From: a virus
IMG/VR virus record: IMGVR_UViG_3300042898_002521
Location: 23,549 to 87,548 of that record
DNA length: 64,000 nt
Direction: 5' to 3' (one strand)
The position numbers and the translations under genes were made by a program. How positions within the stretch are numbered: position 1 is the stretch's first letter; every line of letters starts with the position of its first letter. Below, piece after piece: positions 1 to 64,000 of the stretch. The notes beneath the pieces are model-generated. The model was not told where the DNA came from. It made no database searches and worked only from the letters and a program-made list of their open reading frames with translations.

Positions 1-260
1 GTAGTGCGCTCAGATTTGGCATGACGTGCGTAACTAGTAGCTTCAGCTAAACCTGCATATCCAGCTTCCCTATCAGCTATGTCTTCTCTGATGTCAGACT
101 CATCCATTTGCATCATGTAACTGCTGGCTTGTTCATAAGCATTTGGGCGACGACCTGGATCGCTACCACGGTCTGGTGGAGTTAGGGACTCAGCGTGTTC
201 ATCTTGCCATTCAGATGTATGGCTAAAATCGTTAGGATTGTCGTTATCTCCGCGTGACAT
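1..260 (-). CDS. Small phage protein with PPDRG-RRPN motif (3' part missing)
   Basis: The reading frame starts with ATG at 260 and is still open at base 1, so only about 86 N-terminal residues are seen. Near residues 28-40 it carries PPDRGSDPGRRPN, a motif that recurs in the next two genes and, weakly, in the gene at 2172-2645. The rest is acidic and polar with no membrane segment. It follows the next gene directly. Function unknown; the shared motif suggests one family of related proteins. Confidence 0.7.
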   Translation of the reverse strand, partial: MSRGDNDNPNDFSHTSEWQDEHAESLTPPDRGSDPGRRPNAYEQASSYMMQMDESDIREDIADREAGYAGLAEATSYARHAKSERT

Positions 261-261
261 A

Positions 262-714
262 TTAGTACCCGCCCATATTAGGACGACGTGCCTCACTATT
301 ACCGCGGTCTGGTGGAACTACGGGCGTGTCATTAACATCATAACCATCGCGATCACGCGTTGCGTACAATGATTTTCCACCCAGTTTAGCCAAGTCGTCT
401 CCACTTATAGGATAACCTGGAATGTCTCGTTCGGCTTCTTTTTTTGTATAGCCCTTTTTTCCATACTTTAAAATAAAATCATGCTGTTGTTCTATGTGGT
501 CTGAGTACCGTTCTTTAACATCTTCTACACTAGAATGGGCTATAGAAGGGGTAATGGCTGGGCCAAAGTAAGGATGATAATCTTCTTGATGATCCTCTGG
601 ATTATCTAAAATAGCTACGTTTTCAGTAGGCTGTAAATTATTGTCGCGCAAATCTTTAACATTTTCGGCAGAAACAGCCCTGTCAAAAGTTGGTTTTTTT
701 GATTTCTTAGCCAT
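262..714 (-). CDS. Hypothetical protein, PPDRG-RRPN family, 150 aa
   Basis: A polar, charged protein that begins MAKKSK. It has PISGDDLAK near residue 102 and ends with PPDRGNSEARRPNMGGY. The neighbour at 717-1160 has the same layout (MAKKSK start, LD.PE segment, P[IV]SGDD[IL]AK, C-terminal PPDRG), so the two are probably duplicated copies. No catalytic motif is recognised. It is packed against its neighbours with only a few bases between, as in an operon. Function unknown. Confidence 0.75.
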   Translation of the reverse strand: MAKKSKKPTFDRAVSAENVKDLRDNNLQPTENVAILDNPEDHQEDYHPYFGPAITPSIAHSSVEDVKERYSDHIEQQHDFILKYGKKGYTKKEAERDIPGYPISGDDLAKLGGKSLYATRDRDGYDVNDTPVVPPDRGNSEARRPNMGGY

Positions 715-716
715 TG

Positions 717-1160
717 TTATACCTTTGAACGGCGTGCAGGGTCGCTGCCACGATCTGGTGGAGCTACTACATTTGCACGAATAGCAGATTTACTAGGGGT
801 TAACATGTTTGGGCGAATAGGATATCCGCCTTCATCTGCGTCATCATATGACCTGTACAGAGTGGTGTACCCCTCTTCATCGTCATAATTACCCCTTCTT
901 GGACTAGGGTCAAGTTCAGTTCGTGAGTTACGCATTTTTGCAATGTCGTCCCCACTTACGGGACCGCTAGGTGCGTCTTCAAATCTTGAGTTTACAAGAC
1001 GATCAACTGGTGCTTTATACCCATTTCGAGGGTGCTGTAAAAATTTTTCTGGTTCATCTAGTACAGCTTCGTCATCAATATGCACTGCTTTACCTAAAGT
1101 ATCGCGGGCCTTAGCGTGCTCTCGTGTAATAGCTTTACTAAATTTTGACTTTTTAGCCAT
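717..1160 (-). CDS. Hypothetical protein, PPDRG family paralogue, 147 aa
   Basis: The start at 1160 (MAKKSKFSK) is chosen because AGGAG lies just upstream; the longer frame to 1211 would overlap the preceding gene. The protein shares with 262-714 the MAKKSK start, an LDEPE segment, PVSGDDIAK and a C-terminal PPDRGSDPARR. It is hydrophilic with no membrane segment. The similarity is visible by eye, so I infer a tandem duplication. Function unknown. Confidence 0.75.
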   Translation of the reverse strand: MAKKSKFSKAITREHAKARDTLGKAVHIDDEAVLDEPEKFLQHPRNGYKAPVDRLVNSRFEDAPSGPVSGDDIAKMRNSRTELDPSPRRGNYDDEEGYTTLYRSYDDADEGGYPIRPNMLTPSKSAIRANVVAPPDRGSDPARRSKV

Positions 1161-1161
1161 A

Positions 1162-1368
1162 TTATGCTCCTGGGTTGACTTTTTGCGGTTCCTCGGAGTT
1201 AATAAAACCATAGTTCATGTAAGGATGCAAACCTGCGCGGTTAGCTACGACAGACTGGTCACCCATGCCAGCAGCGACTGTTGTATTTGGGCGACGCTTT
1301 CGGTATTTTCCATCGGTAGACCCTTCATTAAGCTCTGCATTAGGCGAGCGGCGATATGGTACGGTCAT
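1162..1368 (-). CDS. Hypothetical protein, 68 aa
   Basis: A short basic protein with RRPN at residues 25-28, reminiscent of the end of the PPDRG-RRPN motif of its neighbours. Its ATG overlaps the stop of the upstream gene by one base (TAATG), and its stop lies two bases before the next start, which supports translation as part of the operon. No known family recognised. Confidence 0.6.
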   Translation of the reverse strand: MTVPYRRSPNAELNEGSTDGKYRKRRPNTTVAAGMGDQSVVANRAGLHPYMNYGFINSEEPQKVNPGA

Positions 1369-1601
1369 TAGGACACCATTCCGTTCTTTACGTGGTTGTA
1401 AGACTTGCGATTACTGCACCCTGCACAATATTGATTATGCAATGCACGGTAGGGGTCTAAATTTAAACCGCATTCTATACAAGGCTTACTATTATTGTAG
1501 TACGTATTCTCAAGGTTTTTCTGGGTAACTAAGGAAACATCTGTGGCTCCCGCCATACCCTCGCCTGTAGCGTCTGTCATTATTCCTGGATCAATAGCCA
1601 T
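1368..1601 (-). CDS. Small zinc-ribbon-like protein, 77 aa
   Basis: Two CxxC pairs (CIEC near residue 40 and CAGC near 58) are spaced as in a treble-clef or zinc-ribbon fold, so a structural zinc is expected. The N-terminal 30 residues are Gly/Ala-rich and polar. Both ends overlap neighbouring genes by one base. It is one of many CxxC microproteins in this genome; its partner is unknown. Confidence 0.65.
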   Translation of the reverse strand: MAIDPGIMTDATGEGMAGATDVSLVTQKNLENTYYNNSKPCIECGLNLDPYRALHNQYCAGCSNRKSYNHVKNGMVS

Positions 1602-1948
1602 TAGACTCCGCCTCCTAAAGTATTTCGTGAGCTTGGTTCAGCCTGGGCCGCTGGCTTAGCTGTGTCCACACGCTCGGTCATTGGAACATTCAAGTCTATC
1701 ATGTCATCTATCCCGTACTCACGGGTTTCGTAACCAAATCGTGGGGGAAATAATTGAATCTGCGGCAGGTTAGGACGAACGTACTGTTGGATGTCTTCGC
1801 TGGACATCTGAAGGGACGCCAGGGCCTGTGACAAGTTTTGCTCTTGGTTGCTAGCAAAAGGACCAATGTACGCCTGTGGAGGATACGCAGCCTCTGGTGG
1901 GGCAATCCACGGCCTATTAGAATAGACACCGCTAGTTAAATTAGGCAT
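1601..1948 (-). CDS. Hypothetical protein, 115 aa
   Basis: Proline-rich N-terminal third (PPEAAYPPQAYIGPF) followed by a probable helix around residues 35-58 and an acidic stretch. No family recognised. The start overlaps the stop of the gene at 1948-2172 by one base. It could be a minor virion or scaffold-associated protein, but nothing in the sequence proves this. Confidence 0.6.
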   Translation of the reverse strand: MPNLTSGVYSNRPWIAPPEAAYPPQAYIGPFASNQEQNLSQALASLQMSSEDIQQYVRPNLPQIQLFPPRFGYETREYGIDDMIDLNVPMTERVDTAKPAAQAEPSSRNTLGGGV

Positions 1949-2172
1949 TATTTACCCCTTTTAAGACATGTGTCACTGTGTGTTTCTAAAGTACCGACGC
2001 AATCTCTGCAAGGCATGTCCGCAAACATACTACGGGAAACTTTATAATAAGGGTATTCTCCAACCATGTTTTCTGGTTTGGATGCTTCCGCAGCAGCTCG
2101 CATGGTGGCTCCATGTTGTTGTTCTGGGGTAAACCCCTTAGCATCAAGAAAATCTTTTTTGTTTCTTGGCAT
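1948..2172 (-). CDS. Hypothetical protein with C-terminal CxxC, 74 aa
   Basis: A small charged protein whose C-terminal part has CRDC (near residue 55) and a further cysteine and histidine (ETHSDTC), together a possible zinc site. Start and stop each overlap a neighbour by one base, which indicates coupled translation. Function unknown. Confidence 0.6.
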   Translation of the reverse strand: MPRNKKDFLDAKGFTPEQQHGATMRAAAEASKPENMVGEYPYYKVSRSMFADMPCRDCVGTLETHSDTCLKRGK

Positions 2173-2645
2173 TATTGGTATTCCTTAGGATAAACTTCTT
2201 TAACTTTTTTCAAGTGTTCTTCATGGGCTTGAATAAACTTCTTTGGGTCCATATCAACTGGGCCCATAACGTTGGGGTCAGGGTGACTAATGTTAGTAAC
2301 GTCTAATGTTCCGTGCTTAGCATGGGTATGGTCAATATAAATGCCGCCACTCCATGTTGATTTCCAAGGGCCACTTGAATGCTCAACATAAGGTGAGTTA
2401 TCTTCATCAGTTTTAACCATATGAGGTGGAAACGATCTCATTTTGTACAAATTATGCGCATCTACAGCGGCTCTAAACCCGCCCTTTTCCCCCGTCATTG
2501 CCATTTCTAAACCTTCAAACAAGTGTTCACCAATGGCACGCCCCTGCATTTCACGAGATTCACGTTGACTAATGCCAAAATCTTCAGGGTTAAGATTAGG
2601 AGTACGGCGTGGGTCAGACCCTTTATCTGAAGGGGTTTCGTTCAT
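2172..2645 (-). CDS. Hypothetical protein, 157 aa
   Basis: The start at 2645 (MNETPSDKGSDP) is preferred over the longer frame because GGAG precedes it and it abuts the stop of the upstream gene. The N-terminus has DKGSDPRRTPN, a diverged form of the PPDRGSDP..RRPN motif of the genes at 1-1160. The middle and C-terminal parts have aromatic/His-rich segments (SGGIYIDHTHAKHG). No family recognised; possibly a virion protein. Confidence 0.65.
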   Translation of the reverse strand: MNETPSDKGSDPRRTPNLNPEDFGISQRESREMQGRAIGEHLFEGLEMAMTGEKGGFRAAVDAHNLYKMRSFPPHMVKTDEDNSPYVEHSSGPWKSTWSGGIYIDHTHAKHGTLDVTNISHPDPNVMGPVDMDPKKFIQAHEEHLKKVKEVYPKEYQ

Positions 2646-2646
2646 G

Positions 2647-3186
2647 TTATCTCCAGCTTGGGCGCATGTTACGAAGCTGGGATGCCCGCTTTTGGTCAAT
2701 GTTGTAGGGGGAATCGCTACGTACGTCAGGGCCAGCCTTGCCATCATTTGGAAGGTGAGGGGCTGGAACAAGTTTTTGGTTCTCAACGTGACGAGGCACC
2801 ATGTAGGTACTGCCATCAAACTTAGCTTTCATTTGACGCTTAACCCCACGGGCTGGGTCTAATTCAGTTGGGTAGTAGTAATCAGACGGGTCAATGCGCT
2901 CACCACGGTGAACGCCTCTTTGATAACCGCGCTGACCGAGGCGTTGCTTCATGCTATTCAGAACTGTGTCTGAAGTGCTAGAAGGACGACCTCGGTCATC
3001 ACGGCGGGAACGAATAGTTCCTAAATAGCCATCAGGGTATTCAGCAGATGGAACCCTACCTACACCAAGGCGCAAGAAATCAAGCTCTCCGCGAGCTACG
3101 GGTACGCCACCGCCACCATATGTGGTGTTAGTGCCGTATAGACCGTTGGCGCCTAGATTTTGAATGTTCTGGTGGGCTTGAGGCAT
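2647..3186 (-). CDS. Hypothetical protein, 179 aa
   Basis: Basic, Gly/Arg/Tyr-rich protein with no membrane segment and many RxxR-like stretches (SRRDDRGRP, QRGYQRGVHRGER). The ATG at 3186 has AGGG very close upstream, so the exact start is less certain. Genome position next to other small unknown proteins gives no clear clue. Nucleic-acid or virion binding is possible from the charge, but this is only inference. Confidence 0.6.
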   Translation of the reverse strand: MPQAHQNIQNLGANGLYGTNTTYGGGGVPVARGELDFLRLGVGRVPSAEYPDGYLGTIRSRRDDRGRPSSTSDTVLNSMKQRLGQRGYQRGVHRGERIDPSDYYYPTELDPARGVKRQMKAKFDGSTYMVPRHVENQKLVPAPHLPNDGKAGPDVRSDSPYNIDQKRASQLRNMRPSWR

Positions 3187-3206
3187 ACCCTAATTTTACG
3201 GGTAAA

Positions 3207-4235
3207 TTACCTTGCTGTTGACCTAAACTCAGTACCTGCGTAAACTGCCCAGCCATCCATGATATGAATATTTTCAATACTAAAATCGTTGGCACCTTTA
3301 AAGTCGCCTGCTGATTTGTACCAAACTAGACCCATACCTTGTTGCCAGTCTTCGTACTGTAATACTGGGCGTTCATCAGCTTTAATCCCGCCTTTAACGG
3401 AAGGAACTGCGCCATCAATACGGCATAAGCAACCTGGGCTATACGCACCGTTTTGAACAGGACCTGCAAGTGTATCGTGAGTCTTGTAATGCAAATCCAT
3501 GCGGTGTGAATGACCGTAAACAGTAGTGTACATAGGCTCTTTACTTACGTACTTTGCCGCTGTAGAACCGTTAGAGTTGGCGGTCACGCCGTGGCGTGCT
3601 ACAAGACGATCGTTAATCCAAAACTTATCTGCTGGATACCCGTCTACATAGGTTACGCCAATATCGTCAAACCTAAGCAAATGAGGAATACTCATAACGG
3701 GAGTATCACTACCAATTTGTTTCATACGTGAACTAGCCATTGCGTTTAAGCCCACGTATCTTACAAGACGGCAATCATGGTTTCCTTCAATAAACACAAT
3801 TTCTGCGTCAGGGGAGATTGCTCTTTGACCAGCAATGTAATCATGACCAGCTTTTAAGGACTCATTAACAGTGTTAAAAAATGCATTTTCTTGAGCATAC
3901 TTACCAAACATAGGTAGGTCAATAGTATCTCCAAGATTAATAATTTGATCAATTCCGTATTCTTCTTCTAAAGTAGCCGTTACTTGCATGGCAACATTAA
4001 TAGCATTTATATCGTGGAATGGGTCTAAAGAACCGTCTTCATAACGACGGTATCCAATTTGGGTATCTGGCAATAGAACTGCCAATTTCCAATCGGTTTT
4101 GCCTTTTTTATTTTTAGTCTTTGTGGTTTTAGGCAATTTAGCGGCATTTACTGGTTTGAGAGTTGTTGACTCATCTACTTGTGGCTCGTTTAACGCAGCC
4201 ATAATGATGTCGATAAACTCTATTGTGTTTGACAT
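3207..4235 (-). CDS. Calcineurin-like metallophosphoesterase, 342 aa
   Basis: The conserved blocks of the family appear in order: DTQ at 57-59, GDTID at 102-106, GNHDC at 151-155, RHG at 214-216 and GHSHR at 241-245. These supply the Asp, Asn and His ligands of a two-metal centre that hydrolyses phosphoesters. Family members include nucleases of the SbcD/Mre11 type, cyclic nucleotide and protein phosphatases; no SbcC-like partner gene is adjacent, so the substrate cannot be stated. The start at 4235 follows an AGGGG site and overlaps the upstream gene by 16 bases. A Lys-rich linker (about 35-50) precedes the domain. Confidence 0.88.
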   Translation of the reverse strand: MSNTIEFIDIIMAALNEPQVDESTTLKPVNAAKLPKTTKTKNKKGKTDWKLAVLLPDTQIGYRRYEDGSLDPFHDINAINVAMQVTATLEEEYGIDQIINLGDTIDLPMFGKYAQENAFFNTVNESLKAGHDYIAGQRAISPDAEIVFIEGNHDCRLVRYVGLNAMASSRMKQIGSDTPVMSIPHLLRFDDIGVTYVDGYPADKFWINDRLVARHGVTANSNGSTAAKYVSKEPMYTTVYGHSHRMDLHYKTHDTLAGPVQNGAYSPGCLCRIDGAVPSVKGGIKADERPVLQYEDWQQGMGLVWYKSAGDFKGANDFSIENIHIMDGWAVYAGTEFRSTAR

Positions 4236-4456
4236 TTACAGTCCCCTCGCACATGCGATTTAAAAGTGGTTGATTTGAATGGAAGGTCGGTTAAGGTAGT
4301 CATAGAACGGTATAAATTAGCTACATTGATTGATTTTTTTTGCATTAATAAAGCAAAACCTTCTTGGTCTGATTTACTTTGTTGATGTAACCAAGCGCCA
4401 AAACTACACTTAGCATCTGCATCATTTAAATGCTGTTTAATAATTTCACTAAACAC
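4220..4456 (-). CDS. Small putative DNA-binding protein, 78 aa
   Basis: Starts with GTG at 4456 behind a very strong AAGGAGG site. The pattern of two helices followed by INVANLYRSM and a C-terminal FKSHVRGDCKC resembles the small helix-turn-helix proteins common in actinophages, in which the tail is H/R-x-x-G-x-C-x-C. DNA binding is therefore inferred rather than proven. It overlaps the phosphoesterase gene. Confidence 0.55.
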   Translation of the reverse strand: MFSEIIKQHLNDADAKCSFGAWLHQQSKSDQEGFALLMQKKSINVANLYRSMTTLTDLPFKSTTFKSHVRGDCKCQTQ

Positions 4457-4504
4457 GATTCCTCCTTGGAATTTCGTTGCCCATTCAGACTAGCATACAC
4501 ATAA

Positions 4505-4545
4505 ATCTAAAAACAACAAAACCCCAACTGAAAATTCAGTTGGGG
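4505..4545 (-). terminator. Rho-independent terminator
   Basis: CCCCAACTGA (4522-4531) and TCAGTTGGGG (4536-4545) form a 10-bp stem with a 4-base loop. On the minus strand it is followed by a T-rich run (TTTGTTGTTTTT). It lies 37 bases after the stop of the gene at 4582-4911, where a transcript end is expected. Confidence 0.85.
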
Positions 4546-4581
4546 CGTGTCGAAAGTCCACCGTAGTCCACGGTAGTCTAT

Positions 4582-4911
4582 TTAGTTAGTGCTGTACATT
4601 CCTGCAAGGAAATTAGGTGCGCTTCGGTTGATAGCATGCTGGAACAAACGTCCGTTAGCCTGCGTCATACCAGCTTCTGGAGCAGTGTGAGCTTCAAAGC
4701 CGACCTGTATGCCGTAGCATGCGCCACAACGCTCTTTTGGAGCAAATACATAGGCAGGACCTGCTGGAGACAAAGCTGGGTTTACAGATTTGCTGTGTCC
4801 CTTAGGCATTAGCATTGTGTTCTTTGATGGCGCACCTGATGCGTTCACAACAGCGCCAGCGCCCATAGGGGCTGAACCGTCTGCTGGAACAGGGGCAATA
4901 TTTTTAGCCAT
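4582..4911 (-). CDS. Hypothetical protein, 109 aa
   Basis: Gly/Ala/Pro-rich N-terminal half, a CGAC pair near residue 62 and a C-terminal part ending in NFLAGMYSTN. It has a good AAGAGG site and is followed by a strong terminator, so it may be strongly expressed; a small structural protein is possible. No family recognised. Confidence 0.6.
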   Translation of the reverse strand: MAKNIAPVPADGSAPMGAGAVVNASGAPSKNTMLMPKGHSKSVNPALSPAGPAYVFAPKERCGACYGIQVGFEAHTAPEAGMTQANGRLFQHAINRSAPNFLAGMYSTN

Positions 4912-4976
4912 TTAAACCTCTTTAAGAGTGGGATATCCTTATTAAAGGATAAAGGGGTTTTCTTTAATAGTCAGGC

Positions 4977-5255
4977 TTAATCAGAAGTGATTGTAAAAAC
5001 AATAGCTGAAATATCGCCATCATGACTTGTAATAGTGGAAAACCCTGGAATGCACTTAAGGTCTAAACCTCTAGGAGCTGTGTAACCGCGTGCAATGGCA
5101 ATAGCTTTAACAGCCTGGTTAACCGCGCCTGCGCCAACGGCACGAAGCTTGCAAGAATGATTTTCATAAATACTGTGGGCAATAGCCGCAGCCACTGACT
5201 GGGGGTTAGACCCAGCGCCAACTTTTAAAATTTGCTCGTCTTGTATTTCAGACAT
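4977..5255 (-). CDS. SpoVS-like (stage V sporulation protein S family) protein, 92 aa
   Basis: The body matches the compact SpoVS family: LKVGAGSNPQSVAAAIAH near the N-terminus, the hallmark AVGAGAVNQAVKAIAIARG in the middle and PRGLDLKCIPGF then an IVF strand at the end. SpoVS is a small Alba-like alpha/beta protein of Gram-positive bacteria that controls development; its biochemical role is poorly known. Length (92 aa) is close to the usual 86. It sits alone between short gaps, upstream of a gene with a terminator. In a phage it may modulate host gene expression, which is inference. Confidence 0.85.
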   Translation of the reverse strand: MSEIQDEQILKVGAGSNPQSVAAAIAHSIYENHSCKLRAVGAGAVNQAVKAIAIARGYTAPRGLDLKCIPGFSTITSHDGDISAIVFTITSD

Positions 5256-5313
5256 TTTGTACCTCGTATTGTAATAGTGTTTTTATCAATTATGAGGTAT
5301 TACACCCGCATTT

Positions 5314-5856
5314 TCAGGGTGAAGTTAACTTATCGTACACTTCTTTTTCATATTCAAAATCATGCTTATTCATTACAATACGAGCTAATCCATAGGAATC
5401 TGCTGCGTTATCGTCAGTAAAATCAACATCCCATTTTTTGTAAACCGCTAGTAACATCTGGCTTTTACTTATTCCTGTGCCTTTTCCAGTCACGTATTTC
5501 TTTAGGCTAGTTGGAGGTACCACTAAAGGGAACCGCGCTTGGGGAACCGCTGGGTACAAGTCATACATTAGTAACCTAAGCATTCCACCTAATTCACCTG
5601 CCATGTTAGCCATCTGTGATCCAAATGCATAGCCTTCCATGCAAGTTTTTTGCACATCATAACTAGATAAAAAATCTTCAGTATAGTTACGCAAGTTTGA
5701 AAGTCTTTCTACACCAGTTCCCTCTGGCTTATACACCTCAGTGTAATAGTTAAGATTTTTATCAATAGCGGTTATAGCAAACCCGCTATACGACTGGTCA
5801 ATACCTACGGCTACTGCTCCTCGCAGGTTTGGCTTACCAAAAATTTTCTTAGCCAC
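5314..5856 (-). CDS. RuvC-like Holliday junction resolvase, 180 aa
   Basis: RNase H-fold resolvase: GIDQSYSGFA supplies the first Asp (20), CMEGYAFGS the Glu (74) and DDNAADSYGLA the C-terminal Asp cluster (148-153). Such enzymes cut four-way junctions formed in recombination or before packaging. Starts with GTG at 5856 overlapping the stop of the upstream zinc-finger gene (TAGTG), so translation is probably coupled; the local ribosome site is weak. It belongs to the recombination cluster at 5314-9230. Confidence 0.85.
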   Translation of the reverse strand: MAKKIFGKPNLRGAVAVGIDQSYSGFAITAIDKNLNYYTEVYKPEGTGVERLSNLRNYTEDFLSSYDVQKTCMEGYAFGSQMANMAGELGGMLRLLMYDLYPAVPQARFPLVVPPTSLKKYVTGKGTGISKSQMLLAVYKKWDVDFTDDNAADSYGLARIVMNKHDFEYEKEVYDKLTSP

Positions 5857-5957
5857 TACTTTTTGTGCTTTTCTTTAATGTGAGCTATAAGGTCTAGAAC
5901 CTCAACAAACGTGGACTCACAATAAGAACAACGGTGTTCTTGGTTATACATTCGCAT
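5856..5957 (-). CDS. C2H2 zinc-finger microprotein, 33 aa
   Basis: A tiny frame translating to CSYC, a hydrophobic core and HIKEKH, i.e. C-x2-C-x12-H-x4-H, a classical single C2H2 finger in almost the whole protein. GAGG five bases before the ATG at 5957 supports that start; an in-frame ATG at 5981 overlapping the upstream stop would add eight residues. Its stop overlaps the GTG of the resolvase gene. DNA or protein binding is inferred from the finger. Confidence 0.7.
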   Translation of the reverse strand: MRMYNQEHRCSYCESTFVEVLDLIAHIKEKHKK

Positions 5958-5980
5958 CATATCCTCAGTTTTATTGCACA

Positions 5981-6469
5981 TTAGGTTGTAAACTTACTGG
6001 CTCTGTTAGTAAAGCTGGAAGATGTGCGGCGAGTAAGATCACGGCTAATAAACGCACAGTCGCGTTCTACGTTAGCGTGCATCATTTCCATACCTTTGCG
6101 GTACGCATTGGCCTCTGTGTGTGCTTGAGCTAGTTTAAATACGTTAGGATCAGCCATAACTTTAGCCTTAATAGCTGAGACAGTCATTTTAGGTTGAGTA
6201 TAGTCTTCCATGGCAGAAGCCTCAGCGTAGTCCAACCGTTTCTTAGCGTTGACTTCATCAATTTGTGCGCACGCCATTTGAGCAGTAATAAAAGACAAGA
6301 AAGCGTTGTATTCTTGAAATAGTCTCATAGCACCCAAATCATCTAAGTCTGTAATATCAGACGGCATTATTGGGTTGATACCAGTAAACTCTGAATCAAA
6401 AGTAAATCCTTGAGCACGAATTGTATCAATAGTACGTTGGCTTTCCTCAGCCCTAAGTTTAATTGACAT
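5981..6469 (-). CDS. Candidate UvsY-like recombination mediator, 162 aa
   Basis: Start at 6469 (MSIKLRAEES) has GAGGTG upstream; the longer frame to 6538 does not. The protein is almost all helical, with a charged helix KRLDYAEASAMEDY followed by KMTVSAIKAKVMADPNVFKLAQAHTEA... and a C-terminal helix. This order (acidic/basic long helix, short conserved 'K-x-V-x-x-D-x-x-V-x-K' block, closing helices) recalls T4 UvsY, and the gene lies between a Cas4-like nuclease and a resolvase, close to recA. Function is inference from layout and context. Confidence 0.6.
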   Translation of the reverse strand: MSIKLRAEESQRTIDTIRAQGFTFDSEFTGINPIMPSDITDLDDLGAMRLFQEYNAFLSFITAQMACAQIDEVNAKKRLDYAEASAMEDYTQPKMTVSAIKAKVMADPNVFKLAQAHTEANAYRKGMEMMHANVERDCAFISRDLTRRTSSSFTNRASKFTT

Positions 6470-7334
6470 TAAACACCTCACATTTAGAACAGCTACCTGT
6501 TGGAGATATATTACACCCAGGAGGCTGTTGTTTGTCAATTGCAGCCATAATCATGGTAGCGGCTTCAAACAAAGGTGTTACCCCAAAATCACTTTTAGGA
6601 ATAATAAATTCTTTAACTTCTTGATTAGGTTTAGCTTCGTAAATAAATACAGCTTCTTTAGGGTAGTTAGTTGGGTCCATAAGTTCCAGTAGTTTCATGT
6701 AAACCTGAGCTTGCATGATATGAGTATAAAACGGAGACTTTAAATTAGACCATGCTTTTTTAAAATCTTCTCCCTGTTCTTGCCAACCCATTCGGTCTTC
6801 CCAAGCAAATGTACCTTCACCTACGGACTTAATCTCAAGCAATAAGTCATCCCCAAAATCTTTAAGCCAACCGTCAGCATGACCTGAGATACCATGCGCT
6901 GGACTGGACACAGGAACTTCGTTGTATACCACTGGCCCACAACCGTCAATGTGAGGTTCCATTTCAGCCGATAAGCCCCACTCTTTAAGTCCGCAATTTA
7001 AACATTTCCATTGACCATACAGCTTACCCATATCTCTAAACCAGTTTTGCCAACGAGCATGGATGCGATGACCCTCTTCAAAAGTAAGATGAGTCTTCAT
7101 GCTGGAACGGTATTTAGGAGGAGCAGGCTCCGCGCCCTGTAAGTGGTAGTACTCAGCTCGGTGGCACCAGTCAGGCTTAATCATAGCCGAAGGGTGAATT
7201 ACATCAGTAGCACGGCTCTTGTCAGCTGGTCGTGCAAGAATCCAACGCTCTACAGAACCAACAACTCTAGTTTGTTTTTTCCCAACGTCTACCAATTTTT
7301 TAAGAGTACCTAATGGGCGGGTGATTTGGGTCAT
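6459..7334 (-). CDS. Cas4-like PD-(D/E)XK exonuclease, 291 aa
   Basis: Start at 7334 is chosen for its AAGGA site; the frame extends to 7367 without one. Nuclease motifs: E139, GHADG with D154, LEIKS with E167 and K169, and a QAQVY helix (208-212). One cysteine before the core (C57) and three at the C-terminus (C274, C282, C285) are placed as the four ligands of the iron-sulphur cluster in Cas4/AddB-type nucleases; a CLNC pair at 111-114 may bind zinc. It should resect DNA ends for RecA-type recombination. Confidence 0.82.
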   Translation of the reverse strand: MTQITRPLGTLKKLVDVGKKQTRVVGSVERWILARPADKSRATDVIHPSAMIKPDWCHRAEYYHLQGAEPAPPKYRSSMKTHLTFEEGHRIHARWQNWFRDMGKLYGQWKCLNCGLKEWGLSAEMEPHIDGCGPVVYNEVPVSSPAHGISGHADGWLKDFGDDLLLEIKSVGEGTFAWEDRMGWQEQGEDFKKAWSNLKSPFYTHIMQAQVYMKLLELMDPTNYPKEAVFIYEAKPNQEVKEFIIPKSDFGVTPLFEAATMIMAAIDKQQPPGCNISPTGSCSKCEVFNVN

Positions 7335-7551
7335 GTGGGTCCTTCTTATTTGGTTTATGGTAGTCATTGCAAGAATGCCAATCGTACTTAGTTACATTCT
7401 TACCACACATTGGACAAGAAATCCAACCTTTGCGTGGAGAGTCTGTAGCTTTGCGTTGATAATCTGTATTTGATTTTGCAACTATGCATTTGTGCGTCTC
7501 TCCACGCCACCATACACTACAGTCAGGACATTTAAAAGGATCATACGTCAT
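7300..7551 (-). CDS. Double zinc-finger small protein, 83 aa
   Basis: N-terminal CPDC with HKC, then CPMCGK with WHSC: two CxxC...[HC]x[HC] sites, each likely to bind zinc. The C-terminus is His/Pro/Asp-rich. The ATG at 7551 overlaps the stop of the WhiB gene and its own end overlaps the nuclease start by 35 bases. Probably a nucleic-acid or protein adaptor; partner unknown. Confidence 0.65.
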   Translation of the reverse strand: MTYDPFKCPDCSVWWRGETHKCIVAKSNTDYQRKATDSPRKGWISCPMCGKNVTKYDWHSCNDYHKPNKKDPHDPNHPPIRYS

Positions 7552-7871
7552 TTTTTTTTACCACTTTCTACCCAGTCTTTCAGGGTCACTCCGTTACGTT
7601 CAGCTTTGCGTTTTAACGCATTTCTTTCTCTATGGCTTAGCCCACCCCAAATACCATACTGCTCGTTCATAGTTTCTGAGTACATCAAACACTCTTTACG
7701 AACAGGGCATTCAGGACGACCGTCTCTACCAAAGCATATTCCTTTAGAAACATCAGCAATAGATTTGTAAAGTTCTTTTTCTCTGGGTGGAAACCATAGC
7801 TCCGTATCCATACCTTTACATTTAGCGTCTGCGCGCCAGTTCTCTACGTCTAAGGGGTCTCGCACGAACAC
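7548..7871 (-). CDS. WhiB-family iron-sulphur regulator with widened Cys spacing, 107 aa
   Basis: Cysteines at 18, 46, 55 and 61 and the GIWGG turn followed by a basic tail (RERNALKRKAERNG) are the WhiB signature; these are 4Fe-4S transcription regulators confined to actinobacteria and their phages that bind the sigma-70 domain 4. Unusual: the central CxxC is opened to C-x8-C (CFGRDGRPEC), six residues longer than the norm. It lies inside the replication-recombination operon, overlapping genes on both sides. Probably redirects host transcription. Confidence 0.88.
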   Translation of the reverse strand: MFVRDPLDVENWRADAKCKGMDTELWFPPREKELYKSIADVSKGICFGRDGRPECPVRKECLMYSETMNEQYGIWGGLSHRERNALKRKAERNGVTLKDWVESGKKK

Positions 7872-8182
7872 TCCTGGAGCTTTTGGCGAAGCTCCAGGAA
7901 ATCGTTTTCATCTAACATGACATAGTTCTCGCCATTAAGATGGAAACCTAGGACAGGCATCCTACCGTCAAGGATAGCTTCCTTAACAATTTTTTCCAGG
8001 ACCCCCGCTTTAACGGTTACCTGTTGCTTGCCTGTCCACTTATGTTCTATAAGTAGGTCGCGAGACCTGACATCACCTTTGCGGCTCCAAAAAGCTCCAC
8101 TGGCAGCTACGGTACTACCGCCAACTGCTTTAGCTAGTCTGTTCTCGTGCTTCTTAGACTGCTTTTGCCCTTCAGAGCGCAC
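7850..8182 (-). CDS. PD-(D/E)XK endonuclease, Holliday-junction-resolvase-like, 110 aa
   Basis: Starts with GTG at 8182, six bases after GAGG; a GTG at 8203 would also be in frame but lacks a site. Motifs E13, GDVRSRD with D37, and LIEHKWT with E46 and K48 form the nuclease core, followed by the usual helix. Small phage enzymes of this shape include Hjc-type resolvases and packaging nicking enzymes. It overlaps recA by 11 bases. Together with the RuvC-like protein this makes two candidate junction nucleases. Confidence 0.75.
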   Translation of the reverse strand: MRSEGQKQSKKHENRLAKAVGGSTVAASGAFWSRKGDVRSRDLLIEHKWTGKQQVTVKAGVLEKIVKEAILDGRMPVLGFHLNGENYVMLDENDFLELRQKLQECSCETP

Positions 8183-9230
8183 CAGCCACCTCGTAAGTTG
8201 CACTAGCTTCTGGACGTACGATTCTTCGTACGTCTCGTTCTAGAGCTTCTTTGAGGTCAACCTCTTCCCTAATAGAGTTTACCACAGCATCTCCGCCTAG
8301 CCATTTTCGATCTCCGTAGCTGTAATAAGCGCCTGCACGAGTAATTATCTTGTAAATAATGCCCAAGGCTACAATCTCTTTTGCAAAGTCAAAATCACCT
8401 GCGTAACAGTTACCACCGTCACTGAAGTAAAAATCTACGTACGCTACCTGTGCTGGTGGGGCTGACTTATTCTTTATGGTGCGTACCTTGATAGTTTGAC
8501 CTACCTTACGCTTCTCCTGTCCTGTACCAGCCTCAATCCACTCATCACGCTTTACTTCAAGACGAGTAAAGAACGCGTAGTTCTTAGCCTCTCCACCTGG
8601 GGTGGTACGAGGATCACCGTACATAACGCCAATCTTCATGCGGTACTGGTTAATGATAATGCCAATGAATGGTCTTTCTGATTCTACAAGGGAACGACGT
8701 GATGCCTTACCTACCTTGCGGAAAAACTTACCTGTAAGCAGTGCACCGCGACCAACGGTTGCTTCGTCCATGTTCTTGTCATCTTCTGCTATTGGTACAA
8801 GAGCAGGTAACGAGTCAATAACTACGCAGTCAATGGCTTTGGTCTCTACTAATTCAATAACTGCTTCGTAGGCTTCTTCCATAATGTTAGTAGCAACTAC
8901 GTACACGCGAGATAAATCTATGCCACACATCTCTGCGTATTGTGGCACCCAAGTTTCAGCGGCTACCCAAACAGTAGTAAATTCTGGATCACGGGCTTGG
9001 TTGGCAGCAACAGTCTTAAGCGCAAGAGCTGTCTTACCGTTAGACGCTTCGCCTACGATCTCATGCCATTGATTAACAGGAAACCCGCCACCAAGAATCA
9101 TGTCTACTGCAAGTGATCCTGTAGTCATACGACCTAGGACATCGTCTTTAATGTCTGCTCCTAGGACAATCATTTCTGAACCAAACTTTTTGTTAAGTTT
9201 GGCAATTGCTTTGGCGAGGTCTAAGTCCAT
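8172..9230 (-). CDS. RecA/UvsX-type strand-exchange recombinase, 352 aa
   Basis: Walker A GEASNGKT at 60-67, catalytic Glu in the AAETW segment (92), Walker B CVVIDSL at 135-141, and the long MAW-to-L1 region characteristic of RecA. It forms the filament on single-stranded DNA that drives strand invasion and recombination-dependent replication. Neighbours (Cas4-like nuclease, UvsY candidate, resolvases, SSB candidate, polymerase) make up the rest of the pathway. Host RecA is longer at the C-terminus; this length is normal for phage forms. Confidence 0.93.
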   Translation of the reverse strand: MDLDLAKAIAKLNKKFGSEMIVLGADIKDDVLGRMTTGSLAVDMILGGGFPVNQWHEIVGEASNGKTALALKTVAANQARDPEFTTVWVAAETWVPQYAEMCGIDLSRVYVVATNIMEEAYEAVIELVETKAIDCVVIDSLPALVPIAEDDKNMDEATVGRGALLTGKFFRKVGKASRRSLVESERPFIGIIINQYRMKIGVMYGDPRTTPGGEAKNYAFFTRLEVKRDEWIEAGTGQEKRKVGQTIKVRTIKNKSAPPAQVAYVDFYFSDGGNCYAGDFDFAKEIVALGIIYKIITRAGAYYSYGDRKWLGGDAVVNSIREEVDLKEALERDVRRIVRPEASATYEVAGAL

Positions 9231-9613
9231 TATTCAATCTTTCCGATGATAGTTTGCGGGTTAAAATTATTAGCAGTACTAATTTGTCTAGCTGGAGTGG
9301 CTGGTCCCCCGCCACCTTGTTGAGAAACGCCTCTACCCATACCGCTACCTGATTGAACTATAGGGTAGCCACAGTCGTAACACCTAGCTTTAGACTCAAG
9401 AGTTACCGATCCATAGTTTCCGCTACCGCAACCAGGGCACCTATTGGCTGTTCTAGCGCTCTGAGGCAGCGTAGAAGCCTCTTGAGGGGGCATATTAGGT
9501 TGGGGTACGGGATTGTAGGGAACTGGCGCTGGAGGCGTGTACGGAGGCGTAGGAGAAGGCCTACTTGTTGGAACTGGGGCACCTAGTTTGTCTGCCCACC
9601 AATTACCGCTCAT
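9230..9613 (-). CDS. Proline-rich zinc-ribbon protein, 127 aa
   Basis: Start at 9613 (MSGNWWADKLG) has GGGAG upstream. A disordered Pro-rich N-terminal half leads to one zinc ribbon (CPGC ... CYDC) and a Gly-rich tail. I know this architecture from many actinophages, always near RecA or replication genes, but no function is established. It overlaps the next gene and touches recA, so it is probably translated in step with it. Confidence 0.72.
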   Translation of the reverse strand: MSGNWWADKLGAPVPTSRPSPTPPYTPPAPVPYNPVPQPNMPPQEASTLPQSARTANRCPGCGSGNYGSVTLESKARCYDCGYPIVQSGSGMGRGVSQQGGGGPATPARQISTANNFNPQTIIGKIE

Positions 9614-10067
9614 AGAAATCTCCCGATACAAATGACCCTGGGTTTACCAAGATACCTAACTCTAAAGCAGCCGCAAGAGCTGGAATAAGAACTGCTGCTG
9701 ACACCCGTGTGTAAATCTCAGCCATTAATTCCATGTCTTCTGCAAGGCTTGAGTCATCACCAATAACGCCATCTTCTTTTAACGTTGTAGTAAGGGTCTC
9801 CGCTAAAACTTGTCCGTTCATGGAAGCCATCATGTCAACAAAAGCTTTGTAAGGAATAACTTGAAGCAATCTGTCAAGGCTTTCTTTACGTTCCATCTCG
9901 TCACCCTCATCACTTACAGGGGTAAACCCAGCCGTTACTGCGTATTTATTAGGGTTATCAATACCACTATCGTACAAGAACCACCTGTAAAGAGTAGTTG
10001 CAGGAACGTCTGCGGTCTCAAACACATACTCAGGCTCGCTATTACGTTCCCAAAATTTCCAATTCAT
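9603..10067 (-). CDS. Hypothetical protein, 154 aa
   Basis: Start at 10067 (MNWKFWERN) lies seven bases behind GGGAG and overlaps the polymerase stop by four bases. Mostly helical and acidic, with a hydrophobic C-terminal helix (VSAAVLIPALAAALELGILV) that is more like a protein core than a membrane anchor. No family recognised; context suggests a replication accessory protein. Confidence 0.65.
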   Translation of the reverse strand: MNWKFWERNSEPEYVFETADVPATTLYRWFLYDSGIDNPNKYAVTAGFTPVSDEGDEMERKESLDRLLQVIPYKAFVDMMASMNGQVLAETLTTTLKEDGVIGDDSSLAEDMELMAEIYTRVSAAVLIPALAAALELGILVNPGSFVSGDFYER

Positions 10068-12043
10068 TTTGCTTCTCCCCAACGGTCTACTACTTTTATG
10101 TCAGCTACTATAGGCACAGATAACAAATCAATACCCTCCATAGCATCTCGGATTGCTGACACCGTGTCATCAACCTTATCATTTGGAGTTAGTGTAACCA
10201 ACTCGTCATGAACTGTAAGAAGGAGCCTAGCACCTTCTGGCAGCCTTTTGTACGCACGCACCATAGCCAACTTAATAATGTCAGCGGCAGAGCCTTGAAT
10301 GCGTGTATTAAAAGCCTGTCGCTCTGCGGCAGACCTTAAAAATGGGTCACTAGATAAAATGTCTGGAAGGTACCGTTTACGACCTAATACGGTAGTTACA
10401 TAAGGAGGAGTGTTAGCTTTAGTTGCCCCAATAACTTTTATCCTATAAGAACTTACGGATGAAAACTCTGCCCCAAACCTAGAAAGCAAATCGCGGGCCT
10501 CAGTAATAGAACACCCAATAGAACGAGAAATTTTATCTGGGCCTACTCCGTATGCCATAGCGAGCACTAACACCTTACCTGCTTTACGATCCACTCCCAT
10601 GGTGTCACCTACTGTTGTGTAGATATCCCCACCCCTTGAATAGTTTTCCATCATAATAGGGTCTTTAGACATAGAGGCAATAACGCGGGGTTCAATCTGG
10701 GAGTAATCCGCCACTACAAGTTTGTATCCTTCGGGGGCAAAGAAAAGGTTTCTGATTGCCTTTCCGTGTGCTGTATGAGGTGCAGGAACGTTTTGAAGGT
10801 TAGGGTTACGACTGCTGAAACGACCAGTTTCCGCGCCGTGCTGTATGAAATCGCAATGAATCCTACCGCTAATAAGGAGCGAGTTTTTATGTTCACGTTT
10901 TTCCTTTCCTCCTGTAGTTCGAACTACTTCCCCACCTAAATAAGGCACTACATAAGTAGTACTCAATTTGTTAAGATCAGCGTAGGTAAGCATAGCATCC
11001 ACTAAAGGATCAGCTAACTTGTACGCTTCTAAAGCCTCGGCTGACACAGAGTAGTCTGAATAAGTAAGTTCCAAACCTTGTTCGGCCTTACGATTTCCAG
11101 CGGTAGTAAGAATTTTAGGCTTAAGCCCCCTACCGCCCTCGTCCTTAGAGCCGTACAACAATAATTGTTTTTCCTGGTTAGAGTTAATATTAAATGGGCG
11201 CTCAGCAATACGGAATATCTCTGCCCTGGCAGTTTCAATGTCAATTCGTAATTGCGCATCAAGGGCCTCTAGTTCAACCACATCTATTGGAGCACCTTCA
11301 AGTTTCATAGCGCATAAAACTTTAAGCACGTCCATTTCTAAACTCATAATAACGTCAAGCTCTGAGTCTTTAATTTTTGGAACTAAAGCTTTCCATAATA
11401 AGAAAGTATATTTAGCATCAAGAAAAGCATACTTGGCAACTTCGGTAAACGAATACTTCTCTACCTCTTTACCTACACCTTTAACCATCTCGTAACCAAA
11501 CTCACGCTTAAGGCAAGCGTCAAGCCCGCACTTGTTCTTGTTACGGTTATCACTAATAAATGATGCAATCATAGTGTCAAAATATGGGCCTGTAGGAACT
11601 TCCCCTTTATAGTACTTTGCGATGGATGTCAAATCAAAGATTAGGTTATGACCTACTGTAAGAAGGTTACTATTGAATAGAATAGGACGCAAAGCCTTAA
11701 ACACTTCATTAGGGTACAGCTGGGCTGGTGGGGGACCAAACTTTTTAGTGGCTTTTTTCTTATCCCGTGAGTAATCACTAGGGCGAGCGGTAAGGCCTGC
11801 TTCTACGCGTTTCTCGCCTTGGCCTGTAAGTGGAAACACTTCCTCTACAAAATCACCGTTAGGGTGTCCCATTGGAATTACATCGCACCGACCGTGAGTG
11901 GCAAAAGTAATCCATAAGACCTCGTTAATCGGAGTAACCCCACGATTATCGCCAACGGTTTCTACGTCAAATGCAAAAGCGTCTTGTGTTAAATAATGTG
12001 CGACCATGTCATTTAACTGGTCAAGTGTAGTAATAATATTCAT
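10064..12043 (-). CDS. polA: DNA polymerase, family A, with 3'-5' exonuclease, 659 aa
   Basis: Start at 12043 is set by AAGGGG. The exonuclease domain has DVET (26-29), HNLIFDL (D137) and YAFLDAKYT (Tyr 205, Asp 209). The polymerase has motif A DYSQIEPR (from 446), motif B with RKAGKVLVLAMAYG (from 486) and motif C VHDE (611-614). There is no 5'-3' nuclease domain, as is usual for replicative phage enzymes. It should be the phage replicase, working with the DnaB-like helicase and primase encoded at 19242-21394. A large hairpin sits directly upstream of its ribosome site. Confidence 0.95.
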   Translation of the reverse strand: MNIITTLDQLNDMVAHYLTQDAFAFDVETVGDNRGVTPINEVLWITFATHGRCDVIPMGHPNGDFVEEVFPLTGQGEKRVEAGLTARPSDYSRDKKKATKKFGPPPAQLYPNEVFKALRPILFNSNLLTVGHNLIFDLTSIAKYYKGEVPTGPYFDTMIASFISDNRNKNKCGLDACLKREFGYEMVKGVGKEVEKYSFTEVAKYAFLDAKYTFLLWKALVPKIKDSELDVIMSLEMDVLKVLCAMKLEGAPIDVVELEALDAQLRIDIETARAEIFRIAERPFNINSNQEKQLLLYGSKDEGGRGLKPKILTTAGNRKAEQGLELTYSDYSVSAEALEAYKLADPLVDAMLTYADLNKLSTTYVVPYLGGEVVRTTGGKEKREHKNSLLISGRIHCDFIQHGAETGRFSSRNPNLQNVPAPHTAHGKAIRNLFFAPEGYKLVVADYSQIEPRVIASMSKDPIMMENYSRGGDIYTTVGDTMGVDRKAGKVLVLAMAYGVGPDKISRSIGCSITEARDLLSRFGAEFSSVSSYRIKVIGATKANTPPYVTTVLGRKRYLPDILSSDPFLRSAAERQAFNTRIQGSAADIIKLAMVRAYKRLPEGARLLLTVHDELVTLTPNDKVDDTVSAIRDAMEGIDLLSVPIVADIKVVDRWGEAK

Positions 12044-12059
12044 AGCATGCCCCTTAAGA

Positions 12060-12099
12060 GCCACTAGCGGTAGGAAAGGGGGTACCTACCGCTAGTGGC
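12060..12099 (-). promoter_or_regulatory. 15-bp hairpin next to the polymerase ribosome binding site
   Basis: GCCACTAGCGGTAGG (12060-12074) and CCTACCGCTAGTGGC (12085-12099) are perfect inverted repeats round a 10-base loop. On the minus strand the loop reads TACCCCCTTT; four bases after the stem comes the polA site AAGGGG, to which CCCCTT in the loop is complementary. No T run follows, so it is not a normal terminator. T4 gene 43 polymerase represses its own translation through a hairpin at the same place; a similar role here is inference. Confidence 0.75.
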
Positions 12100-12113
12100 A
12101 GTCTGTGTGTTAT

Positions 12114-12797
12114 TTAGGAATTACGAAGGCTTTCAGCAATTTCAAGAAGCTGATCGTAAGGTGTTTCACGGATTACTTCGTCAGTATAAACCTCTACTGT
12201 TGCAATGTAAGCGTCTGCATCTGCCTGGTTAATTCCCCAGTCTTCATCTAGATCGCGTGCCTTAATAGCGTTGACGTGGTAAGTAGTACCAGCCTTTTCT
12301 CCTGTGCGACTAATCGCCCAGTAGTTCTTATTAATTGGACCTTGTGGAGAACTGTTTGCCTGCAACAAAGTGCGAAACAAAGGAGGGGTTGCAGTAAGGA
12401 TTTGGCGCTGTGGGCCACCTTCTGCGCTTAGGTTAACAATCGTGAAGCCACGCTTGTCGTCTGGACGGTGATCTAAAACTGTGCACAATGGGCAAGTCTG
12501 ACCACTTGGCTTGAGGCAAATGTATGACTTTTTGCCTGGCTTGTTAGTTAAGAAATGTTGCTTGTAGGTAGCAAAGGGGCCACCTTCATCCAAAAACTTT
12601 ACAACTTGCAAAGTTTCACTTGCTTTGAAGTCAATTGGAAAACTACCTGATGGGGTAGTCATGCTTTCGGCTGCATCCCAGCCTGACTTAACTGCACCGC
12701 TACTTGCTTGAGCGGGACGGGCGTTTACATCGAAGTCTTCACCAAAGCTATCTGCTACGGAGTACTTCTCTTCTTCTATCGAACGGTTAACTGGCAT
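12114..12797 (-). CDS. Candidate single-stranded DNA-binding protein (gp32-like), 227 aa
   Basis: Start at 12797 (MPVNRSIEEE). After a disordered N-terminus comes a beta-rich core containing ICLKPSGQTCPLC, a zinc-binding motif placed as in gp32-type phage SSBs, and a helical acidic C-terminus. It lies immediately before the polymerase gene. No OB-fold signature is strong enough to be certain; the call rests on the zinc motif, length and location. Confidence 0.65.
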   Translation of the reverse strand: MPVNRSIEEEKYSVADSFGEDFDVNARPAQASSGAVKSGWDAAESMTTPSGSFPIDFKASETLQVVKFLDEGGPFATYKQHFLTNKPGKKSYICLKPSGQTCPLCTVLDHRPDDKRGFTIVNLSAEGGPQRQILTATPPLFRTLLQANSSPQGPINKNYWAISRTGEKAGTTYHVNAIKARDLDEDWGINQADADAYIATVEVYTDEVIRETPYDQLLEIAESLRNS

Positions 12798-12798
12798 T

Positions 12799-13293
12799 TT
12801 ATTTCTCTTTTTCTGCTTTATCGGCATTGTTGGTTGTTTCTTGCATCTTAATGTGTTCCCACATCTCAGCAAGTTCTTGGGGAACTTGCTGGTATTCGGA
12901 CCACTCGATTCTATCTAAACCTAATAGTCCGTGCTTGTCAAATAGATCGACAGCTGCATCTACCATAGCACGGCTGTACAGCTTTCGACCTCTTCTTGTG
13001 TCACCATTTTTATCAACTACATCAGGTAATCGATATGGTGCGTTAGGTAAATACCCTAACATACCCCAGGTTCGTACCGTGACAATCGGTCTACCTAGAG
13101 CCTGTGCCAAAGCACCGAGCGTAAACATTTCTACGTCAATACCACTTGGCAAAGTTTTTACAAAAGGACGAGCATCCCAAGTTTTTTCTACAATTACTTT
13201 GGGCTTCTCTTCTTTAACTAATTTTCTTTTACGTTTACTGCCTGGGTAATACTGGTCAATAGCAGAAAACATTTCATCAATTAAATCTTCCAT
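12799..13293 (-). CDS. MerR-like helix-turn-helix protein, 164 aa
   Basis: Residues about 56-110 read FTLGALAQALGRPIVTVRTW...GYLP...RKLYSRAMVDAAVDLFDKHGL, the order of a MerR-type winged helix (HTH, wing, recognition of the domain end). A basic Lys/Arg linker (20-35) precedes it, and the C-terminus is charged. Likely binds DNA as a regulator or as a replication/segregation factor. The ATG at 13293 has AAAGAG upstream and its stop is one base before the SSB candidate start. Confidence 0.7.
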   Translation of the reverse strand: MEDLIDEMFSAIDQYYPGSKRKRKLVKEEKPKVIVEKTWDARPFVKTLPSGIDVEMFTLGALAQALGRPIVTVRTWGMLGYLPNAPYRLPDVVDKNGDTRRGRKLYSRAMVDAAVDLFDKHGLLGLDRIEWSEYQQVPQELAEMWEHIKMQETTNNADKAEKEK

Positions 13294-13294
13294 G

Positions 13295-13702
13295 TTAACT
13301 CTTTGACATTACTAACGCCCAAGTTATTTTAGCTGGAAACATCTTGTCAATATCTTCTTCAGTAACTAAGCCTTCGTAATAAGCAGCCATAATTGCTTCC
13401 TCATCTAGAACAGGAATCATTGTGACGCAGCGCTCGTGCAATCCCTTTTCTTTTAAGATGTCCTCAGCAATATCCATGTCTAAAGACTTGGATACTTTCC
13501 GCTGATTAAGTACTCTCTTGATGCCTGTTATGTCGTCATTAATTTCTACTACAACATGCCCACGATCATCAACTTCACCTAGCTCTTTTAAACCGTCGCG
13601 TAGTTTTTCTTTAATGTCATTTTGAATTGCAATTGTGCTATCAATACGATCTTTAAGCGTAGCGTTTTGGCGGACTAGGTCTAACATATCTTCTACGTTC
13701 AT
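13295..13702 (-). CDS. Hypothetical protein, 135 aa
   Basis: Helical N-terminal half (MLDLVRQNATLKDRIDSTIAIQNDIKEKLRDGLKEL), then a GHVVVEI strand and a C-terminal helical part. Similar small proteins occur beside replication genes of actinophages but have no assigned role. Strong AAGGGGG site before the ATG at 13702. Confidence 0.65.
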   Translation of the reverse strand: MNVEDMLDLVRQNATLKDRIDSTIAIQNDIKEKLRDGLKELGEVDDRGHVVVEINDDITGIKRVLNQRKVSKSLDMDIAEDILKEKGLHERCVTMIPVLDEEAIMAAYYEGLVTEEDIDKMFPAKITWALVMSKS

Positions 13703-13726
13703 GTGAACCCCCTTCTTAGGTAGAGA

Positions 13727-13900
13727 TTACTCTAGCACATCAACCTGACGTGCACGGGCACTCTTTAGATACGAGTACAACCCGTCAATAATAATACTAG
13801 TTACCGTAACTCCGTCAATTCGGGCTTGGTCTTGAACAGCAAGCCAAAGCTCGTCATCTACCCGTAGGGTGCGAGTTGGCGTCTTAGGTGCGTTAGGCAT
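13727..13900 (-). CDS. Ribbon-helix-helix DNA-binding protein, 57 aa
   Basis: TPTRTLRVDDELWLAVQDQA is a typical beta strand plus helix A, followed by DGVTVTSIIIDGLYSYL as helix B: the MetJ/Arc fold, which binds DNA as dimers through the strand. Probably a transcriptional regulator of the operon that follows. A dyad that could be its operator lies just upstream (13923-13939). No good ribosome site is seen; TACAAT at 13907-13912 on the minus strand could be a -10 box close to the ATG, giving a leaderless or short-leader transcript. Confidence 0.75.
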   Translation of the reverse strand: MPNAPKTPTRTLRVDDELWLAVQDQARIDGVTVTSIIIDGLYSYLKSARARQVDVLE

Positions 13901-13922
13901 ACCTATATTGTACCAAGATGTA

Positions 13923-13939
13923 CTGACAAAATCAGTAAA
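13923..13939. promoter_or_regulatory. Candidate operator dyad upstream of the ribbon-helix-helix gene
   Basis: TACTGA CAAAA TCAGTA is a perfect 6-bp inverted repeat 23 bases upstream of the ATG at 13900 and 3 bases after the stop of the methyltransferase gene. Ribbon-helix-helix proteins often repress themselves through such short dyads. It could equally be a weak hairpin; no binding evidence exists. Confidence 0.35.
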
Positions 13940-13941
13940 GA

Positions 13942-14508
13942 TTATAATTTTTTAAACCAAACTTGCGAGTTAGCCACTAAAAGTTCTATTAAATCCTTAC
14001 AAATATGGTGAAAAGCATCAACTCCTGGGGCTGGGTCATAGTATGAACCCTTACCTGATGCCCAAGTGTAGTCATCAAACGCAATGATTCCCCCAGGCTT
14101 AAGTAACTGAAAAGCGTTAAGCCCGTCTTTAACAGTTTGACTAGCCGTGTGATCACCGTCAATGTAAATAAAATCATACTCATCTGATTGCTGATAGTAT
14201 TCATAGAAGAAACAATCGCTAGTCATTTTCCATTTGCGAATTGACTTATTATCTTTATGGCGAGAATCGTAAACAGATTCAACTTTAGTAAAATCTATTT
14301 GCTCGTGCGCATCTTCCTGACTACCCTGCCAAGTATCAACGTCATCAAGTTCCCATTTAGTATTGTTTGCAATCCACTCAGTAGCATCTCCTGTGTAAGC
14401 ACCAATTTGTAAAGCTTTTATACTGGAGTTACTACGCATTTTTTTAGGCAGTAAAGTGTCAAAGTTGTCTTTGGCAGTAATGTTAAACCAGTTGGGAAAA
14501 TCAGACAT
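13942..14508 (-). CDS. Class I SAM-dependent methyltransferase, 188 aa
   Basis: Motif I ALQIGAYTGDATEW (about 32-45) and the segment DFIYIDGDHTASQTVKDG followed by LKPGGIIAFDDYTW are those of the Methyltransf_24 family. Members methylate sugars, lipids or small molecules, not DNA as a rule. There is no target-recognition domain. Possible role: modifying glycans made by the glycosyltransferase at 44057-45112 or host surface. Last gene before a regulatory gap. Confidence 0.8.
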   Translation of the reverse strand: MSDFPNWFNITAKDNFDTLLPKKMRSNSSIKALQIGAYTGDATEWIANNTKWELDDVDTWQGSQEDAHEQIDFTKVESVYDSRHKDNKSIRKWKMTSDCFFYEYYQQSDEYDFIYIDGDHTASQTVKDGLNAFQLLKPGGIIAFDDYTWASGKGSYYDPAPGVDAFHHICKDLIELLVANSQVWFKKL

Positions 14509-14534
14509 GCCAAGATAGTATCACAAGATACTAA

Positions 14535-14720
14535 CTACTCGTCGTTGTCTTTATCTTCACGAATCCGAATAGTGATTAGATGTATAAGGGTTACTAATAG
14601 GATTGCGTAGCCCACAACTGTGCGTGCGCTGCCTTCCAATAGTAGCCAGGCTACAAAGAACCCAAGGAGTGTGTATCCCTGGTTCAATGATTCAATGATT
14701 GCGTCTTTTAACCAGCGCAT
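14535..14720 (-). CDS. Small membrane protein, 61 aa
   Basis: Two hydrophobic stretches (GYTLLGFFVAWLLLEG and TVVGYAILLVTLIHLITI) separated by a short SART turn, with a charged cytoplasmic C-terminus (RIREDKDNDE). The AAGGAG site is ideal. It lies between the NlpC/P60 region and the methyltransferase, so a holin or a membrane partner of the secreted protein upstream is possible; neither is proven. Confidence 0.7.
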   Translation of the reverse strand: MRWLKDAIIESLNQGYTLLGFFVAWLLLEGSARTVVGYAILLVTLIHLITIRIREDKDNDE

Positions 14721-14721
14721 T

Positions 14722-16416
14722 TTATCTCCTTGCTAACGAGGTGGTAACTCCACCAACAATTACTTGTCCAACAAGAACCACAGCTACTGTGCCTTGTTGA
14801 GCGGTCTTTCTAATTTCTTTTGGTAGGTCTGCACCTACGTTGGAAATAGCTTTAAGGGCTTTTTCTGGGTCTGTGAATACTGTGGCAAGAAGTTCTGCTG
14901 GGTCTTCAAAGATTTCAATAGCGTCTGCAATTTCTGCAAGCAAAACCACACCGTTTTCTAATGTGATCGGTTGGTCTGGAGGCAAATCTTCGTAATCCAA
15001 ACCAGACTCTTCAAATACATCAGCGGGAATGGCTGTATCTTCGTACGCGGCTACCAAAACATCAGATAAAAATTCTTTTTCATCTTCAGTTAAAACCACA
15101 GTAGGGTCAAAAGTATCAAACAGATTTGTTAATTCTTCTTCAGTAATCTCTCCATCAGACAAAAAAGCATCAATTACATCAGCCGTATCCGCTGCAGAAA
15201 TTGAACCGTCAGATAGTGCTTCAGAAACAAGTTCTGTAGTTTCTTCTGCGGATGTTATAGTTGGTTCTATTGTAGGTTCAGGAAATGGTGATTCACTTTG
15301 AGTAGGTTCAGGTATTGGCGTTGGCTCTGGGTCCAGAGGTGGCTCAACACTCGCAGTCGGTTCAGGCTCTGGAGTCTGTGTTTCTACTGGCGTTGGTACA
15401 ACAACTTCAGGAGTTGGTTCAGGTGTTAAAGTTTCTGAAGGGCTTGGGGTTGGCTCTGGGGTTGGTTCTGGGGATGGCGTTGGTTCAAGGCTTGGTGTTG
15501 GCTCTGGCGTGGGTGTTACTGTTGGTTCTGGTGTCGGGGTGGGACTAGGTTCCACAGGGCACGTCTGATTCCACATAATTACAGACCCGTCCCAGCAAGT
15601 AATGTCTGGTGGCGTAGGCGGACATTGAGCGTCCCAGCTAACTGAAGTACCGTCCCAGCACTCAAGTGGTGGAGGTTGTTGAGGGCAGGTTTGGCTCCAA
15701 GTAATCCATGACCCATCCCAACACTGTGTATCAGGCGGTACGGGTGGGCAAGTCTCATTCCAAGCTACGGTAGACCCATCCCAGCATTGGCCTGGAGGGG
15801 GCTCTGGAGGGCACGTAGAGGTCAAGGGAATGACAGACCCATCCCAGCATGACTGCATCTCTACAGGAAGCCCACCGTTGACGGTAAAGGCCTCAGAGAT
15901 GGTTACAACGTCTGTGTTAGGGGCAAATCGGATACCACGCCGCAAGTCTGCAGGAAGCCATCCTGTGGTTTCTACAGTGCCCGACCATGAAGGGTACCTG
16001 GCTATATCTACAGTTAATTTAATTTCAGTTATTGCTCCAGTTGATTGTGGGTAAGGTCGAACCTTCCAAAGCACACAAAAACCTGTGTTGTTAACGCCAT
16101 AACTTAAACTAGTACCCTCACCAAAAGTTACCCAGTCATACCCAGCAAGGGAAATAGATGGGGTATTAGGGTAGGAACTAAAATTAGCGTCAGGAGTACC
16201 AAACGTAAGCGTTCCATTAGTAGTTACATACGTAATGTCATAGGTAGTATCACCTAGTGGTAATGAAAATGGCAAAATCATTTGATGCGCAGCGTCATCT
16301 TCCCGCGTCCATGAGTAAGTGTCACAGGGAGCATCTACCACTGCGTAAGCGGGCACAGCGTTTAACGGAAAAGCAAATGCAAATGCCAGGGCAGCAAAAA
16401 TTTTAAAGGATTTCAA
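14722..16416 (-). CDS. Secreted CWDG-repeat surface protein, 564 aa
   Basis: Starts with TTG at 16416 behind AGGAG. A clear signal peptide (FAALAFAFAFPLNAVPAYA) leads to a beta-rich domain (about 30-180), five CWDGS...TCP repeats each with two cysteines and a central Trp, a long Pro/Thr/Glu/Ser linker, an acidic helical domain with DG.I turns, and a C-terminal hydrophobic helix followed by ARR, which should anchor it in the membrane. It looks like a host-type cell-surface protein rather than a virion part. It may change the infected cell surface, for example to exclude other phages. Confidence 0.8.
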   Translation of the reverse strand: MKSFKIFAALAFAFAFPLNAVPAYAVVDAPCDTYSWTREDDAAHQMILPFSLPLGDTTYDITYVTTNGTLTFGTPDANFSSYPNTPSISLAGYDWVTFGEGTSLSYGVNNTGFCVLWKVRPYPQSTGAITEIKLTVDIARYPSWSGTVETTGWLPADLRRGIRFAPNTDVVTISEAFTVNGGLPVEMQSCWDGSVIPLTSTCPPEPPPGQCWDGSTVAWNETCPPVPPDTQCWDGSWITWSQTCPQQPPPLECWDGTSVSWDAQCPPTPPDITCWDGSVIMWNQTCPVEPSPTPTPEPTVTPTPEPTPSLEPTPSPEPTPEPTPSPSETLTPEPTPEVVVPTPVETQTPEPEPTASVEPPLDPEPTPIPEPTQSESPFPEPTIEPTITSAEETTELVSEALSDGSISAADTADVIDAFLSDGEITEEELTNLFDTFDPTVVLTEDEKEFLSDVLVAAYEDTAIPADVFEESGLDYEDLPPDQPITLENGVVLLAEIADAIEIFEDPAELLATVFTDPEKALKAISNVGADLPKEIRKTAQQGTVAVVLVGQVIVGGVTTSLARR

Positions 16417-16481
16417 TGCCAGTTCTCTCCTAAGGGCAATACATAAAGTTTACCCGAAGAAAGAATAATAATCTTGGCTTG

Positions 16482-16553
16482 CTCCCCGCCGTGGACTTGA
16501 ACCACGAACATTTCGATTAACAGTCGAACGCTCTGCCATTGAGCTAGCAGGGA
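16482..16553 (-). tRNA. tRNA-Asn (GUU)
   Basis: All arms form: acceptor TCCCTGC/GCGGGGA (one G-U pair), D stem GCTC/GAGC, anticodon stem TTCGA/TCGAA with loop CTGTTAA (anticodon GTT), T stem CGTGG/CCACG with loop TTCAAGT. Discriminator is G and CCA is not encoded. It begins four bases after the 3' end of the tRNA-like RNA at 16558-16636, so both are probably cut from one precursor. Confidence 0.93.
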
Positions 16554-16557
16554 TTAG

Positions 16558-16636
16558 TGGAGCAGTCGAGAGTCGAACTCGATTCCTAACATTTCCGACA
16601 TGCGGAGTTAATGCCAGTCGATACCAAATCTGCCCC
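16558..16636 (-). ncRNA. tmRNA-like or Ala-tRNA-like RNA without mRNA domain, 79 nt
   Basis: On the minus strand it opens GGGGCAGATTTGGTATCGAC, close to the conserved 5' end of tmRNA. Acceptor GGGGCAG (16636-16630) pairs with CTGCTCC (16565-16559) and contains a G3-U70 wobble, the alanine identity element of tRNA-Ala and tmRNA; discriminator A at 16558. A T arm TCGAG-TTCGACT-CTCGA is perfect. There is no D stem, as in tmRNA. The usual anticodon arm is replaced by an 8-bp stem CTGGCATT/AATGTTAG with an inner TCCG/CGGA hairpin. The mRNA-like part and pseudoknots are missing. It could be a minimal derivative of tmRNA or a strange tRNA. Confidence 0.6.
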
Positions 16637-16638
16637 TG

Positions 16639-16660
16639 GTAGAAATTAAACTCTACCATA
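16639..16660 (-). other. Hairpin across the stop codon of the NlpC/P60 gene
   Basis: TGGTAGA and TCTACCA (minus strand) form a 7-bp stem round an 8-base loop that holds the TAA stop. It ends two bases before the 5' end of the tmRNA-like RNA. No T run follows, so it may mark RNA processing rather than termination. Confidence 0.4.
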
Positions 16661-17119
16661 GCGGACGTTAGACGTCCAGATACTTTCTATTCGTACACGG
16701 TGCCCGTGTTTAGGAGAATGAATAACCTTTCCATTACCTACATAAATTGCTACATGGTAAGCGTAACCTTGCTTAGTGACAAAAAATACTAAGTCTCCTG
16801 GTTTTGCTTTTGAAGCAACAATTTTTGTGGCAATACGATATTGACCTTGTGCAGTTGGTGGCAACTTAATGCCCTGATGGTTATATACGTATTTTGTAAA
16901 TCCAGAGCAATCAAAGCATCTGGGGTTTTGTCCACCCCGACAGTACGGGGTTCCGATATATTGTTTAGCAATAGCTACGATCGATTTAACCGCAACTTTT
17001 GTTTCGATTTTTGTCTGCATTTCATTAGCATTAGCCTGACCCTGGGCTACTGGTAGCGATACAAGTAAACTTGCAAGAAGCGCAATAGCGGTGGTCAGAC
17101 GTTTGGTTCTGTCTAACAT
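16646..17119 (-). CDS. Secreted NlpC/P60 cell-wall peptidase, 157 aa
   Basis: Signal peptide at 1-31 (AIALLASLLVSLPVAQGQANA) then a NlpC/P60 domain: catalytic Cys 71 in CFDCSGF, His 122 in AYHVAIYVG and His 134 in VIHSPKHGH. Such enzymes cut the D-Glu to meso-diaminopimelate bond of peptidoglycan peptides. Export by the host Sec system would make it a secreted endolysin or a wall remodeller. It lies near a small membrane protein and a surface protein. Confidence 0.88.
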   Translation of the reverse strand: MLDRTKRLTTAIALLASLLVSLPVAQGQANANEMQTKIETKVAVKSIVAIAKQYIGTPYCRGGQNPRCFDCSGFTKYVYNHQGIKLPPTAQGQYRIATKIVASKAKPGDLVFFVTKQGYAYHVAIYVGNGKVIHSPKHGHRVRIESIWTSNVRYGRV

Positions 17120-17174
17120 ACATTTCTACCCTAACATAAAAAAAGTTAAGGTTCAGATAGACAGGGTGTATTAC

Positions 17175-18758
17175 TTAAACAGATGTTCCTTCAATAAATG
17201 ACTTCAAAGAACCAAGAGTTAGGTCTACTCCGCCTTTATCGTCAATGCCTTCGCCGTCCATAACAGCGTTAGCTATTGAATTTTTCTGCTGTAGTGACTC
17301 ATGTTGGCGGACTTCAATAGAGCCAGACACTAGAAAATCCTGAATAACAATAGTTTCCCAAGTAGATGAAGCTCTTTTTATTCGACCGTTTCTTTGCGTC
17401 GCAAGGCCAGACGACCACGGCATGTCATAATTAACCAGTAGATTGGCAGCAGGAAGGTCAACACCATAACCCCCAGCGTCGCTACTAATAAGAACACGCA
17501 CATCAGGGTTAGTGTTAAATTCAATCTTATTATCTTCTTTAGATTTTGCATCAAGCTGCCCTGTGTAGGTTCGACAAATGTCTTCTCCTAGCTTATCTTT
17601 AATCATGCTTACCATGTCTATGTAAGTAGCAAAGATTACAACTTTATTGTCTGGGCGTTGCCCTAAAAAATCTTGTACATATTCAATTAAAGCGTCTAGT
17701 TTAGGAGAGGCGGTAACTCCATCTAATAACCCTTCTAACAAGAGGTAACTAGCGTATTGGGAACCTGCGTCTCCTACGGCTTGAAATTTTTCTGCACTTA
17801 ACTTAACTAGCTCTGGGTGGGAACATAGCATCTTAAGGCATCCTACTTTAGACATAATTCTGCCGCGTATCTCATCGGCTCGGCTACCTGTTTTATCGGC
17901 ATACCCGTAGTGGGAAAGCATATTAAAAGAACCGCCAAATAAATCTTTAGCATTATCAAGTTCTTGAATTAGATCATCAACAATTTTTCTGTATAACTTT
18001 GCAGATTTCCTGTCAAAGTAAACAAGAATAGGTTCTTTATGAATTGAGTCAGGTAAGTATGGAGCTACGTCTGGGTCTTTCTGCGACTTCCTTACGGAAG
18101 CCTCTTTCATTTTCGTATGTAGCGTAGGTAAATTTCTGTACCTATCAACGCCGCCCCAAGTATTACGGACAATAAATGTTGTGTCAAAAATATCAAAACG
18201 TCCCAGCACTTTCTGATCTACAAATTGCATGATTGAATACAGCTCTTCAGGCTTACCGTTTTCAATAGGTGTTCCCGTAAGGGCAAATTTAAAAGGAGCA
18301 TTAGCTAACTTCTTTACTTGTTTAGCTCTTTTAGACTTAAAAGATTTAATAGCGGTGGCTTCATCTAAAACAACAAACCCGCGAGGTAACTTAGATACGT
18401 AAGCCCAGTCGTTTACTACTTGTTCGTAGTTCATAATGATGTAGTCAACTTCAGAAGTTTCCCAGTTCATTGCTTCTGCGTATTGGGCTTGGCGTTGTTT
18501 GGGGGTTCCGTCAATTACTAGTGAAGTAGAGTCACTAAATTTTGTAATAGAGTTAGCCCACTGGTATTTAAGGCTGGACAAGCATACTACTAGTCCAGGC
18601 TCATAGATTTTGTCTTCATCCATTAATCGTTCAACAGCTGCAATGGTTAGTACAGTTTTACCTAGTCCTAAATCATAAGCAACCAACATTGAGCCTTGTT
18701 CACACATACGGTCTACAGCTTCTACCTGATAAGGCAGAAGTGTTCCAATAAATGACAT
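17175..18758 (-). CDS. SNF2-family DEAD/DEAH-type helicase, 527 aa
   Basis: Walker A GLGKT (31-35), DEAT box (132-135), ALTGTPIENG (motif III), and the C-terminal RecA-like lobe with motifs ending in QRNGRIKRAS (motif VI). This is the SNF2/RapA type of DNA translocase, common in phages and linked to replication restart or removal of bound proteins. No nuclease domain is fused. It is the last gene of the replication operon, after a terminator-like hairpin. Confidence 0.9.
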   Translation of the reverse strand: MSFIGTLLPYQVEAVDRMCEQGSMLVAYDLGLGKTVLTIAAVERLMDEDKIYEPGLVVCLSSLKYQWANSITKFSDSTSLVIDGTPKQRQAQYAEAMNWETSEVDYIIMNYEQVVNDWAYVSKLPRGFVVLDEATAIKSFKSKRAKQVKKLANAPFKFALTGTPIENGKPEELYSIMQFVDQKVLGRFDIFDTTFIVRNTWGGVDRYRNLPTLHTKMKEASVRKSQKDPDVAPYLPDSIHKEPILVYFDRKSAKLYRKIVDDLIQELDNAKDLFGGSFNMLSHYGYADKTGSRADEIRGRIMSKVGCLKMLCSHPELVKLSAEKFQAVGDAGSQYASYLLLEGLLDGVTASPKLDALIEYVQDFLGQRPDNKVVIFATYIDMVSMIKDKLGEDICRTYTGQLDAKSKEDNKIEFNTNPDVRVLISSDAGGYGVDLPAANLLVNYDMPWSSGLATQRNGRIKRASSTWETIVIQDFLVSGSIEVRQHESLQQKNSIANAVMDGEGIDDKGGVDLTLGSLKSFIEGTSV

Positions 18759-18780
18759 ACAAAAAGACTACACCACGTTA

Positions 18781-18812
18781 AGCAAAAAGAAAACCCACCC
18801 TTTGGGGTGGGT
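18781..18812 (-). terminator. Rho-independent terminator after the M23 gene
   Basis: ACCCACCC (18793-18800) and GGGTGGGT (18805-18812) form an 8-bp stem with a 4-base loop. The minus strand continues TTTTCTTTTTGC. It lies 15 bases behind the stop of the M23 peptidase and only 34 bases before the helicase ATG, in which I see no promoter. Confidence 0.85.
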
Positions 18813-18827
18813 CATCTTTAGTAAAAA

Positions 18828-19232
18828 CTATGCGTCTAGAATTGCCTGTGGATTAAGACCTGCGCCTTTTTTCCAGCCTGGACCCTTTTGAAGTTCCATG
18901 TGAAGATGTGGACCCGTGACATTGCCTTCGGCTCCAACCTTCCCAATTACATCTCCAACTGCAAGAGCTTGACCAACCTTGACGTTATTGGAAGATAGGT
19001 GAGCAAAAAGAAGGTGTCCACCTGCAACTTTCATTAATACGGAGTGTTGACCAAAGGCAGCACCCCAGCATTGACCAACTTTGACTACCTTGCCAGCTAC
19101 AGGAGCAACAACTACAGCACCCGTTGGAGCAGCAAAGTCTACTCCTTCATGCTTTCCGCTGGACCATCGTTTCCCCGCGATACCCCAAGGTGTCGTGACC
19201 TTATACTTTTTATCTTTCATTGGTGAAGCCAT
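18828..19232 (-). CDS. M23 (LytM-like) metallopeptidase, 134 aa
   Basis: Zinc ligands H28 and D32 (HEGVD) and H109/H111 (PHLHME) with H78 in FAHLS make a complete lysostaphin-type active site; the enzyme cleaves peptide cross-bridges in peptidoglycan. It has no signal peptide and is only one domain, so it would need a holin, which fits an endolysin. A perfect AAGGAG site and a strong terminator just behind suggest strong expression. It is placed oddly, between primase and SNF2 helicase. Confidence 0.88.
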   Translation of the reverse strand: MASPMKDKKYKVTTPWGIAGKRWSSGKHEGVDFAAPTGAVVVAPVAGKVVKVGQCWGAAFGQHSVLMKVAGGHLLFAHLSSNNVKVGQALAVGDVIGKVGAEGNVTGPHLHMELQKGPGWKKGAGLNPQAILDA

Positions 19233-19241
19233 GTTCTCTCC

Positions 19242-20168
19242 TTAGAGACTAGTTTTATATCGAATTGAATGTCTAGCAGATTCCAAACCAAGGAGTACCT
19301 CGGTTTTGCTCATGCCACCAACATCCTTCATATCAGTACCAGAGTAGTCAAAGAACCAAGCTTCAAAGTTTTGAGTCTTAGTTAGCTGTGCCAGTTTAAA
19401 AGAAGCTGACGTACCAGCCTCATCGGAATCTAACGCCATTACAATTCTATCAGCGGAACGTATGTATTTCAGTTGAATGTCTGAAATTAATGCCCCATAG
19501 ACAGCTACTCCACCAGGTATTCCTATAGACGCAAGCCGTACAACGTCTAGTGGGGACTCTACAACTATCATGTCGCCATCTGTGTACTGCTGAAACCCAA
19601 ATAATCCGTTGGACTTCTTTACCCCCACAGGGTAATTTCGGAAGTGCCTTCCAGTAAAGGCTTTAACTTGCCAGCCTTGCAGGTTACCTGTTTGAGGGTC
19701 TCTAATAGGAATGATCCAGCTTTCAGTAGATCGTTCCCACCGTAAACCAAACTGCTGAGCAGCAGCTAGTGTCAACCCACGAGCTTGCAAGGCATGCTCT
19801 GGAGGGTCTGTAAAAGCTGCTAGAGAGGCTTCTGAAATGTAAACCAACTCTTCAAAAATTTCTTTGGGTTTACTAATTGCTCGCTCAAAAGCATCCATAA
19901 GTTCTCCGCCACTAGACAACCAAGCCTTAGCATCGTCGTAGTTTAATTCACGCAAAGTTGCTGTAAGAGAAATGATGTTACCGCGGTACTCGCACGAGAA
20001 ACAGATGTGAGCTCCAGTATCGGCGTTTATATACCAAGAAGGATTGCGGTCTGCTTTCCCTGTGCGCTGTTCATGCATGGGGCAAAACCCTTGTATCTCG
20101 TTTCCACGAGAACCTACATGCTCAATACCTAAGTCGTCTAAGACGCGCTCCATTTCATCTATGGTCAC
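19242..20168 (-). CDS. DNA primase with CHC2 zinc finger and TOPRIM domain, 308 aa
   Basis: N-terminal zinc finger C29-H32-C56-C59 (CPMH...CFSC), then a TOPRIM domain with IVVESPLDVVRL (acidic Glu) and VMALDSDEAG (DxD). It makes RNA primers for the polymerase. Starts with GTG at 20168 overlapping the helicase stop by four bases; no strong ribosome site, so coupled translation is likely. Shorter than bacterial DnaG, as it lacks a helicase-binding domain that I can see. Confidence 0.9.
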   Translation of the reverse strand: MTIDEMERVLDDLGIEHVGSRGNEIQGFCPMHEQRTGKADRNPSWYINADTGAHICFSCEYRGNIISLTATLRELNYDDAKAWLSSGGELMDAFERAISKPKEIFEELVYISEASLAAFTDPPEHALQARGLTLAAAQQFGLRWERSTESWIIPIRDPQTGNLQGWQVKAFTGRHFRNYPVGVKKSNGLFGFQQYTDGDMIVVESPLDVVRLASIGIPGGVAVYGALISDIQLKYIRSADRIVMALDSDEAGTSASFKLAQLTKTQNFEAWFFDYSGTDMKDVGGMSKTEVLLGLESARHSIRYKTSL

Positions 20169-21394
20169 ATGTCATCACTACTAATCTCACGGAACTCACC
20201 TGTGTTCCAATCCCACACTAATGAAACCTCTAAAGGGCCACAGTTACGGCTAGCCATAACCTTTAACAACCTAGTGTCGTCTACGTTTTCATCCTCACGT
20301 TGCAAACCAAATACAACATCAGCATCTTGAAAAAACGAGGAGGAGTAACCAATAGAGTCTACTGTTACGTTACCCTTACGCATCTTCCATCCCAAAGCCT
20401 GAGTGGTAATAACAATTGGAATCTGATGCTTCTGTGCAAGACGCTTAAGACTACGTGTGATGTTAGTAAGAGCTAAAGCAGTGTTTGCTTCTCCAGACTG
20501 CTCATCCATCATTAAGTACACACCGTCAATAAATAAAACGTTAGGCTGCAACTGCTGAATCTTATTTGATATTCCAGAAACTACGGATGCTCCTGCTGAG
20601 TCGGTCAACCAAAACTTATGTTGAAGCATTGTCATACCGCGAAGCTTTGCTTGGTACCGCGCTTCTTCCTCTGAGGTAAGAGTTCCTGTGGTTAGGCGGT
20701 GGTGTGAGATACGAGCACGCATAGCATCGTAACGAGTAATTTGTTCTTGGTTACTCATTTCAAATGATTGAAAAACAGGAACCTTTCCACCACTATGAAT
20801 GTTATGAGCCATCTGTAATGCAAGAGTTGACTTACCAGTTTTAGGTGGAGCAACAATTACAATCAGCTGACCTGGCTGTAGACCGCTGGTTGCTTGATCA
20901 ATAGTACTAAACCCTGTTGCCATTCCACGAAGACCTCCTGGAAGGTTCTTACGCTCAAGGTACTCTTCCCAACGCTGATCAGTGTTCTGGGTAATATCAA
21001 TGTCACTAACCGCGTGAAATCCATTGTCGTCAAGTGTGGAAAACCCGCTTTGTAAAATAGATACAGCGTTTTCGTGGTTACCAAACTTTTCAATCTCTTC
21101 AATTGCTTTTCGAATAGAGTTATTAACAATAGCTTTACGTTGGGCTTTGACTACTTCATCTACTAAAAAATCAAGAGAGTCGCTAACTTCAACAAGAGCG
21201 TACGTAGGAAAATTATCTTTAATAACTTCTGTGCTAGGAACTTCATTGTAATTGGTGTAATGGTTCCTGACAAAAGACCATACTCTTCGGTCCTCATTGT
21301 TTGAAAACCAGGGCTCGGACACGCCGCGCTCAAGCAGAAAACTAATGCTTCGTTCGTTTAATGCTCGGTTTAGTAGTAGGTTTTCGTAGTTCAT
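20165..21394 (-). CDS. dnaB: DnaB-like replicative helicase, 409 aa
   Basis: An N-terminal helical domain is followed by a RecA-like core with Walker A APPKTGKST (182-190), a Walker B LFIDGVYLM and the SRSLKRLAQKHQIPIVITTQ segment typical for DnaB. It unwinds DNA at the fork 5' to 3' and works with the adjacent primase. Good AAGGGG site before the ATG. Confidence 0.9.
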   Translation of the reverse strand: MNYENLLLNRALNERSISFLLERGVSEPWFSNNEDRRVWSFVRNHYTNYNEVPSTEVIKDNFPTYALVEVSDSLDFLVDEVVKAQRKAIVNNSIRKAIEEIEKFGNHENAVSILQSGFSTLDDNGFHAVSDIDITQNTDQRWEEYLERKNLPGGLRGMATGFSTIDQATSGLQPGQLIVIVAPPKTGKSTLALQMAHNIHSGGKVPVFQSFEMSNQEQITRYDAMRARISHHRLTTGTLTSEEEARYQAKLRGMTMLQHKFWLTDSAGASVVSGISNKIQQLQPNVLFIDGVYLMMDEQSGEANTALALTNITRSLKRLAQKHQIPIVITTQALGWKMRKGNVTVDSIGYSSSFFQDADVVFGLQREDENVDDTRLLKVMASRNCGPLEVSLVWDWNTGEFREISSDDM

Positions 21395-21403
21395 CTGTTC
21401 CCC

Positions 21404-21799
21404 TTAAAAGTCCAATCCTAAGCGACCATACATTAGTTGGTGCTCTGGGTCAATTACGCCGATTACTTCTGGTCTGTATGGTAAGTCTGCAACTAACTTC
21501 TTTGGAGAAGCGTAATGGTTATAGTACCTGAACGGGTTGTTGCCTGCCCTATCAATTTTGTTAAACAAGATTTCAAGTTCAGAATCTTTGTACTCAAATG
21601 AAACTAGCTCAAGTGTTATCCCTGCACGAGTAGTGTACAAGTAAAACTTGTTTAAAAGAAACTTGTCAAACCCAATCTCTTCAGACTTAACATTAAATAT
21701 TTTTAATTTCTTTTCTATTACGGGTACCTTGATAAATATTAAATTAGCATTTACAAGTACACGCCGTGGCATGTCATTGCTTATGTCCCCTTTATACAT
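21404..21799 (-). CDS. Hypothetical protein, 131 aa
   Basis: Alternating hydrophobic strands (LVNANLIFIKVPV, GITLELVSFEY) and a C-terminal RPEVIGVIDPEHQLMYGRLGLDF. No family recognised. Two starts are possible (21799 or ATG at 21772). Its place between loader/SWIM genes and the helicase suggests a replication role. Confidence 0.6.
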   Translation of the reverse strand: MYKGDISNDMPRRVLVNANLIFIKVPVIEKKLKIFNVKSEEIGFDKFLLNKFYLYTTRAGITLELVSFEYKDSELEILFNKIDRAGNNPFRYYNHYASPKKLVADLPYRPEVIGVIDPEHQLMYGRLGLDF

Positions 21800-21802
21800 G
21801 GT

Positions 21803-22114
21803 TTAACAAACCTCTATTTTTCCAAATTTAATAATGAACTTTCGCAGTTCTTCTGAAGACTCGTGAGCCCTATCAGTTTCTTCATCAGTTACTTCTGTAG
21901 AAATTTGTAATGGGTAAGTACCGTGGTTTTGTTTGACGCGTGAGGTTACAAATTTAGTATGCTTGCACGTCCCACGTCCAGCGTATCCTGGACAAGTGCA
22001 GATAAAGTTTCTATCTCTGTTAATACTTACTTCAAAAATACCTGGGCCTGGGGTGCCTGAACCGCCTAAGAAAATCTGAACTAACTTGGTGTCTTCCATA
22101 ACTCCCTCGCTCAT
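21803..22114 (-). CDS. Small SWIM-type zinc protein, 103 aa
   Basis: The motif C-x-C-x7-C-x-H (CTCPGYAGRGTCKH, about 39-52) is the SWIM zinc finger found in DNA-binding and recombination factors such as Shu2-type proteins. Residues before it form strands (VQIFLGGSG, FEVSI). ATGA overlap with the loader gene shows coupled translation. Confidence 0.72.
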   Translation of the reverse strand: MSEGVMEDTKLVQIFLGGSGTPGPGIFEVSINRDRNFICTCPGYAGRGTCKHTKFVTSRVKQNHGTYPLQISTEVTDEETDRAHESSEELRKFIIKFGKIEVC

Positions 22115-22806
22115 TTTTTTCGTAAGTCTCCCTTAGTAGATTTTAGTTCAATTGTGGCAAAAGCTTCGTGTATAAACGACCCAGTTGCTTCACCATACGC
22201 AGCGGACCAAGCATCTATGGGAAGATTTGTGGTAACTATGGTGGGAAGTCCTAGGTTAAATCTGGTACGCAAAATATGATGAAGCAAGTTCTTGTTCCAG
22301 CCACTGCCTGATACATGCTCTTTACCTACGTCATCAATGACTAGTACTCGAATGTTATATGCATCGTCTTCGCACTCACCGTGCATACCTAAAAACAAAC
22401 GCTCTTGCTCATCGGTTTTATCTGATCCCATCAATGCGCCTTTAAGTTCAATAATGTCGTTATAAGTAGCAAAGTGACATGGCTTTACAAGAACTCTACC
22501 TTTGTTTACAGCAAAATCTTCTAAATCAAATGTCCGCATCATCTCTTGGATAACCGCCAAAGAAAGAGTAGTCTTCCCATGCCCTGGCTCCCCAACAAGT
22601 AACAAGCCTTTGCCACAAATAGGTTTACCATCTGCACGGATTACGTCTCCAGACTTAACCTTGCGTATCCAATTAGATACAAGTTTTAAGTCTTGCGCAG
22701 ATACCTCTTTGCAGTCTGATAACTCCCAGCCCCTGCGGTTTGAAGGGACGTTAGCAATAGTTAACCAGGACTTACGTCGCACAGGTAACTCGCTAACATT
22801 AATCAT
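22111..22806 (-). CDS. DnaC-like helicase loader ATPase, 231 aa
   Basis: AAA+ core with Walker A GEPGHGKTT (72-80), Walker B RVLVIDDVGKE and sensor I VTTNLP, the usual order in DnaC/IstB-type loaders. It should place the DnaB-like helicase on DNA. It ends with a basic tail. Good GAGGAAG site; the start overlaps the stop of the upstream microprotein. Confidence 0.88.
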   Translation of the reverse strand: MINVSELPVRRKSWLTIANVPSNRRGWELSDCKEVSAQDLKLVSNWIRKVKSGDVIRADGKPICGKGLLLVGEPGHGKTTLSLAVIQEMMRTFDLEDFAVNKGRVLVKPCHFATYNDIIELKGALMGSDKTDEQERLFLGMHGECEDDAYNIRVLVIDDVGKEHVSGSGWNKNLLHHILRTRFNLGLPTIVTTNLPIDAWSAAYGEATGSFIHEAFATIELKSTKGDLRKK

Positions 22807-22966
22807 TTGCTTCCTCTGACTTACCGCAACTGCAATTAGTGCACTTACAATCTGGGTTAGACTTCTCTGCTTTCTGAATCCACTCAGTTATGCGCTGAAC
22901 AGATTCTGAAGTTAAACCTGCTTGACGGTAATCACGCTCAATACTTTCTTCAAACGCACGTTTCAT
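22799..22966 (-). CDS. Cys-rich microprotein, 55 aa
   Basis: A helical N-terminal 40 residues (FEESIERDYRQAGLTSESV, ITEWIQKAEK) and a Cys-rich tail CKCTNCSCG with four cysteines in eight residues, which could bind zinc or a cluster. Overlaps the loader ATG by eight bases. Position between replication genes makes it a likely accessory factor; unknown function. Confidence 0.65.
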   Translation of the reverse strand: MKRAFEESIERDYRQAGLTSESVQRITEWIQKAEKSNPDCKCTNCSCGKSEEAND

Positions 22967-22967
22967 A

Positions 22968-23900
22968 TTACTCACTTAACCACTCCTGTGACTTAGCAGC
23001 TTGTAAAGCTGATGTTTCTTTTTCCTCTGGTGTTTGTACCATACGTTTTGCCTGTACTGCAAGTTCGGGTGAACGAGTAATAAACAGTTTCCACATATGC
23101 TCTCCGTCTTCGTACTTTTCAAACTTTGTAGTTTCAAAGAATAAATCTAACATCTTGTACTCAGTCTCACCATCAGTCTGATGCACCATTCGCATTTTAG
23201 CAAATGCGCCTGTAATCCTGCGTACGGTAATGTTGTTTTTAATATGAAAATACCGAGTTAAACGATCCATAAATTCATAAGCAACTTCGTTACTACCCCA
23301 TTTTTCAACTGCAAGATCGTGACGAGAGCCTAACTTAGCCCTTTTCGTAGAAGTAAAAGTTGTCTGAGACTCCGCCATCTTAGCATCCCGTAGTTTACGC
23401 CGTTCTTCTTTACCGTCCTGAGTGTAATCATCTTCTGACTCATTTGCGTTAAAAAAATGATACGGCATTTCCTTCTCCTCTACCAAGATGTTAAATGTCT
23501 TGTCTTCGTTACGAGGGTTTCCCCTCGTAACTTCTTTACTAGTTATACTAGTTATATTATTAGGATTAATAAGCTGGTTCCCACTTAAAAGGACGACGGG
23601 TTTTCCGACCCCCGACCCCCACTCCGCAGTCGGATTATCCGACCGCGGCAACCAGTCTCTGATGTACATCCAACCAAGGTCGGTAATGTCTTCAAAGTTG
23701 TTCCATTGTTTTTGCGGCCCTGTTTGATAGCTGCCTCTTTTGATCATGCCCGCTTCCTCAAGCTCCTTTAAAGCCCCGCTCCAATAGTCTCTACCGAACC
23801 CTGGAAAGGCCTCCATAAGCCCAGGCCTGGTCATGCGAACCTTACCTGTAGCTCCTGCCATAAGGGCAACTAGTGCCTTAGGCGATAACATGCTTATCAT
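22968..23900 (-). CDS. Winged-helix replication-initiator-like protein, 310 aa
   Basis: N-terminal winged helix (about 5-85: ALVALMAGATG..., FGRDYWSGALKELEEAGMIKRG) then a disordered middle and a C-terminal helical domain with DLAVEKWGSNEVAYEFMDRLTRYFHI. This two-part design resembles phage replisome organisers that bind the origin and recruit the loader; the loader gene follows. ATGA overlap with the gene upstream. Function is inference from domain and context. Confidence 0.65.
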   Translation of the reverse strand: MISMLSPKALVALMAGATGKVRMTRPGLMEAFPGFGRDYWSGALKELEEAGMIKRGSYQTGPQKQWNNFEDITDLGWMYIRDWLPRSDNPTAEWGSGVGKPVVLLSGNQLINPNNITSITSKEVTRGNPRNEDKTFNILVEEKEMPYHFFNANESEDDYTQDGKEERRKLRDAKMAESQTTFTSTKRAKLGSRHDLAVEKWGSNEVAYEFMDRLTRYFHIKNNITVRRITGAFAKMRMVHQTDGETEYKMLDLFFETTKFEKYEDGEHMWKLFITRSPELAVQAKRMVQTPEEKETSALQAAKSQEWLSE

Positions 23901-24433
23901 TTCTTTAATACTCGCTTTAACTCTTTGCCAATAGCCTCGGCAAAAATGTCAGCAATAATACGAACGGCTTCATATAGTGGGTCTTCAAATTCCTCTGGGT
24001 CCTCGTCATCCTCAGAGTCAGACTCAAGTTCTTCTTCCGTCATTTGTTCTTGTTCAGGAATAGCAGGTGCCGTAACAGCTTTGATTGAATCTTGAGGTAC
24101 TAGTTCGTTAAGCCCCTCAGTCAAGTCAAACGCTGGAATTCCGTTTTCTTTAGCAATAGCAAGGCTAGATAAAGACTCAGGATCATCGTCATCCCAAAGA
24201 ATGAACATAGCTGAGTTATCTGGCATATCCTCAGGGTTTGAAAGCTCTGTCTTAAACTCAATTTCCTTATCGGCAAGGTATTGTTTAAGCCAAACTTGAC
24301 CCTCGGAAAGTCTAACAGGGTTAGCTAATGTAAACTTAATTTTTGGGTTAGCGTGAATGTAGTCATCTACTAAAGCCTCAACATTTGCACGGCTAGTTTT
24401 ACCATTTCCCGTAACTATAATGTGGTCGTACAT
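23897..24433 (-). CDS. Hypothetical acidic protein, 178 aa, first gene of the replication operon
   Basis: N-terminal Rossmann-like pattern (HIIVTGNGKTSRANVEALVDDYI, then KFTLAN strand, QVWLKQYL helix), a second strand AMFILWDDDDPES and a very acidic linker before an amphipathic C-terminal helix. No family assigned. Ideal AAGGAG site and a promoter directly upstream. Confidence 0.65.
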   Translation of the reverse strand: MYDHIIVTGNGKTSRANVEALVDDYIHANPKIKFTLANPVRLSEGQVWLKQYLADKEIEFKTELSNPEDMPDNSAMFILWDDDDPESLSSLAIAKENGIPAFDLTEGLNELVPQDSIKAVTAPAIPEQEQMTEEELESDSEDDEDPEEFEDPLYEAVRIIADIFAEAIGKELKRVLKK

Positions 24434-24459
24434 AAAATCTCCTTATAGGTAGGAGACCT

Positions 24460-24487
24460 ACTATACACGTACTGTTATAATTTACAA
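24460..24487 (-). promoter_or_regulatory. Candidate sigma-70 type promoter of the replication operon
   Basis: On the minus strand TTGTAA (24487-24482) and TATAGT (24465-24460) are 16 bases apart and point into the gene at 24433. GTAGG-TCT-CCTAC just downstream (24449-24461, overlapping the -10) is an inverted repeat that could be an operator. The element falls between the last tail gene and the first replication gene, where a new transcript is expected. Confidence 0.55.
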
Positions 24488-24488
24488 A

Positions 24489-27400
24489 TTAAGGTACATT
24501 CCAAGATGGAACTACATTATAATTCACAGTAAAATAAGGTTTTAGACTGTTAGAAGATACCGCGTGCCCATACACCTTACTGTAATAAGTTAACGAGGTT
24601 GAAGTAGGTGGTCCAAGCGTAAATCCTCTTACACCTCCATCGTATAGTAAATCCCTAATAGTTGAGTTTAATGTAACTGTTACAGTAGTATCATCTGCAT
24701 GGCTGTATGATTGTTTACGAGGGTTTATGGTACCAAAAGCTGTTTCTCCATAAGTATCCCAACTTGTACTTGAACCGCTTGCGTTTTCGTGAGTACCAAT
24801 GTAAACGGTTCCAGGGTCTGTACCAGCAGCATTACCTCTAGATAAACGCAGCGTTGCAGAGTTAATTGCATTCGAAGCGTCAAGTTTTTCCCATGCTGGA
24901 AATGTCGTAAAGCCCATTGCACTCTTTTGTGTATCCCATGATGTGTCATAGTAACCAAAGTATAGGAAGTCTCCTTGACCTGTACGGACCGCATTAGAAC
25001 CCGCGTAAGAACGAGAAATGTTAGCGTAAGCAACATCGGTTTCATTTACATAAATTGTGTAATACGCCTCATCACCAGCTACAGAAGTATAATTATTTTT
25101 AGTTGCACTAATAAAGAACTCAAAAGAAGTAGTTAAGTCAAGTGCTGGTGACGCACTACTTAAAGTTAACGTTGCTTGACCGCTAGCGTTTGTAGTGCCT
25201 GTTGCTCTAGATGTGTAAGAAGATGCTGGGAATTGAACAGCACTCCAAGTAATTGCTGCTCCTTCTACAGGTGTGTTGTACACATCAGTTACTTCAACTG
25301 TTACAGTTCCTGTAGATGCTATAGCTGGAGCTGACCCTCCTGGGGCATTAAACGTACCTTGATGGTTATATGTATCAGCAACAACAACTACATATAAAGT
25401 ATTGGATACAGGGTCAATAGTTACAGTATTGCTAATGGTTTGAGTGTATGTAGAGTCTTGAGCAACTACCATTCTAAAGTATCTAGCGGCTGTGGTATCA
25501 GCGGTCCATGTTATGTCGTTAGTTCCACTGCTAGTGTACGTGGTAAGGTCACTCCAACCAGAAGTTCCTGTTGTAGATATTTGAATAGCTACCGACCTAC
25601 CCGATTGTGTAACTCCACGCAATGTTGTGCCTGTGTTAAAGTACGGAGAAGCTCCCGAAGGAGCTGACAAAGAAGCCGACCCTTCAACTCTTACAGGTGT
25701 AGCCGTAGCAACAATTGCACTTGAAGTGCTTGATGTACCAATACTATTAACCGCAAGAACACGGAAGTTATACGCAGAGTCAGCAGTCAACCCATTTAAT
25801 GTATAGGAGCTTGAACCCGCAGAAATTCCCGTAAGAGTTGTGTAAGTAGTAGTGCTAGTTAACTTATACCCAAGCGTGTAACTTGTAATTGGTGTGTTAA
25901 CACTATTAACACTAGCGCCCGACCAAGTAATTGCAACCGTTGATGCGTTTATTGAGCTTGCACTAACGCTGGTTGGGTTAAATGGAATTGAATACGAAAG
26001 CACGGAGTTACTTGAAGCAGACCAACTCAAGGTTGTAAGTTCAGAGTTTTTAGCTTTGACCTGGTACAAGTATGAAGTATTTGCAGATACAGAAGTATCA
26101 ACATATGGAAGCGTAATAGAGAAGTTAGTTGCACCAACAGACGAGAACGATGTTGGAGAGCTAGTAAGTGCGCGTTGTATGTTGTAGCCACTAATAGCTG
26201 GGTTAGCTGTGTATGACCCTGTAACTGTAAGACTTGTTGTAGACGTAGATGAGTTGCTAGTTACAGGTGCGCTTATTGGATCGGCTAAATAGAATGCTTG
26301 TATAGAGTTACTCTCTACGTACGCGCTAGTTAATTGAGTATTTAAAGCCCTAACTCTGTACTTGTAATAGATAGCAGAGGACGCGGCAGTATCAGAATAC
26401 GAAGTTGCGGTAGGCGAACCAAGAGTTAAACTTGACCACCCAGAAAAAGTAGAGTTATTACTAGACGAGGCTCTTTGAAGTTCGTAACTTGTAACAGCTG
26501 GGTTTGCCGCAGAAACAGCACTCCACGATACAAGTAATCTGTTTGCAGTAGAGGCAACTGTAGCCGCAGTAGGAGTTGTTGTAGATATAAAGAATGGGTA
26601 AATTGCCGAGCTACTTGTGTAAGAACTATAAATATCTCCACCAACTCCAGCGGCGTACGCGGCTTTAGCCCTAATTCTATACGTGTAAGCCGTACTTCCA
26701 TTTGCAGTTGCTGTTGTATCTGCATAAGCAAAAATAGAACTTGATGTAGTAGCTAAAGTTGACCATGAAGACCCGCCGTTAGAACTTCTATCAATTTCAT
26801 ATTGACTTATTGCAGCATTTGTTTCAGGAGCGCCCCAAGATAAAGAAACAGCATTTGCCGTATTGGGCTTAGCCACTGCAGTTAAAGCAGATATTGCACT
26901 AATGTATAACGTAGTTACGCTACTAGTAGCCACTTGACTTGAAATAGAGTTTAACGCGCTAACTCTATAAGTGTAAGATACTCCAGAGGTTAAGCTTCCG
27001 TCTAAAACATAAGATGCAGAAGTAGAAACACTAGTAGCCGCAGTGCTAATTACTGTGGTAGTTGTTCCAAGAATTCTTTCAACTGATACTGTTGCTTGAG
27101 GGTTAGATACGCCCAACGCGTCCCAGGTTACAAGAACACCGTTTCCAGAAGCAACTAATGATATTTCAGGAGAAATAAAATTAAAGTATTGCGGTCTAAC
27201 AAGTTTTTCAGGCTGTGCAAATAATAACTCTGAAGACATTAACGAGCCATTAATTGAATAGACTGTTGCATCACTACTAACAGCTAATGTTGCTGGGAAA
27301 GTTCCTCCGTATGTGAAGTCAGAACCTGGTTTAACACTAAAAGAAGTTGCATTGTTTACTTTGTACACTAAAGCACTAGTTACGTTTGGCAGTACTCCAG

Positions 27401-27548
27401 TAGTTGCTGTAATGCCCGTTACTGTTACTTTAGCACCTTCAAAAATTGAGTGCGGGTTAGGCGTAGTGTACGTAATAAGAGTATTAGACTCTACAGTAGC
27501 AGTAGCTACTTGGGCAGCTGAGTTTCCCAAACTTGCTTTTTTAAGCAT
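24489..27548 (-). CDS. Fibronectin type III repeat tail fibre/adhesin, 1019 aa
   Basis: Begins with a short beta repeat, then at least five FN3 domains of about 90 residues (recurring SWSA...N.A.TSYEL and YRVRALN patterns), an Ig-like/Big domain near 730-830 and a C-terminal jelly-roll-like domain resembling carbohydrate-binding modules. Such proteins decorate tails and bind host glycans. It overlaps the tail gene upstream by eight bases and ends the tail module. Confidence 0.82.
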   Translation of the reverse strand: MLKKASLGNSAAQVATATVESNTLITYTTPNPHSIFEGAKVTVTGITATTGVLPNVTSALVYKVNNATSFSVKPGSDFTYGGTFPATLAVSSDATVYSINGSLMSSELLFAQPEKLVRPQYFNFISPEISLVASGNGVLVTWDALGVSNPQATVSVERILGTTTTVISTAATSVSTSASYVLDGSLTSGVSYTYRVSALNSISSQVATSSVTTLYISAISALTAVAKPNTANAVSLSWGAPETNAAISQYEIDRSSNGGSSWSTLATTSSSIFAYADTTATANGSTAYTYRIRAKAAYAAGVGGDIYSSYTSSSAIYPFFISTTTPTAATVASTANRLLVSWSAVSAANPAVTSYELQRASSSNNSTFSGWSSLTLGSPTATSYSDTAASSAIYYKYRVRALNTQLTSAYVESNSIQAFYLADPISAPVTSNSSTSTTSLTVTGSYTANPAISGYNIQRALTSSPTSFSSVGATNFSITLPYVDTSVSANTSYLYQVKAKNSELTTLSWSASSNSVLSYSIPFNPTSVSASSINASTVAITWSGASVNSVNTPITSYTLGYKLTSTTTYTTLTGISAGSSSYTLNGLTADSAYNFRVLAVNSIGTSSTSSAIVATATPVRVEGSASLSAPSGASPYFNTGTTLRGVTQSGRSVAIQISTTGTSGWSDLTTYTSSGTNDITWTADTTAARYFRMVVAQDSTYTQTISNTVTIDPVSNTLYVVVVADTYNHQGTFNAPGGSAPAIASTGTVTVEVTDVYNTPVEGAAITWSAVQFPASSYTSRATGTTNASGQATLTLSSASPALDLTTSFEFFISATKNNYTSVAGDEAYYTIYVNETDVAYANISRSYAGSNAVRTGQGDFLYFGYYDTSWDTQKSAMGFTTFPAWEKLDASNAINSATLRLSRGNAAGTDPGTVYIGTHENASGSSTSWDTYGETAFGTINPRKQSYSHADDTTVTVTLNSTIRDLLYDGGVRGFTLGPPTSTSLTYYSKVYGHAVSSNSLKPYFTVNYNVVPSWNVP

Positions 27549-30500
27549 AGTAAGTCACATCCGTAATTAATGAGTCTAGTTTACCAAATGTAGTTACCCT
27601 ATCAATGTACAAATGGCTAGGGCTTAATCGAGCCGTAGCCTCCCACATTGAGTCTCTATCATCCGAGTAATTTTGTCCGTCGTAATCTCCGTCAAAGTAA
27701 TAATCTAAAAACTCAGACTTTTCTGCCATTACTGCGTCTACTAAAAATGTAGCTGTGTTAGTCATTGCACTTAGTTTTCTAACAGAAACCGCAGCTCTAA
27801 AAACGCCGCTAGGGGCCGTACCTTTAACGGTTAACCTTGTCCATCCGCTAGCAGTAGTTATTGTTGTAGCGGTAGTAGTAGATAAAGTACCAAGTACTGC
27901 TGGGGAAGCTACACTGGAATCATACCAAACTACGTTAAGATCATAATTTGCGGAAGCCCCATTTGTTACTTTTACATAAGCACTAAATGTATATATCTCT
28001 CCACTGCTTACTTTTATTGGGTAAGACGTATCACTTGACACCACCCCGCTGTTAACCGCAGCGGCCGAAGCTACAACTGCTTCCAAAGAGGCTGAGCCTT
28101 TATAATAATCTGACGTTACCCTAGAGATTGTTACCGCAGAAGTACTTGCTGCTGCTGCCCAACTAGTAGTATTTGTTTCAAAAGAAGGATTAGGAACTAA
28201 GTTAGTTCTATTTGATTCTACTGTAATTTCAGAGGCTCTTGCATCTACAAAATTTGTTGGGATTGACGCGGCGTAGCCTAAACAAATATCCCCAATAATA
28301 TTAGCATTAGTAGCTGCATAAGTAAACGAATAATTACCTGTAGAAGCATTGTTAGTTACTGCTGTTATAGTAAAAGTTCCATCAAACGGCGCTCCTAAAC
28401 CAGTAACACTAACCGTGCGATTAGCTACAAAGTTATTTTCTTCGCTAGTAGATAAAGTAGCAAAGTCATCTGTAAGACTTCTGTAGGTTATTTGTATAGG
28501 GTGAGTAAATGAGGACGCGTCTACGTAATAACTTTCGGCAGAACCCATACTGTTAATAGCAAATGCAGGCTCAGCATAGGCCGCATTAACTGGACTAACT
28601 GCAGTTATATGATTTAAGTACCAAGCGTTTGCAGTAGATTGAGTAGCAGATGCCAACGATCCAGTAGCTGTAGTTCCTACTGATTCACCTTTTACGTTGT
28701 ACCAAGATACTCTAACTTCAGTAGTCCTAGCAGTTCCTGCGCCTTTACTAAAGTACATCCCAAACGCATACGGTTTATTTGATTGAACCGCTTGCCAGGC
28801 TGTAGATGCTGCAGGAATATCTGAAGCAGGAGGTGGAGAAAGCCAAACAGATTGGGCAGATGCTATTGATCCCCCAGTAGGATTAGATATAGATGCGGTT
28901 GCAGATGAACTTGTAGCAGAAGTTACGTAAGTTCCTTCTATAATTGAAATGCTTGAATTACCAGTAGGTAATAGCACGTAGTCATTTGTAGCTGCAATAT
29001 TTGGTTTTAAACTTAATGAAGTAGCTCCGCTACTAGCCGTAGCAGTTAGCTCCGCTCTTTTAGGCCCTGTAGAGAACAAAGGGGACCCTGCGGTTGCGGC
29101 CGTTATTTTTCCCATTCCAGATACTATGTTATCTGAAAATTGAATAGTAGCACCGCTCAAAGGAGTGCCTGGAGTTAAATTAACTATAAAAGTAGTTGAA
29201 CTTTCAACATACGTTACTACGGTACCAACAGCAAACGCTCCAGTTCCAGAGGATACGTTAACGCGCATACCAGAACGTATTTTTGAAGTGTCTGCGCCTG
29301 ATAAAGTTACAGTTTTTCCCACAGAAGATGCGGTAGCAAGAGTTAAGTTCCAGTTTGCGTAAGAAGCTAGGCTTCCATCAACAGGCCCTACTAAAGTTAA
29401 AAGGCTTGAAAAAGGAGCACTAGTCCCATACGCAGCGGAGTTTCTAGGGTACCAATCCCCAGTGTTTTCTACAAACGAAGAAGTATTGTAATCGTGTAAA
29501 TAGTTAGTCCCCGCTTGTATTGAAACTGGGTATCCGCTATGTGATTCAAGTTGATTAGCTACACCAATAGAAGAACCTGAAGTCGAGTAGTTTCTAATAA
29601 GATTTGCTAATAATGTTCTAGCTTGAATTAAACTACTTACGTTTTCGTAAGAACCGCCCAATTGTTTTATTAATAGTTTTAGTAATGGCTCATCAACTGT
29701 TTTTGGATCGGACATCTCAAATACAGCTTTATTTGAAGTACGGTAAAGGTCTATATGAAAAGCAAACAAACTTAAAAAGTCTTTTAAATCTTGGTTGTCT
29801 TGACCTCTAGCATTAAGTTTATATATTGCAGGGAGGTGTTGACGAATTGTTTCTACCGTCCCAGCATTAATAATAGCAAAACTAGATGCTTGATTTAATT
29901 TTTTCCATCTACGAGTGGCTCCGTCGTTATACTCCGCAAATAATGAATAATAGTATTTTGGAGAGTTTAATGGGCTACCAGTAACGCCTTTACCTGGGTT
30001 GGAAGTTAACGCAGAGCTAGTTCCTGTATCGTATATGTGAAATGATCCCTCTACACCCAGTTCAATTTCTGTTACCCTACCTCCAATAAGAGACGCAGGT
30101 ATTCTAATTTTATCTCCCACATTATAGTTAGAGCCGCTATTTCTAAGCGTAACTGTTGTTGTAGCAGTAGTTCCGTTACCTACTCTAGACACGTCAAAAG
30201 TTGCACCCCTACCTTTTGATGACCCTACCGAAACTCCTGCTAAATTAGTATACGTAAACGTACCGCTATCAGGAATTATTTTTGATTTGTCATACGTAAC
30301 AGTACTAAACCCAGTAGCTGTAATACCTTTTTGAGTTCCTCCTAAAGCCGTTACGGTTAAAACTAGATCAGTAACTAGTGGAGTAGCAGTAGTTGAAACA
30401 TACCCAATGCTAGCTTTTGGTATTGTTAAAGTATCCCCAACAGCATACCCACTACCGTATGAAATAATTTCAACTTCAATCACGGCTCCAAGGTCTGCTG

Positions 30501-30864
30501 ATGCTCGTGCTACATTAAATTTTGCACCTTTTGTATCACCACTTGCAGTCAGGTTTGTATAGTACACATAGTCTTCGGATAACGGAGCGTTACCCCCACC
30601 AGCGTAAGTAAGAGCTCCAAGAGAATTTGCACCAGAAACGGCTGTAGCTACAGTAATAATTATAGATTCAGGTCCTTCAGAAAATATAGCTACGCCATCA
30701 TTAATGTTTCTAGGGTATCCAGACGTGTTTCTAATTATTCTTAAGTCTGTCCAATCAGTTGCTTCAGAAGGAGGTTCCCAAGCAATATGATTAATTAAAT
30801 AGTTAGATGGTTGTGCGGAAACCTCTGAAGTAAAAAGAGCATCAAGGCTATTTACTAAAGGCAT
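27541..30864 (-). CDS. Large tail protein with tail-protein-I domain, 1107 aa
   Basis: Residues about 335-470 (RQHLPAIYKL..., FLSLFAFHIDLYRTS..., DPKTVDEPLLKLLIKQLGG..., ARTLLANLIRNYSTSGSSIGVANQL) match the P2-I type baseplate wedge domain that links baseplate and fibres. The remainder is beta-rich, with a NLVPNPSFETNTTSW segment typical of carbohydrate-binding modules near residue 890. So one protein seems to join wedge and adhesin. Follows baseplate J directly with a one-base overlap. Confidence 0.8.
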   Translation of the reverse strand: MPLVNSLDALFTSEVSAQPSNYLINHIAWEPPSEATDWTDLRIIRNTSGYPRNINDGVAIFSEGPESIIITVATAVSGANSLGALTYAGGGNAPLSEDYVYYTNLTASGDTKGAKFNVARASADLGAVIEVEIISYGSGYAVGDTLTIPKASIGYVSTTATPLVTDLVLTVTALGGTQKGITATGFSTVTYDKSKIIPDSGTFTYTNLAGVSVGSSKGRGATFDVSRVGNGTTATTTVTLRNSGSNYNVGDKIRIPASLIGGRVTEIELGVEGSFHIYDTGTSSALTSNPGKGVTGSPLNSPKYYYSLFAEYNDGATRRWKKLNQASSFAIINAGTVETIRQHLPAIYKLNARGQDNQDLKDFLSLFAFHIDLYRTSNKAVFEMSDPKTVDEPLLKLLIKQLGGSYENVSSLIQARTLLANLIRNYSTSGSSIGVANQLESHSGYPVSIQAGTNYLHDYNTSSFVENTGDWYPRNSAAYGTSAPFSSLLTLVGPVDGSLASYANWNLTLATASSVGKTVTLSGADTSKIRSGMRVNVSSGTGAFAVGTVVTYVESSTTFIVNLTPGTPLSGATIQFSDNIVSGMGKITAATAGSPLFSTGPKRAELTATASSGATSLSLKPNIAATNDYVLLPTGNSSISIIEGTYVTSATSSSATASISNPTGGSIASAQSVWLSPPPASDIPAASTAWQAVQSNKPYAFGMYFSKGAGTARTTEVRVSWYNVKGESVGTTATGSLASATQSTANAWYLNHITAVSPVNAAYAEPAFAINSMGSAESYYVDASSFTHPIQITYRSLTDDFATLSTSEENNFVANRTVSVTGLGAPFDGTFTITAVTNNASTGNYSFTYAATNANIIGDICLGYAASIPTNFVDARASEITVESNRTNLVPNPSFETNTTSWAAAASTSAVTISRVTSDYYKGSASLEAVVASAAAVNSGVVSSDTSYPIKVSSGEIYTFSAYVKVTNGASANYDLNVVWYDSSVASPAVLGTLSTTTATTITTASGWTRLTVKGTAPSGVFRAAVSVRKLSAMTNTATFLVDAVMAEKSEFLDYYFDGDYDGQNYSDDRDSMWEATARLSPSHLYIDRVTTFGKLDSLITDVTYYA

Positions 30865-32774
30865 TAACTAGCACCGCCCGTAGTAATAATGTTAATGTAC
30901 GAGCTCTCAAGAATTGGAACTTCATTTACAGAGCACGATAGGTCTGCTACGTTTCCGTAACCTTGAATAACAATTGCTGTTCCACTACTTACTGTTGAAG
31001 ATGGGGCAGTACTAACGGTTACCCCACCCGTTGTAGCGTTTGCAACAGCAGTAGATGTAGAACCCGAAGCAGCTGTTGCTACAATAGTAAACTGTGTTGC
31101 AGTAGCGCTAGCAATTGGTAAAGTTACGTTGTACTGAGTGCTAGTTGCTCCAGTAACTGCCACCGTTTGCCCAGGAACAAACGTGTTGCCTGCCGTGTAG
31201 GTAATGACCGTTCCTGATGAGGTATAAGAAATTGCTGTAATACTGGCACTAGTTCCAGCTAAGCTAGATATGGTTGCGTTATTAAAAGCCGTTGGAGAAA
31301 TGATTCTAGGCTTAACTGTTCCAGATGACCATAATCCAGCTGTGCTGTCTACTATTAACACGGTTGACCCTGTAGTAGCGTTAGTCTGTAGAGTTGCAGT
31401 TTGGCTATAGATTCCTGAACCGCTACTTGGGTTGCTAATAAACTTTTCAAAGTCATTTATAATGACATACTCAACCCCATCTACGGCATTACAAGTTGCG
31501 TAAATGTCACCCAAAGTAATTAAATCATTAAAAGTAACGTTTGCAAAGTTTAGTAACGTTTCTAAAGCATCCGCTACAGCAGCTCCTACAAGAGCCGCGT
31601 TATATTGATTGCGAACATGAACAGTAACTGTTAAGTATGGGTAAACCGCAGTAAAATCTTGAATAGACACAGTTGTTCCAGGTGGAATTTTATCAACAAA
31701 ATACTCAGACACAGTTTGTTTAAACGCAGTGGTAGTTAATCTACCGCCAGAAGCAGCAATAAATAAAACAATAGAAGCTAAATTTGTTGCCATAGCATTT
31801 GCTTTTTCTACCCCGTTAAACTGCACGGCAAGACTTGCGTAGTCTTTTAGAGACACTGCCCTATCTAAAGCTCTTAAAGAAAGCGGAGCATTTATTCTAA
31901 CGGAGTCAGTAGGTTCAGCATCAGTTCCTCCAGAAAAACCAAGCGCGTTATTTACAGAAATTCCAAACTCGTTTACAGTTTTTACTGAGCTAGCCGCCAC
32001 ATTTCCAGCAGCGCCTGCGGTTGATGAGTACCTGTAAGTTACTGAAATTGAAGACCCGTTTGGTGGAATGCGGCCAGATACCCCATCACCAAACACTACA
32101 TACGTAATTCCAGCGCCATCAGTATAAGTGTAGTAAACAGCGTCCGTGCTATTTGCGTCAATAATAAAATTAATTTTACTGTAGTTAATCCCACCAACAG
32201 TAACAGTAATTCCTGATCCAGTTATTACTCCAGTATTTAATAAAGGAAATTCTTGGTTAGGCGTGCCGATAGACGTGCCTACAGTTTCTGTTATAACTTT
32301 TCCTTGAGTTACTGTGGCAGTTTTTGTACCATTAACAATACCAACTTGTGGCGGCACTGTTACTGTGGAGTCAACAGTAAAAATTATTGCTGGATTAATT
32401 CCGTCAGACGTTGTAGAGACTTCAGTTCCAGCAACAATGTCTTTTTCAATAGCTTCAGAGTTACTAAATGTTACTGTGCCCGTTGCGGCATTAACCTCGT
32501 TTGGAATATAATTTAATAATTTAGCTAAATTAAGAACTGTTTCTCTTTGGGTAGCCGTAGAAATAAATGATTCATTAGCTGCTCTGTCAATTTGGTAGTT
32601 AAGGAGATCACCAAGATAAGCAAACAATTCAAGCAATACAATGCCAAAGTCTCCCGAGTCACGGGAAGTCCACTGAGGAGCAAAATTTGGGATAAGAGCT
32701 TTAAGGTCTTTACTTAAAGACGCGTAGTCCCTAGATGTGTAATCTACCTGTGGTAGGTATAAATTGTCAGCCAC
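30864..32774 (-). CDS. Baseplate J-like protein, 636 aa
   Basis: The N-terminus YTSRDYASLSKDLKALIPNFAPQW and RDSGDFGIVLLELFAYLGDLLNYQIDRAANESF is the gpJ/gp6 baseplate wedge signature. The C-terminal third adds beta repeats of the kind found in the fibre proteins of this phage. Between gp25-like and tail-I genes, the order of contractile-tail baseplates. Confidence 0.9.
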   Translation of the reverse strand: MADNLYLPQVDYTSRDYASLSKDLKALIPNFAPQWTSRDSGDFGIVLLELFAYLGDLLNYQIDRAANESFISTATQRETVLNLAKLLNYIPNEVNAATGTVTFSNSEAIEKDIVAGTEVSTTSDGINPAIIFTVDSTVTVPPQVGIVNGTKTATVTQGKVITETVGTSIGTPNQEFPLLNTGVITGSGITVTVGGINYSKINFIIDANSTDAVYYTYTDGAGITYVVFGDGVSGRIPPNGSSISVTYRYSSTAGAAGNVAASSVKTVNEFGISVNNALGFSGGTDAEPTDSVRINAPLSLRALDRAVSLKDYASLAVQFNGVEKANAMATNLASIVLFIAASGGRLTTTAFKQTVSEYFVDKIPPGTTVSIQDFTAVYPYLTVTVHVRNQYNAALVGAAVADALETLLNFANVTFNDLITLGDIYATCNAVDGVEYVIINDFEKFISNPSSGSGIYSQTATLQTNATTGSTVLIVDSTAGLWSSGTVKPRIISPTAFNNATISSLAGTSASITAISYTSSGTVITYTAGNTFVPGQTVAVTGATSTQYNVTLPIASATATQFTIVATAASGSTSTAVANATTGGVTVSTAPSSTVSSGTAIVIQGYGNVADLSCSVNEVPILESSYINIITTGGAS

Positions 32775-33194
32775 TTAAAGCACCTCTAACGTTTCACCCG
32801 CATTATTGAGGGAAGATGTTGATATTTTAACAGAATCTGTATCCCCAGAGGGAAGTAAATAAATTATAGTAAAAGTAACCGCTGCATTGTCTGAGTCAAT
32901 TTCAACAGCAACTTCAGATAGTTCTAGGTCGGGCAACCAGGATACAAATAGTTGGGAAATAGCTGTTCTTGCATCTTCCACAACTTGAGAACTGGTTTCA
33001 AATATTAGACTGTTTAAGTTAGCTCCATAAATATAATACCAAACTCGCTCGTTAATTCCCGTTGATAACAGGGCTAAAAGCTTGTTTCTCCAAACTTTTG
33101 GAGAGTTATCAACAATAGAATTAACCCTGCCTTTAGTAGATAAATCAAAAGGAAGGTCAATAACATAAGAGTTATCTAGTACCGTTTTTTTCAT
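32775..33194 (-). CDS. Baseplate wedge protein, gpW/gp25 family, 139 aa
   Basis: Small wedge protein: IDLPFDLSTKGRVNSI, helix pair with VWRNKLLALLSTGINERVW and the C-terminal strands (VAVEIDSDNAAVTFTIIYLLP) have the GPW/gp25 lysozyme-like fold order. It joins wedges to the tail tube end. Length matches the family. Confidence 0.85.
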   Translation of the reverse strand: MKKTVLDNSYVIDLPFDLSTKGRVNSIVDNSPKVWRNKLLALLSTGINERVWYYIYGANLNSLIFETSSQVVEDARTAISQLFVSWLPDLELSEVAVEIDSDNAAVTFTIIYLLPSGDTDSVKISTSSLNNAGETLEVL

Positions 33195-33195
33195 T

Positions 33196-33450
33196 TTAGA
33201 ACGCTCCTAGCCATAGTGGAAAATTAGGGTCTCCGCCTTCAAACATTACCCAGACCCCCGTACCAGGATTACCTGGAGAAGTGCTAATAATAGGATAAGA
33301 CCAACCTGTAACAGCACTACCTAAAATTTGCGGAATTTGCACTTTAATGCGGTTTGCATTTTCTGGGTCGTTTTTATCAACAACAATTCCACGGTAAATA
33401 CCATAAAACCTTTTATCGGCAAGATCATTAGCAAGTAGGTTAGATAACAC
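33196..33450 (-). CDS. Baseplate spike/hub OB-fold protein (gp5/gpV-like), 84 aa
   Basis: Start GTG at 33450 is seven bases behind GGAG and overlaps the upstream gene by 11 bases; the frame open to 33585 is not used. FYGIYRGIVVDKNDPENANRIKVQIPQILG and GTGVWVMFEGGDPNFPLWLGAF are the OB-fold of phage_base_V proteins. There is no long beta-helix, so this is only the OB part of a spike, and a separate tip is expected elsewhere. Confidence 0.85.
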   Translation of the reverse strand: MLSNLLANDLADKRFYGIYRGIVVDKNDPENANRIKVQIPQILGSAVTGWSYPIISTSPGNPGTGVWVMFEGGDPNFPLWLGAF

Positions 33451-34768
33451 CGCGAGACTCCAACCTGGTAGCTGCTGCTCGAGAACGTACCCGTGTGTCA
33501 CTTGCAGTAGTTGCTTCTGACTTAGGGAGTTTTGCTCTCCATGTTGTTGCCTTATTAGTGACTGCAATATTTGGCAAAACTGCATTTGTTACAAGAGTAA
33601 ACCCATCATTAGCCGTTGCTTGTGACCCCGTTATTAATACGGACTTTGAATTTACTGAAACATTTTTTACTCCAGAAACTAAAATTCTTTCTGGAATATT
33701 GTTTGGCGCTTGTACAAGTCCGTCAGACCATACAGAAGCTGCTCCAATTGAGTCAGACCCAACTTCTAGAATAGTTGTATACCGTAATATATTAGGGCTA
33801 GTTTCAACTATGCGATGCGCAGCTGATAGAACTATCCAATAACCAGTGTAGTCTTTGCCAATACCACTTAAGTAAATAGGTTTATCTGGCCCTAACGTAG
33901 GAGTTCCTAAGACTTCAATTTTAGCCCTGTAAGGGAAACGGTTTCTTTGGTTGACCCCAATAGCTTCATAGTATGCTGCATCGTAGCCAGGGGCCACGGT
34001 ATCCACAGAATAGCTATCAAATAATTCAGTTCTGTATACTTCTCTTAAAGTATCTAATCTAGTGTCTGTTACTAAATTTAAATTAGTATTTTTTGGGTCA
34101 ACGCCGCCAATTTGAGTTGCGGACTTATAGGCATCTAAATACCGTACAGACTCACCAAGAGTTAAATTAAAAGAATATAAAGTAGAGCCTGCTGGGTTAT
34201 TAGCTTCTCGCATAATAAAAGATTTAGCATTTTTTCTTTGGTACGTATACTCGCTAGTTAATCCTTGAAAAAATATTGAGGTGTTTTGAATACGAAACGT
34301 GTACCCACATTGTTTAGCTAGTCTAGTTATTAATTGGAGTTCAGTTTGACCAGCCTGCACAATTTGCTCGTAAACTCTGGGATGTGGTTCTACAATAGCT
34401 TGTAAAGAATACTCCTGTGCTATTTGCTCTACTACTTGGGACGCGGTTACATTAGTAAATACTCGTTGCCTCGCTTGTTTTAACTTATAAGATGCCCCAA
34501 TTAAAGTCATTTTTACAAACGCTTTTCCAGGAGTTATCTCAGGGTTAATGTCGTGGATGTACCCCACAAATTCCCGAAGCTCTTCTCGACCTTTAATTAC
34601 ACAACGAACTGGCTCACCTGGTCTGATGTTAGCGTACTTTACATCCCAATCCCTAAATTTAACAACGGCTACTTCATGTGCGTAACGCTCTTGATTTAGG
34701 GTAAACGAAAGTAACCGTTGAGGCGGAGTTTCTGCCAACGGAAATTCAATCGTAACGTAATTAAGCAT
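33440..34768 (-). CDS. Baseplate hub protein (gpD/gp27-like), 442 aa
   Basis: Beta-rich N-terminus of the late-control D/VgrG kind, RPGEPVRCVI and a segment TASQVVEQIAQEYSL...YEQIVQAGQTELQLITRLAKQCGYTFRIQNTSIFF that is the hallmark of gp27/gpD hub proteins. It forms the trimeric hub under the spike. The LysM gene is directly upstream with an eight-base overlap. Confidence 0.88.
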   Translation of the reverse strand: MLNYVTIEFPLAETPPQRLLSFTLNQERYAHEVAVVKFRDWDVKYANIRPGEPVRCVIKGREELREFVGYIHDINPEITPGKAFVKMTLIGASYKLKQARQRVFTNVTASQVVEQIAQEYSLQAIVEPHPRVYEQIVQAGQTELQLITRLAKQCGYTFRIQNTSIFFQGLTSEYTYQRKNAKSFIMREANNPAGSTLYSFNLTLGESVRYLDAYKSATQIGGVDPKNTNLNLVTDTRLDTLREVYRTELFDSYSVDTVAPGYDAAYYEAIGVNQRNRFPYRAKIEVLGTPTLGPDKPIYLSGIGKDYTGYWIVLSAAHRIVETSPNILRYTTILEVGSDSIGAASVWSDGLVQAPNNIPERILVSGVKNVSVNSKSVLITGSQATANDGFTLVTNAVLPNIAVTNKATTWRAKLPKSEATTASDTRVRSRAAATRLESRGVI

Positions 34769-35042
34769 TAGGTATTCTTAACTCAGTTCCTGCAGGTATA
34801 TTTATAAAATCCGTTACTTCGGGGTTGTACTCAGCAATAGCCCACCATAAATCTGGTCGGTTATAGTATTTATTTGATATCCCTTGTAGAGTTTCTCCTT
34901 CAATAAGTGTATGAAGGTTAAACGATATGTTAGTTAAAGAATCAAAAGAATAAAAAACAATAGGGTAGGTATTACCATTTTCGTCTTTTTTAAAGTAATC
35001 AACAATTGAGTTTTCATACCTAGAGCCTGATACAATAGCCAT
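34761..35042 (-). CDS. LysM-domain baseplate protein (gp53/gpX-like), 93 aa
   Basis: The C-terminal half (TLIEGETLQGISNKYYNRPDLWWAIAEYNP...IPAGTELRIP) is a LysM fold in the form that sits in contractile-tail hubs. It connects hub and wedge during assembly. One-base overlap with the gene upstream. Confidence 0.88.
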   Translation of the reverse strand: MAIVSGSRYENSIVDYFKKDENGNTYPIVFYSFDSLTNISFNLHTLIEGETLQGISNKYYNRPDLWWAIAEYNPEVTDFINIPAGTELRIPNA

Positions 35043-36076
35043 TATTTTGTCGCCAATCCTGCAGTAGCCATTAAGTTGAACTGAAGGGATACATCAGTTC
35101 TAATTGGAACCATGCTTCTATTAAAAGCTATATGGCTTACCGAAATGTTATTTACATAACCTAAGTAACTCAAAGGCCCAATATCTACACGAAGAAGGGT
35201 AGGGCTTAGGAAACCAATATCAGAGCTGTCACGCCCAGTAGCTTGGTTTGTCCAACCAGGACCATTAATAGCTTTATATAAGTACTCAATGTCGGCTATA
35301 GTTCCAAGTTTTCTAAGTTCTTTTATTTTATTTTTAAAATAATCCTGGTAAGAGCCAGTAGTATCAAACGTTCCCGCTAAATCGTAGTATTGTTTATCTG
35401 CAAATTTTTTTGCAATTTGATCTTCACTTGGATTTGCAGCTCCAGGGGCAATACCTTGAATACAAGCAAAGTCATTAGTCCTATCTAGACGAATTGTAAA
35501 TGCAAGCGCCTCACCACTTGGAAATGCCCCAGCAACATCAACAAACTTATCAGCAAACGTGGGGGTAATGTCAAGGTTTACAGCAACTGAGGTGGTAATT
35601 GTGTCAGGGTTCCATAGAAACTGAAATCCGTATCTAGGGTCTTTTTTATTGGTTCCGTTATTATTACCAGTTGAAGTAGCGTATGTATTACCAGGTCGGG
35701 CATACCAATAAATTCTTCCTCGCCTATACCTATCGGATACGCCAATGTTTAACTGTCGAACTTTTTGATTAACTACAGTATTGCCTATCATAGTTGACGG
35801 TTCAACGGGCATACTCCATTGGTGTGGAGGTAAGTTCCATTGATACCGATATAAAATGTTTGGAGTAGCACTCAACGTTGGAATAGCAGTAGCGAGAGGG
35901 GCTGAAGACAAAGCATCATCTATTTTACCTAGCAACTCATCTGTTGCGGATGTTCCAAGATTTACTGGATTAAAAGGTAAACTTTCTGTTACTACACTGT
36001 TGTTTTGTGCAATTTGCCTCGAAGAAGACGCGCTAGAGCTTGGTAGACTGCTGTTACCATTAGTAATATTTGCCAT
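35042..36076 (-). CDS. Putative baseplate/tube-end protein, 344 aa
   Basis: Lies between tape measure candidate and LysM hub gene, the place of tube-initiator proteins such as T4 gp48/gp54. Ser/Asn-rich N-terminus and a large mixed domain (RYGFQFLWNPDTITTSVAVNLDITPTF, VSHIAFNRSMVPIRTDVSLQF at the end). The last segment resembles the closing strands of contractile-system tube-cap proteins. No firm family match. Confidence 0.6.
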   Translation of the reverse strand: MANITNGNSSLPSSSASSSRQIAQNNSVVTESLPFNPVNLGTSATDELLGKIDDALSSAPLATAIPTLSATPNILYRYQWNLPPHQWSMPVEPSTMIGNTVVNQKVRQLNIGVSDRYRRGRIYWYARPGNTYATSTGNNNGTNKKDPRYGFQFLWNPDTITTSVAVNLDITPTFADKFVDVAGAFPSGEALAFTIRLDRTNDFACIQGIAPGAANPSEDQIAKKFADKQYYDLAGTFDTTGSYQDYFKNKIKELRKLGTIADIEYLYKAINGPGWTNQATGRDSSDIGFLSPTLLRVDIGPLSYLGYVNNISVSHIAFNRSMVPIRTDVSLQFNLMATAGLATK

Positions 36077-36084
36077 TGTGTCCT

Positions 36085-37623
36085 CTAACTCTTAGCCGTC
36101 ATAGCTTTGTAAATTGCATCCCCAAATGCATATGGATCGTCAGAACTGCTAGTAACATTAATTGTTATGCTGCCTGTGTATAAAGGTCCAGCTTTTGAAG
36201 CCATAGTTGCGCCTGTTGTACGTATACCAGTTGACTCAATGGCTTGGTCTGCAACACCAAAATTTCTGTTTTCTGCATCTTTTAAGACTGCAGCTAGTGC
36301 CGCACCGCCAAGAAAATGACTAGCGTTTCCAGCAGATAATGCGTCCGATAAAACTCCACCAGCTCCGCCTCGTATTCCCGCAAATGTTTCCATTACGGTA
36401 GCTAAATTTAATCCTTTTCTCATAGCTGTTCTCATTTTATCTTGCGCCCCAGCCGCTTTTCCTGTTCCATATTCGCTACCAAAAATATTAAACATTCCTT
36501 GAATTGCGTTATTTGCGCTAGTAAGCCCTTGAATAACAGGATTAGACAAGTTTTGTAACATTTGTAACTCTGAAGAACTTCTGTTACTTGTGGTCATTGC
36601 GCCTTGACTTAAAGCGCCACTTTCTTCAAGAGAACCTCTTTTAGGATATTTTTTGCTTGTATTTTTTGAAAAACCCATTCCTTTTGATTTTTGAATAAGT
36701 CCAGCAATAATTGTAGAACGAATATTAGGGTCTCCGCCAAAATATTGATTAATAATACTATCTAACGCATTACCAGACATAGCAGATATAGCAATGTCTC
36801 TTTCAGTAAGGGCCCCACCTCTAGCTAGTAATGTGTATAACTGGTCAATAATATTACTTAAATCATTCATACCAGTACCATCAGGAGTTCTAACTTGAAC
36901 GCCAAACATTCTTAACATGTTTACGTTAGACGCTTGGTTTAATCCAGCCATTACTCCAGCACCACCAGTAATTCCTATACCAGGAGTAAGGTTTGAGGCT
37001 AGTGCTGCGCCACCAAGAATTCCTGTGTATCCTGTGCCAGCTCTAAAATTTTTTAAACCAGGCATTAATCCCGATGAAGTTAAACTATTAATTGCGGTAG
37101 GGGCGTCTAGTGCACTAATTGCGGTACCCATACTTGAGGCTTGTTTTTGAATATTAAAGCCTTCTTTATTGGATATATTTCCGTTATTGTAAAATCTAAG
37201 CCTATTTGAAAGTTGCTCCAGATACACAGCTTCATTAGTGGTTGGACCTAGTGCGGCTCCAGCCATTCCAACATTAAGCGCATAGGACCCAACTTTTCCT
37301 AGCATGCCAAGGCTTTTTTGAAGTCCCGTACGATCGTCTGCCGATTTAAATCTTTCGGGAGTACTAGGTATTGTAGCGCTCGGTGCGGTACTTGTAGGTG
37401 CCCCGCCTGCAAATGAGGCAAACCCAGTAGAGCCAAAAGTTCCGCCAGGACCAGGTTTAGATGTGCTTACGTTGCCTTGGCTAGAGGAACCACCACCAGA
37501 AGAAGATGAGCCACCAGATATAGCCGCACCACCTCGTTCCAGGTGGTTTGCGGTTTTTTCAGCTTTAGATACGATACTATCTAAAATTTTATCGGTATTC
37601 TCTAAATCATCATTGAGTGCCAT
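36085..37623 (-). CDS. Candidate tape measure protein, 512 aa
   Basis: Placed after the tail assembly chaperone-like genes and before the baseplate, as tape measures are. N-terminal coiled coil, Gly/Ser linker (ISGGSSSSGGGSSSQ), then hydrophobic Gly/Ala-rich helices (LNVGMAGAALG, GILGGAALASNL). It is short for a tape measure and would predict a tail of roughly 75 nm by the usual 1.5 A per residue rule. AAAGGA site precedes the ATG. Confidence 0.65.
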   Translation of the reverse strand: MALNDDLENTDKILDSIVSKAEKTANHLERGGAAISGGSSSSGGGSSSQGNVSTSKPGPGGTFGSTGFASFAGGAPTSTAPSATIPSTPERFKSADDRTGLQKSLGMLGKVGSYALNVGMAGAALGPTTNEAVYLEQLSNRLRFYNNGNISNKEGFNIQKQASSMGTAISALDAPTAINSLTSSGLMPGLKNFRAGTGYTGILGGAALASNLTPGIGITGGAGVMAGLNQASNVNMLRMFGVQVRTPDGTGMNDLSNIIDQLYTLLARGGALTERDIAISAMSGNALDSIINQYFGGDPNIRSTIIAGLIQKSKGMGFSKNTSKKYPKRGSLEESGALSQGAMTTSNRSSSELQMLQNLSNPVIQGLTSANNAIQGMFNIFGSEYGTGKAAGAQDKMRTAMRKGLNLATVMETFAGIRGGAGGVLSDALSAGNASHFLGGAALAAVLKDAENRNFGVADQAIESTGIRTTGATMASKAGPLYTGSITINVTSSSDDPYAFGDAIYKAMTAKS

Positions 37624-37632
37624 GCTAATCCT

Positions 37633-37743
37633 TTATCTTCTGGCTCTTCTAAGCCAATTTTGCCTTTCCCTAAAAGAAAGAGAGCGCACATCGCTCATGC
37701 TCCAACCAGGAAATGCACGGATTAGTACTTCATAGGTGTCCAT
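37633..37743 (-). CDS. Second tail-assembly-chaperone-like frame (gp51/gpT-like), 36 aa
   Basis: A small frame between the gp26-like gene and tape measure. ATG at 37743 gives EVLIRAFPGWSMSDVRSLSF then RERQNWLRRARR, a pattern found in gp51-type chaperones (W-[ST]-x-x-[DE]-[IV]-x-x-[LM]-x-x-x-E-R-x-x-W-x-x-x-A). It has no clear ribosome site. The frame stays open back to within the last codons of the upstream gene (just past TAG at 37781-37783) and lies at +1 to it, so expression by a +1 or -2 frameshift is possible. Confidence 0.6.
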   Translation of the reverse strand: MDTYEVLIRAFPGWSMSDVRSLSFRERQNWLRRARR

Positions 37744-37765
37744 TAGGTATTCGTAGTCTTTATTA

Positions 37766-38563
37766 TTATAAGCGAAATAAGTCCGCTAGACTTAGTGATA
37801 ACGGAATTTCCGTACCACATGCCTTGCAAGCCTTACTCACCTCCCCAAGGCGTGGGCCTGGGTTTCTTTTGTATATTTCATTTGCAAGAAGTTCTCGGTC
37901 AGCCATTCCCAGTCCTAGAGCAGTACTTCTACCCATTGAAGGCTCACCGTCTATAGAGATTAAACATCCTGATAGCAGCGCAGTAACAAGTTCTGGAAAA
38001 GCGCCGTTTTCAATTTCTAGTAGGCGTTTTGTTGTTACGCCATTAGGCATTCCAACTTTAAATTCGCCAGCTTTTCCTTTTACGGTAAACACTCGATCAT
38101 TAATTGGGTTTTCTAGAAATTCAGTTTTTAAATCTGTTTCTAAATCAAACTCAATATCTTGAAGTTCTCCGCAAGTGCAGGTTACTTTAAATGGAACAGT
38201 GCTGCCAAAAGTAGCAATCCTAATACCTACAAGAATAGATTCTCTATCCCCAGCTAATAAAGTATCTAAATCTTGTTTTGTAGGAGGCTCGTCCCCTAAC
38301 AATACAAGGCCTTGTTTAAAGATAACTTCTAGCGCACGACCTACAGAAAGTGTTGAGGCAATAAGTTCCTCATCAGCCCCAGTAAGTTCACGAATAGTAG
38401 CAGATTTAATTAATATTCCCTCGTTATTAATTAAACCCCCAGGTAAAAATACCTCATTACTAATTGGCATTTGAGTAGTAATAGGCTCTAGGTCACTAGA
38501 CTCGTCCATAAACTGCTTAGCAAGTTCATTAATTTTATCTGGGTTGGTAATTGTTTGTTCCAT
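37766..38563 (-). CDS. T4 gp26-like baseplate assembly/tail chaperone protein, 265 aa
   Basis: Contains a zinc site spread over CTCGELQDIEFDL and CKACGTEIPLSLADLF at the C-terminus, and GMPNGVTTKRLLEIENG in the middle, a layout I associate with the T4_baseplate (gp26) family. It lies between tube and tape measure. In tailed phages, genes here are chaperones for the tape measure. AAGGAG site. Confidence 0.7.
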   Translation of the reverse strand: MEQTITNPDKINELAKQFMDESSDLEPITTQMPISNEVFLPGGLINNEGILIKSATIRELTGADEELIASTLSVGRALEVIFKQGLVLLGDEPPTKQDLDTLLAGDRESILVGIRIATFGSTVPFKVTCTCGELQDIEFDLETDLKTEFLENPINDRVFTVKGKAGEFKVGMPNGVTTKRLLEIENGAFPELVTALLSGCLISIDGEPSMGRSTALGLGMADRELLANEIYKRNPGPRLGEVSKACKACGTEIPLSLSLADLFRL

Positions 38564-38601
38564 TAGTGCTCCTTATTTAACTCGAAATAGTCTATCGTAG
38601 T

Positions 38602-39225
38602 TTAAGCAAACCCAGCTGGTTTGTAGTTTCCAGTAGCAGCAGTTCCATCTGCGTTAAGCATTGCTACAGATAAACCTTCGTGAACTAATGTCATTTGCTC
38701 AAACATAAGCTCGTTAGCACCAGCGTTTAGATCAGAAAACGCTAGGCTAGTAATCCAAGCATTGTGTAGGTAAAATCCAATTCTTGGAATGTTGGTGGAA
38801 GTCCCAGCATTTGGGTGGTCCATAGCTTCAATAGTTACTTTACAACGGAAGTTGTTAGCGTTACTGGTAGTACCTACAGCCAGTCCTTCTCCCGATGCTG
38901 CGGCAAATAAGCCTCTCATCCAAGTAATAGCACTATCATTTCCGTACAAAGCTCCACGGCTAAACGTTACAGGCGAGAATGTAGCCATGCCAGGAACCTG
39001 GTGCATAGTAGTGTTGTACCCACCCTCACGGTACGTGATAGGAGCTACCGTAGTATTAAGACCAGATACAGAGTTAAACCCGCCACTAAAGCTAGTAATA
39101 GCGGAACTAAATGCGGTTCCACCAGCAATGTTAAATTTAGCGCGGAATCTAAATGCACGCATTGGGTCAGTTTGAATGGTAGAACGTGAGTCAATCACAT
39201 TCAGATTTTTAGTTGTTTCTGACAT
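38602..39225 (-). CDS. Tail tube protein, gp19 family, 207 aa
   Basis: DPMRAFRFRAKFNIAG at the start and FSGGFNSVSGLNTTV...YREGGYNTTMHQVPGMATFSPVTFSRG match the gp19/Hcp-like fold of contractile tail tubes; the segment AWITSLAFSDLNAGANELMFEQMTLVHEGL closes it. It stacks as hexamers to form the inner tube and lies directly after the sheath gene. Strong AAGGAG. Confidence 0.92.
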   Translation of the reverse strand: MSETTKNLNVIDSRSTIQTDPMRAFRFRAKFNIAGGTAFSSAITSFSGGFNSVSGLNTTVAPITYREGGYNTTMHQVPGMATFSPVTFSRGALYGNDSAITWMRGLFAAASGEGLAVGTTSNANNFRCKVTIEAMDHPNAGTSTNIPRIGFYLHNAWITSLAFSDLNAGANELMFEQMTLVHEGLSVAMLNADGTAATGNYKPAGFA

Positions 39226-39239
39226 GTTGTGTTGTCTCC

Positions 39240-41264
39240 TTAAATAGAGGTAGTAACGGTGGCTCCACCGTCAATCTGACCAAGTTTAATAATTACGAAT
39301 TCAGCTGGGCGAAGCAACGCTACGCCTACCTCAATTCTGAGTTCTCCAGCAGCAATTACTTGTGAGGTATTAATAGTTGCATCACATTTAACGTAAAACG
39401 CTTCAGATTCTGTAGAACCAAATAAGCCACCATCGTTCCAGAAGTCTGAAAGAATTCCTCTTACAGTTCCAGTTACAGTGTTCCACAATGTAGCGTTGTT
39501 AGGCTCAAATACTGCAAATGCAGTGGAGTTTTTAAGGGTGTTTGACAAGTAGTTCAAAGTACGACGCACTGGAACATACTTATCTGAGTACAAGCTGCTA
39601 AGAGTTCTAGCTCCCATTACACAAATTCCTGAACCTGGTACAAAACGAATAACGTTTAAGTTGCTTGTACTTCCGCTAATTAAATCAAACTCTTCGCTAG
39701 TTAGCGCGGGTACAGAGACCGCTGAACGAACCAATGCATTTGAACCCGCAGGAGCTTTAAACACGCCTCTAGCTGCGTCTGTGGACGCGTAAAGAGCAGC
39801 TACAGCGCCTCCAGGACCGACAGTCTTGGTAGCACCAGTTGTAGATGCTGGATCAGCAATTACAATGTACGGGTAGTAGGCAGCACCATAATTCAAGTTA
39901 TTTGTGTAAGAACCGATTCCAACATCAGCTGTGGTGCTTAATACATTAGCTACCGTATCGTTTTTAGCATCAATTACTACAAATGAATCTCCGCGGGTTG
40001 CCGCGTAGCTTAATAACCCGTTAATTGTTGCCGTAGTGCTAACATTTGGGTAGTTTAAAATAAGTGGAGAAGAAACAGCGTCTAATCTAGCAAGTACTTG
40101 AGAAGATAAAGTAGGCGCAGTTGAACCGTCAGAACCAGCAACTCCTGCAAGAGTAACAACGGTTGTACCTGTTTTTCCAAGTTTTGCAGCAGACAAAGTT
40201 GCTGTACTAAAACTTGCGGTATTCCAAACAAACGAACCGTCTACTCCGCTAATATTTGCAGACGTAGTTGCAGTTCCCCAGTAGCCAGTAAATGCTGGAA
40301 GGTCGTACCGTCCAGTAGTAGCCGCTGCATTATCTGATACCGTAATCCAATTAGAGTTGCTTCCAATAATATTTACAAAATAACGAGCGTTTGTTGAATC
40401 CATGCTTAAACTAGTAAACCGCTCAACCCTGTTAGTGGCGGTAAGTTCAGTAGATGTAGTAGCAGTAGTGCTGTAATAAACTGATAAATTAAATAAGTTT
40501 TCAGTGCTGTCTGGCTCAACACCAACCCAGATAGATTTATTATCCGAACCGTTGCCTGCCCAGGCTCCGTGATCTTTTGCTGTTGCGGTAAGCGTAGCTA
40601 CAGAGCTAGGCGCTCCACCACTAACAGTTACACCAGTAGTCTGTGAAACAGCTGTAACTGGAGATGCATTTTTCCATGCAACAGAAAGCCCAGCACCGCT
40701 TGACTCAACAGCAGAAACTACCCAAGTAGAGCTATTTAAGAAAGTGTAGTTTGTAGCAGTAACACCAGCAAAATTAACCAGTCTACCCGCTTCAAAAGAA
40801 GCAAAAGGAGTACCACTAGTAGCAGTAATAGTTAGTTTATTACTAGCGATATTTGTAGTTCCGTCAAAAGACCACGCTACAGCTTGTACGGTTTGAGAGT
40901 TACTATTACGAAGCACGGCAGTCGCTTTTACAGCGTCGGTATTAACAGCGCGTACAATGTAAGCTTGCCCACCACCATTATCAAAGAATGTTTTTACAGC
41001 ATACTTTAAGTCTTCTGCACTTGTTCCAACGTTAGCTCCGCTAAACGTGTTTACAACATTATCAAAACTAAACTGACGGGTAAAATCAGAAAAATTTGTA
41101 ACTAAAGTAGGGGTAGCAAGAACTGCGCCACTTACAACCGCAGTTGGTCCGCGATCTGCAACGCCAATAAAGGCAGCAACTGAAGACGCTTCAGTTTGAA
41201 CCACGGGCAAATTAGGCGTAAGAGTCTCTTCAACGTACACACCAGGCTTATTATAAGTAGCCAT
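39240..41264 (-). CDS. Tail sheath protein, 674 aa
   Basis: KPGVYVEETLTPNLPV...AAFIGVADRGP is the sheath N-terminus that links neighbouring subunits, and the C-terminal part with SLYSDKYVPVRRTLNYLSNTLKNSTAFAVFEPN, ILSDFWNDGGLFGST and GELRIEVGVALLRPAEFVIIKLGQ is the conserved sheath core. The middle (about 120-430) is a large beta insertion on the outside. It contracts to drive the tube through the host envelope. Confidence 0.95.
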   Translation of the reverse strand: MATYNKPGVYVEETLTPNLPVVQTEASSVAAFIGVADRGPTAVVSGAVLATPTLVTNFSDFTRQFSFDNVVNTFSGANVGTSAEDLKYAVKTFFDNGGGQAYIVRAVNTDAVKATAVLRNSNSQTVQAVAWSFDGTTNIASNKLTITATSGTPFASFEAGRLVNFAGVTATNYTFLNSSTWVVSAVESSGAGLSVAWKNASPVTAVSQTTGVTVSGGAPSSVATLTATAKDHGAWAGNGSDNKSIWVGVEPDSTENLFNLSVYYSTTATTSTELTATNRVERFTSLSMDSTNARYFVNIIGSNSNWITVSDNAAATTGRYDLPAFTGYWGTATTSANISGVDGSFVWNTASFSTATLSAAKLGKTGTTVVTLAGVAGSDGSTAPTLSSQVLARLDAVSSPLILNYPNVSTTATINGLLSYAATRGDSFVVIDAKNDTVANVLSTTADVGIGSYTNNLNYGAAYYPYIVIADPASTTGATKTVGPGGAVAALYASTDAARGVFKAPAGSNALVRSAVSVPALTSEEFDLISGSTSNLNVIRFVPGSGICVMGARTLSSLYSDKYVPVRRTLNYLSNTLKNSTAFAVFEPNNATLWNTVTGTVRGILSDFWNDGGLFGSTESEAFYVKCDATINTSQVIAAGELRIEVGVALLRPAEFVIIKLGQIDGGATVTTSI

Positions 41265-41294
41265 TATCTCTCCTTAAAAGGGTTAATTAAATTT

Positions 41295-41930
41295 TTAGAC
41301 CGTATATTTATCATCGGGGACCGTTGCTTCGACCCAACCACTTGAGTTTTTATTTATACTTACAGTGTCTACGTCTGGTATAGCGGTTGCCGCACCAGCT
41401 GGGGTCATTTCACTTACTACGCGAACTGTATAGACATTTCGCAGAAGTCGCTTATTACCATTTTCTCCCGTAGCAGCGTCTGCTTTTACGACGCCTTCTA
41501 GGAACATATGACGGTAAGCGGTTTCTGTAGCCACGTCGTTGGGGACAGCTAGCCGACCTCTAAGACCTGGAAACTTTTGGTTTAACTGAAAAATTATAGC
41601 GCGATCGTGCCTAGGATGGCGGGCATACGAGGTTACTTGATAAATTAAATCGTAAGCTACAGGAATTTCGTACTCATAAAATTGCCCGTTTTGAACGGCT
41701 ACAGTGCCTTGTCGGTCACTATCCACTACCCATCCAGAAGTTTGACGTTCTGGAGCTTGTCTTACATTAAGCAAATCAATAGTAATAAAAGGGTAATTTT
41801 GGGTTCTAACTTCTACATCAGGGTAACCAAACCAGACACCTACTGAGCGGTTATTGTTTTTTTCGTCAGATACAGTAATGCCTGATAGATGTGTTTTTAA
41901 AGCGGAATCTTCAGCTAAAACAAAAGTCAT
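41295..41930 (-). CDS. Probable tail terminator/completion protein, 211 aa
   Basis: Located just upstream of sheath and tube. The core YPFITIDLLNVRQAPER, YEYEIPVAYDLIYQVTSYARHPRHDRAIIFQLNQKFP has the strand-helix order of tail terminators (gp3/gpU-like). The end of the protein is extended. Overlaps the connector gene upstream. Identification is by order and pattern. Confidence 0.6.
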   Translation of the reverse strand: MTFVLAEDSALKTHLSGITVSDEKNNNRSVGVWFGYPDVEVRTQNYPFITIDLLNVRQAPERQTSGWVVDSDRQGTVAVQNGQFYEYEIPVAYDLIYQVTSYARHPRHDRAIIFQLNQKFPGLRGRLAVPNDVATETAYRHMFLEGVVKADAATGENGNKRLLRNVYTVRVVSEMTPAGAATAIPDVDTVSINKNSSGWVEATVPDDKYTV

Positions 41931-42241
41931 TTGATCACCTTTGCCGCAGTAAAGAAGTCAGATACTCCTTTATACACAGCCTTACTAATATCTTCTTTAG
42001 AGTCGTAAGAAAGGTCTCTTAGTACAGGTTTAGGAGGTTGGCGCTCAAATCCGTACTCTAAGTTAAAAGCTTGTTCTTTTAATTCTTCTGGAATTTGAAT
42101 TTCTAAATTTTCAGAAACAACAATGCTATCAGCAACTTTTGGGTCCCAGCCCTTAGTCTTTGCTGCAGAACGCACGTTTTTAGTAAAGTCTGCTGCTAGG
42201 GTTTTTAAAGAGTTTTTAATATATTCTTCGGCGGATGCCAT
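41927..42241 (-). CDS. Putative head-tail connector protein, 104 aa
   Basis: Helical N-terminus (KNSLKTLAADFTKNVRSAAKTKG) followed by strands and PEELKEQAFNLEYGFERQPPKPVLRD, reminiscent of HK97-gp10-type completion proteins, which end with 'EYG...PP.P.lR'. Its place before the tail terminator agrees. Confidence 0.6.
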   Translation of the reverse strand: MASAEEYIKNSLKTLAADFTKNVRSAAKTKGWDPKVADSIVVSENLEIQIPEELKEQAFNLEYGFERQPPKPVLRDLSYDSKEDISKAVYKGVSDFFTAAKVIK

Positions 42242-42366
42242 TATCCGTTCCGCCTCAAGTAATACCCAAAAAGAAATCCAGCTAACTGTCCTGCGTATGG
42301 ATCAGAGAACAGAGCACCATGCAAAAAGTCATAGTTAGAAGGCTCTGACATTCTATTGTTAGCCAT
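42241..42366 (-). CDS. Hypothetical protein, 41 aa
   Basis: ATG at 42366 with AGGAG ten bases upstream; the stop overlaps the next ATG (TAATG). Residues 14-38 (DFLHGALFSDPYAGQLAGFLFGYYLRR) are moderately hydrophobic and may form a short amphipathic helix. In a run of virion connector genes, so perhaps a minor structural protein. Confidence 0.55.
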   Translation of the reverse strand: MANNRMSEPSNYDFLHGALFSDPYAGQLAGFLFGYYLRRNG

Positions 42367-42445
42367 TTTTCAAAATCTCCTAGGAGGAGTAGCAGGGTAT
42401 TAGCAAGAGTTCTTTTTAGTTCCTGCAGTGGAACTATTACAAGGA

Positions 42446-42473
42446 TAAATGAAAAAGCGGGCTTTCGCCCGCT
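42446..42473 (-). terminator. Rho-independent terminator
   Basis: AGCGGGC (42456-42462) and GCCCGCT (42467-42473) form a 7-bp stem with a 4-base loop; the minus strand continues TTTTTCATTT. It follows the stop of the zinc-ribbon gene by ten bases. A second inverted repeat AGTTCC/GGAACT (42418-42435) lies between it and the next gene. Confidence 0.82.
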
Positions 42474-42482
42474 AAATCAATC

Positions 42483-42737
42483 TTAGTTATACTCAACTTC
42501 TTTTGAGTTACAGGTCCTACACGGCCTTTTGTCCAAGTCTGGCTTAGGAAAAGTAGAGTCCGCTTTATGGTAAGACTGCATCTTATCCCGACCGCAACCA
42601 CCGCAGGAAGCCTTTACGTAGTCTTTACTGCAACTATCGTCTGTGCACTTGCCAAAGCTATTCCGTCTTTTACTACAAGATGGGCAGCTAGAATTACGGT
42701 AGGGGTTGGTATCGAAATAGCCTTCTGTTTTAGCCAT
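42483..42737 (-). CDS. Small multi-zinc-ribbon protein, 84 aa
   Basis: Ten cysteines in 84 residues, arranged as CPSC, CTDDSC, CGGC and CRTC, enough for two zinc sites. Basic and polar outside these. Among late genes, so it may be a virion or host-takeover protein. Overlaps the next gene by one base. Confidence 0.65.
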   Translation of the reverse strand: MAKTEGYFDTNPYRNSSCPSCSKRRNSFGKCTDDSCSKDYVKASCGGCGRDKMQSYHKADSTFPKPDLDKRPCRTCNSKEVEYN

Positions 42738-43030
42738 TAGACAACCGTTGAGTAAATGGCCTTAACCACACCAGTAGCAGTAGCAGAAGTAGCTACAATT
42801 CCGTAAAGAACAGACCCTGAGTGTAGCCAAACAGTAACAGCTCCAGCAGCGGCAATACTAAACCCAGAAGTAGCTCCTGTAGTAGTAGCGGTTAGAGTAC
42901 TGTCTCCAAGAAACAAAGCAGCGCTGTGGTTATTCTGAATAGTAACCGCAGTGTAAGGGTTACCCTCTGGGATAGTTACAAGAACCGTAGGAGTTGTACC
43001 CACAGTAATATTAACGTGATTATAAGCCAT
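42737..43030 (-). CDS. Small beta protein, possible capsid decoration/fibre protein, 97 aa
   Basis: Almost only Thr/Ala/Val strands (ITVGTTPTVLVTI, AVTIQNNHSAALFLGD, GAVTVWLHSGSVLYGIVAT) with no charge clusters. Proteins of this kind act as head fibres or decoration caps on N4-gp56-type capsids. It lies in the connector region. The role is inferred. Confidence 0.6.
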   Translation of the reverse strand: MAYNHVNITVGTTPTVLVTIPEGNPYTAVTIQNNHSAALFLGDSTLTATTTGATSGFSIAAAGAVTVWLHSGSVLYGIVATSATATGVVKAIYSTVV

Positions 43031-43209
43031 TACTTCTTGCCCTTAATTTTTTTGGCAAGAGCGGTATCTTTCTTTACGTCTTCTTTACGAGACATAGGCT
43101 TCTTGTCCATCTTCTTATCTTCTTTAGCGAACTTAGCTTTTTGAGCTGGGGTCATGCCCTTCATTGCCTTAGCATCTTGCTTCTTGTCATCTTTTTTTGG
43201 AGCAGCCAT
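43030..43209 (-). CDS. Lys-rich basic protein, 59 aa
   Basis: About one third lysine (KKDDKKQDAKAMKGMTPAQKAKFAKEDKKMDKK...). Short MTPAQKAKF is a probable helix. Weak ribosome site; start overlaps nothing but the genes are packed. It resembles the basic proteins at 60919-61313, which suggests DNA packing or binding to acidic surfaces. Confidence 0.6.
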   Translation of the reverse strand: MAAPKKDDKKQDAKAMKGMTPAQKAKFAKEDKKMDKKPMSRKEDVKKDTALAKKIKGKK

Positions 43210-43211
43210 GG

Positions 43212-43325
43212 TTATTTACCAGCTTTCTTAGTAGTAGTTTTCTTAGCAAATTTTTTATTAGCAGCGGCTAGGGTTTTTTCACCGTGCTTGTTCTTTGGGG
43301 CTCCACAGCCACAGGTTGCGCACAT
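43212..43325 (-). CDS. Cys-start, Lys-rich microprotein, 37 aa
   Basis: MCATCGCG at the start gives three closely spaced cysteines, followed by a basic tail KKFAKKTTTKKAGK. A GAGGA site six bases upstream supports translation. The metal-site head plus basic tail would suit nucleic acid binding. Confidence 0.55.
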   Translation of the reverse strand: MCATCGCGAPKNKHGEKTLAAANKKFAKKTTTKKAGK

Positions 43326-43429
43326 TATGATTCCTCTGTTTCCGTAGTAATTCCGCGAGCTGCTTTGTATGCATCTTTAGCCTGAGCTATTGTCATACCG
43401 CTTTTAAGCATTTCTTGAATTGTAGGCAT
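43325..43429 (-). CDS. Microprotein, 34 aa
   Basis: MPTIQEMLKSGMTIAQAKDAYKAARGI is one amphipathic helix-turn-helix-like pair with no DNA-binding signature strong enough to name. The AGGAG site five bases upstream is ideal and its stop overlaps the next ATG. Confidence 0.6.
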   Translation of the reverse strand: MPTIQEMLKSGMTIAQAKDAYKAARGITTETEES

Positions 43430-43437
43430 TTTAACTC

Positions 43438-43953
43438 CTAGTTTGCGTAAGCTTGAAATTGTGAGTCGTTAACCATTTCTTCAGGCATAATCTGACGACA
43501 ATCCAGAGAGACCACGGTAAACTTCTCTAATACGATACCACGTAGCTGTGACAAAAGTGGTCGGTAAACCTGGTCTTGCCAGATAATACGGTCACGGTTT
43601 AATGGATCAGGGTTGTTAAACACCGTAGGTAATAGCCTAGAAAGCTCAGATTTATCAATAGTAATGTGCAAAGAGTCAGCGTTGTAGAAACCCTCATGGC
43701 TATGCTCTACAGTACCGTGCTTAATAACTGACCTGATAACAGGAATAGTGACCGCGTCATACCATTGGCGACCTACGCCAGCACTACTGCCAACATCATA
43801 AATTGGGTCAACTACGGTAGCCGCAGAGTTAAATCTATACCACAAAACCTCAGTACCTACTGGGTTAGTTAAATCTTTGGTTATGGCATCGTGGATTTCG
43901 GAATGCTCAAAGTCGGTATCAAACCTACCGCCAGGTGTAAATGCTCTACTCAT
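43438..43953 (-). CDS. Putative head completion/neck protein, 171 aa
   Basis: Mixed alpha/beta protein with DPIYDVG, VTIPVIRSVIKHG and DKSELSRLLPTVFNNPDPLNRDRIIWQDQVYRPL. Such proteins that combine a beta core and 'D-R-I-.-Y/W-.-.-.-.-Y-R-P' segments occur next to connectors. GAGG site. Exact role not determined. Confidence 0.55.
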   Translation of the reverse strand: MSRAFTPGGRFDTDFEHSEIHDAITKDLTNPVGTEVLWYRFNSAATVVDPIYDVGSSAGVGRQWYDAVTIPVIRSVIKHGTVEHSHEGFYNADSLHITIDKSELSRLLPTVFNNPDPLNRDRIIWQDQVYRPLLSQLRGIVLEKFTVVSLDCRQIMPEEMVNDSQFQAYAN

Positions 43954-44020
43954 TAAGGCCTCAAACTACTCTTATCTATATTAATACGGGCAGAGACTGA
44001 CCGCTTGCCATAGTCTGCGT

Positions 44021-44049
44021 AATCTAGCCTTAGTAGCCGAAGCTAGATT
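44021..44049. repeat. 8-bp inverted repeat between neck and glycosyltransferase genes
   Basis: AATCTAGC (44021-44028) and GCTAGATT (44042-44049) flank a 13-base loop, eight bases behind the glycosyltransferase stop. No T run follows on the minus strand, so it is a weak terminator at best. Confidence 0.5.
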
Positions 44050-44056
44050 TATGCTT

Positions 44057-45112
44057 TTACGCAGGATGTTTATTAATAAACTCATAGTTCTTAATTAGGC
44101 GTTCATTCTCTGGATTAAGTTCAACTGCTCTATGTGCATACTTTTTGGCAAATTCTTTTTTACCTAAACTCCAACACGCAATAGATAATAAATCGTACAT
44201 TTTCCACGGCATTGACTGGTCAGTTATATAGTGTTCGTGTAATGCAAGGGAAAGTTCTTCTACTTTAATAGCTGCTTGGTAGCAATGGTTCCACATCTTA
44301 CGTTCGTAGTAGTAGAAAGCCAGGGGCATCCAAGCCTCTAAGTCTTCTGGTGCTTCCTCAACGTTACGTTGATACCAGTAGAGACCTTCTCGGTCATTAC
44401 CTAATTTGCAATAGGCTTCTCCTATAAGACGCCAGGTTTGAGCTCTTTCAACATTCCAACCAGGAATGTACTCCAACTTTTTACCAACATCAATAACTTC
44501 TTGCCACATACCATTGAAGTAATACTCACGGGCTAAATAAACAATCATGCGGTGGTCGGCTGGGTCTTCGCTGTGACCAAGCTCTAATAGTGGCAGATAA
44601 CTACTACGTGGTTTGGTATTGTCTGGCCTGTGAGTAATTAAAGTGTCTATTGTTATTATATTTTCTAAGCCTTCAGCCTCAATAATTTCGTGACAAGGAT
44701 AATTCCAGGTGTACCCGTTCCTAGCATGTACTCGGATATTGTTATTCCAAATGTTTTTTGTAGTTGGGTCCCATAAATACTTTACCCAAGCGCGAGTTGT
44801 ATCTGGCTTCCAGTGCTCTCGTATCTGGTCAAAGAAGTCTGGGTCTGGAATCTCATCCATATCTAGAGAGACACACACATCCACGTCAGCAGGTACAAGG
44901 TCAAGTGCCATGTTCCTAGCCACGTCAAACCTAAAATCGTTTAGCGTGGCGCTGTGGGTTTCTACGTCATGTTGTACAAGTAAATTATAAGTGCTGTCTT
45001 CTGACCCAGTATCTAGAACAATTCGGACATCGGCACCTTGGGTAGCATCTACCCACTGTTTAACATGCTTAGCTTCATTTTTAGCTATTGCATAAACTGC
45101 AATCTTAACCAT
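44057..45112 (-). CDS. Glycosyltransferase family 2 with TPR-like repeats, 351 aa
   Basis: The N-terminal GT-A fold has IAKNEAKHVKQWVD, VLDTGSEDSTYN and a DMD metal motif (84-86) in CVSLDMDEIPD. From about 190 on, helical pairs (WRLIGEAYCKLGNDREGLYWYQRNVEE...) are TPR-like. It transfers a sugar from a nucleotide donor, perhaps to virion proteins such as the adjacent collagen-like fibre or to host glycans. The combination of GT2 plus TPR is common in phage of soil and water bacteria. Confidence 0.85.
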   Translation of the reverse strand: MVKIAVYAIAKNEAKHVKQWVDATQGADVRIVLDTGSEDSTYNLLVQHDVETHSATLNDFRFDVARNMALDLVPADVDVCVSLDMDEIPDPDFFDQIREHWKPDTTRAWVKYLWDPTTKNIWNNNIRVHARNGYTWNYPCHEIIEAEGLENIITIDTLITHRPDNTKPRSSYLPLLELGHSEDPADHRMIVYLAREYYFNGMWQEVIDVGKKLEYIPGWNVERAQTWRLIGEAYCKLGNDREGLYWYQRNVEEAPEDLEAWMPLAFYYYERKMWNHCYQAAIKVEELSLALHEHYITDQSMPWKMYDLLSIACWSLGKKEFAKKYAHRAVELNPENERLIKNYEFINKHPA

Positions 45113-45134
45113 GCTTTAACTTTAACACACTAAA

Positions 45135-45230
45135 CTATGGTCGTAGTGAGGACTTATTAATCGCTACACCTTTGCAACAATCTGCATAGGACTCACAGTC
45201 TTGTGTTGGACATCCTGTACGACAAGCCAT
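45135..45230 (-). CDS. Cys-rich microprotein, 31 aa
   Basis: Six cysteines in 31 residues (ACRTGC, DCES, DCC). Start overlaps the stop of the gene upstream (TAATG), an arrangement used by many real genes here. May bind zinc or form disulphides. Confidence 0.5.
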   Translation of the reverse strand: MACRTGCPTQDCESYADCCKGVAINKSSLRP

Positions 45231-45439
45231 TACTCAGTAACCTCAACTAAATCTGCAATAAGAGTTCCACATGGACCACAGTAGCAATCGTAAATAGGGT
45301 TGCCATTCTCATCTGGAATAATAATCTGTTCAGCTGTTTCTGGGTCAATGTATGAGTACGGGTCTAGTGTCTGGGGAAGCGCCACATTTTCTGCAATACA
45401 CCCAGAAGTTTTACAGGTAACAATATAATTTTTAATCAT
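45230..45439 (-). CDS. Small zinc-ribbon-like protein, 69 aa
   Basis: N-terminal CKTSGC and C-terminal CYCGPC give two Cys pairs; an acidic strand-rich linker lies between. AAGGA site. Sits between the collagen-like fibre and microprotein genes. Confidence 0.6.
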   Translation of the reverse strand: MIKNYIVTCKTSGCIAENVALPQTLDPYSYIDPETAEQIIIPDENGNPIYDCYCGPCGTLIADLVEVTE

Positions 45440-45447
45440 TAAAATCC

Positions 45448-49439
<3,992 letters not shown>

Positions 49440-49499
49440 AAACGCTCCCTTGGTAATTTACACTCTAATAAATAATGCCCTATTTCATAAGCAATTACT

Positions 49500-49533
49500 G
49501 CTTAAAACAGAAATAGCGGGCCGCAGCCCGCTA
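49500..49533 (-). terminator. Rho-independent terminator
   Basis: TAGCGGGC (49514-49521) and GCCCGCTA (49526-49533), 8-bp stem and 4-base loop, followed on the minus strand by TTTCTGTTTT. It lies 14 bases behind the gene at 49547-49918. TTGCTT and TTTATT spaced 16 bases apart between it and the next gene may be a weak promoter. Confidence 0.82.
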
Positions 49534-49546
49534 CCTCCGACACTTG

Positions 49547-49918
49547 CTAGATAACTCCAGCTAAGTAACCTTTTTCTTCAAGGTGGCGAGCCAAGTCTCT
49601 TTGAACTTGGTACTTCTGACCTGCTACGAACGTGAACATATTTCCCGCTCCAAAAGTCATGTTTTCAATAGTTTCAACAACGCGAATGGTGACAGTGTCG
49701 TCACCCTTAGCTACTACGGTTGCTTCGTCAACTACGACGGTTGCTACCTGAGTTGGCTTGGTTGCATCAATAATTTCGGTATCTAGCGCTATTGCTTTTT
49801 GCGCAGTTGCCATAGCCATGTTGGCTGCGGCTTCTTGCTGTTGTTCAGCAAACTCTGCTTGCTGCTTTTCACGCTGACGACCAGTTGCGTCGGTAGGCTT
49901 TGCTTTTGCTGTTGCCAT
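49547..49918 (-). CDS. Putative head protein downstream of the capsid gene, 123 aa
   Basis: ATG at 49918 with GGAG upstream; the TTG further up is not preferred. N-terminal Gln/Ala/Glu helix (REKQQAEFAEQQQEAAANMAMATAQKAIAL), then strands (VATVVVDEATVV, DTVTIRVVETI) and a C-terminal TFVAGQKYQVQRDLARHLEEKGYL. That last motif is common in small proteins coded behind capsid genes. Role unknown. Confidence 0.65.
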   Translation of the reverse strand: MATAKAKPTDATGRQREKQQAEFAEQQQEAAANMAMATAQKAIALDTEIIDATKPTQVATVVVDEATVVAKGDDTVTIRVVETIENMTFGAGNMFTFVAGQKYQVQRDLARHLEEKGYLAGVI

Positions 49919-49944
49919 GATTGTTTTCTCCAATGTTAGTGTCT

Positions 49945-49978
49945 GTTAAAAGAAGAGGGGGGCCCGAAGGCCCCCCTC
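49945..49978 (-). terminator. Very strong terminator behind the major capsid gene
   Basis: GAGGGGGGCC (49955-49964) and GGCCCCCCTC (49969-49978) form a perfect 10-bp GC-rich stem; the loop on the minus strand is TTCG. TTCTTTT follows. It starts 12 bases after the capsid stop, and the next gene begins 37 bases later with no visible promoter. Confidence 0.92.
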
Positions 49979-49989
49979 AAGGGGTCTTA

Positions 49990-51060
49990 CTAGTTGGTTT
50001 CTGCAACCACAATTGCTTGATCAGTGATAAGACCAAGACCAAAGATCGAGTACCATGCTAATGCATGCTCACGACCGAAGTCTAGGATACCACCGTCACG
50101 CAATTCAACAGGAAGCGAGATAGCATGACCAAAAGCGTTGTCTCCAATGAAGATAGCGCTGTAGCGGTCAGCTGAACCGTTGCCAGTGAATGTGTTAGGG
50201 GTTGTGTAACCGCCACCAGCAGAAACAACAGGAGTTGAAACTGCAGTGTCAGCGGAGTAGGAAGTGCCTGCTCCACCTGGAACCTTGAGAACCTGTGTGG
50301 TTTCAATGAACACGGTGTCGAACAAACGACCGATTTCACCAAGCATGAAGTTACCAGGAGCGGCATACTTCGATACTTCAATGAATTCAGCGTTATCACG
50401 AAGAGCACGGCTCTGGTGAGGGTGTACGAATGCAACGTAAGTTTCGCCCAAACGTGGGATATTCTTGGTTGCTAGGGTCTCAACTGCGTCCTTAACGGTT
50501 GCGGTTGTTAGGGAGAAGTTACCAGTCATTGTTGCGCGGCTGGAGCCCTTAGTACCCTTGTCGTACCAGTTATTAACTGCCTGTAGGCCAGTACGGTCGT
50601 AACCGTAGATTACCGAGGTAGCACCGTAAAGTGTATCGCGGGAAATCTGGTCTAGGTAGATTGCCATGTTGCGACCTAGAAGACGTGAGGCAGAAGCCAT
50701 AACATCATCAAAAGAAGCATTAAGCAGAAGTTCAGATACAGCAAGTGCATAGCCATGCTCTGAAACGGTGATGCTGAACTGCTGTGCAGTCAAAGCATTT
50801 GTAGTCATGCGGACACCTTCAACCAATGGCTGTGCAAAGCCAAGGTTGTTGTATCTCATGAAATTGATCTGAAGACCAGGTGCAACACCTAGTTCTGTCT
50901 TCTTTACTGCGAACTGCTCAAAGCGTAGAATCGGCATAGCCTGGAAGAGAATTTCCTTCGACCAGATTTGCTGGATTGCTTGAGTCAGTTGGCTGTTTGT
51001 GCCTGAATAGGCTGTTGGGGATGCGGCGAGGTTGCCTGTTCCCGTTAGTGCGCTAGCCAC
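49990..51060 (-). CDS. Major capsid protein, N4-gp56 family, 356 aa
   Basis: GTG start at 51060 behind AAGGAG. QAIQQIWSKEILFQAMPILRFEQFA at the start, MRYNNLGFAQPLVEGVRMTTNAL and the Tyr/Phe-rich PIxHPHQSRALRDNAEF core are the HK97-fold capsid proteins of the N4-gp56 family. No separate maturation protease is seen nearby, as is common in that family. It should be the most abundant virion protein; a very strong terminator follows. Confidence 0.9.
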   Translation of the reverse strand: MASALTGTGNLAASPTAYSGTNSQLTQAIQQIWSKEILFQAMPILRFEQFAVKKTELGVAPGLQINFMRYNNLGFAQPLVEGVRMTTNALTAQQFSITVSEHGYALAVSELLLNASFDDVMASASRLLGRNMAIYLDQISRDTLYGATSVIYGYDRTGLQAVNNWYDKGTKGSSRATMTGNFSLTTATVKDAVETLATKNIPRLGETYVAFVHPHQSRALRDNAEFIEVSKYAAPGNFMLGEIGRLFDTVFIETTQVLKVPGGAGTSYSADTAVSTPVVSAGGGYTTPNTFTGNGSADRYSAIFIGDNAFGHAISLPVELRDGGILDFGREHALAWYSIFGLGLITDQAIVVAETN

Positions 51061-51102
51061 GAATGGACTCCTTGTTTGTTGTTTATGGGTTTATGGGTGG
51101 TA

Positions 51103-51894
51103 TTAACCGAACAAGCCCTTTGACCGACCTTGAGCTTCTGGGCTCAATAGTTGGCTTCTGTATTTTGCGTAATCATTCAACGACATGGCTGAAATATCTT
51201 CAGCCGTAAATTGTCTAGTGCCCGTATTGACGTCCATAGGTCCAGCATCTGGGGGCGTGGTTACCCTCGTCCCAGTCATATCCCTGCGAGCAGCCTGCAT
51301 TGCTTGCTGTGCTGATTCAAGGATACGGGACGAGCGGTCTTTTAGTCCCGCGATACTTTGTTCAATTTCTTCTTGCGTGTTGCCGTCAATCAAATCTACA
51401 AGTTCAGGAATAATGTTATCCCGCTCTTGTTCGACGCGCTGACTGCGGTAGTTAGTTAACTCTGTGAATGCTCTTTCACGATCCAGAAGAGCAAAAGCTC
51501 GTTCGCGCTCTTGGCGCTCACGGTCCAACTGCTCCATTAGTTCTTGTTCCTTAACCTTTAGAAGGTCACGGACTTCAAGTTCTTCCTCAGCTTTTAGCTT
51601 CTTTTCAGCCGCTTTTGCATCCGCTTCAGCTTGCTTTGCAGCAAGTTCTGTTTCACGATCGCGCTTAATAAGGTCAAGTTCTTCTTTGAGCTTATCAATC
51701 TGAGGGTAGAGCTTTTCTTTTTCTTGACTTCGAACTTTAGCCAAATCATCTTCAGTGTAGAATTTTGACCTTGTTTCTGAGGTAGCAGCGGGTGCGTCAA
51801 CGCCCGTTGTTGCTGCTACTGGAGGTGCGACATTAGAAACCGCTTCCGCTTCAGCGGTAAAAGCTTCCATATCTGCATTTACAGATGTTTCCAT
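51103..51894 (-). CDS. Capsid scaffold protein, 263 aa
   Basis: Residues about 45-175 are an uninterrupted charged coiled coil (KLYPQIDKLKEELDLIKRDRETELAAKQAEADAK...), flanked by an Ala/Pro linker and a C-terminal part. Position just before the capsid gene and composition are those of internal scaffolds. AAGGAAA site. It is expected to leave the head before or during packaging. Confidence 0.82.
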   Translation of the reverse strand: METSVNADMEAFTAEAEAVSNVAPPVAATTGVDAPAATSETRSKFYTEDDLAKVRSQEKEKLYPQIDKLKEELDLIKRDRETELAAKQAEADAKAAEKKLKAEEELEVRDLLKVKEQELMEQLDRERQERERAFALLDRERAFTELTNYRSQRVEQERDNIIPELVDLIDGNTQEEIEQSIAGLKDRSSRILESAQQAMQAARRDMTGTRVTTPPDAGPMDVNTGTRQFTAEDISAMSLNDYAKYRSQLLSPEAQGRSKGLFG

Positions 51895-51996
51895 ACTATT
51901 TCCTTAGGTATTCTCTGGGTCGTTATCCAAATGGGGCAAGCCCCGTATCACGTATGACCGAACAATTGTTTATATATTCATTTTTGTACGAAGAAC

Positions 51997-52018
51997 AGGG
52001 TTTGTCTTACTAAACCCT
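51997..52018 (-). terminator. Weak hairpin behind the portal gene
   Basis: AGGGTTT (51997-52003) and AAACCCT (52012-52018) with an 8-base loop directly after the portal stop; GTTCTTCG follows, so it is only a weak terminator. The 125-base gap up to the scaffold gene also has a GGGGC/GCCCC repeat (51934-51945 region) and an AT-rich TATATAAA that could be a -10 box, but I see no good -35. Confidence 0.45.
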
Positions 52019-53755
52019 TTAATATCTATCATTTCCTTCGCCCGACGGTGCTCTTCTGTTTGGCAGAGTAGTACCGTAAGCTCTTGTTACCAAGTCAATG
52101 CGGAGCTGCTGTTCAGCCTGCTCAGACGCCATAGTTGCTTGGTCAATAATTGGCATAGGCATTGGAGGTAATCCTTCGCCTTCTTTTCCTGCTGGAGGCC
52201 CACCTGGTTGTCCAGGAGCCATAGGAACTGGTTGACCACCAAGGCCACCAGAAAGCATGCCAGTAAGTTCAGCAATGGTGTTTTCAATCTGGGTTTGTAC
52301 CAGTTTGACGGCTCCGTCAGCCTTAGCATCAGCCAGAAGTTCAACGCGAATCTCATCTAGCTTCTCGTATGGGAATTCTTCACCAAGGGCACGAAGAGCG
52401 CCAGCCTTCGATTCCAGACCCAAGGACATTTTGGTCTGAACTTCGTTAAGCACAATTAGCTTATCCAAAGGCAATGGTGGCAAGAAATGCACAAAGTTTT
52501 GGTAAGTTAATGGATCGTTAATATCAAGCACTTGGGCTTCACCTTGAGCAAGGCCACCCTCAAGTAGAGGGTTCCACATCATGGTTTCAGGCTCTTTAAT
52601 AGCAAGGTTTAAGATAATAAGTTCATTAATACGCTGAATGCCACGGGAGTACTGGGTAATCTTTTGATTCCATTTATTCATTAAAGGTTGGAATTGAATA
52701 GAAAGTGCGACGCCAGAAGTGTTAGAAATAGGTTGCGCCATACCCAAAGCAGTTTCTGGAACACCAGTAAGTTCATGCATGGACTTTTTCATAAGGGCTA
52801 GGAATTCCATAGCGCCCTTTAGACCTTGCGCGCCACCCTCAAGGTTTTCTACGCGAGCATCTTTAGGAAGACCGCCCCAAACTTTATTAGCGCCTTTTTC
52901 TAGCTGGTTAGCCTTGGCTCCGATGATGACAGTAACAGGAGCAGCATGATAATTAACGATATCTGCAATATCTGTCGAAACTTCATTGTAGGTGCGGTTA
53001 ATAGGAATGATGTCATGGCAATCAGAAAGCCCCCAAGGGGAACCAGAAACCCGAACATTAGGAATGTGAATAACTGGAATGGTTCCAAGTGGGTTTGGGC
53101 GTGAATCAATAAGTTCATCGTTAATGTATTCCTCAATAATGTCATCGGTAAGGATTTCAGTATATGTAAAGACCTGCCGAGTTCCTTCAAGCGAGGTGCC
53201 CCAAAAACGGTACTTTAGCTTGAAACGAATGAGTCGCTCGCGGTCATGCGGGTGAAACTCGGGGAAAGCAAAAGAGGCGTTAAGGGGAAGAATGCGGACT
53301 TTACCAGCATGCATACGTCCTACGGAATCTTCGTAGGCTTCTTCATAAGCAACTTTAACAAAGCAATCGCCTGAGACTGCGCCCTGTTGGCCCATTTCCC
53401 AAAGAACAGTGCCTTTATCATTATCTTGCGACCACACGCGCTCAAGCAAATCAGGAACAATTCCCTCAGTTTGCTTAGGGCTACGGAAGTGGCAACCGTG
53501 GCTAAACGAAAAGTTAATGATGTAATCAGTAAAAGCTCGATAGTAGTTAAACACCATCTGGGTCTCTCCCGCTTGACGGCGGTAAGAAGCATGATGGCCT
53601 AGATACATAGCCCAGTTTAGGGAGTAACGGTTTAGACGAGGACCGTGGACCTCAAACTCTTCGTCTGCAAGTTCTACAAGACCAAGAGGGGAAATTGAAA
53701 TGGTAAGGTCAGATGACGCCGCCCGATATGACGGGGGAGAAAAGTCAATACTCAC
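52019..53755 (-). CDS. Portal protein, 578 aa
   Basis: GTG start at 53755 with GAGG. A large portal of the kind with VSTDIADIVNYHAAPVTVIIGAK (stem/wing), MEFLALMKKSMHELTGVPETALGMAQPISNTSGVALSIQFQPLMNKW and a helical crown with a Pro/Gly-rich C-terminus. It lies between terminase and scaffold genes. It forms the ring through which DNA enters the head. Confidence 0.88.
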   Translation of the reverse strand: MSIDFSPPSYRAASSDLTISISPLGLVELADEEFEVHGPRLNRYSLNWAMYLGHHASYRRQAGETQMVFNYYRAFTDYIINFSFSHGCHFRSPKQTEGIVPDLLERVWSQDNDKGTVLWEMGQQGAVSGDCFVKVAYEEAYEDSVGRMHAGKVRILPLNASFAFPEFHPHDRERLIRFKLKYRFWGTSLEGTRQVFTYTEILTDDIIEEYINDELIDSRPNPLGTIPVIHIPNVRVSGSPWGLSDCHDIIPINRTYNEVSTDIADIVNYHAAPVTVIIGAKANQLEKGANKVWGGLPKDARVENLEGGAQGLKGAMEFLALMKKSMHELTGVPETALGMAQPISNTSGVALSIQFQPLMNKWNQKITQYSRGIQRINELIILNLAIKEPETMMWNPLLEGGLAQGEAQVLDINDPLTYQNFVHFLPPLPLDKLIVLNEVQTKMSLGLESKAGALRALGEEFPYEKLDEIRVELLADAKADGAVKLVQTQIENTIAELTGMLSGGLGGQPVPMAPGQPGGPPAGKEGEGLPPMPMPIIDQATMASEQAEQQLRIDLVTRAYGTTLPNRRAPSGEGNDRY

Positions 53756-53796
53756 CTAATTACCTCAATTCTAATCTAACAAATACTAGCATACTA

Positions 53797-54105
53797 TTAA
53801 CGATAACGTTCTCCGCGAATATTTCCGCGACCAACATTTTTGGTAACTTTTTCTTTTTTTGCCGCAATCTGAGCATCCATGCGTTCTTGCACGTAATCTC
53901 TAAACCGTGGGTCAATTTGACTTGCCTTATCAACAAACTTTCCACCCACTTGCGCGTAGTGTGAATGAACCCAGTGAGCAGAAGCAGGTGATGGGTAAAC
54001 ACGAAATCGCGATTTAGCCTGTGCAACATACATGTTCCACAACTTAGGGTTGGCAGGAAGTTGTTTCGGTCCTTCTTGAACCGATTTACCTTGAATAAGA
54101 GCCAT
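53797..54105 (-). CDS. Conserved small basic phage protein, 102 aa
   Basis: Contains PKLWNMYVAQAKSRF and SPASAHWVHSHYAQVGGKFV, a motif I have seen in many actinophages between terminase and portal genes, without assigned role. Basic C-terminus (KKEKVTKNVGRGNIRGERYR). AGGA site immediately behind the hairpin at 54118-54146. Confidence 0.68.
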   Translation of the reverse strand: MALIQGKSVQEGPKQLPANPKLWNMYVAQAKSRFRVYPSPASAHWVHSHYAQVGGKFVDKASQIDPRFRDYVQERMDAQIAAKKEKVTKNVGRGNIRGERYR

Positions 54106-54117
54106 AAGAAATCCTAA

Positions 54118-54146
54118 GTGCCCCCCGCCTTGTGGGCAGGGGGCAA
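54118..54146 (-). terminator. Terminator-like intercistronic hairpin
   Basis: TGCCCCCCGCC (from 54119) and GGGCAGGGGGCA (to 54145) form a GC-rich, slightly imperfect stem with a short loop, 17 bases behind one stop and 13 before the next ATG. No real T run and no space for a promoter, so it may act as attenuator or RNA stabiliser. Confidence 0.6.
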
Positions 54147-54162
54147 TTCCCAGGTAGCGGGA

Positions 54163-54567
54163 TTAGTCCTGAACGACAGATGGGTTTAAGCGGAACTGGT
54201 GCCCACCATCACGGAATACTTCCTCAAACACGTTCTGACCATGATCTGCAAAAGCATTGCTTGCAAAATCTTGTAGAACGGTTGGGGCTTCCACCCAGGC
54301 TGCCGAGCCAACGTGAGCACGCTCGCGCATTGTTTCTTCAGGGTATTTTTCGAAAACGTTCTGGTTATGGTTTGGTCGACCAGGGGCAGGAATGTATCCC
54401 TGCATAGCTCCCTTAGTGAATTCCATAGGAACGTCAGTATCCGTAGCTAAACCTTCTTCAAAACGAAGTGGTCCGCGCTGTCCTGGAAAGGCAGGGCTTA
54501 CGGTACGGTCGTATACAGTACCTGGACGCTCAGGGAACTGAGGCGTAGGTGCGATGTTCATTGACAT
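54163..54567 (-). CDS. Hypothetical protein, possible virion protein, 134 aa
   Basis: The ATG at 54567 (MSMNIAPTPQFPER) follows AAGGAG. Pro/Arg/Phe-rich segments without membrane helices (FPERPGTVYDRTVSPAFPGQRGPLRFEEGLA). No family recognised; it lies between terminase and portal-linked genes. Confidence 0.65.
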   Translation of the reverse strand: MSMNIAPTPQFPERPGTVYDRTVSPAFPGQRGPLRFEEGLATDTDVPMEFTKGAMQGYIPAPGRPNHNQNVFEKYPEETMRERAHVGSAAWVEAPTVLQDFASNAFADHGQNVFEEVFRDGGHQFRLNPSVVQD

Positions 54568-54652
54568 TTGGAGAATCTCCTTAAAGTTAAGGTTGAGGTA
54601 CCTCACTAAAAATTATCCCTGTTAATGAGGCTTTAGTCAGAGTAAACTCAAA

Positions 54653-56251
54653 CTACCTAGAGAAAAATGGTGAAGACGAAACTTCTGCTTCTGGCATGGT
54701 CATATCTAGTGTTAGACAGCACGCAATGGCTAAAGAATCAGCAAAATCATCATGTGCATGAGCTTCGTCTGGAGCTTGCGCCGTAAAGTTAGGGCCTTGA
54801 AATTTAGTCTCTAAATCAGTCATTTGCTGGTAAAAACGCTTATAGGTACGCAATCTACGAGTCTTAGCGTGTGCTGGAAATCCAATCATACGACGGTCAA
54901 TAAGAGCCTTAAGATGCTTCCAACGTTTAGACTGCTCAGACTGGCTACTGCTTAAAGGAACAACTTCTGCTCTTGGTAAAAGAAGTTTAAGACGCTGGGC
55001 CACTGCGTCACCTACACCGTTTGCGTCAACTCCAACAATTAACACATTGTAGTTGGCAAGGAAGTTTACAATCTGGAAGTACTGGTCTTCCCAGTCATCA
55101 CCTTGAATTTCCATCCAGTTAAGTACGCGATGATCGTAGTAACCAAATTCATCAGGTCGGTCCCAATCAACCCAGACAACGGTAACTACTGTACTGTCCA
55201 TCTTTCGAGCAGGGTCAATACCAACAACTACAGGAGTACGGTGCCAAGCACGTACTACTTCTTGGCTGGTATCTCCAAGCTCATCCATAATAGTGGACGT
55301 AACGAACATACCTTTTTCAAGCATCCACTTGCAGTTGTAAGACATCTGGAACTCATCAGAGTCTTCACCAATGCGCAACATTTCTTTACGAACGAACTTA
55401 TCGTATTTAGGGTTAACTTTAGACACGTCTCGCCAGTCCCATTGAAAATGATTTTGGCGTTTCCCACGGTTGGTCTGTCGTCTTTTATTTAACTGAATGG
55501 ACCGATAAAAGTTATTCTTAACATTAGTAGGTGTTCCAGTCTTAACCATAGTTCCCGAGTAGTACGCAAGCATAGGGCTAATAGATTTTGAAACAATAAA
55601 GTCGTCTGCGCCCTGGCACTCATCAATAACAATAAGGTGAAATGACTTGGATTCAATTTTGGCGCGGGGGTTGGCGGTCATCATCATAAGGCTACTGCCA
55701 GAGTTTTTAAGTTTGATTTGGCGCGTAATGCCTGGGACTTTTCCAAGAGAGTCGTCAATTTCTGGGTCACCTAATATTTCTTGGGCCCTTTCAGATGTAA
55801 GGCGATTTACAGTTCTACCAAACAAAGTTTCTACCTGGCCCTCAACGGGAGCGAACATACCAATCCATATACCGTGTTTAAACTGACCGAGTAAGTCAGG
55901 ATACATTTGAGCAAGACGTGGAAGTAAAACCATTAATGTGGCTACTGTGTTAGCAATGGTTTCTGATTTTCCAGACTGGCGAGCCGCAAGGGCGGTAACC
56001 TCTTCGCCATCATTAATAATTACCGATTCCATAATACGACGCGCTAAAGGAAGCTGGTAAGGGTGTAAAGAGTGCCCTACAAGAGCGTCCATGAATTCAA
56101 GCATGTTATCAATAAGTTTATTTACAAACTCTTTGGATAACTCATCCAGCTCTTCTTCATCGGATGGGTCTTCAGTGCCTATTCCATCAAGGAATTCTTC
56201 TTCTTCTTCTTCTGAACCCTCTTCGTAAAAGAGGTGTTGAGTTTCGCTCAT
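54653..56251 (-). CDS. terL: Terminase large subunit, 532 aa
   Basis: ATPase: Walker A AARQSGKSE (89-97), Walker B FHLIVIDE (204-211), motif III KTGTPTNVKN. Nuclease: VGIDPARKMDSTVV (first Asp), GVDANGVGD (second) and DDFADSLAIA (third), the RNase H-like triad. A very acidic N-terminal extension (EEGSEEEEEEF) is unusual. No small subunit was recognised; the short HTH or the basic proteins nearby may serve. A long hairpin lies upstream. Confidence 0.95.
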   Translation of the reverse strand: MSETQHLFYEEGSEEEEEEFLDGIGTEDPSDEEELDELSKEFVNKLIDNMLEFMDALVGHSLHPYQLPLARRIMESVIINDGEEVTALAARQSGKSETIANTVATLMVLLPRLAQMYPDLLGQFKHGIWIGMFAPVEGQVETLFGRTVNRLTSERAQEILGDPEIDDSLGKVPGITRQIKLKNSGSSLMMMTANPRAKIESKSFHLIVIDECQGADDFIVSKSISPMLAYYSGTMVKTGTPTNVKNNFYRSIQLNKRRQTNRGKRQNHFQWDWRDVSKVNPKYDKFVRKEMLRIGEDSDEFQMSYNCKWMLEKGMFVTSTIMDELGDTSQEVVRAWHRTPVVVGIDPARKMDSTVVTVVWVDWDRPDEFGYYDHRVLNWMEIQGDDWEDQYFQIVNFLANYNVLIVGVDANGVGDAVAQRLKLLLPRAEVVPLSSSQSEQSKRWKHLKALIDRRMIGFPAHAKTRRLRTYKRFYQQMTDLETKFQGPNFTAQAPDEAHAHDDFADSLAIACCLTLDMTMPEAEVSSSPFFSR

Positions 56252-56300
56252 GTATCTTCCAAACTAATAAAACCGATAAATAAAGGATACAGGAATGAAA

Positions 56301-56344
56301 GAGCTCTAGCGTGTAAGAAAGGAGGAAGAAACACGCTAGAGCTC
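56301..56344 (-). promoter_or_regulatory. 14-bp hairpin with 16S-rRNA-tail-like loop upstream of terminase
   Basis: GAGCTCTAGCGTGT (56301-56314) and ACACGCTAGAGCTC (56331-56344) are perfect inverted repeats. On the minus strand the 16-base loop reads TTCTTCCTCCTTTCTT, which contains CCTCCTTTCT, the 3' end of 16S rRNA in many Gram-positive bacteria; the plus strand would show its perfect Shine-Dalgarno complement AGAAAGGAGG. TTTCATTCC follows, so it could also terminate. The terL site GGAAGA (56260-56255) is complementary to TCTTCC in the loop. Role unknown. Confidence 0.7.
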
Positions 56345-56385
56345 AGTTGCCACCTTAGGAGAGGTAAAGAAGTGAGGCTTTACTA

Positions 56386-56637
56386 CTATAGCATAGAGCG
56401 CTTATTTATTTCAGATGCCAAAGCATGTATAGCTTCAGCACCTAAAGATAAATCTTGTAAACTAACTACATCGTTAGGGTTTTTTTGATACCTGCCAAGT
56501 GCTCGGTTAGTCTCTGAAATAGCCTGTTCTGTCCATAGGTACAAGTCCGCGGTAGCTAACTTCGCTACTCTATTGGCTACTTTCTCAGAAAAAGGTTTGT
56601 CCCAGTTTTCTTTTTTAACCCAAAATTTTAGTCCCAT
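56386..56637 (-). CDS. Hypothetical protein, 83 aa
   Basis: Start at 56637 (MGLKFWVKKENWDKP) has GAGGAG and overlaps the upstream gene by 10 bases. Helical protein (VANRVAKLATADLYLWTEQAISETNRALGRYQ...). A small helical protein before terminase could be a small-subunit-like DNA-binding protein, but there is no HTH signature. Confidence 0.65.
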   Translation of the reverse strand: MGLKFWVKKENWDKPFSEKVANRVAKLATADLYLWTEQAISETNRALGRYQKNPNDVVSLQDLSLGAEAIHALASEINKRSML

Positions 56638-56891
56638 TCCAATAACTCCTCTAGTGGTACGTCTAATTTCCTGCCCCAAATTGCCGCAGTAAGGGCCTCA
56701 TTTTCAGTTTGAGATTCAGCCCATTTTCCTATGACAAATCCTGGCTTAGTAAATGGTACACGAAATACTAGGCAACTGCCTCTACGGTAAGGCTCTTCAA
56801 TTTCGTGAGTCCAACCTTTTTCAAAAACTGGCAGGGCATCCCTATGTGGGTATTTAATTATTTGTCCATATAGTGGTCCAATTAAATTCAT
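56628..56891 (-). CDS. Hypothetical protein, 87 aa
   Basis: Mixed strands and turns (GPLYGQIIKYPHRDALPVFEKGW, GSCLVFRVPFTKPGFVIGKW) and a C-terminal acidic helix. Start overlaps the gene upstream by one base. No family recognised. Confidence 0.6.
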   Translation of the reverse strand: MNLIGPLYGQIIKYPHRDALPVFEKGWTHEIEEPYRRGSCLVFRVPFTKPGFVIGKWAESQTENEALTAAIWGRKLDVPLEELLEWD

Positions 56892-57424
56892 TAAAGTTTT
56901 CCTCCAAAAGGGGTATTTCTACTACTGTATCCAGGCACATAAGTTTTGCGCTGAGTTTTTTCTGCTATTTTAGATAAGCCTTTATACGCAGCACTTTGCC
57001 TAGAACTAATAGAAGCAGGTCCCATACTATCATCAGGCCAACCAGAAAGAGGACCATTTTCAATAAACTCGTGTTTAGAAGCAGAATCTCTAAAGTCATC
57101 CCACAGTCTAGGGTTTACATCGTAGTAATTCCACACGGTTCCGTCTCTAAACTGAACGGTAAGAATAAAGTTTTTTGAGTCATACCCAGCAGTTCTTGTT
57201 CTTGGGCGTTCAGGATTTGTAGTAGAAGTTTGATTTGACTGAGGGGCCCACACAGTTCCATTTCTAGCTGTATTTGGAGTTCTTACTTCAAAGTCTTCAT
57301 AAGCACGGCGCTCATCTTCATATGTGTTTGGATCGTCCCTAATGCCTTCAATAAAAGCGTCGTATTTAGACTCGGCTTTAGTAGGGTTTAAGGTCCTTCG
57401 TAAATCATCTGGGTCTGCAACCAT
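56891..57424 (-). CDS. KTSC-domain-like protein, 177 aa
   Basis: The central part ILTVQFRDGTVWNYYDVNPRLWDDFRDSASKHEFI matches the short KTSC domain ('F.nG..Y.Y.dVp...w..f..a.S.g.y'), which occurs in phage and RNA-linked proteins of unknown function. N-terminal half is disordered, with Asn/Thr/Arg stretches. Overlaps both neighbours by one base. Confidence 0.65.
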   Translation of the reverse strand: MVADPDDLRRTLNPTKAESKYDAFIEGIRDDPNTYEDERRAYEDFEVRTPNTARNGTVWAPQSNQTSTTNPERPRTRTAGYDSKNFILTVQFRDGTVWNYYDVNPRLWDDFRDSASKHEFIENGPLSGWPDDSMGPASISSRQSAAYKGLSKIAEKTQRKTYVPGYSSRNTPFGGKL

Positions 57425-57690
57425 TAAATATCACACTCGTGAAGGTCTAGTTCGTCTTCTCGCACCCGCTCATGGCAATCGTAACATCTGTACCATTTAA
57501 GGGGTTCAAAGTTGTTTTGAGCGGTGGCTCCCATAGGGAAGTTTTCTCCGTCTTCGCCAAACGCTTGTTCATACTCGTAATTAATAGGTCCCTGCATAAA
57601 CAACTCAGCGGGAAACGGACCTCGCGGGTTATGTACCGTACTAGGCACTGGGTGACCCTGAAACGTTTGAATTGTTCTAATTACGTGCAT
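57424..57690 (-). CDS. Hypothetical protein with C-terminal zinc finger, 88 aa
   Basis: The end WYRCYDCHERVREDELDLHEC is C-x2-C-x14-H-x-C, a single zinc finger. The N-terminal part has Pro/Gly turns. The ATG is only 18 bases behind a strong terminator, so read-through or an overlooked promoter must serve it. Confidence 0.62.
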   Translation of the reverse strand: MHVIRTIQTFQGHPVPSTVHNPRGPFPAELFMQGPINYEYEQAFGEDGENFPMGATAQNNFEPLKWYRCYDCHERVREDELDLHECDI

Positions 57691-57694
57691 AGTC

Positions 57695-57729
57695 TAAGAA
57701 TAGCAAAAGGGCGCCCCATAGGGCGCCCT
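57695..57729 (-). terminator. Strong rho-independent terminator
   Basis: AGGGCGCCC (57708-57716) and GGGCGCCCT (57721-57729) form a perfect 9-bp stem with a 4-base loop, followed on the minus strand by TTTTGCTATTCTT. It lies 11 bases behind the membrane protein gene at 57740-58072. Confidence 0.9.
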
Positions 57730-57739
57730 AAGCCTAGTA

Positions 57740-58072
57740 TTAGCTAAGGTGGTGGTCTGGAGTGATTGTAGTGCCATCTTCATCGTAAAGAATCTCTTCA
57801 GCTTTTTCAGCAAGTTCTGCTATAGATACTGCGGCTACTTCTTCATCTTTAATTTTAGAAAACGCTGAATTAATCTCAGAATCAGTTAGATTGCCATCTT
57901 TAAGGAAGGCCCGCGCCAGGTCTTCAGCCACTACGGCTACTGCCATAATTGCAGCAAGTGCCGCAGTTTTCCAAGTTTCAAGACCTATAATTGAACCAGC
58001 ACCAATTGTACCAAGTGATGTTGCAATTATTACTGCAATCATTCTTGTAGAGATATTTTTTACTTTTTTCAT
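57740..58072 (-). CDS. Membrane protein, holin candidate, 110 aa
   Basis: Two hydrophobic helices (MIAVIIATSLGTIGAGSIIGL and TAALAAIMAVAVVAEDLA) near the N-terminus, a basic N-terminal tail and an acidic cytoplasmic C-terminus with SELAEKAEEILYDED. This is the layout of short class II-type holins in actinophages. An endolysin is not adjacent. AGGAAAGG site; strong terminator behind. Confidence 0.65.
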   Translation of the reverse strand: MKKVKNISTRMIAVIIATSLGTIGAGSIIGLETWKTAALAAIMAVAVVAEDLARAFLKDGNLTDSEINSAFSKIKDEEVAAVSIAELAEKAEEILYDEDGTTITPDHHLS

Positions 58073-58090
58073 TTTATACCTTTCCTAAGG

Positions 58091-58324
58091 TTATTGTTCG
58101 TCTACGTGCTGTTCAAACTTGCCTTCAAGTTTGCTCAGTTTTAGTTCTATACGGTTAACAGCATCTCTCATGCTCGAACCGCCATTTGGCCTGTATTGCT
58201 CTTCTAGTTTTTCTAAACGAGCGGTAATTTTGTTAAAAAATTTTAATCCGCCATAAATAATGGCTGATATTTGAATTGCTGCAATTAATATTGCAAGCAA
58301 GGAACTAAGAGTGTCAGTTGACAT
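58091..58324 (-). CDS. Membrane-anchored coiled-coil protein, 77 aa
   Basis: Start at 58324 (MSTDTLSSLL). One membrane helix (LLAILIAAIQISAIIYGGLKF), then a coiled coil with RPNGGSSMRDAVNRIELKLSKLEGK. The RPNGGSS.RDAV motif is widespread in actinophage membrane proteins, usually near lysis genes. Probably acts with the holin candidate. Confidence 0.7.
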   Translation of the reverse strand: MSTDTLSSLLAILIAAIQISAIIYGGLKFFNKITARLEKLEEQYRPNGGSSMRDAVNRIELKLSKLEGKFEQHVDEQ

Positions 58325-58401
58325 AAATTGGGTACCCCACGGGTGACTAGTTACAAAACAAGTCCGTAAGGTTGTACGAATAAAGCCACTACTAATAGTT
58401 T

Positions 58402-58431
58402 TACATAAAATGCTTTTTTTGTCCGCCACAA
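58402..58431 (-). promoter_or_regulatory. Candidate leftward promoter of the membrane-protein/terminase transcript
   Basis: Minus strand TTGTGG (58431-58426), 18 bases, TATGTA (58407-58402). Reads into the gene starting at 58324 with a leader of about 70 bases. The gap of 165 bases between divergent genes is the largest of this region. Match to consensus is only fair. Confidence 0.3.
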
Positions 58432-58438
58432 CTTGCTT

Positions 58439-58467
58439 TTGTCAGCGTCTTGGTGTACCTTTTTACT
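58439..58467 (+). promoter_or_regulatory. Candidate rightward promoter of whiB
   Basis: TTGTCA (58439-58444), 17 bases, TTTACT (58462-58467), followed by GGAG and the ATG at 58490. It overlaps or abuts the leftward candidate, so the two transcripts may interfere, or WhiB may regulate both. Confidence 0.4.
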
Positions 58468-58489
58468 ACACGAGCTTATGGAGAACTAG

Positions 58490-58804
58490 ATGGCTACTGC
58501 CCCGTATTTTGATGGAACTCAACCTTGTATGAAAACTGATCCCGAAGTATTTTTTCCTGAATTGCCTACAAGACCCAACTCAGAAGACAAACGTTATTAC
58601 AGCATACTTGTAGAGCAAGCAAAGTCTATTTGCAATTCTTGCCCGTTTAACGTTGAGTGCCTACAGTATGCGCTGTACAACGATGTTACGGGAGTTTGGG
58701 GCGGTACCGTAGATAGTGATAGACGAGCCATCCGTAAGACTAGAAATATTTTACCCCCTAAACCAATGTCTTTAGTTACAGCCGCTTGGGTTAAGGGCAA
58801 ATAA
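58490..58804 (+). CDS. WhiB-family iron-sulphur regulator, 104 aa
   Basis: The only plus-strand gene. C13, C48, C51 and C57 (ICNSCPFNVEC) with the normal CxxC spacing and GVWGGTVDSDRRAIRK as turn and basic tail make a complete WhiB. Actinophage WhiB proteins such as the one of phage TM4 bind host sigma factor and repress host whiB genes. GGAG six bases before ATG. Its isolated divergent location and own terminator suggest separate regulation, perhaps early. Confidence 0.9.
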   Translation: MATAPYFDGTQPCMKTDPEVFFPELPTRPNSEDKRYYSILVEQAKSICNSCPFNVECLQYALYNDVTGVWGGTVDSDRRAIRKTRNILPPKPMSLVTAAWVKGK

Positions 58805-58832
58805 AAAAGCCCCCCTTGCGGGGGGCCTTTCT
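58804..58832. terminator. Bidirectional terminator between convergent genes
   Basis: GCCCCCC (58809-58815), TTGC loop, GGGGGGC (58820-58826). On the plus strand CTTTCTATTTT follows, and on the minus strand TTTTTTATTT. It ends whiB from the left and the PASTA/beta-repeat gene from the right. Confidence 0.92.
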
Positions 58833-58842
58833 ATTTTGGTAC

Positions 58843-60762
58843 TTAGATGCCGTAGTTGCGGGTAAACCCAACAACAGTAGCAGTTGTAGCGCCAGCCGCT
58901 GGAGACTGGGCAGAAACAACTGTGTTCTTTGGACGGAATACCAATGCAGTAGCGCCAACAGTTCCTGTGCAACCAGATGCCAAAACCGTAAAGCTAACAG
59001 TGCTTGGTACTGCGGAAACAACTGCGTCACCAACGTTAAGCGTGGTATTGGAAGAACCGCTCAAGTTAACAGTATCGCCAACCGATAGGTTGTGTGCGGT
59101 ACCTGAAGTAACTGTAAGGGTTGTAGCCGTTGTAGCAACCGTAGTAGCAGTAATATCAGATGAGAACTGGACAAAACCAGGTGTCTGACCAGCAGCGCGA
59201 ATCCTTTGGATAGCGTTAGTGGTAGTAAGACCAATGATATTAGGTGTTGTGTAGCTTTCGGTGAAGCCAGGGTAGCCACGCTCTGAGTTTGTAACTCGGT
59301 CATGGTCATCCAAGGATGGATCAAGCTGACCTGATGGGTAAGCGTAGGTTGAAGCCCAAGCCTTGTCACCAGCAACAATAGCAGTACCTGTGAAAGTACC
59401 ACTATTTTTAACAACCTGACCAACAGCGGTTACAGCAGTAGTTGTAGTGTTAGCAATTGCAAACGCATTTGCAGCCAAACCAGCGCTAATAACTGTTCCG
59501 TTTACTACGTTGTATCCCGCTGGAGCCATACCAGTAATAGCTACCTTGTCACCAGAAGCTAAGCCATGTGCTGTTTCGGAGTAGTACAGAACGTTAGTTC
59601 CGTCACCAACTGCGCCACTGCCTGATGTGCCAGAAACCTCAGTAATTTTAAAAGACGGAGCGTTTATAGAGAAGGTTTTTGAATCAACAGCAGTTACAAC
59701 ACCAGCAATATTGTAAGCGCCATTGCTTGCGCCAGCAATTGCAATGTTTTCACCTGAGGTTAAGCCGTGTGCTTGCTGAGTTACATACTGGTTTCCTGTG
59801 GAAGCCGAGAACGTAATAACAGCAGCGGATGCAACAGAAGTTGATAGTGCAGGGTTAACAGTAACTGTACCTGAACCAATTGCAGTAATAACTGTTCCAG
59901 CAAGGACAGTTGCTACAGTTGCGCTAACGCCCATACCAACAACAAGACCTGAAGTTGAGGTAATTGCAAGGGATGTAGCAGCAGCGGCAGCAGTTGCAGT
60001 TGTTGTTGAGGTTGAGCCTGCGTAAGCAACAGCGCCAACAGCGGATGAGATTACCTTGGCTCCACCAATAGTAGCTTGAGTTACAATAGCGCCGTTAGCA
60101 AAAGACGTAACAGCATCAGTGTTTGTGCTATTGAATACAACTGTAGTTGAGGTTGTGGAAGCAATTGTATTGTCACCATTGTATGTGTCTGAGTTGTAAG
60201 AACCTGACTTAATACCTTGAATTGATACACGCTGACCTGCTACAAGACCGTGGCCTGAAGCAACAGTGAATGTAACTTGACTACCATTAGCAGAAACGGC
60301 TGTGATAGCAACGTTTGCGGCACGGTCTTCATTGTTCTGAATTGGGAACGAATTGCCCCATGCTCGATCAACTACAACGTTAGTAATAGCGCTAGTTGGT
60401 AACCAGGTGTTACCATACGGTGAGTTTGAAACAAGCGCAGACTGGGTTACAAAACCAGCAACAGCTGAAGATGCGGTAGCAACTACGGCTGGAATGTTAA
60501 CAGTAAATACTGTTGAGCTAGTTACGGAAGCAACCACGGCTGGAGTACCAGCACCTGTTGCTGAGTCTGGGTCATAGTTAAGCCAAGCGTTTGAAAAACC
60601 GTTAGCTACAACTGGCTGACCAACTTTAAGATTGTGAGCAGAAGCCGTGGTGTAAGTAATTACAGCTGCTGTTGTGTTATTAGTAGCAGTTGCAGCAATT
60701 CGCTGCGCTGGGTCTACTACTGGGGGGGTGCTCGTTGTGTACGAGCCTGTATCGCGTGCCAT
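58843..60762 (-). CDS. Beta-repeat protein with PASTA-like domain, 639 aa
   Basis: Several copies of a repeat 'A-H-[GN]-L-x-x-G-[DEQ]-x-[VI]-x-[IV]-x-G....Y/L-N' (about residues 30-60, 185-215, 335-365, 390-420, 590-615), found in many phage fibres and decoration proteins. A PASTA-like unit PNIIGLTTTNAIQRIRAAGQTPG lies near 535 and its second half (NTVVSAQSPAAGA) at the end, interrupted by one beta repeat. PASTA domains bind peptidoglycan. Own promoter and terminator suggest strong late expression as a head or tail surface protein. Confidence 0.75.
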   Translation of the reverse strand: MARDTGSYTTSTPPVVDPAQRIAATATNNTTAAVITYTTASAHNLKVGQPVVANGFSNAWLNYDPDSATGAGTPAVVASVTSSTVFTVNIPAVVATASSAVAGFVTQSALVSNSPYGNTWLPTSAITNVVVDRAWGNSFPIQNNEDRAANVAITAVSANGSQVTFTVASGHGLVAGQRVSIQGIKSGSYNSDTYNGDNTIASTTSTTVVFNSTNTDAVTSFANGAIVTQATIGGAKVISSAVGAVAYAGSTSTTTATAAAAATSLAITSTSGLVVGMGVSATVATVLAGTVITAIGSGTVTVNPALSTSVASAAVITFSASTGNQYVTQQAHGLTSGENIAIAGASNGAYNIAGVVTAVDSKTFSINAPSFKITEVSGTSGSGAVGDGTNVLYYSETAHGLASGDKVAITGMAPAGYNVVNGTVISAGLAANAFAIANTTTTAVTAVGQVVKNSGTFTGTAIVAGDKAWASTYAYPSGQLDPSLDDHDRVTNSERGYPGFTESYTTPNIIGLTTTNAIQRIRAAGQTPGFVQFSSDITATTVATTATTLTVTSGTAHNLSVGDTVNLSGSSNTTLNVGDAVVSAVPSTVSFTVLASGCTGTVGATALVFRPKNTVVSAQSPAAGATTATVVGFTRNYGI

Positions 60763-60846
60763 GGGGCATCCTTAGGGTTGAAGGGTTTTATTAGGTGCTT
60801 GACGGAGACTATGGCCTACACAAACTTTAAAGGTATCAAGCAACAG

Positions 60847-60876
60847 ATATTAGACCTACAACCGCTCTGATGTCAG
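60847..60876 (-). promoter_or_regulatory. Candidate promoter of the PASTA/beta-repeat gene
   Basis: Minus strand CTGACA (60876-60871), 18 bases, TAATAT (60852-60847); a leader of about 78 bases leads to AAGGA and the ATG at 60762. The gap 60763-60918 otherwise holds only an inverted repeat. Confidence 0.45.
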
Positions 60877-60902
60877 CCATACCAGTTTAACTTAGAACAA
60901 AG

Positions 60903-60916
60903 TAGGCAACTGCCTA
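60903..60916. repeat. Inverted repeat TAGGCA-AC-TGCCTA
   Basis: Two bases behind the stop of the gene at 60919. The centre is only two bases, so as RNA it folds with a larger loop; a short TTTG follows on the minus strand. Weak terminator or protein site. Confidence 0.4.
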
Positions 60917-60918
60917 AA

Positions 60919-61152
60919 CTATTTACCCTTTGGATGGGGATTTTTCTTATGCCAATCCTTAGTAGCTTTTACACCAGACTTGACGGTTTTAACCCCAGCT
61001 TTATCGGTCAAATTAATCTTGTCGTATTTGCCGTTCTCTTTTTTAGAGCCCGCATGGTTAACAACTACGTCACCATCTTTTTCTTTATAGACACGGTGAA
61101 CTTTACCAGATACCTTAAGAGTTGCTGGAATTTCCCTTTTTTTAGCAGCCAT
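60919..61152 (-). CDS. Basic small protein, 77 aa
   Basis: MAAKKREIPATLKVSGKVHRVYKEKDGDVVVNH suggests a short strand-rich start; the C-terminus GVKATKDWHKKNPHPKGK is strongly basic. Overlaps the next gene by one base. One of three adjacent basic proteins. Confidence 0.65.
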   Translation of the reverse strand: MAAKKREIPATLKVSGKVHRVYKEKDGDVVVNHAGSKKENGKYDKINLTDKAGVKTVKSGVKATKDWHKKNPHPKGK

Positions 61153-61313
61153 TACTTTTTCTTTTTCTTGGCAGCATTCATGTTGTCTACCAGATTAGGG
61201 TATGGACGACCAGCGGCTTTAGCAGCAGCTTTAGCAGCAGACTTCTTCTTAGGAGTAAGTTTTTTATCTTTTTTAGATGGGTCTGGAGTATCCCAAACTT
61301 CTTTTTTAGCCAT
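61152..61313 (-). CDS. Lys/Ala-rich histone-like protein, 53 aa
   Basis: KKKSAAKAAAKAAGRPYP in the middle and KKKKK at the end resemble the tails of histone H1 and of mycobacterial HupB. Starts with AAGGTG upstream; one-base overlaps at both ends. It may coat DNA or bind RNA. Confidence 0.65.
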   Translation of the reverse strand: MAKKEVWDTPDPSKKDKKLTPKKKSAAKAAAKAAGRPYPNLVDNMNAAKKKKK

Positions 61314-61582
61314 TACCATTTCACCTTATTTGCCCAGTAAGCCGCAGACATTTTGCCTTTGGAAATATTTTTTGCGTGACGTGCTTTAAATGAGTCATTG
61401 CGTGCAGAGCCTTCAGGAGAACCTTTTACGCCCTGTTGACCAAAGCGGATAGTCTTAACCTGGTCGCCTTCTTTAGCTACTACAATGTGTGATTTTTTTG
61501 GGTGATCAGGGGTAGCCTTAGGCTTATTAAATCCTGATACTCCTGCACGTGCTAGACGTGGGTCTTTCTTACTTTCAGCCAT
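61313..61582 (-). CDS. Conserved small basic phage protein, 89 aa
   Basis: The sequence AESKKDPRLARAGVSGFNKP...HPKKSHIVVAKEG..KTIRFGQQGV..., then SFKARHAKNISKGKMSAAYWANKVKW is a conserved pattern (K-T-I-R-F-G-.-.-G, F-.-.-R-H, .-S-A-.-Y-W-.-.-K) seen in many marine and soil phages. The family is uncharacterised; the fold is probably a small zinc-less beta barrel. Confidence 0.7.
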   Translation of the reverse strand: MAESKKDPRLARAGVSGFNKPKATPDHPKKSHIVVAKEGDQVKTIRFGQQGVKGSPEGSARNDSFKARHAKNISKGKMSAAYWANKVKW

Positions 61583-61591
61583 TTGTTGCTC

Positions 61592-61753
61592 CTAGTTGCT
61601 ACTTTCGCCGTTTGGCCCTTTTCCTGGGCTACTGTATGAGAATACCGAAGGTACCTCATTATTTTGTGGAAACTTGCGTAATCCAAAACGAGAATCTTTA
61701 ATTGTTAGAGACCTTGGTACAGCCCCTGTAAAGGCCTTTGTACGGGCGTTCAC
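61592..61753 (-). CDS. Hypothetical protein, 53 aa
   Basis: GTG start at 61753, overlapping the stop of the upstream gene (GTGA), with AGGTGG upstream. Sequence has a basic N-terminus (RTKAFTGAVPRSLTIKDSRFGLRKF) and a Ser/Gly/Asn-rich tail. No family recognised. Confidence 0.5.
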   Translation of the reverse strand: MNARTKAFTGAVPRSLTIKDSRFGLRKFPQNNEVPSVFSYSSPGKGPNGESSN

Positions 61754-61938
61754 GGGCTCCACCTACCCCATTGAGTAGAATCTGTAACAACGCCTCTAAT
61801 GCCCCCTGTGACCTTTGTAATGGCCTCTCTGAAATCGCGGTTGCTAGCAGAGCGAGCATTAATTTGAAAACGCTGCATTGACTGCGATTCCAACGTTGAG
61901 TAAGGCTGTGGAATGCCTTTAGGCTTTTTAGTTGCCAT
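61750..61938 (-). CDS. Hypothetical protein, 62 aa
   Basis: ATG at 61938 (MATKKPKGIPQPYST) overlaps the upstream gene by 11 bases; the frame open to 62142 is a shadow. Polar protein with ASNRDFREAITKVTGGIRGVV as likely helix plus turn. Ribosome site is weak, so coupling is likely. Confidence 0.55.
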   Translation of the reverse strand: MATKKPKGIPQPYSTLESQSMQRFQINARSASNRDFREAITKVTGGIRGVVTDSTQWGRWSP

Positions 61939-62653
61939 GCCGCTGTACAGATTGTTGCTGTTCAAAATTGTCTTTAGGTCCAACATTTTCTTCAAAACTA
62001 TTATTTGTAGGATTGCGTCTAGTCCAACCCACACTAGTAATTTGACCGTTATCACCAATGGTGCTGTTTTCTGAAGTAAGGGTAGGAATGTTTGCAAGAG
62101 GGTATTCTTTACCTTCTTCGTCTTCTGGGTCTTTGTAAACACCTAAAAAGGTTTGGCGCATTTGTTGTCCTTGTGCATGTGATTTTTCTTCTGGCTTACG
62201 GACAGGGAGAGTGTATCCGCCAGTTTGAGTCTCAACTCCAGCTGCAGTACGTCCTTTGTAAGCAATTTCTCCCAAACGGTTGCCGTTTTCATCTTCGTAC
62301 ACAGAAGCTTCACGAGCAGCTTTAATTGTATTAGTAATATGCTCTGGTGCCTGGGCAGAGTGCCAATCAAGAATATCTGCGTTTTGGGTGGCTTCTCCGC
62401 GCTTTAAGTCTGAGCCGTATTCCATTTCTTCACGCTTAAGTTTTGAACGATGAGAAGCTAAAATAGCCTCATTTTCATACATTGCTTTTTGTAGTTTATC
62501 TTTTTGCTTAAACTGTCGTCCTTGAGAGATGCCTCTACGAAGGTTGCGTGTACCGCGTACCGCCATGCCACCAAGGAAGTTGTGGCTACCCATCATATTT
62601 CCTTGAGTATTACCAGCAATACCAAGCGCTGCATTTGTTTCTATATCAGGCAT
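61928..62653 (-). CDS. Hypothetical protein, 241 aa
   Basis: Starts ATNAALGIAG-like and is Gly/Asn-rich; a basic coiled stretch (RQFKQKDKLQKAMYENEAILASHRSKLKREEMEYG) and many Asn/Gln later. No membrane segment or catalytic motif. Between HNH-like and small basic proteins; possibly virion-associated. Confidence 0.65.
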   Translation of the reverse strand: MPDIETNAALGIAGNTQGNMMGSHNFLGGMAVRGTRNLRRGISQGRQFKQKDKLQKAMYENEAILASHRSKLKREEMEYGSDLKRGEATQNADILDWHSAQAPEHITNTIKAAREASVYEDENGNRLGEIAYKGRTAAGVETQTGGYTLPVRKPEEKSHAQGQQMRQTFLGVYKDPEDEEGKEYPLANIPTLTSENSTIGDNGQITSVGWTRRNPTNNSFEENVGPKDNFEQQQSVQRHGN

Positions 62654-62949
62654 TATTTTTTAGTATCCTTTTTCCCTGCACGACGCTTATTTTCTTTAGC
62701 GACATTTTTTGAATGGCTCATTGCTTGAAGATTTTTTTGACCATCGTGACCTTTACGACCACCATTGTCTTTATGGTCAACATCAGTATCTTTAGATAAT
62801 TTACCGTGCTTGTCCTCATAGTCAACGCGGGCTTTATTGCTAGAAGTTGTTTCCCATTTACCGTTTACTTTCTTTTTATAAACGTAAATAGGCCTTCCAC
62901 CATTTTGCGATGAACCTTTATACGGACCAAACTTTTTAACTTCAGACAT
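62653..62949 (-). CDS. HNH-like nuclease or zinc protein, 98 aa
   Basis: DTDVDHKDNGGRKGHDGQKNLQAMSHSKNVAKENKRR has the H-x-D...N-L-x...H-x-x-K order of HNH endonucleases (D-H, N, H). The N-terminal GPYKGSSQNGGRPIYVYKKKVNGKW is a beta lead. It may be a homing or packaging-linked nuclease; with only one His-metal core and a small size, activity is uncertain. Confidence 0.65.
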   Translation of the reverse strand: MSEVKKFGPYKGSSQNGGRPIYVYKKKVNGKWETTSSNKARVDYEDKHGKLSKDTDVDHKDNGGRKGHDGQKNLQAMSHSKNVAKENKRRAGKKDTKK

Positions 62950-62951
62950 AG

Positions 62952-63734
62952 TTAAATACTACCAATTTTTGTATTAGTACTTGGGGTAGTACTGAAAAAA
63001 CTTTTAGGAGGTTGTATTCGAGAAACTCTACCTACTCCAGAAGAAACTCTTCTAGTCTGCCGCATTGCAGGCTGATTTAATGCACTAAGGTTTACTTGTT
63101 GGCCTAAAAACCCTGAAACTCCAGACTGACCAGTAGAAAATGATGAAGACCTTGAACCATTTGAAGTAGCGGTTGATCTATCAAATTCAGTGATATCTCC
63201 CCAGCTTCCTTCTTTTCCACCCCATTGACCTTTAGGAAAAACTGCGTTAGGAAAAGCGACGTTTGCAGGTACTACTTTTCCATCTTTACGGAATTCATAG
63301 CTAATATGAGAACCACTAGGAGAGTTACCTGATGCACCCATTGTTCCAAAAGCTGTACTTGAGTCAACTGTGTCTCCAGGTTTAACTGAATAATCATTTA
63401 AATGGTTATAAGCTACTTGAGCATCGCCGTAATCAATAACTACTTGGTTACCAGCACCTTTATTGCTTGATTGTACAGAGGAGACTTTGCCATTACCATA
63501 AATGCTAGTAATAGGTGAGCCAGCTTTACCCCAGCTATCGTAACTGAGGTCAACACCGTACTTATGATTAGTGCGAGCTCCAGGTTGATCTTCACGACCA
63601 AACCCAGATTTAATACCAGAACCAGCAACATTAATTATTGCGGGGGTTTGACCAGCAACATTAACTACATTTGAAGTTTTAGCTGGTTTTGGCTCTTCTT
63701 TAGGTTTTTTTGATTTATCTACCGATGCTTTCAT
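62952..63734 (-). CDS. M23-like (LytM fold) protein with altered zinc motifs, 260 aa
   Basis: Residues 45-170 follow the M23 fold (GVDLSYDSWGKAGSPITSIYGNGKVSSV..., VVIDYGDAQVAYNHLNDYSVKPGDTVDSSTAFGTMGASGNSPSGSHISYEF). But the first motif is H57-x4-D62 instead of HxxxD and the last is HIS (143-145) instead of HxH, so a ligand is replaced. It may bind wall without cutting. Long Ser-rich flanks. Possibly a tail protein; it lies among virion-type genes. Confidence 0.72.
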   Translation of the reverse strand: MKASVDKSKKPKEEPKPAKTSNVVNVAGQTPAIINVAGSGIKSGFGREDQPGARTNHKYGVDLSYDSWGKAGSPITSIYGNGKVSSVQSSNKGAGNQVVIDYGDAQVAYNHLNDYSVKPGDTVDSSTAFGTMGASGNSPSGSHISYEFRKDGKVVPANVAFPNAVFPKGQWGGKEGSWGDITEFDRSTATSNGSRSSSFSTGQSGVSGFLGQQVNLSALNQPAMRQTRRVSSGVGRVSRIQPPKSFFSTTPSTNTKIGSI

Positions 63735-64000
63735 TAAAACTTTGTATTTCTAGTAGGAGGTGTAATACCAACAGAATTAGTAGACCCAACAGAGCTAGAA
63801 GAAAATGGTTTTGAAGAAAACGACTTAGATGGGGATGGAAAAGTTTTAAACGGTGAGGACATTTTTTTCATTCCACGATTAATGCCTGGAGCAACTAAAC
63901 TAGCTAAGTTAACAAACTGCCCACCTGAAAAACCAGTACTAGCATTGCTAGCAGTGCCGCCTACCGAGTTAGCGCTGGTAGAAGGAGTCGTAGAAGGAGT
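63734..64000 (-). CDS. Ser/Gly-rich protein, C-terminal part (5' part outside window)
   Basis: An open frame with stop at 63734-63736 that continues through base 64000. 88 residues are seen: Thr/Ser/Pro-rich start, FSGGQFVNLASLVAPGINRGMKKM and a Ser/Pro-rich end. Its stop overlaps the ATG of the M23-like gene. Identity unknown. Confidence 0.6.
   Translation of the reverse strand, partial: TPSTTPSTSANSVGGTASNASTGFSGGQFVNLASLVAPGINRGMKKMSSPFKTFPSPSKSFSSKPFSSSSVGSTNSVGITPPTRNTKF

Follow-up and report, generated by a model that had tools for sequence, protein, structure and literature searches.

The stretch of DNA analyzed here (64,000 nucleotides, hereafter the window) belongs to a virus record representing an 87.5-kb virus contig, and the genes around the locus of interest lie on its minus strand. 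Read along that strand, a gene for a 97-aa protein (56679-56386) is followed by a hairpin (56301-56344) and then by terL (54653-56251), which encodes the terminase large subunit (Pfam Terminase_6C, E 1e-8). By TerL, the isolated phages nearest to it infect Streptomyces and have terminases that are 53-55% identical, and the phage also possesses a whiB gene; together these make an actinobacterial host likely. Elsewhere on the minus strand an 82-nt stretch (16555-16636), which adjoins a tRNA-Asn, matches the tmRNA model at its two ends with 61.7 bits. It displays an acceptor stem (GGGGCAG/CTGCTCC, the third pair being G-U) and a T arm, a tag-reading frame would not fit into it, and its sequence reads as a tmRNA-like tRNA domain alone.

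The hairpin comprises a perfect 14-bp stem (GAGCTCTAGCGTGT/ACACGCTAGAGCTC) that encloses a 16-nt loop, TTCTTCCTCCTTTCTT on the minus strand (56315-56330), and is followed by a tail, TTTCATTCCTG (56290-56300), that is T-rich in relatives too. A prior sequence-only reading had described just this stem and loop 50 nt upstream of terL, and both the structure and its placement are exact, with the terL ATG at 56251 and the site GGAAGA present. Only one other perfect hairpin of at least 14 bp exists in the window, and the fold energy of the 86-nt region has a z of -5.67, with none of 200 shuffles being equally stable. The loop holds CCTCCTTTCT, a 10-base match to the 16S rRNA end GGATCACCTCCTTTCT, i.e. 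a copy of the anti-Shine-Dalgarno (anti-SD) tail, as had been claimed. This end was found in one actinobacterial draft, that of Streptomyces rimosus, and had no match in seven other actinobacterial drafts, in which the rRNA operons are probably not assembled. A 10-base tail match is seen in 0.5% of composition-shuffled loops of the same kind. Given that a 16-mer with at most three mismatches is expected about 0.9 times per window by chance, the letters of the loop alone are unsurprising, and the weight of the case for a 16S-like loop lies with the relatives.

To place the hairpin in context we considered 80 terL relatives, fetched from a set holding more than 500 further ones. Most of the 80 possess a terminator-like hairpin upstream of terL, with very different stems and loops, and in most lineages the loop is an ordinary terminator loop of 3-8 nt. 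In the clade of the window the loop copy of the 16S tail spans 6-11 nt with the core CCTCCTTT, and it is retained on other stems in L114 (TCTTTCCTCCTTTCTT), L103 (ATTTCACCTCCTTTGG) and L110 (ATTTCCCTCCTTTGG). Loops of the same clade with this motif, likewise on differing stems, are also seen in L016/L152 (AATTTCCCTCCTTTCG), L113 (GTTCACCTCCTCTGA) and L119 (TCTCCTTTC); the motif is weaker in L111 and L101, and the loop of L010/L011 is devoid of it. The sequence-only reading had looked to related phages for a covarying stem around an invariant loop: one clade indeed keeps the loop on covarying stems, but the closest sister lineage, L005/L006, keeps an identical 14-bp stem and has lost the motif, its loop being TTTTACTCTATTCTT. 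By this comparison the loop is a 16S-tail copy retained in one clade, and not a universal feature. An alignment of 17 sequences has the terminator stem 98.9% paired, with changes on both sides in 8 of 11 pairs, and its covariation score is reached by none of 500 shuffles, for a structure supplied by us and with counts of a kind that the kinship of the sequences inflates. When the matches of the 11 long loops to GGATCACCTCCTTTCT were added up, the total was reached by none of 20000 shuffled loops and none of 5000 permuted tails, in a statistic whose loops are related and so do not count as independent events. All the fetched sequence together contains 53 terminator-like hairpins with loops of at least 9 nt: nine of these match the tail over at least 6 nt, all of them belonging to this RNA, and the other 44 are without the motif. 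Among 180 other hairpins the longest tail match is 6 nt, in four cases.

Examination of the region preceding the hairpin indicates that it forms the 3' terminator of a larger unit, a point absent from the sequence-only reading. An extended -10 box, TGCTATAGT (56385-56393, minus strand; hexamer TATAGT at 56390-56385), which also came up as a single hit, predicts a transcription start at ~56378. From there extends a 30-nt 5' element, GCCTCACTTCTTTACCTCTCCTAAGGTGGC (56349-56378, minus strand), which includes the segment 56352-56366 and in which predicted GCC/GGC closing pairs, invariant in 17 of 17 sequences, surround a CU-rich segment. This element, which directly precedes the hairpin, occurs in two subfamily versions, GCCTCACTTCTTTCCTCTCCTAAGGTGGC and GCCTCTCTTCCTCTCCCCGTGTGGTGGC, and is family-wide the most widely conserved part of the RNA, more so than the hairpin to which attention had first been drawn. 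Additional members turned up in further scans. In 35 of 40 clusters (distinct in the upstream 40 nt) the GCC of the element is preceded by a TANNNT box that starts at a distance of 12 or 13 nt, other positions being rare, and 25 of the 40 have the extended form TGNTANNNT. Between the two subfamilies the hexamer differs in how it overlaps the stop codon of the preceding gene; hence, coding constraint does not explain the box. After the terminator there is a second -10-like box, TATCCT (56284-56289, minus strand), which is likely to be the terL promoter, and a TANNNT box just past the terminator is found in most of 43 distinct relatives. The next gene is itself variable, a glycosyltransferase-like gene in L007/L113 and a tRNA-like sequence in L077 taking the place of terL.

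The fixed spacing of the first box, the second TANNNT box and the varying next gene together suggest a free-standing small RNA gene. A trans-acting sRNA of this kind should have a promoter and an intrinsic terminator of its own, and these correspond respectively to the -12/-13 box, as far as sequence tells, and to the covarying stem with its T-rich tail. We accordingly interpret it as a free-standing sRNA gene whose ~87-nt product would extend on the minus strand from ~56378 to ~56292. The same arrangement of promoter, element and terminator is found in about 35 distinct lineages of aquatic viruses, which, along with the lack of an Rfam family, further favors this reading. The upstream -10 box and the downstream T-rich tail support the minus strand as the expressed one. 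From the orientation of promoter and terminator it follows that the RNA would carry the 16S-like copy and not its SD complement, which speaks against the earlier suggestion that an opposite-strand transcript might titrate ribosomes as an SD sponge.

Three other accounts of the locus can be weighed at this point. The first holds that the hairpin does no more than end the upstream operon, as an intrinsic terminator whose pyrimidine-rich loop is fortuitous, and that there is no sRNA function. All lineages possess a terminator at the locus, in most cases with a loop of 3-8 nt, the change of loop on a retained stem in L005/L006 fits such an account, and the prophage relatives show a terminator alone at this place. 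Yet a promoter box and the conserved 30-nt element directly precede the hairpin, and the loop motif survives turnover of the stem and is absent from the 44 other long-loop hairpins, so that we regard this account as unlikely. The second draws on phage lambda, in which the late leader consists of the promoter pR', the short 6S RNA and the terminator tR', followed by the late genes. The present locus is alike in having a promoter, a short conserved RNA and a terminator ahead of terL and structural genes, all on one strand, and the GCC..GGC element might on this account be an antitermination site governing entry into terL and the late genes. However, unlike the lambda leader, a separate promoter box follows the terminator and the neighbors vary, terL not always being the next gene; the conservation of the 16S tail would also be left unexplained, making such a leader improbable. 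The third would see no RNA but a cos/pac DNA packaging site, given that the locus adjoins terL and the DNA of the element is strongly conserved. Against this, covariation of the stem through G-U intermediates fits RNA pairing, the element is flanked by a promoter and a terminator, and it sits away from terL in L007, L028, L077 and L113; we therefore hold a packaging site to be highly improbable.

The best sign that the 16S-like sequence is itself selected comes from its appearance at another place: L179 has lost the motif from the terminator loop, but its 5' element (1417, minus strand) reproduces 13 nt of the 16S tail in the form of ATCACCTCCTTTC. In L119 there are matches to the tail in both the terminator loop and the 5' element. 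Pairing of the loop with the 5' element of the same RNA was considered and rejected, as in the lineages with an anti-SD loop their longest complement is 2-5 nt, versus 6-11 nt for the loop and the 16S tail. The protein Era recognizes the AUCACCUCC region at the 16S 3' end, and the RNA could conceivably be a decoy for Era or another protein that binds there. CACCTCC is present in L179, L103 and L113, whereas the clade of the window and L016 are without CACC and the common core is the anti-SD part; a protein decoy has accordingly only the slimmest of chances.

No family at the Rfam gathering threshold was found for this RNA in the window. In particular, the covariance model of the actinobacterial 6C RNA (RF01066) gave no listed match for this part of it even at E up to 10, and none in four relatives. 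A covariance model of the present RNA (R1) recovered one strong copy per phage record, was weak for the second subfamily, and found no homologs in eight actinobacterial genomes. There is no recognizable homolog among isolated phages, and the upstream regions of Streptomyces phages BRock and GiJojo are without such an element. It thus looks like an undescribed family of phage RNAs next to the packaging gene.

With respect to potential targets, the sequence-only reading had paired the loop with the site of terL. In the relatives the terL sites are GGATGA, GGAAAA, GGACAA and GGAATA without matching changes in the loop; as the sites vary independently of it, the terL RBS was rejected as a loop target. 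Of that reading as a whole, what looks like a real RNA, its probable minus-strand expression and a loop kept by one clade are supported, while pairing with terL, the SD sponge and universality are not.

A better candidate than terL lies 1.7 kb upstream, in the form of a gene (57740-58072, minus strand) for a holin-like small membrane protein of 110 aa. The product is hydrophobic and transmembrane, and matches phrog_26427 (E 4e-25; annotated as 'nuclease') and, weakly, the holin family phrog_443 (E 0.0018). When the 5' element was scored against the RBSs of the phage, the RBS region of this gene, ACCTTAGGAAAGGTA (58077-58091, minus strand), emerged as an outlier with a predicted -19.1 kcal/mol, the next best among the sites scored being -14.2. 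The predicted duplex has 14 of 15 bp, with UACCUCUCCUAAGG as the RNA segment assigned to pairing with the 5' region of the gene. The homologous site in L005/L096, ACCTTAGGAGAGGTA, is a perfect 15-nt complement, and those in L008 and L114 pair at about -19. The other subfamily has a different element and a different membrane gene, yet here too, in L044/L059, L047, L053 and others, pairing is predicted to be best at the RBS of the small membrane gene in the corresponding map position.

A wider comparison covered 347 RBSs from 29 nonredundant lineages, with start codons picked by rule and lineages that share ancestry. Pairing at or below -18 kcal/mol is predicted for 8 of the 47 small membrane genes of the region. 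Only 2 of 300 other genes pair so strongly, and of these the one in L063 is also such a membrane gene. The corresponding Fisher p is ~2e-6 at this threshold, which was chosen after the data were seen; with the threshold at -16 it is 3.5e-4, and at -14 it is 0.04. In 10 of the 29 lineages no site scores better than that of the membrane gene, versus 4.25 expected, and ranking by the 16S tail itself does not single these sites out (p 0.71). When the 28 foreign elements were substituted, they never beat the lineage's own element in L044, L047 and L053, whereas elsewhere between 1 and 6 of the 28 did. With shuffled elements the native value is attained 0-5 times in 500 in six of the eight lineages, 27 times in L029 and 77 times in L202. 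Strong RBS pairing is confined to about a third of the lineages, and over all genes the difference in pairing between membrane genes and others is not significant (MWU p 0.36). Taken together, these comparisons make the holin-like membrane gene the probable target. As separate observations on these genes, the membrane-gene leader of L044 and L059, ~1765 nt upstream of the sRNA, contains CCCCCACACACGGGGG, which is foldable and overlaps the predicted pairing site, and a strong terminator-like hairpin of the window (57694-57743, minus strand; AGGGCGCCC-TATG-GGGCGCCCT then TTTGCTATTC) lies just 3' of the holin-like gene.

We propose that the sRNA would be made from its own extended -10 promoter, between the 97-aa gene and terL, and be ended by the hairpin acting as an intrinsic terminator. 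It would expose two CU-rich single-stranded stretches, namely the 5' element and, in the clade of the window, the terminator loop with its copy of the 16S tail. Acting in trans, it would pair with ribosome-binding sites and block initiation: the 5' element would confer specificity for the holin-like gene of the lysis region, placing a brake on lysis, and the terminator loop would add a general anti-SD contact. The architecture, the covarying stem, the 16S-like loop of one clade and the enriched pairing with membrane genes emerge from comparison of the relatives; transcription, repression, the direction of the effect and the role in lysis we infer from them. To a phage-encoded, trans-acting, RBS-blocking sRNA, with the holin-like gene as best-supported target and the terminator loop as anti-SD contact, we assign a probability of roughly 0.6. 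The fuller proposition, that a family of such sRNAs in aquatic actinophages masks the RBS of an exchangeable holin-like gene and that in one clade the 16S-copy loop competes with the ribosome, is more tentative and somewhat short of even odds.

Alternatively, the RNA could be a general anti-SD decoy with no specific targets, which occupies strong host SDs and thereby favors phage genes with short ones. The core of the loop is the generic CCTCCTTT, the segment of the terminator loop, CCUCCUUU, is predicted to bind an ideal SD at -17 kcal/mol, and the predicted SDs of the phage match the tail over at most 7 nt, mostly 4-6, in a survey whose start sites were chosen by SD score. However, the loop motif occurs in a single clade and the 5' element throughout the family, and that choice of start sites weakens the survey as an argument. 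We consider a decoy of this type rather unlikely as the sole function, though the sRNA proposed here may disfavor long-SD mRNAs in general.

Among known systems, type I toxin-antitoxin RNAs, such as IstR-1/TisB, act in trans on small membrane proteins, and the present case resembles them in that a small RNA would, by prediction, block the RBS of such a protein. They differ in that here the candidate target lies 1.5-2 kb away in the phage and the membrane protein gives way to unrelated ones from lineage to lineage. The 6C/B11 RNA of mycobacteria uses two C-rich loops to repress genes with complementary RBSs (PMC10470900). The likeness extends to a small actinobacteria-associated RNA with two C-rich single-stranded loops and RBS pairing, the last being predicted in our case, but the phage loops are CU-rich anti-SD copies instead of runs of C, the RNA is phage-encoded, its second loop is that of the terminator, and it gives no covariance-model match. 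By analogy, the best reading is that the phage sRNA would work like the 6C/B11 RNA without being a member of that family. According to the accessible portion of a 2025 review (PMC12197685), the c4 RNA of P1/P7 pairs through its loops around the RBS of a phage gene, comparable to the loop pairing at a phage RBS predicted here. The genes concerned are different, and in that portion none of the phage RNAs is described as a copy of the 16S tail, nor is an sRNA from an actinobacterial phage mentioned.

Our literature search for phage anti-SD sRNAs likewise retrieved nothing matching, and few phage sRNAs have known functions. If the above proposal is right, this would be a widespread RNA family of abundant aquatic viruses, joining a terminator loop as pairing site, mimicry of the ribosomal tail and RNA control of a holin-like gene, which are not joined in the literature found. 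The covarying RNA-target pairs would then make it possible to test directly how this kind of regulation tracks the replacement of genes.

A second strong hairpin is found elsewhere in the window (12060-12099, minus strand), with 15 perfect pairs and the minus-strand loop TACCCCCTTT, one base off ACCTCCTTT. The gene for DNA polymerase (10064-12064) comes directly after it and has AAGGGG in its RBS. L231 keeps this hairpin with the loop TTCCCCCCTTT and a G-U pair in the stem, which fits a minus-strand RNA.
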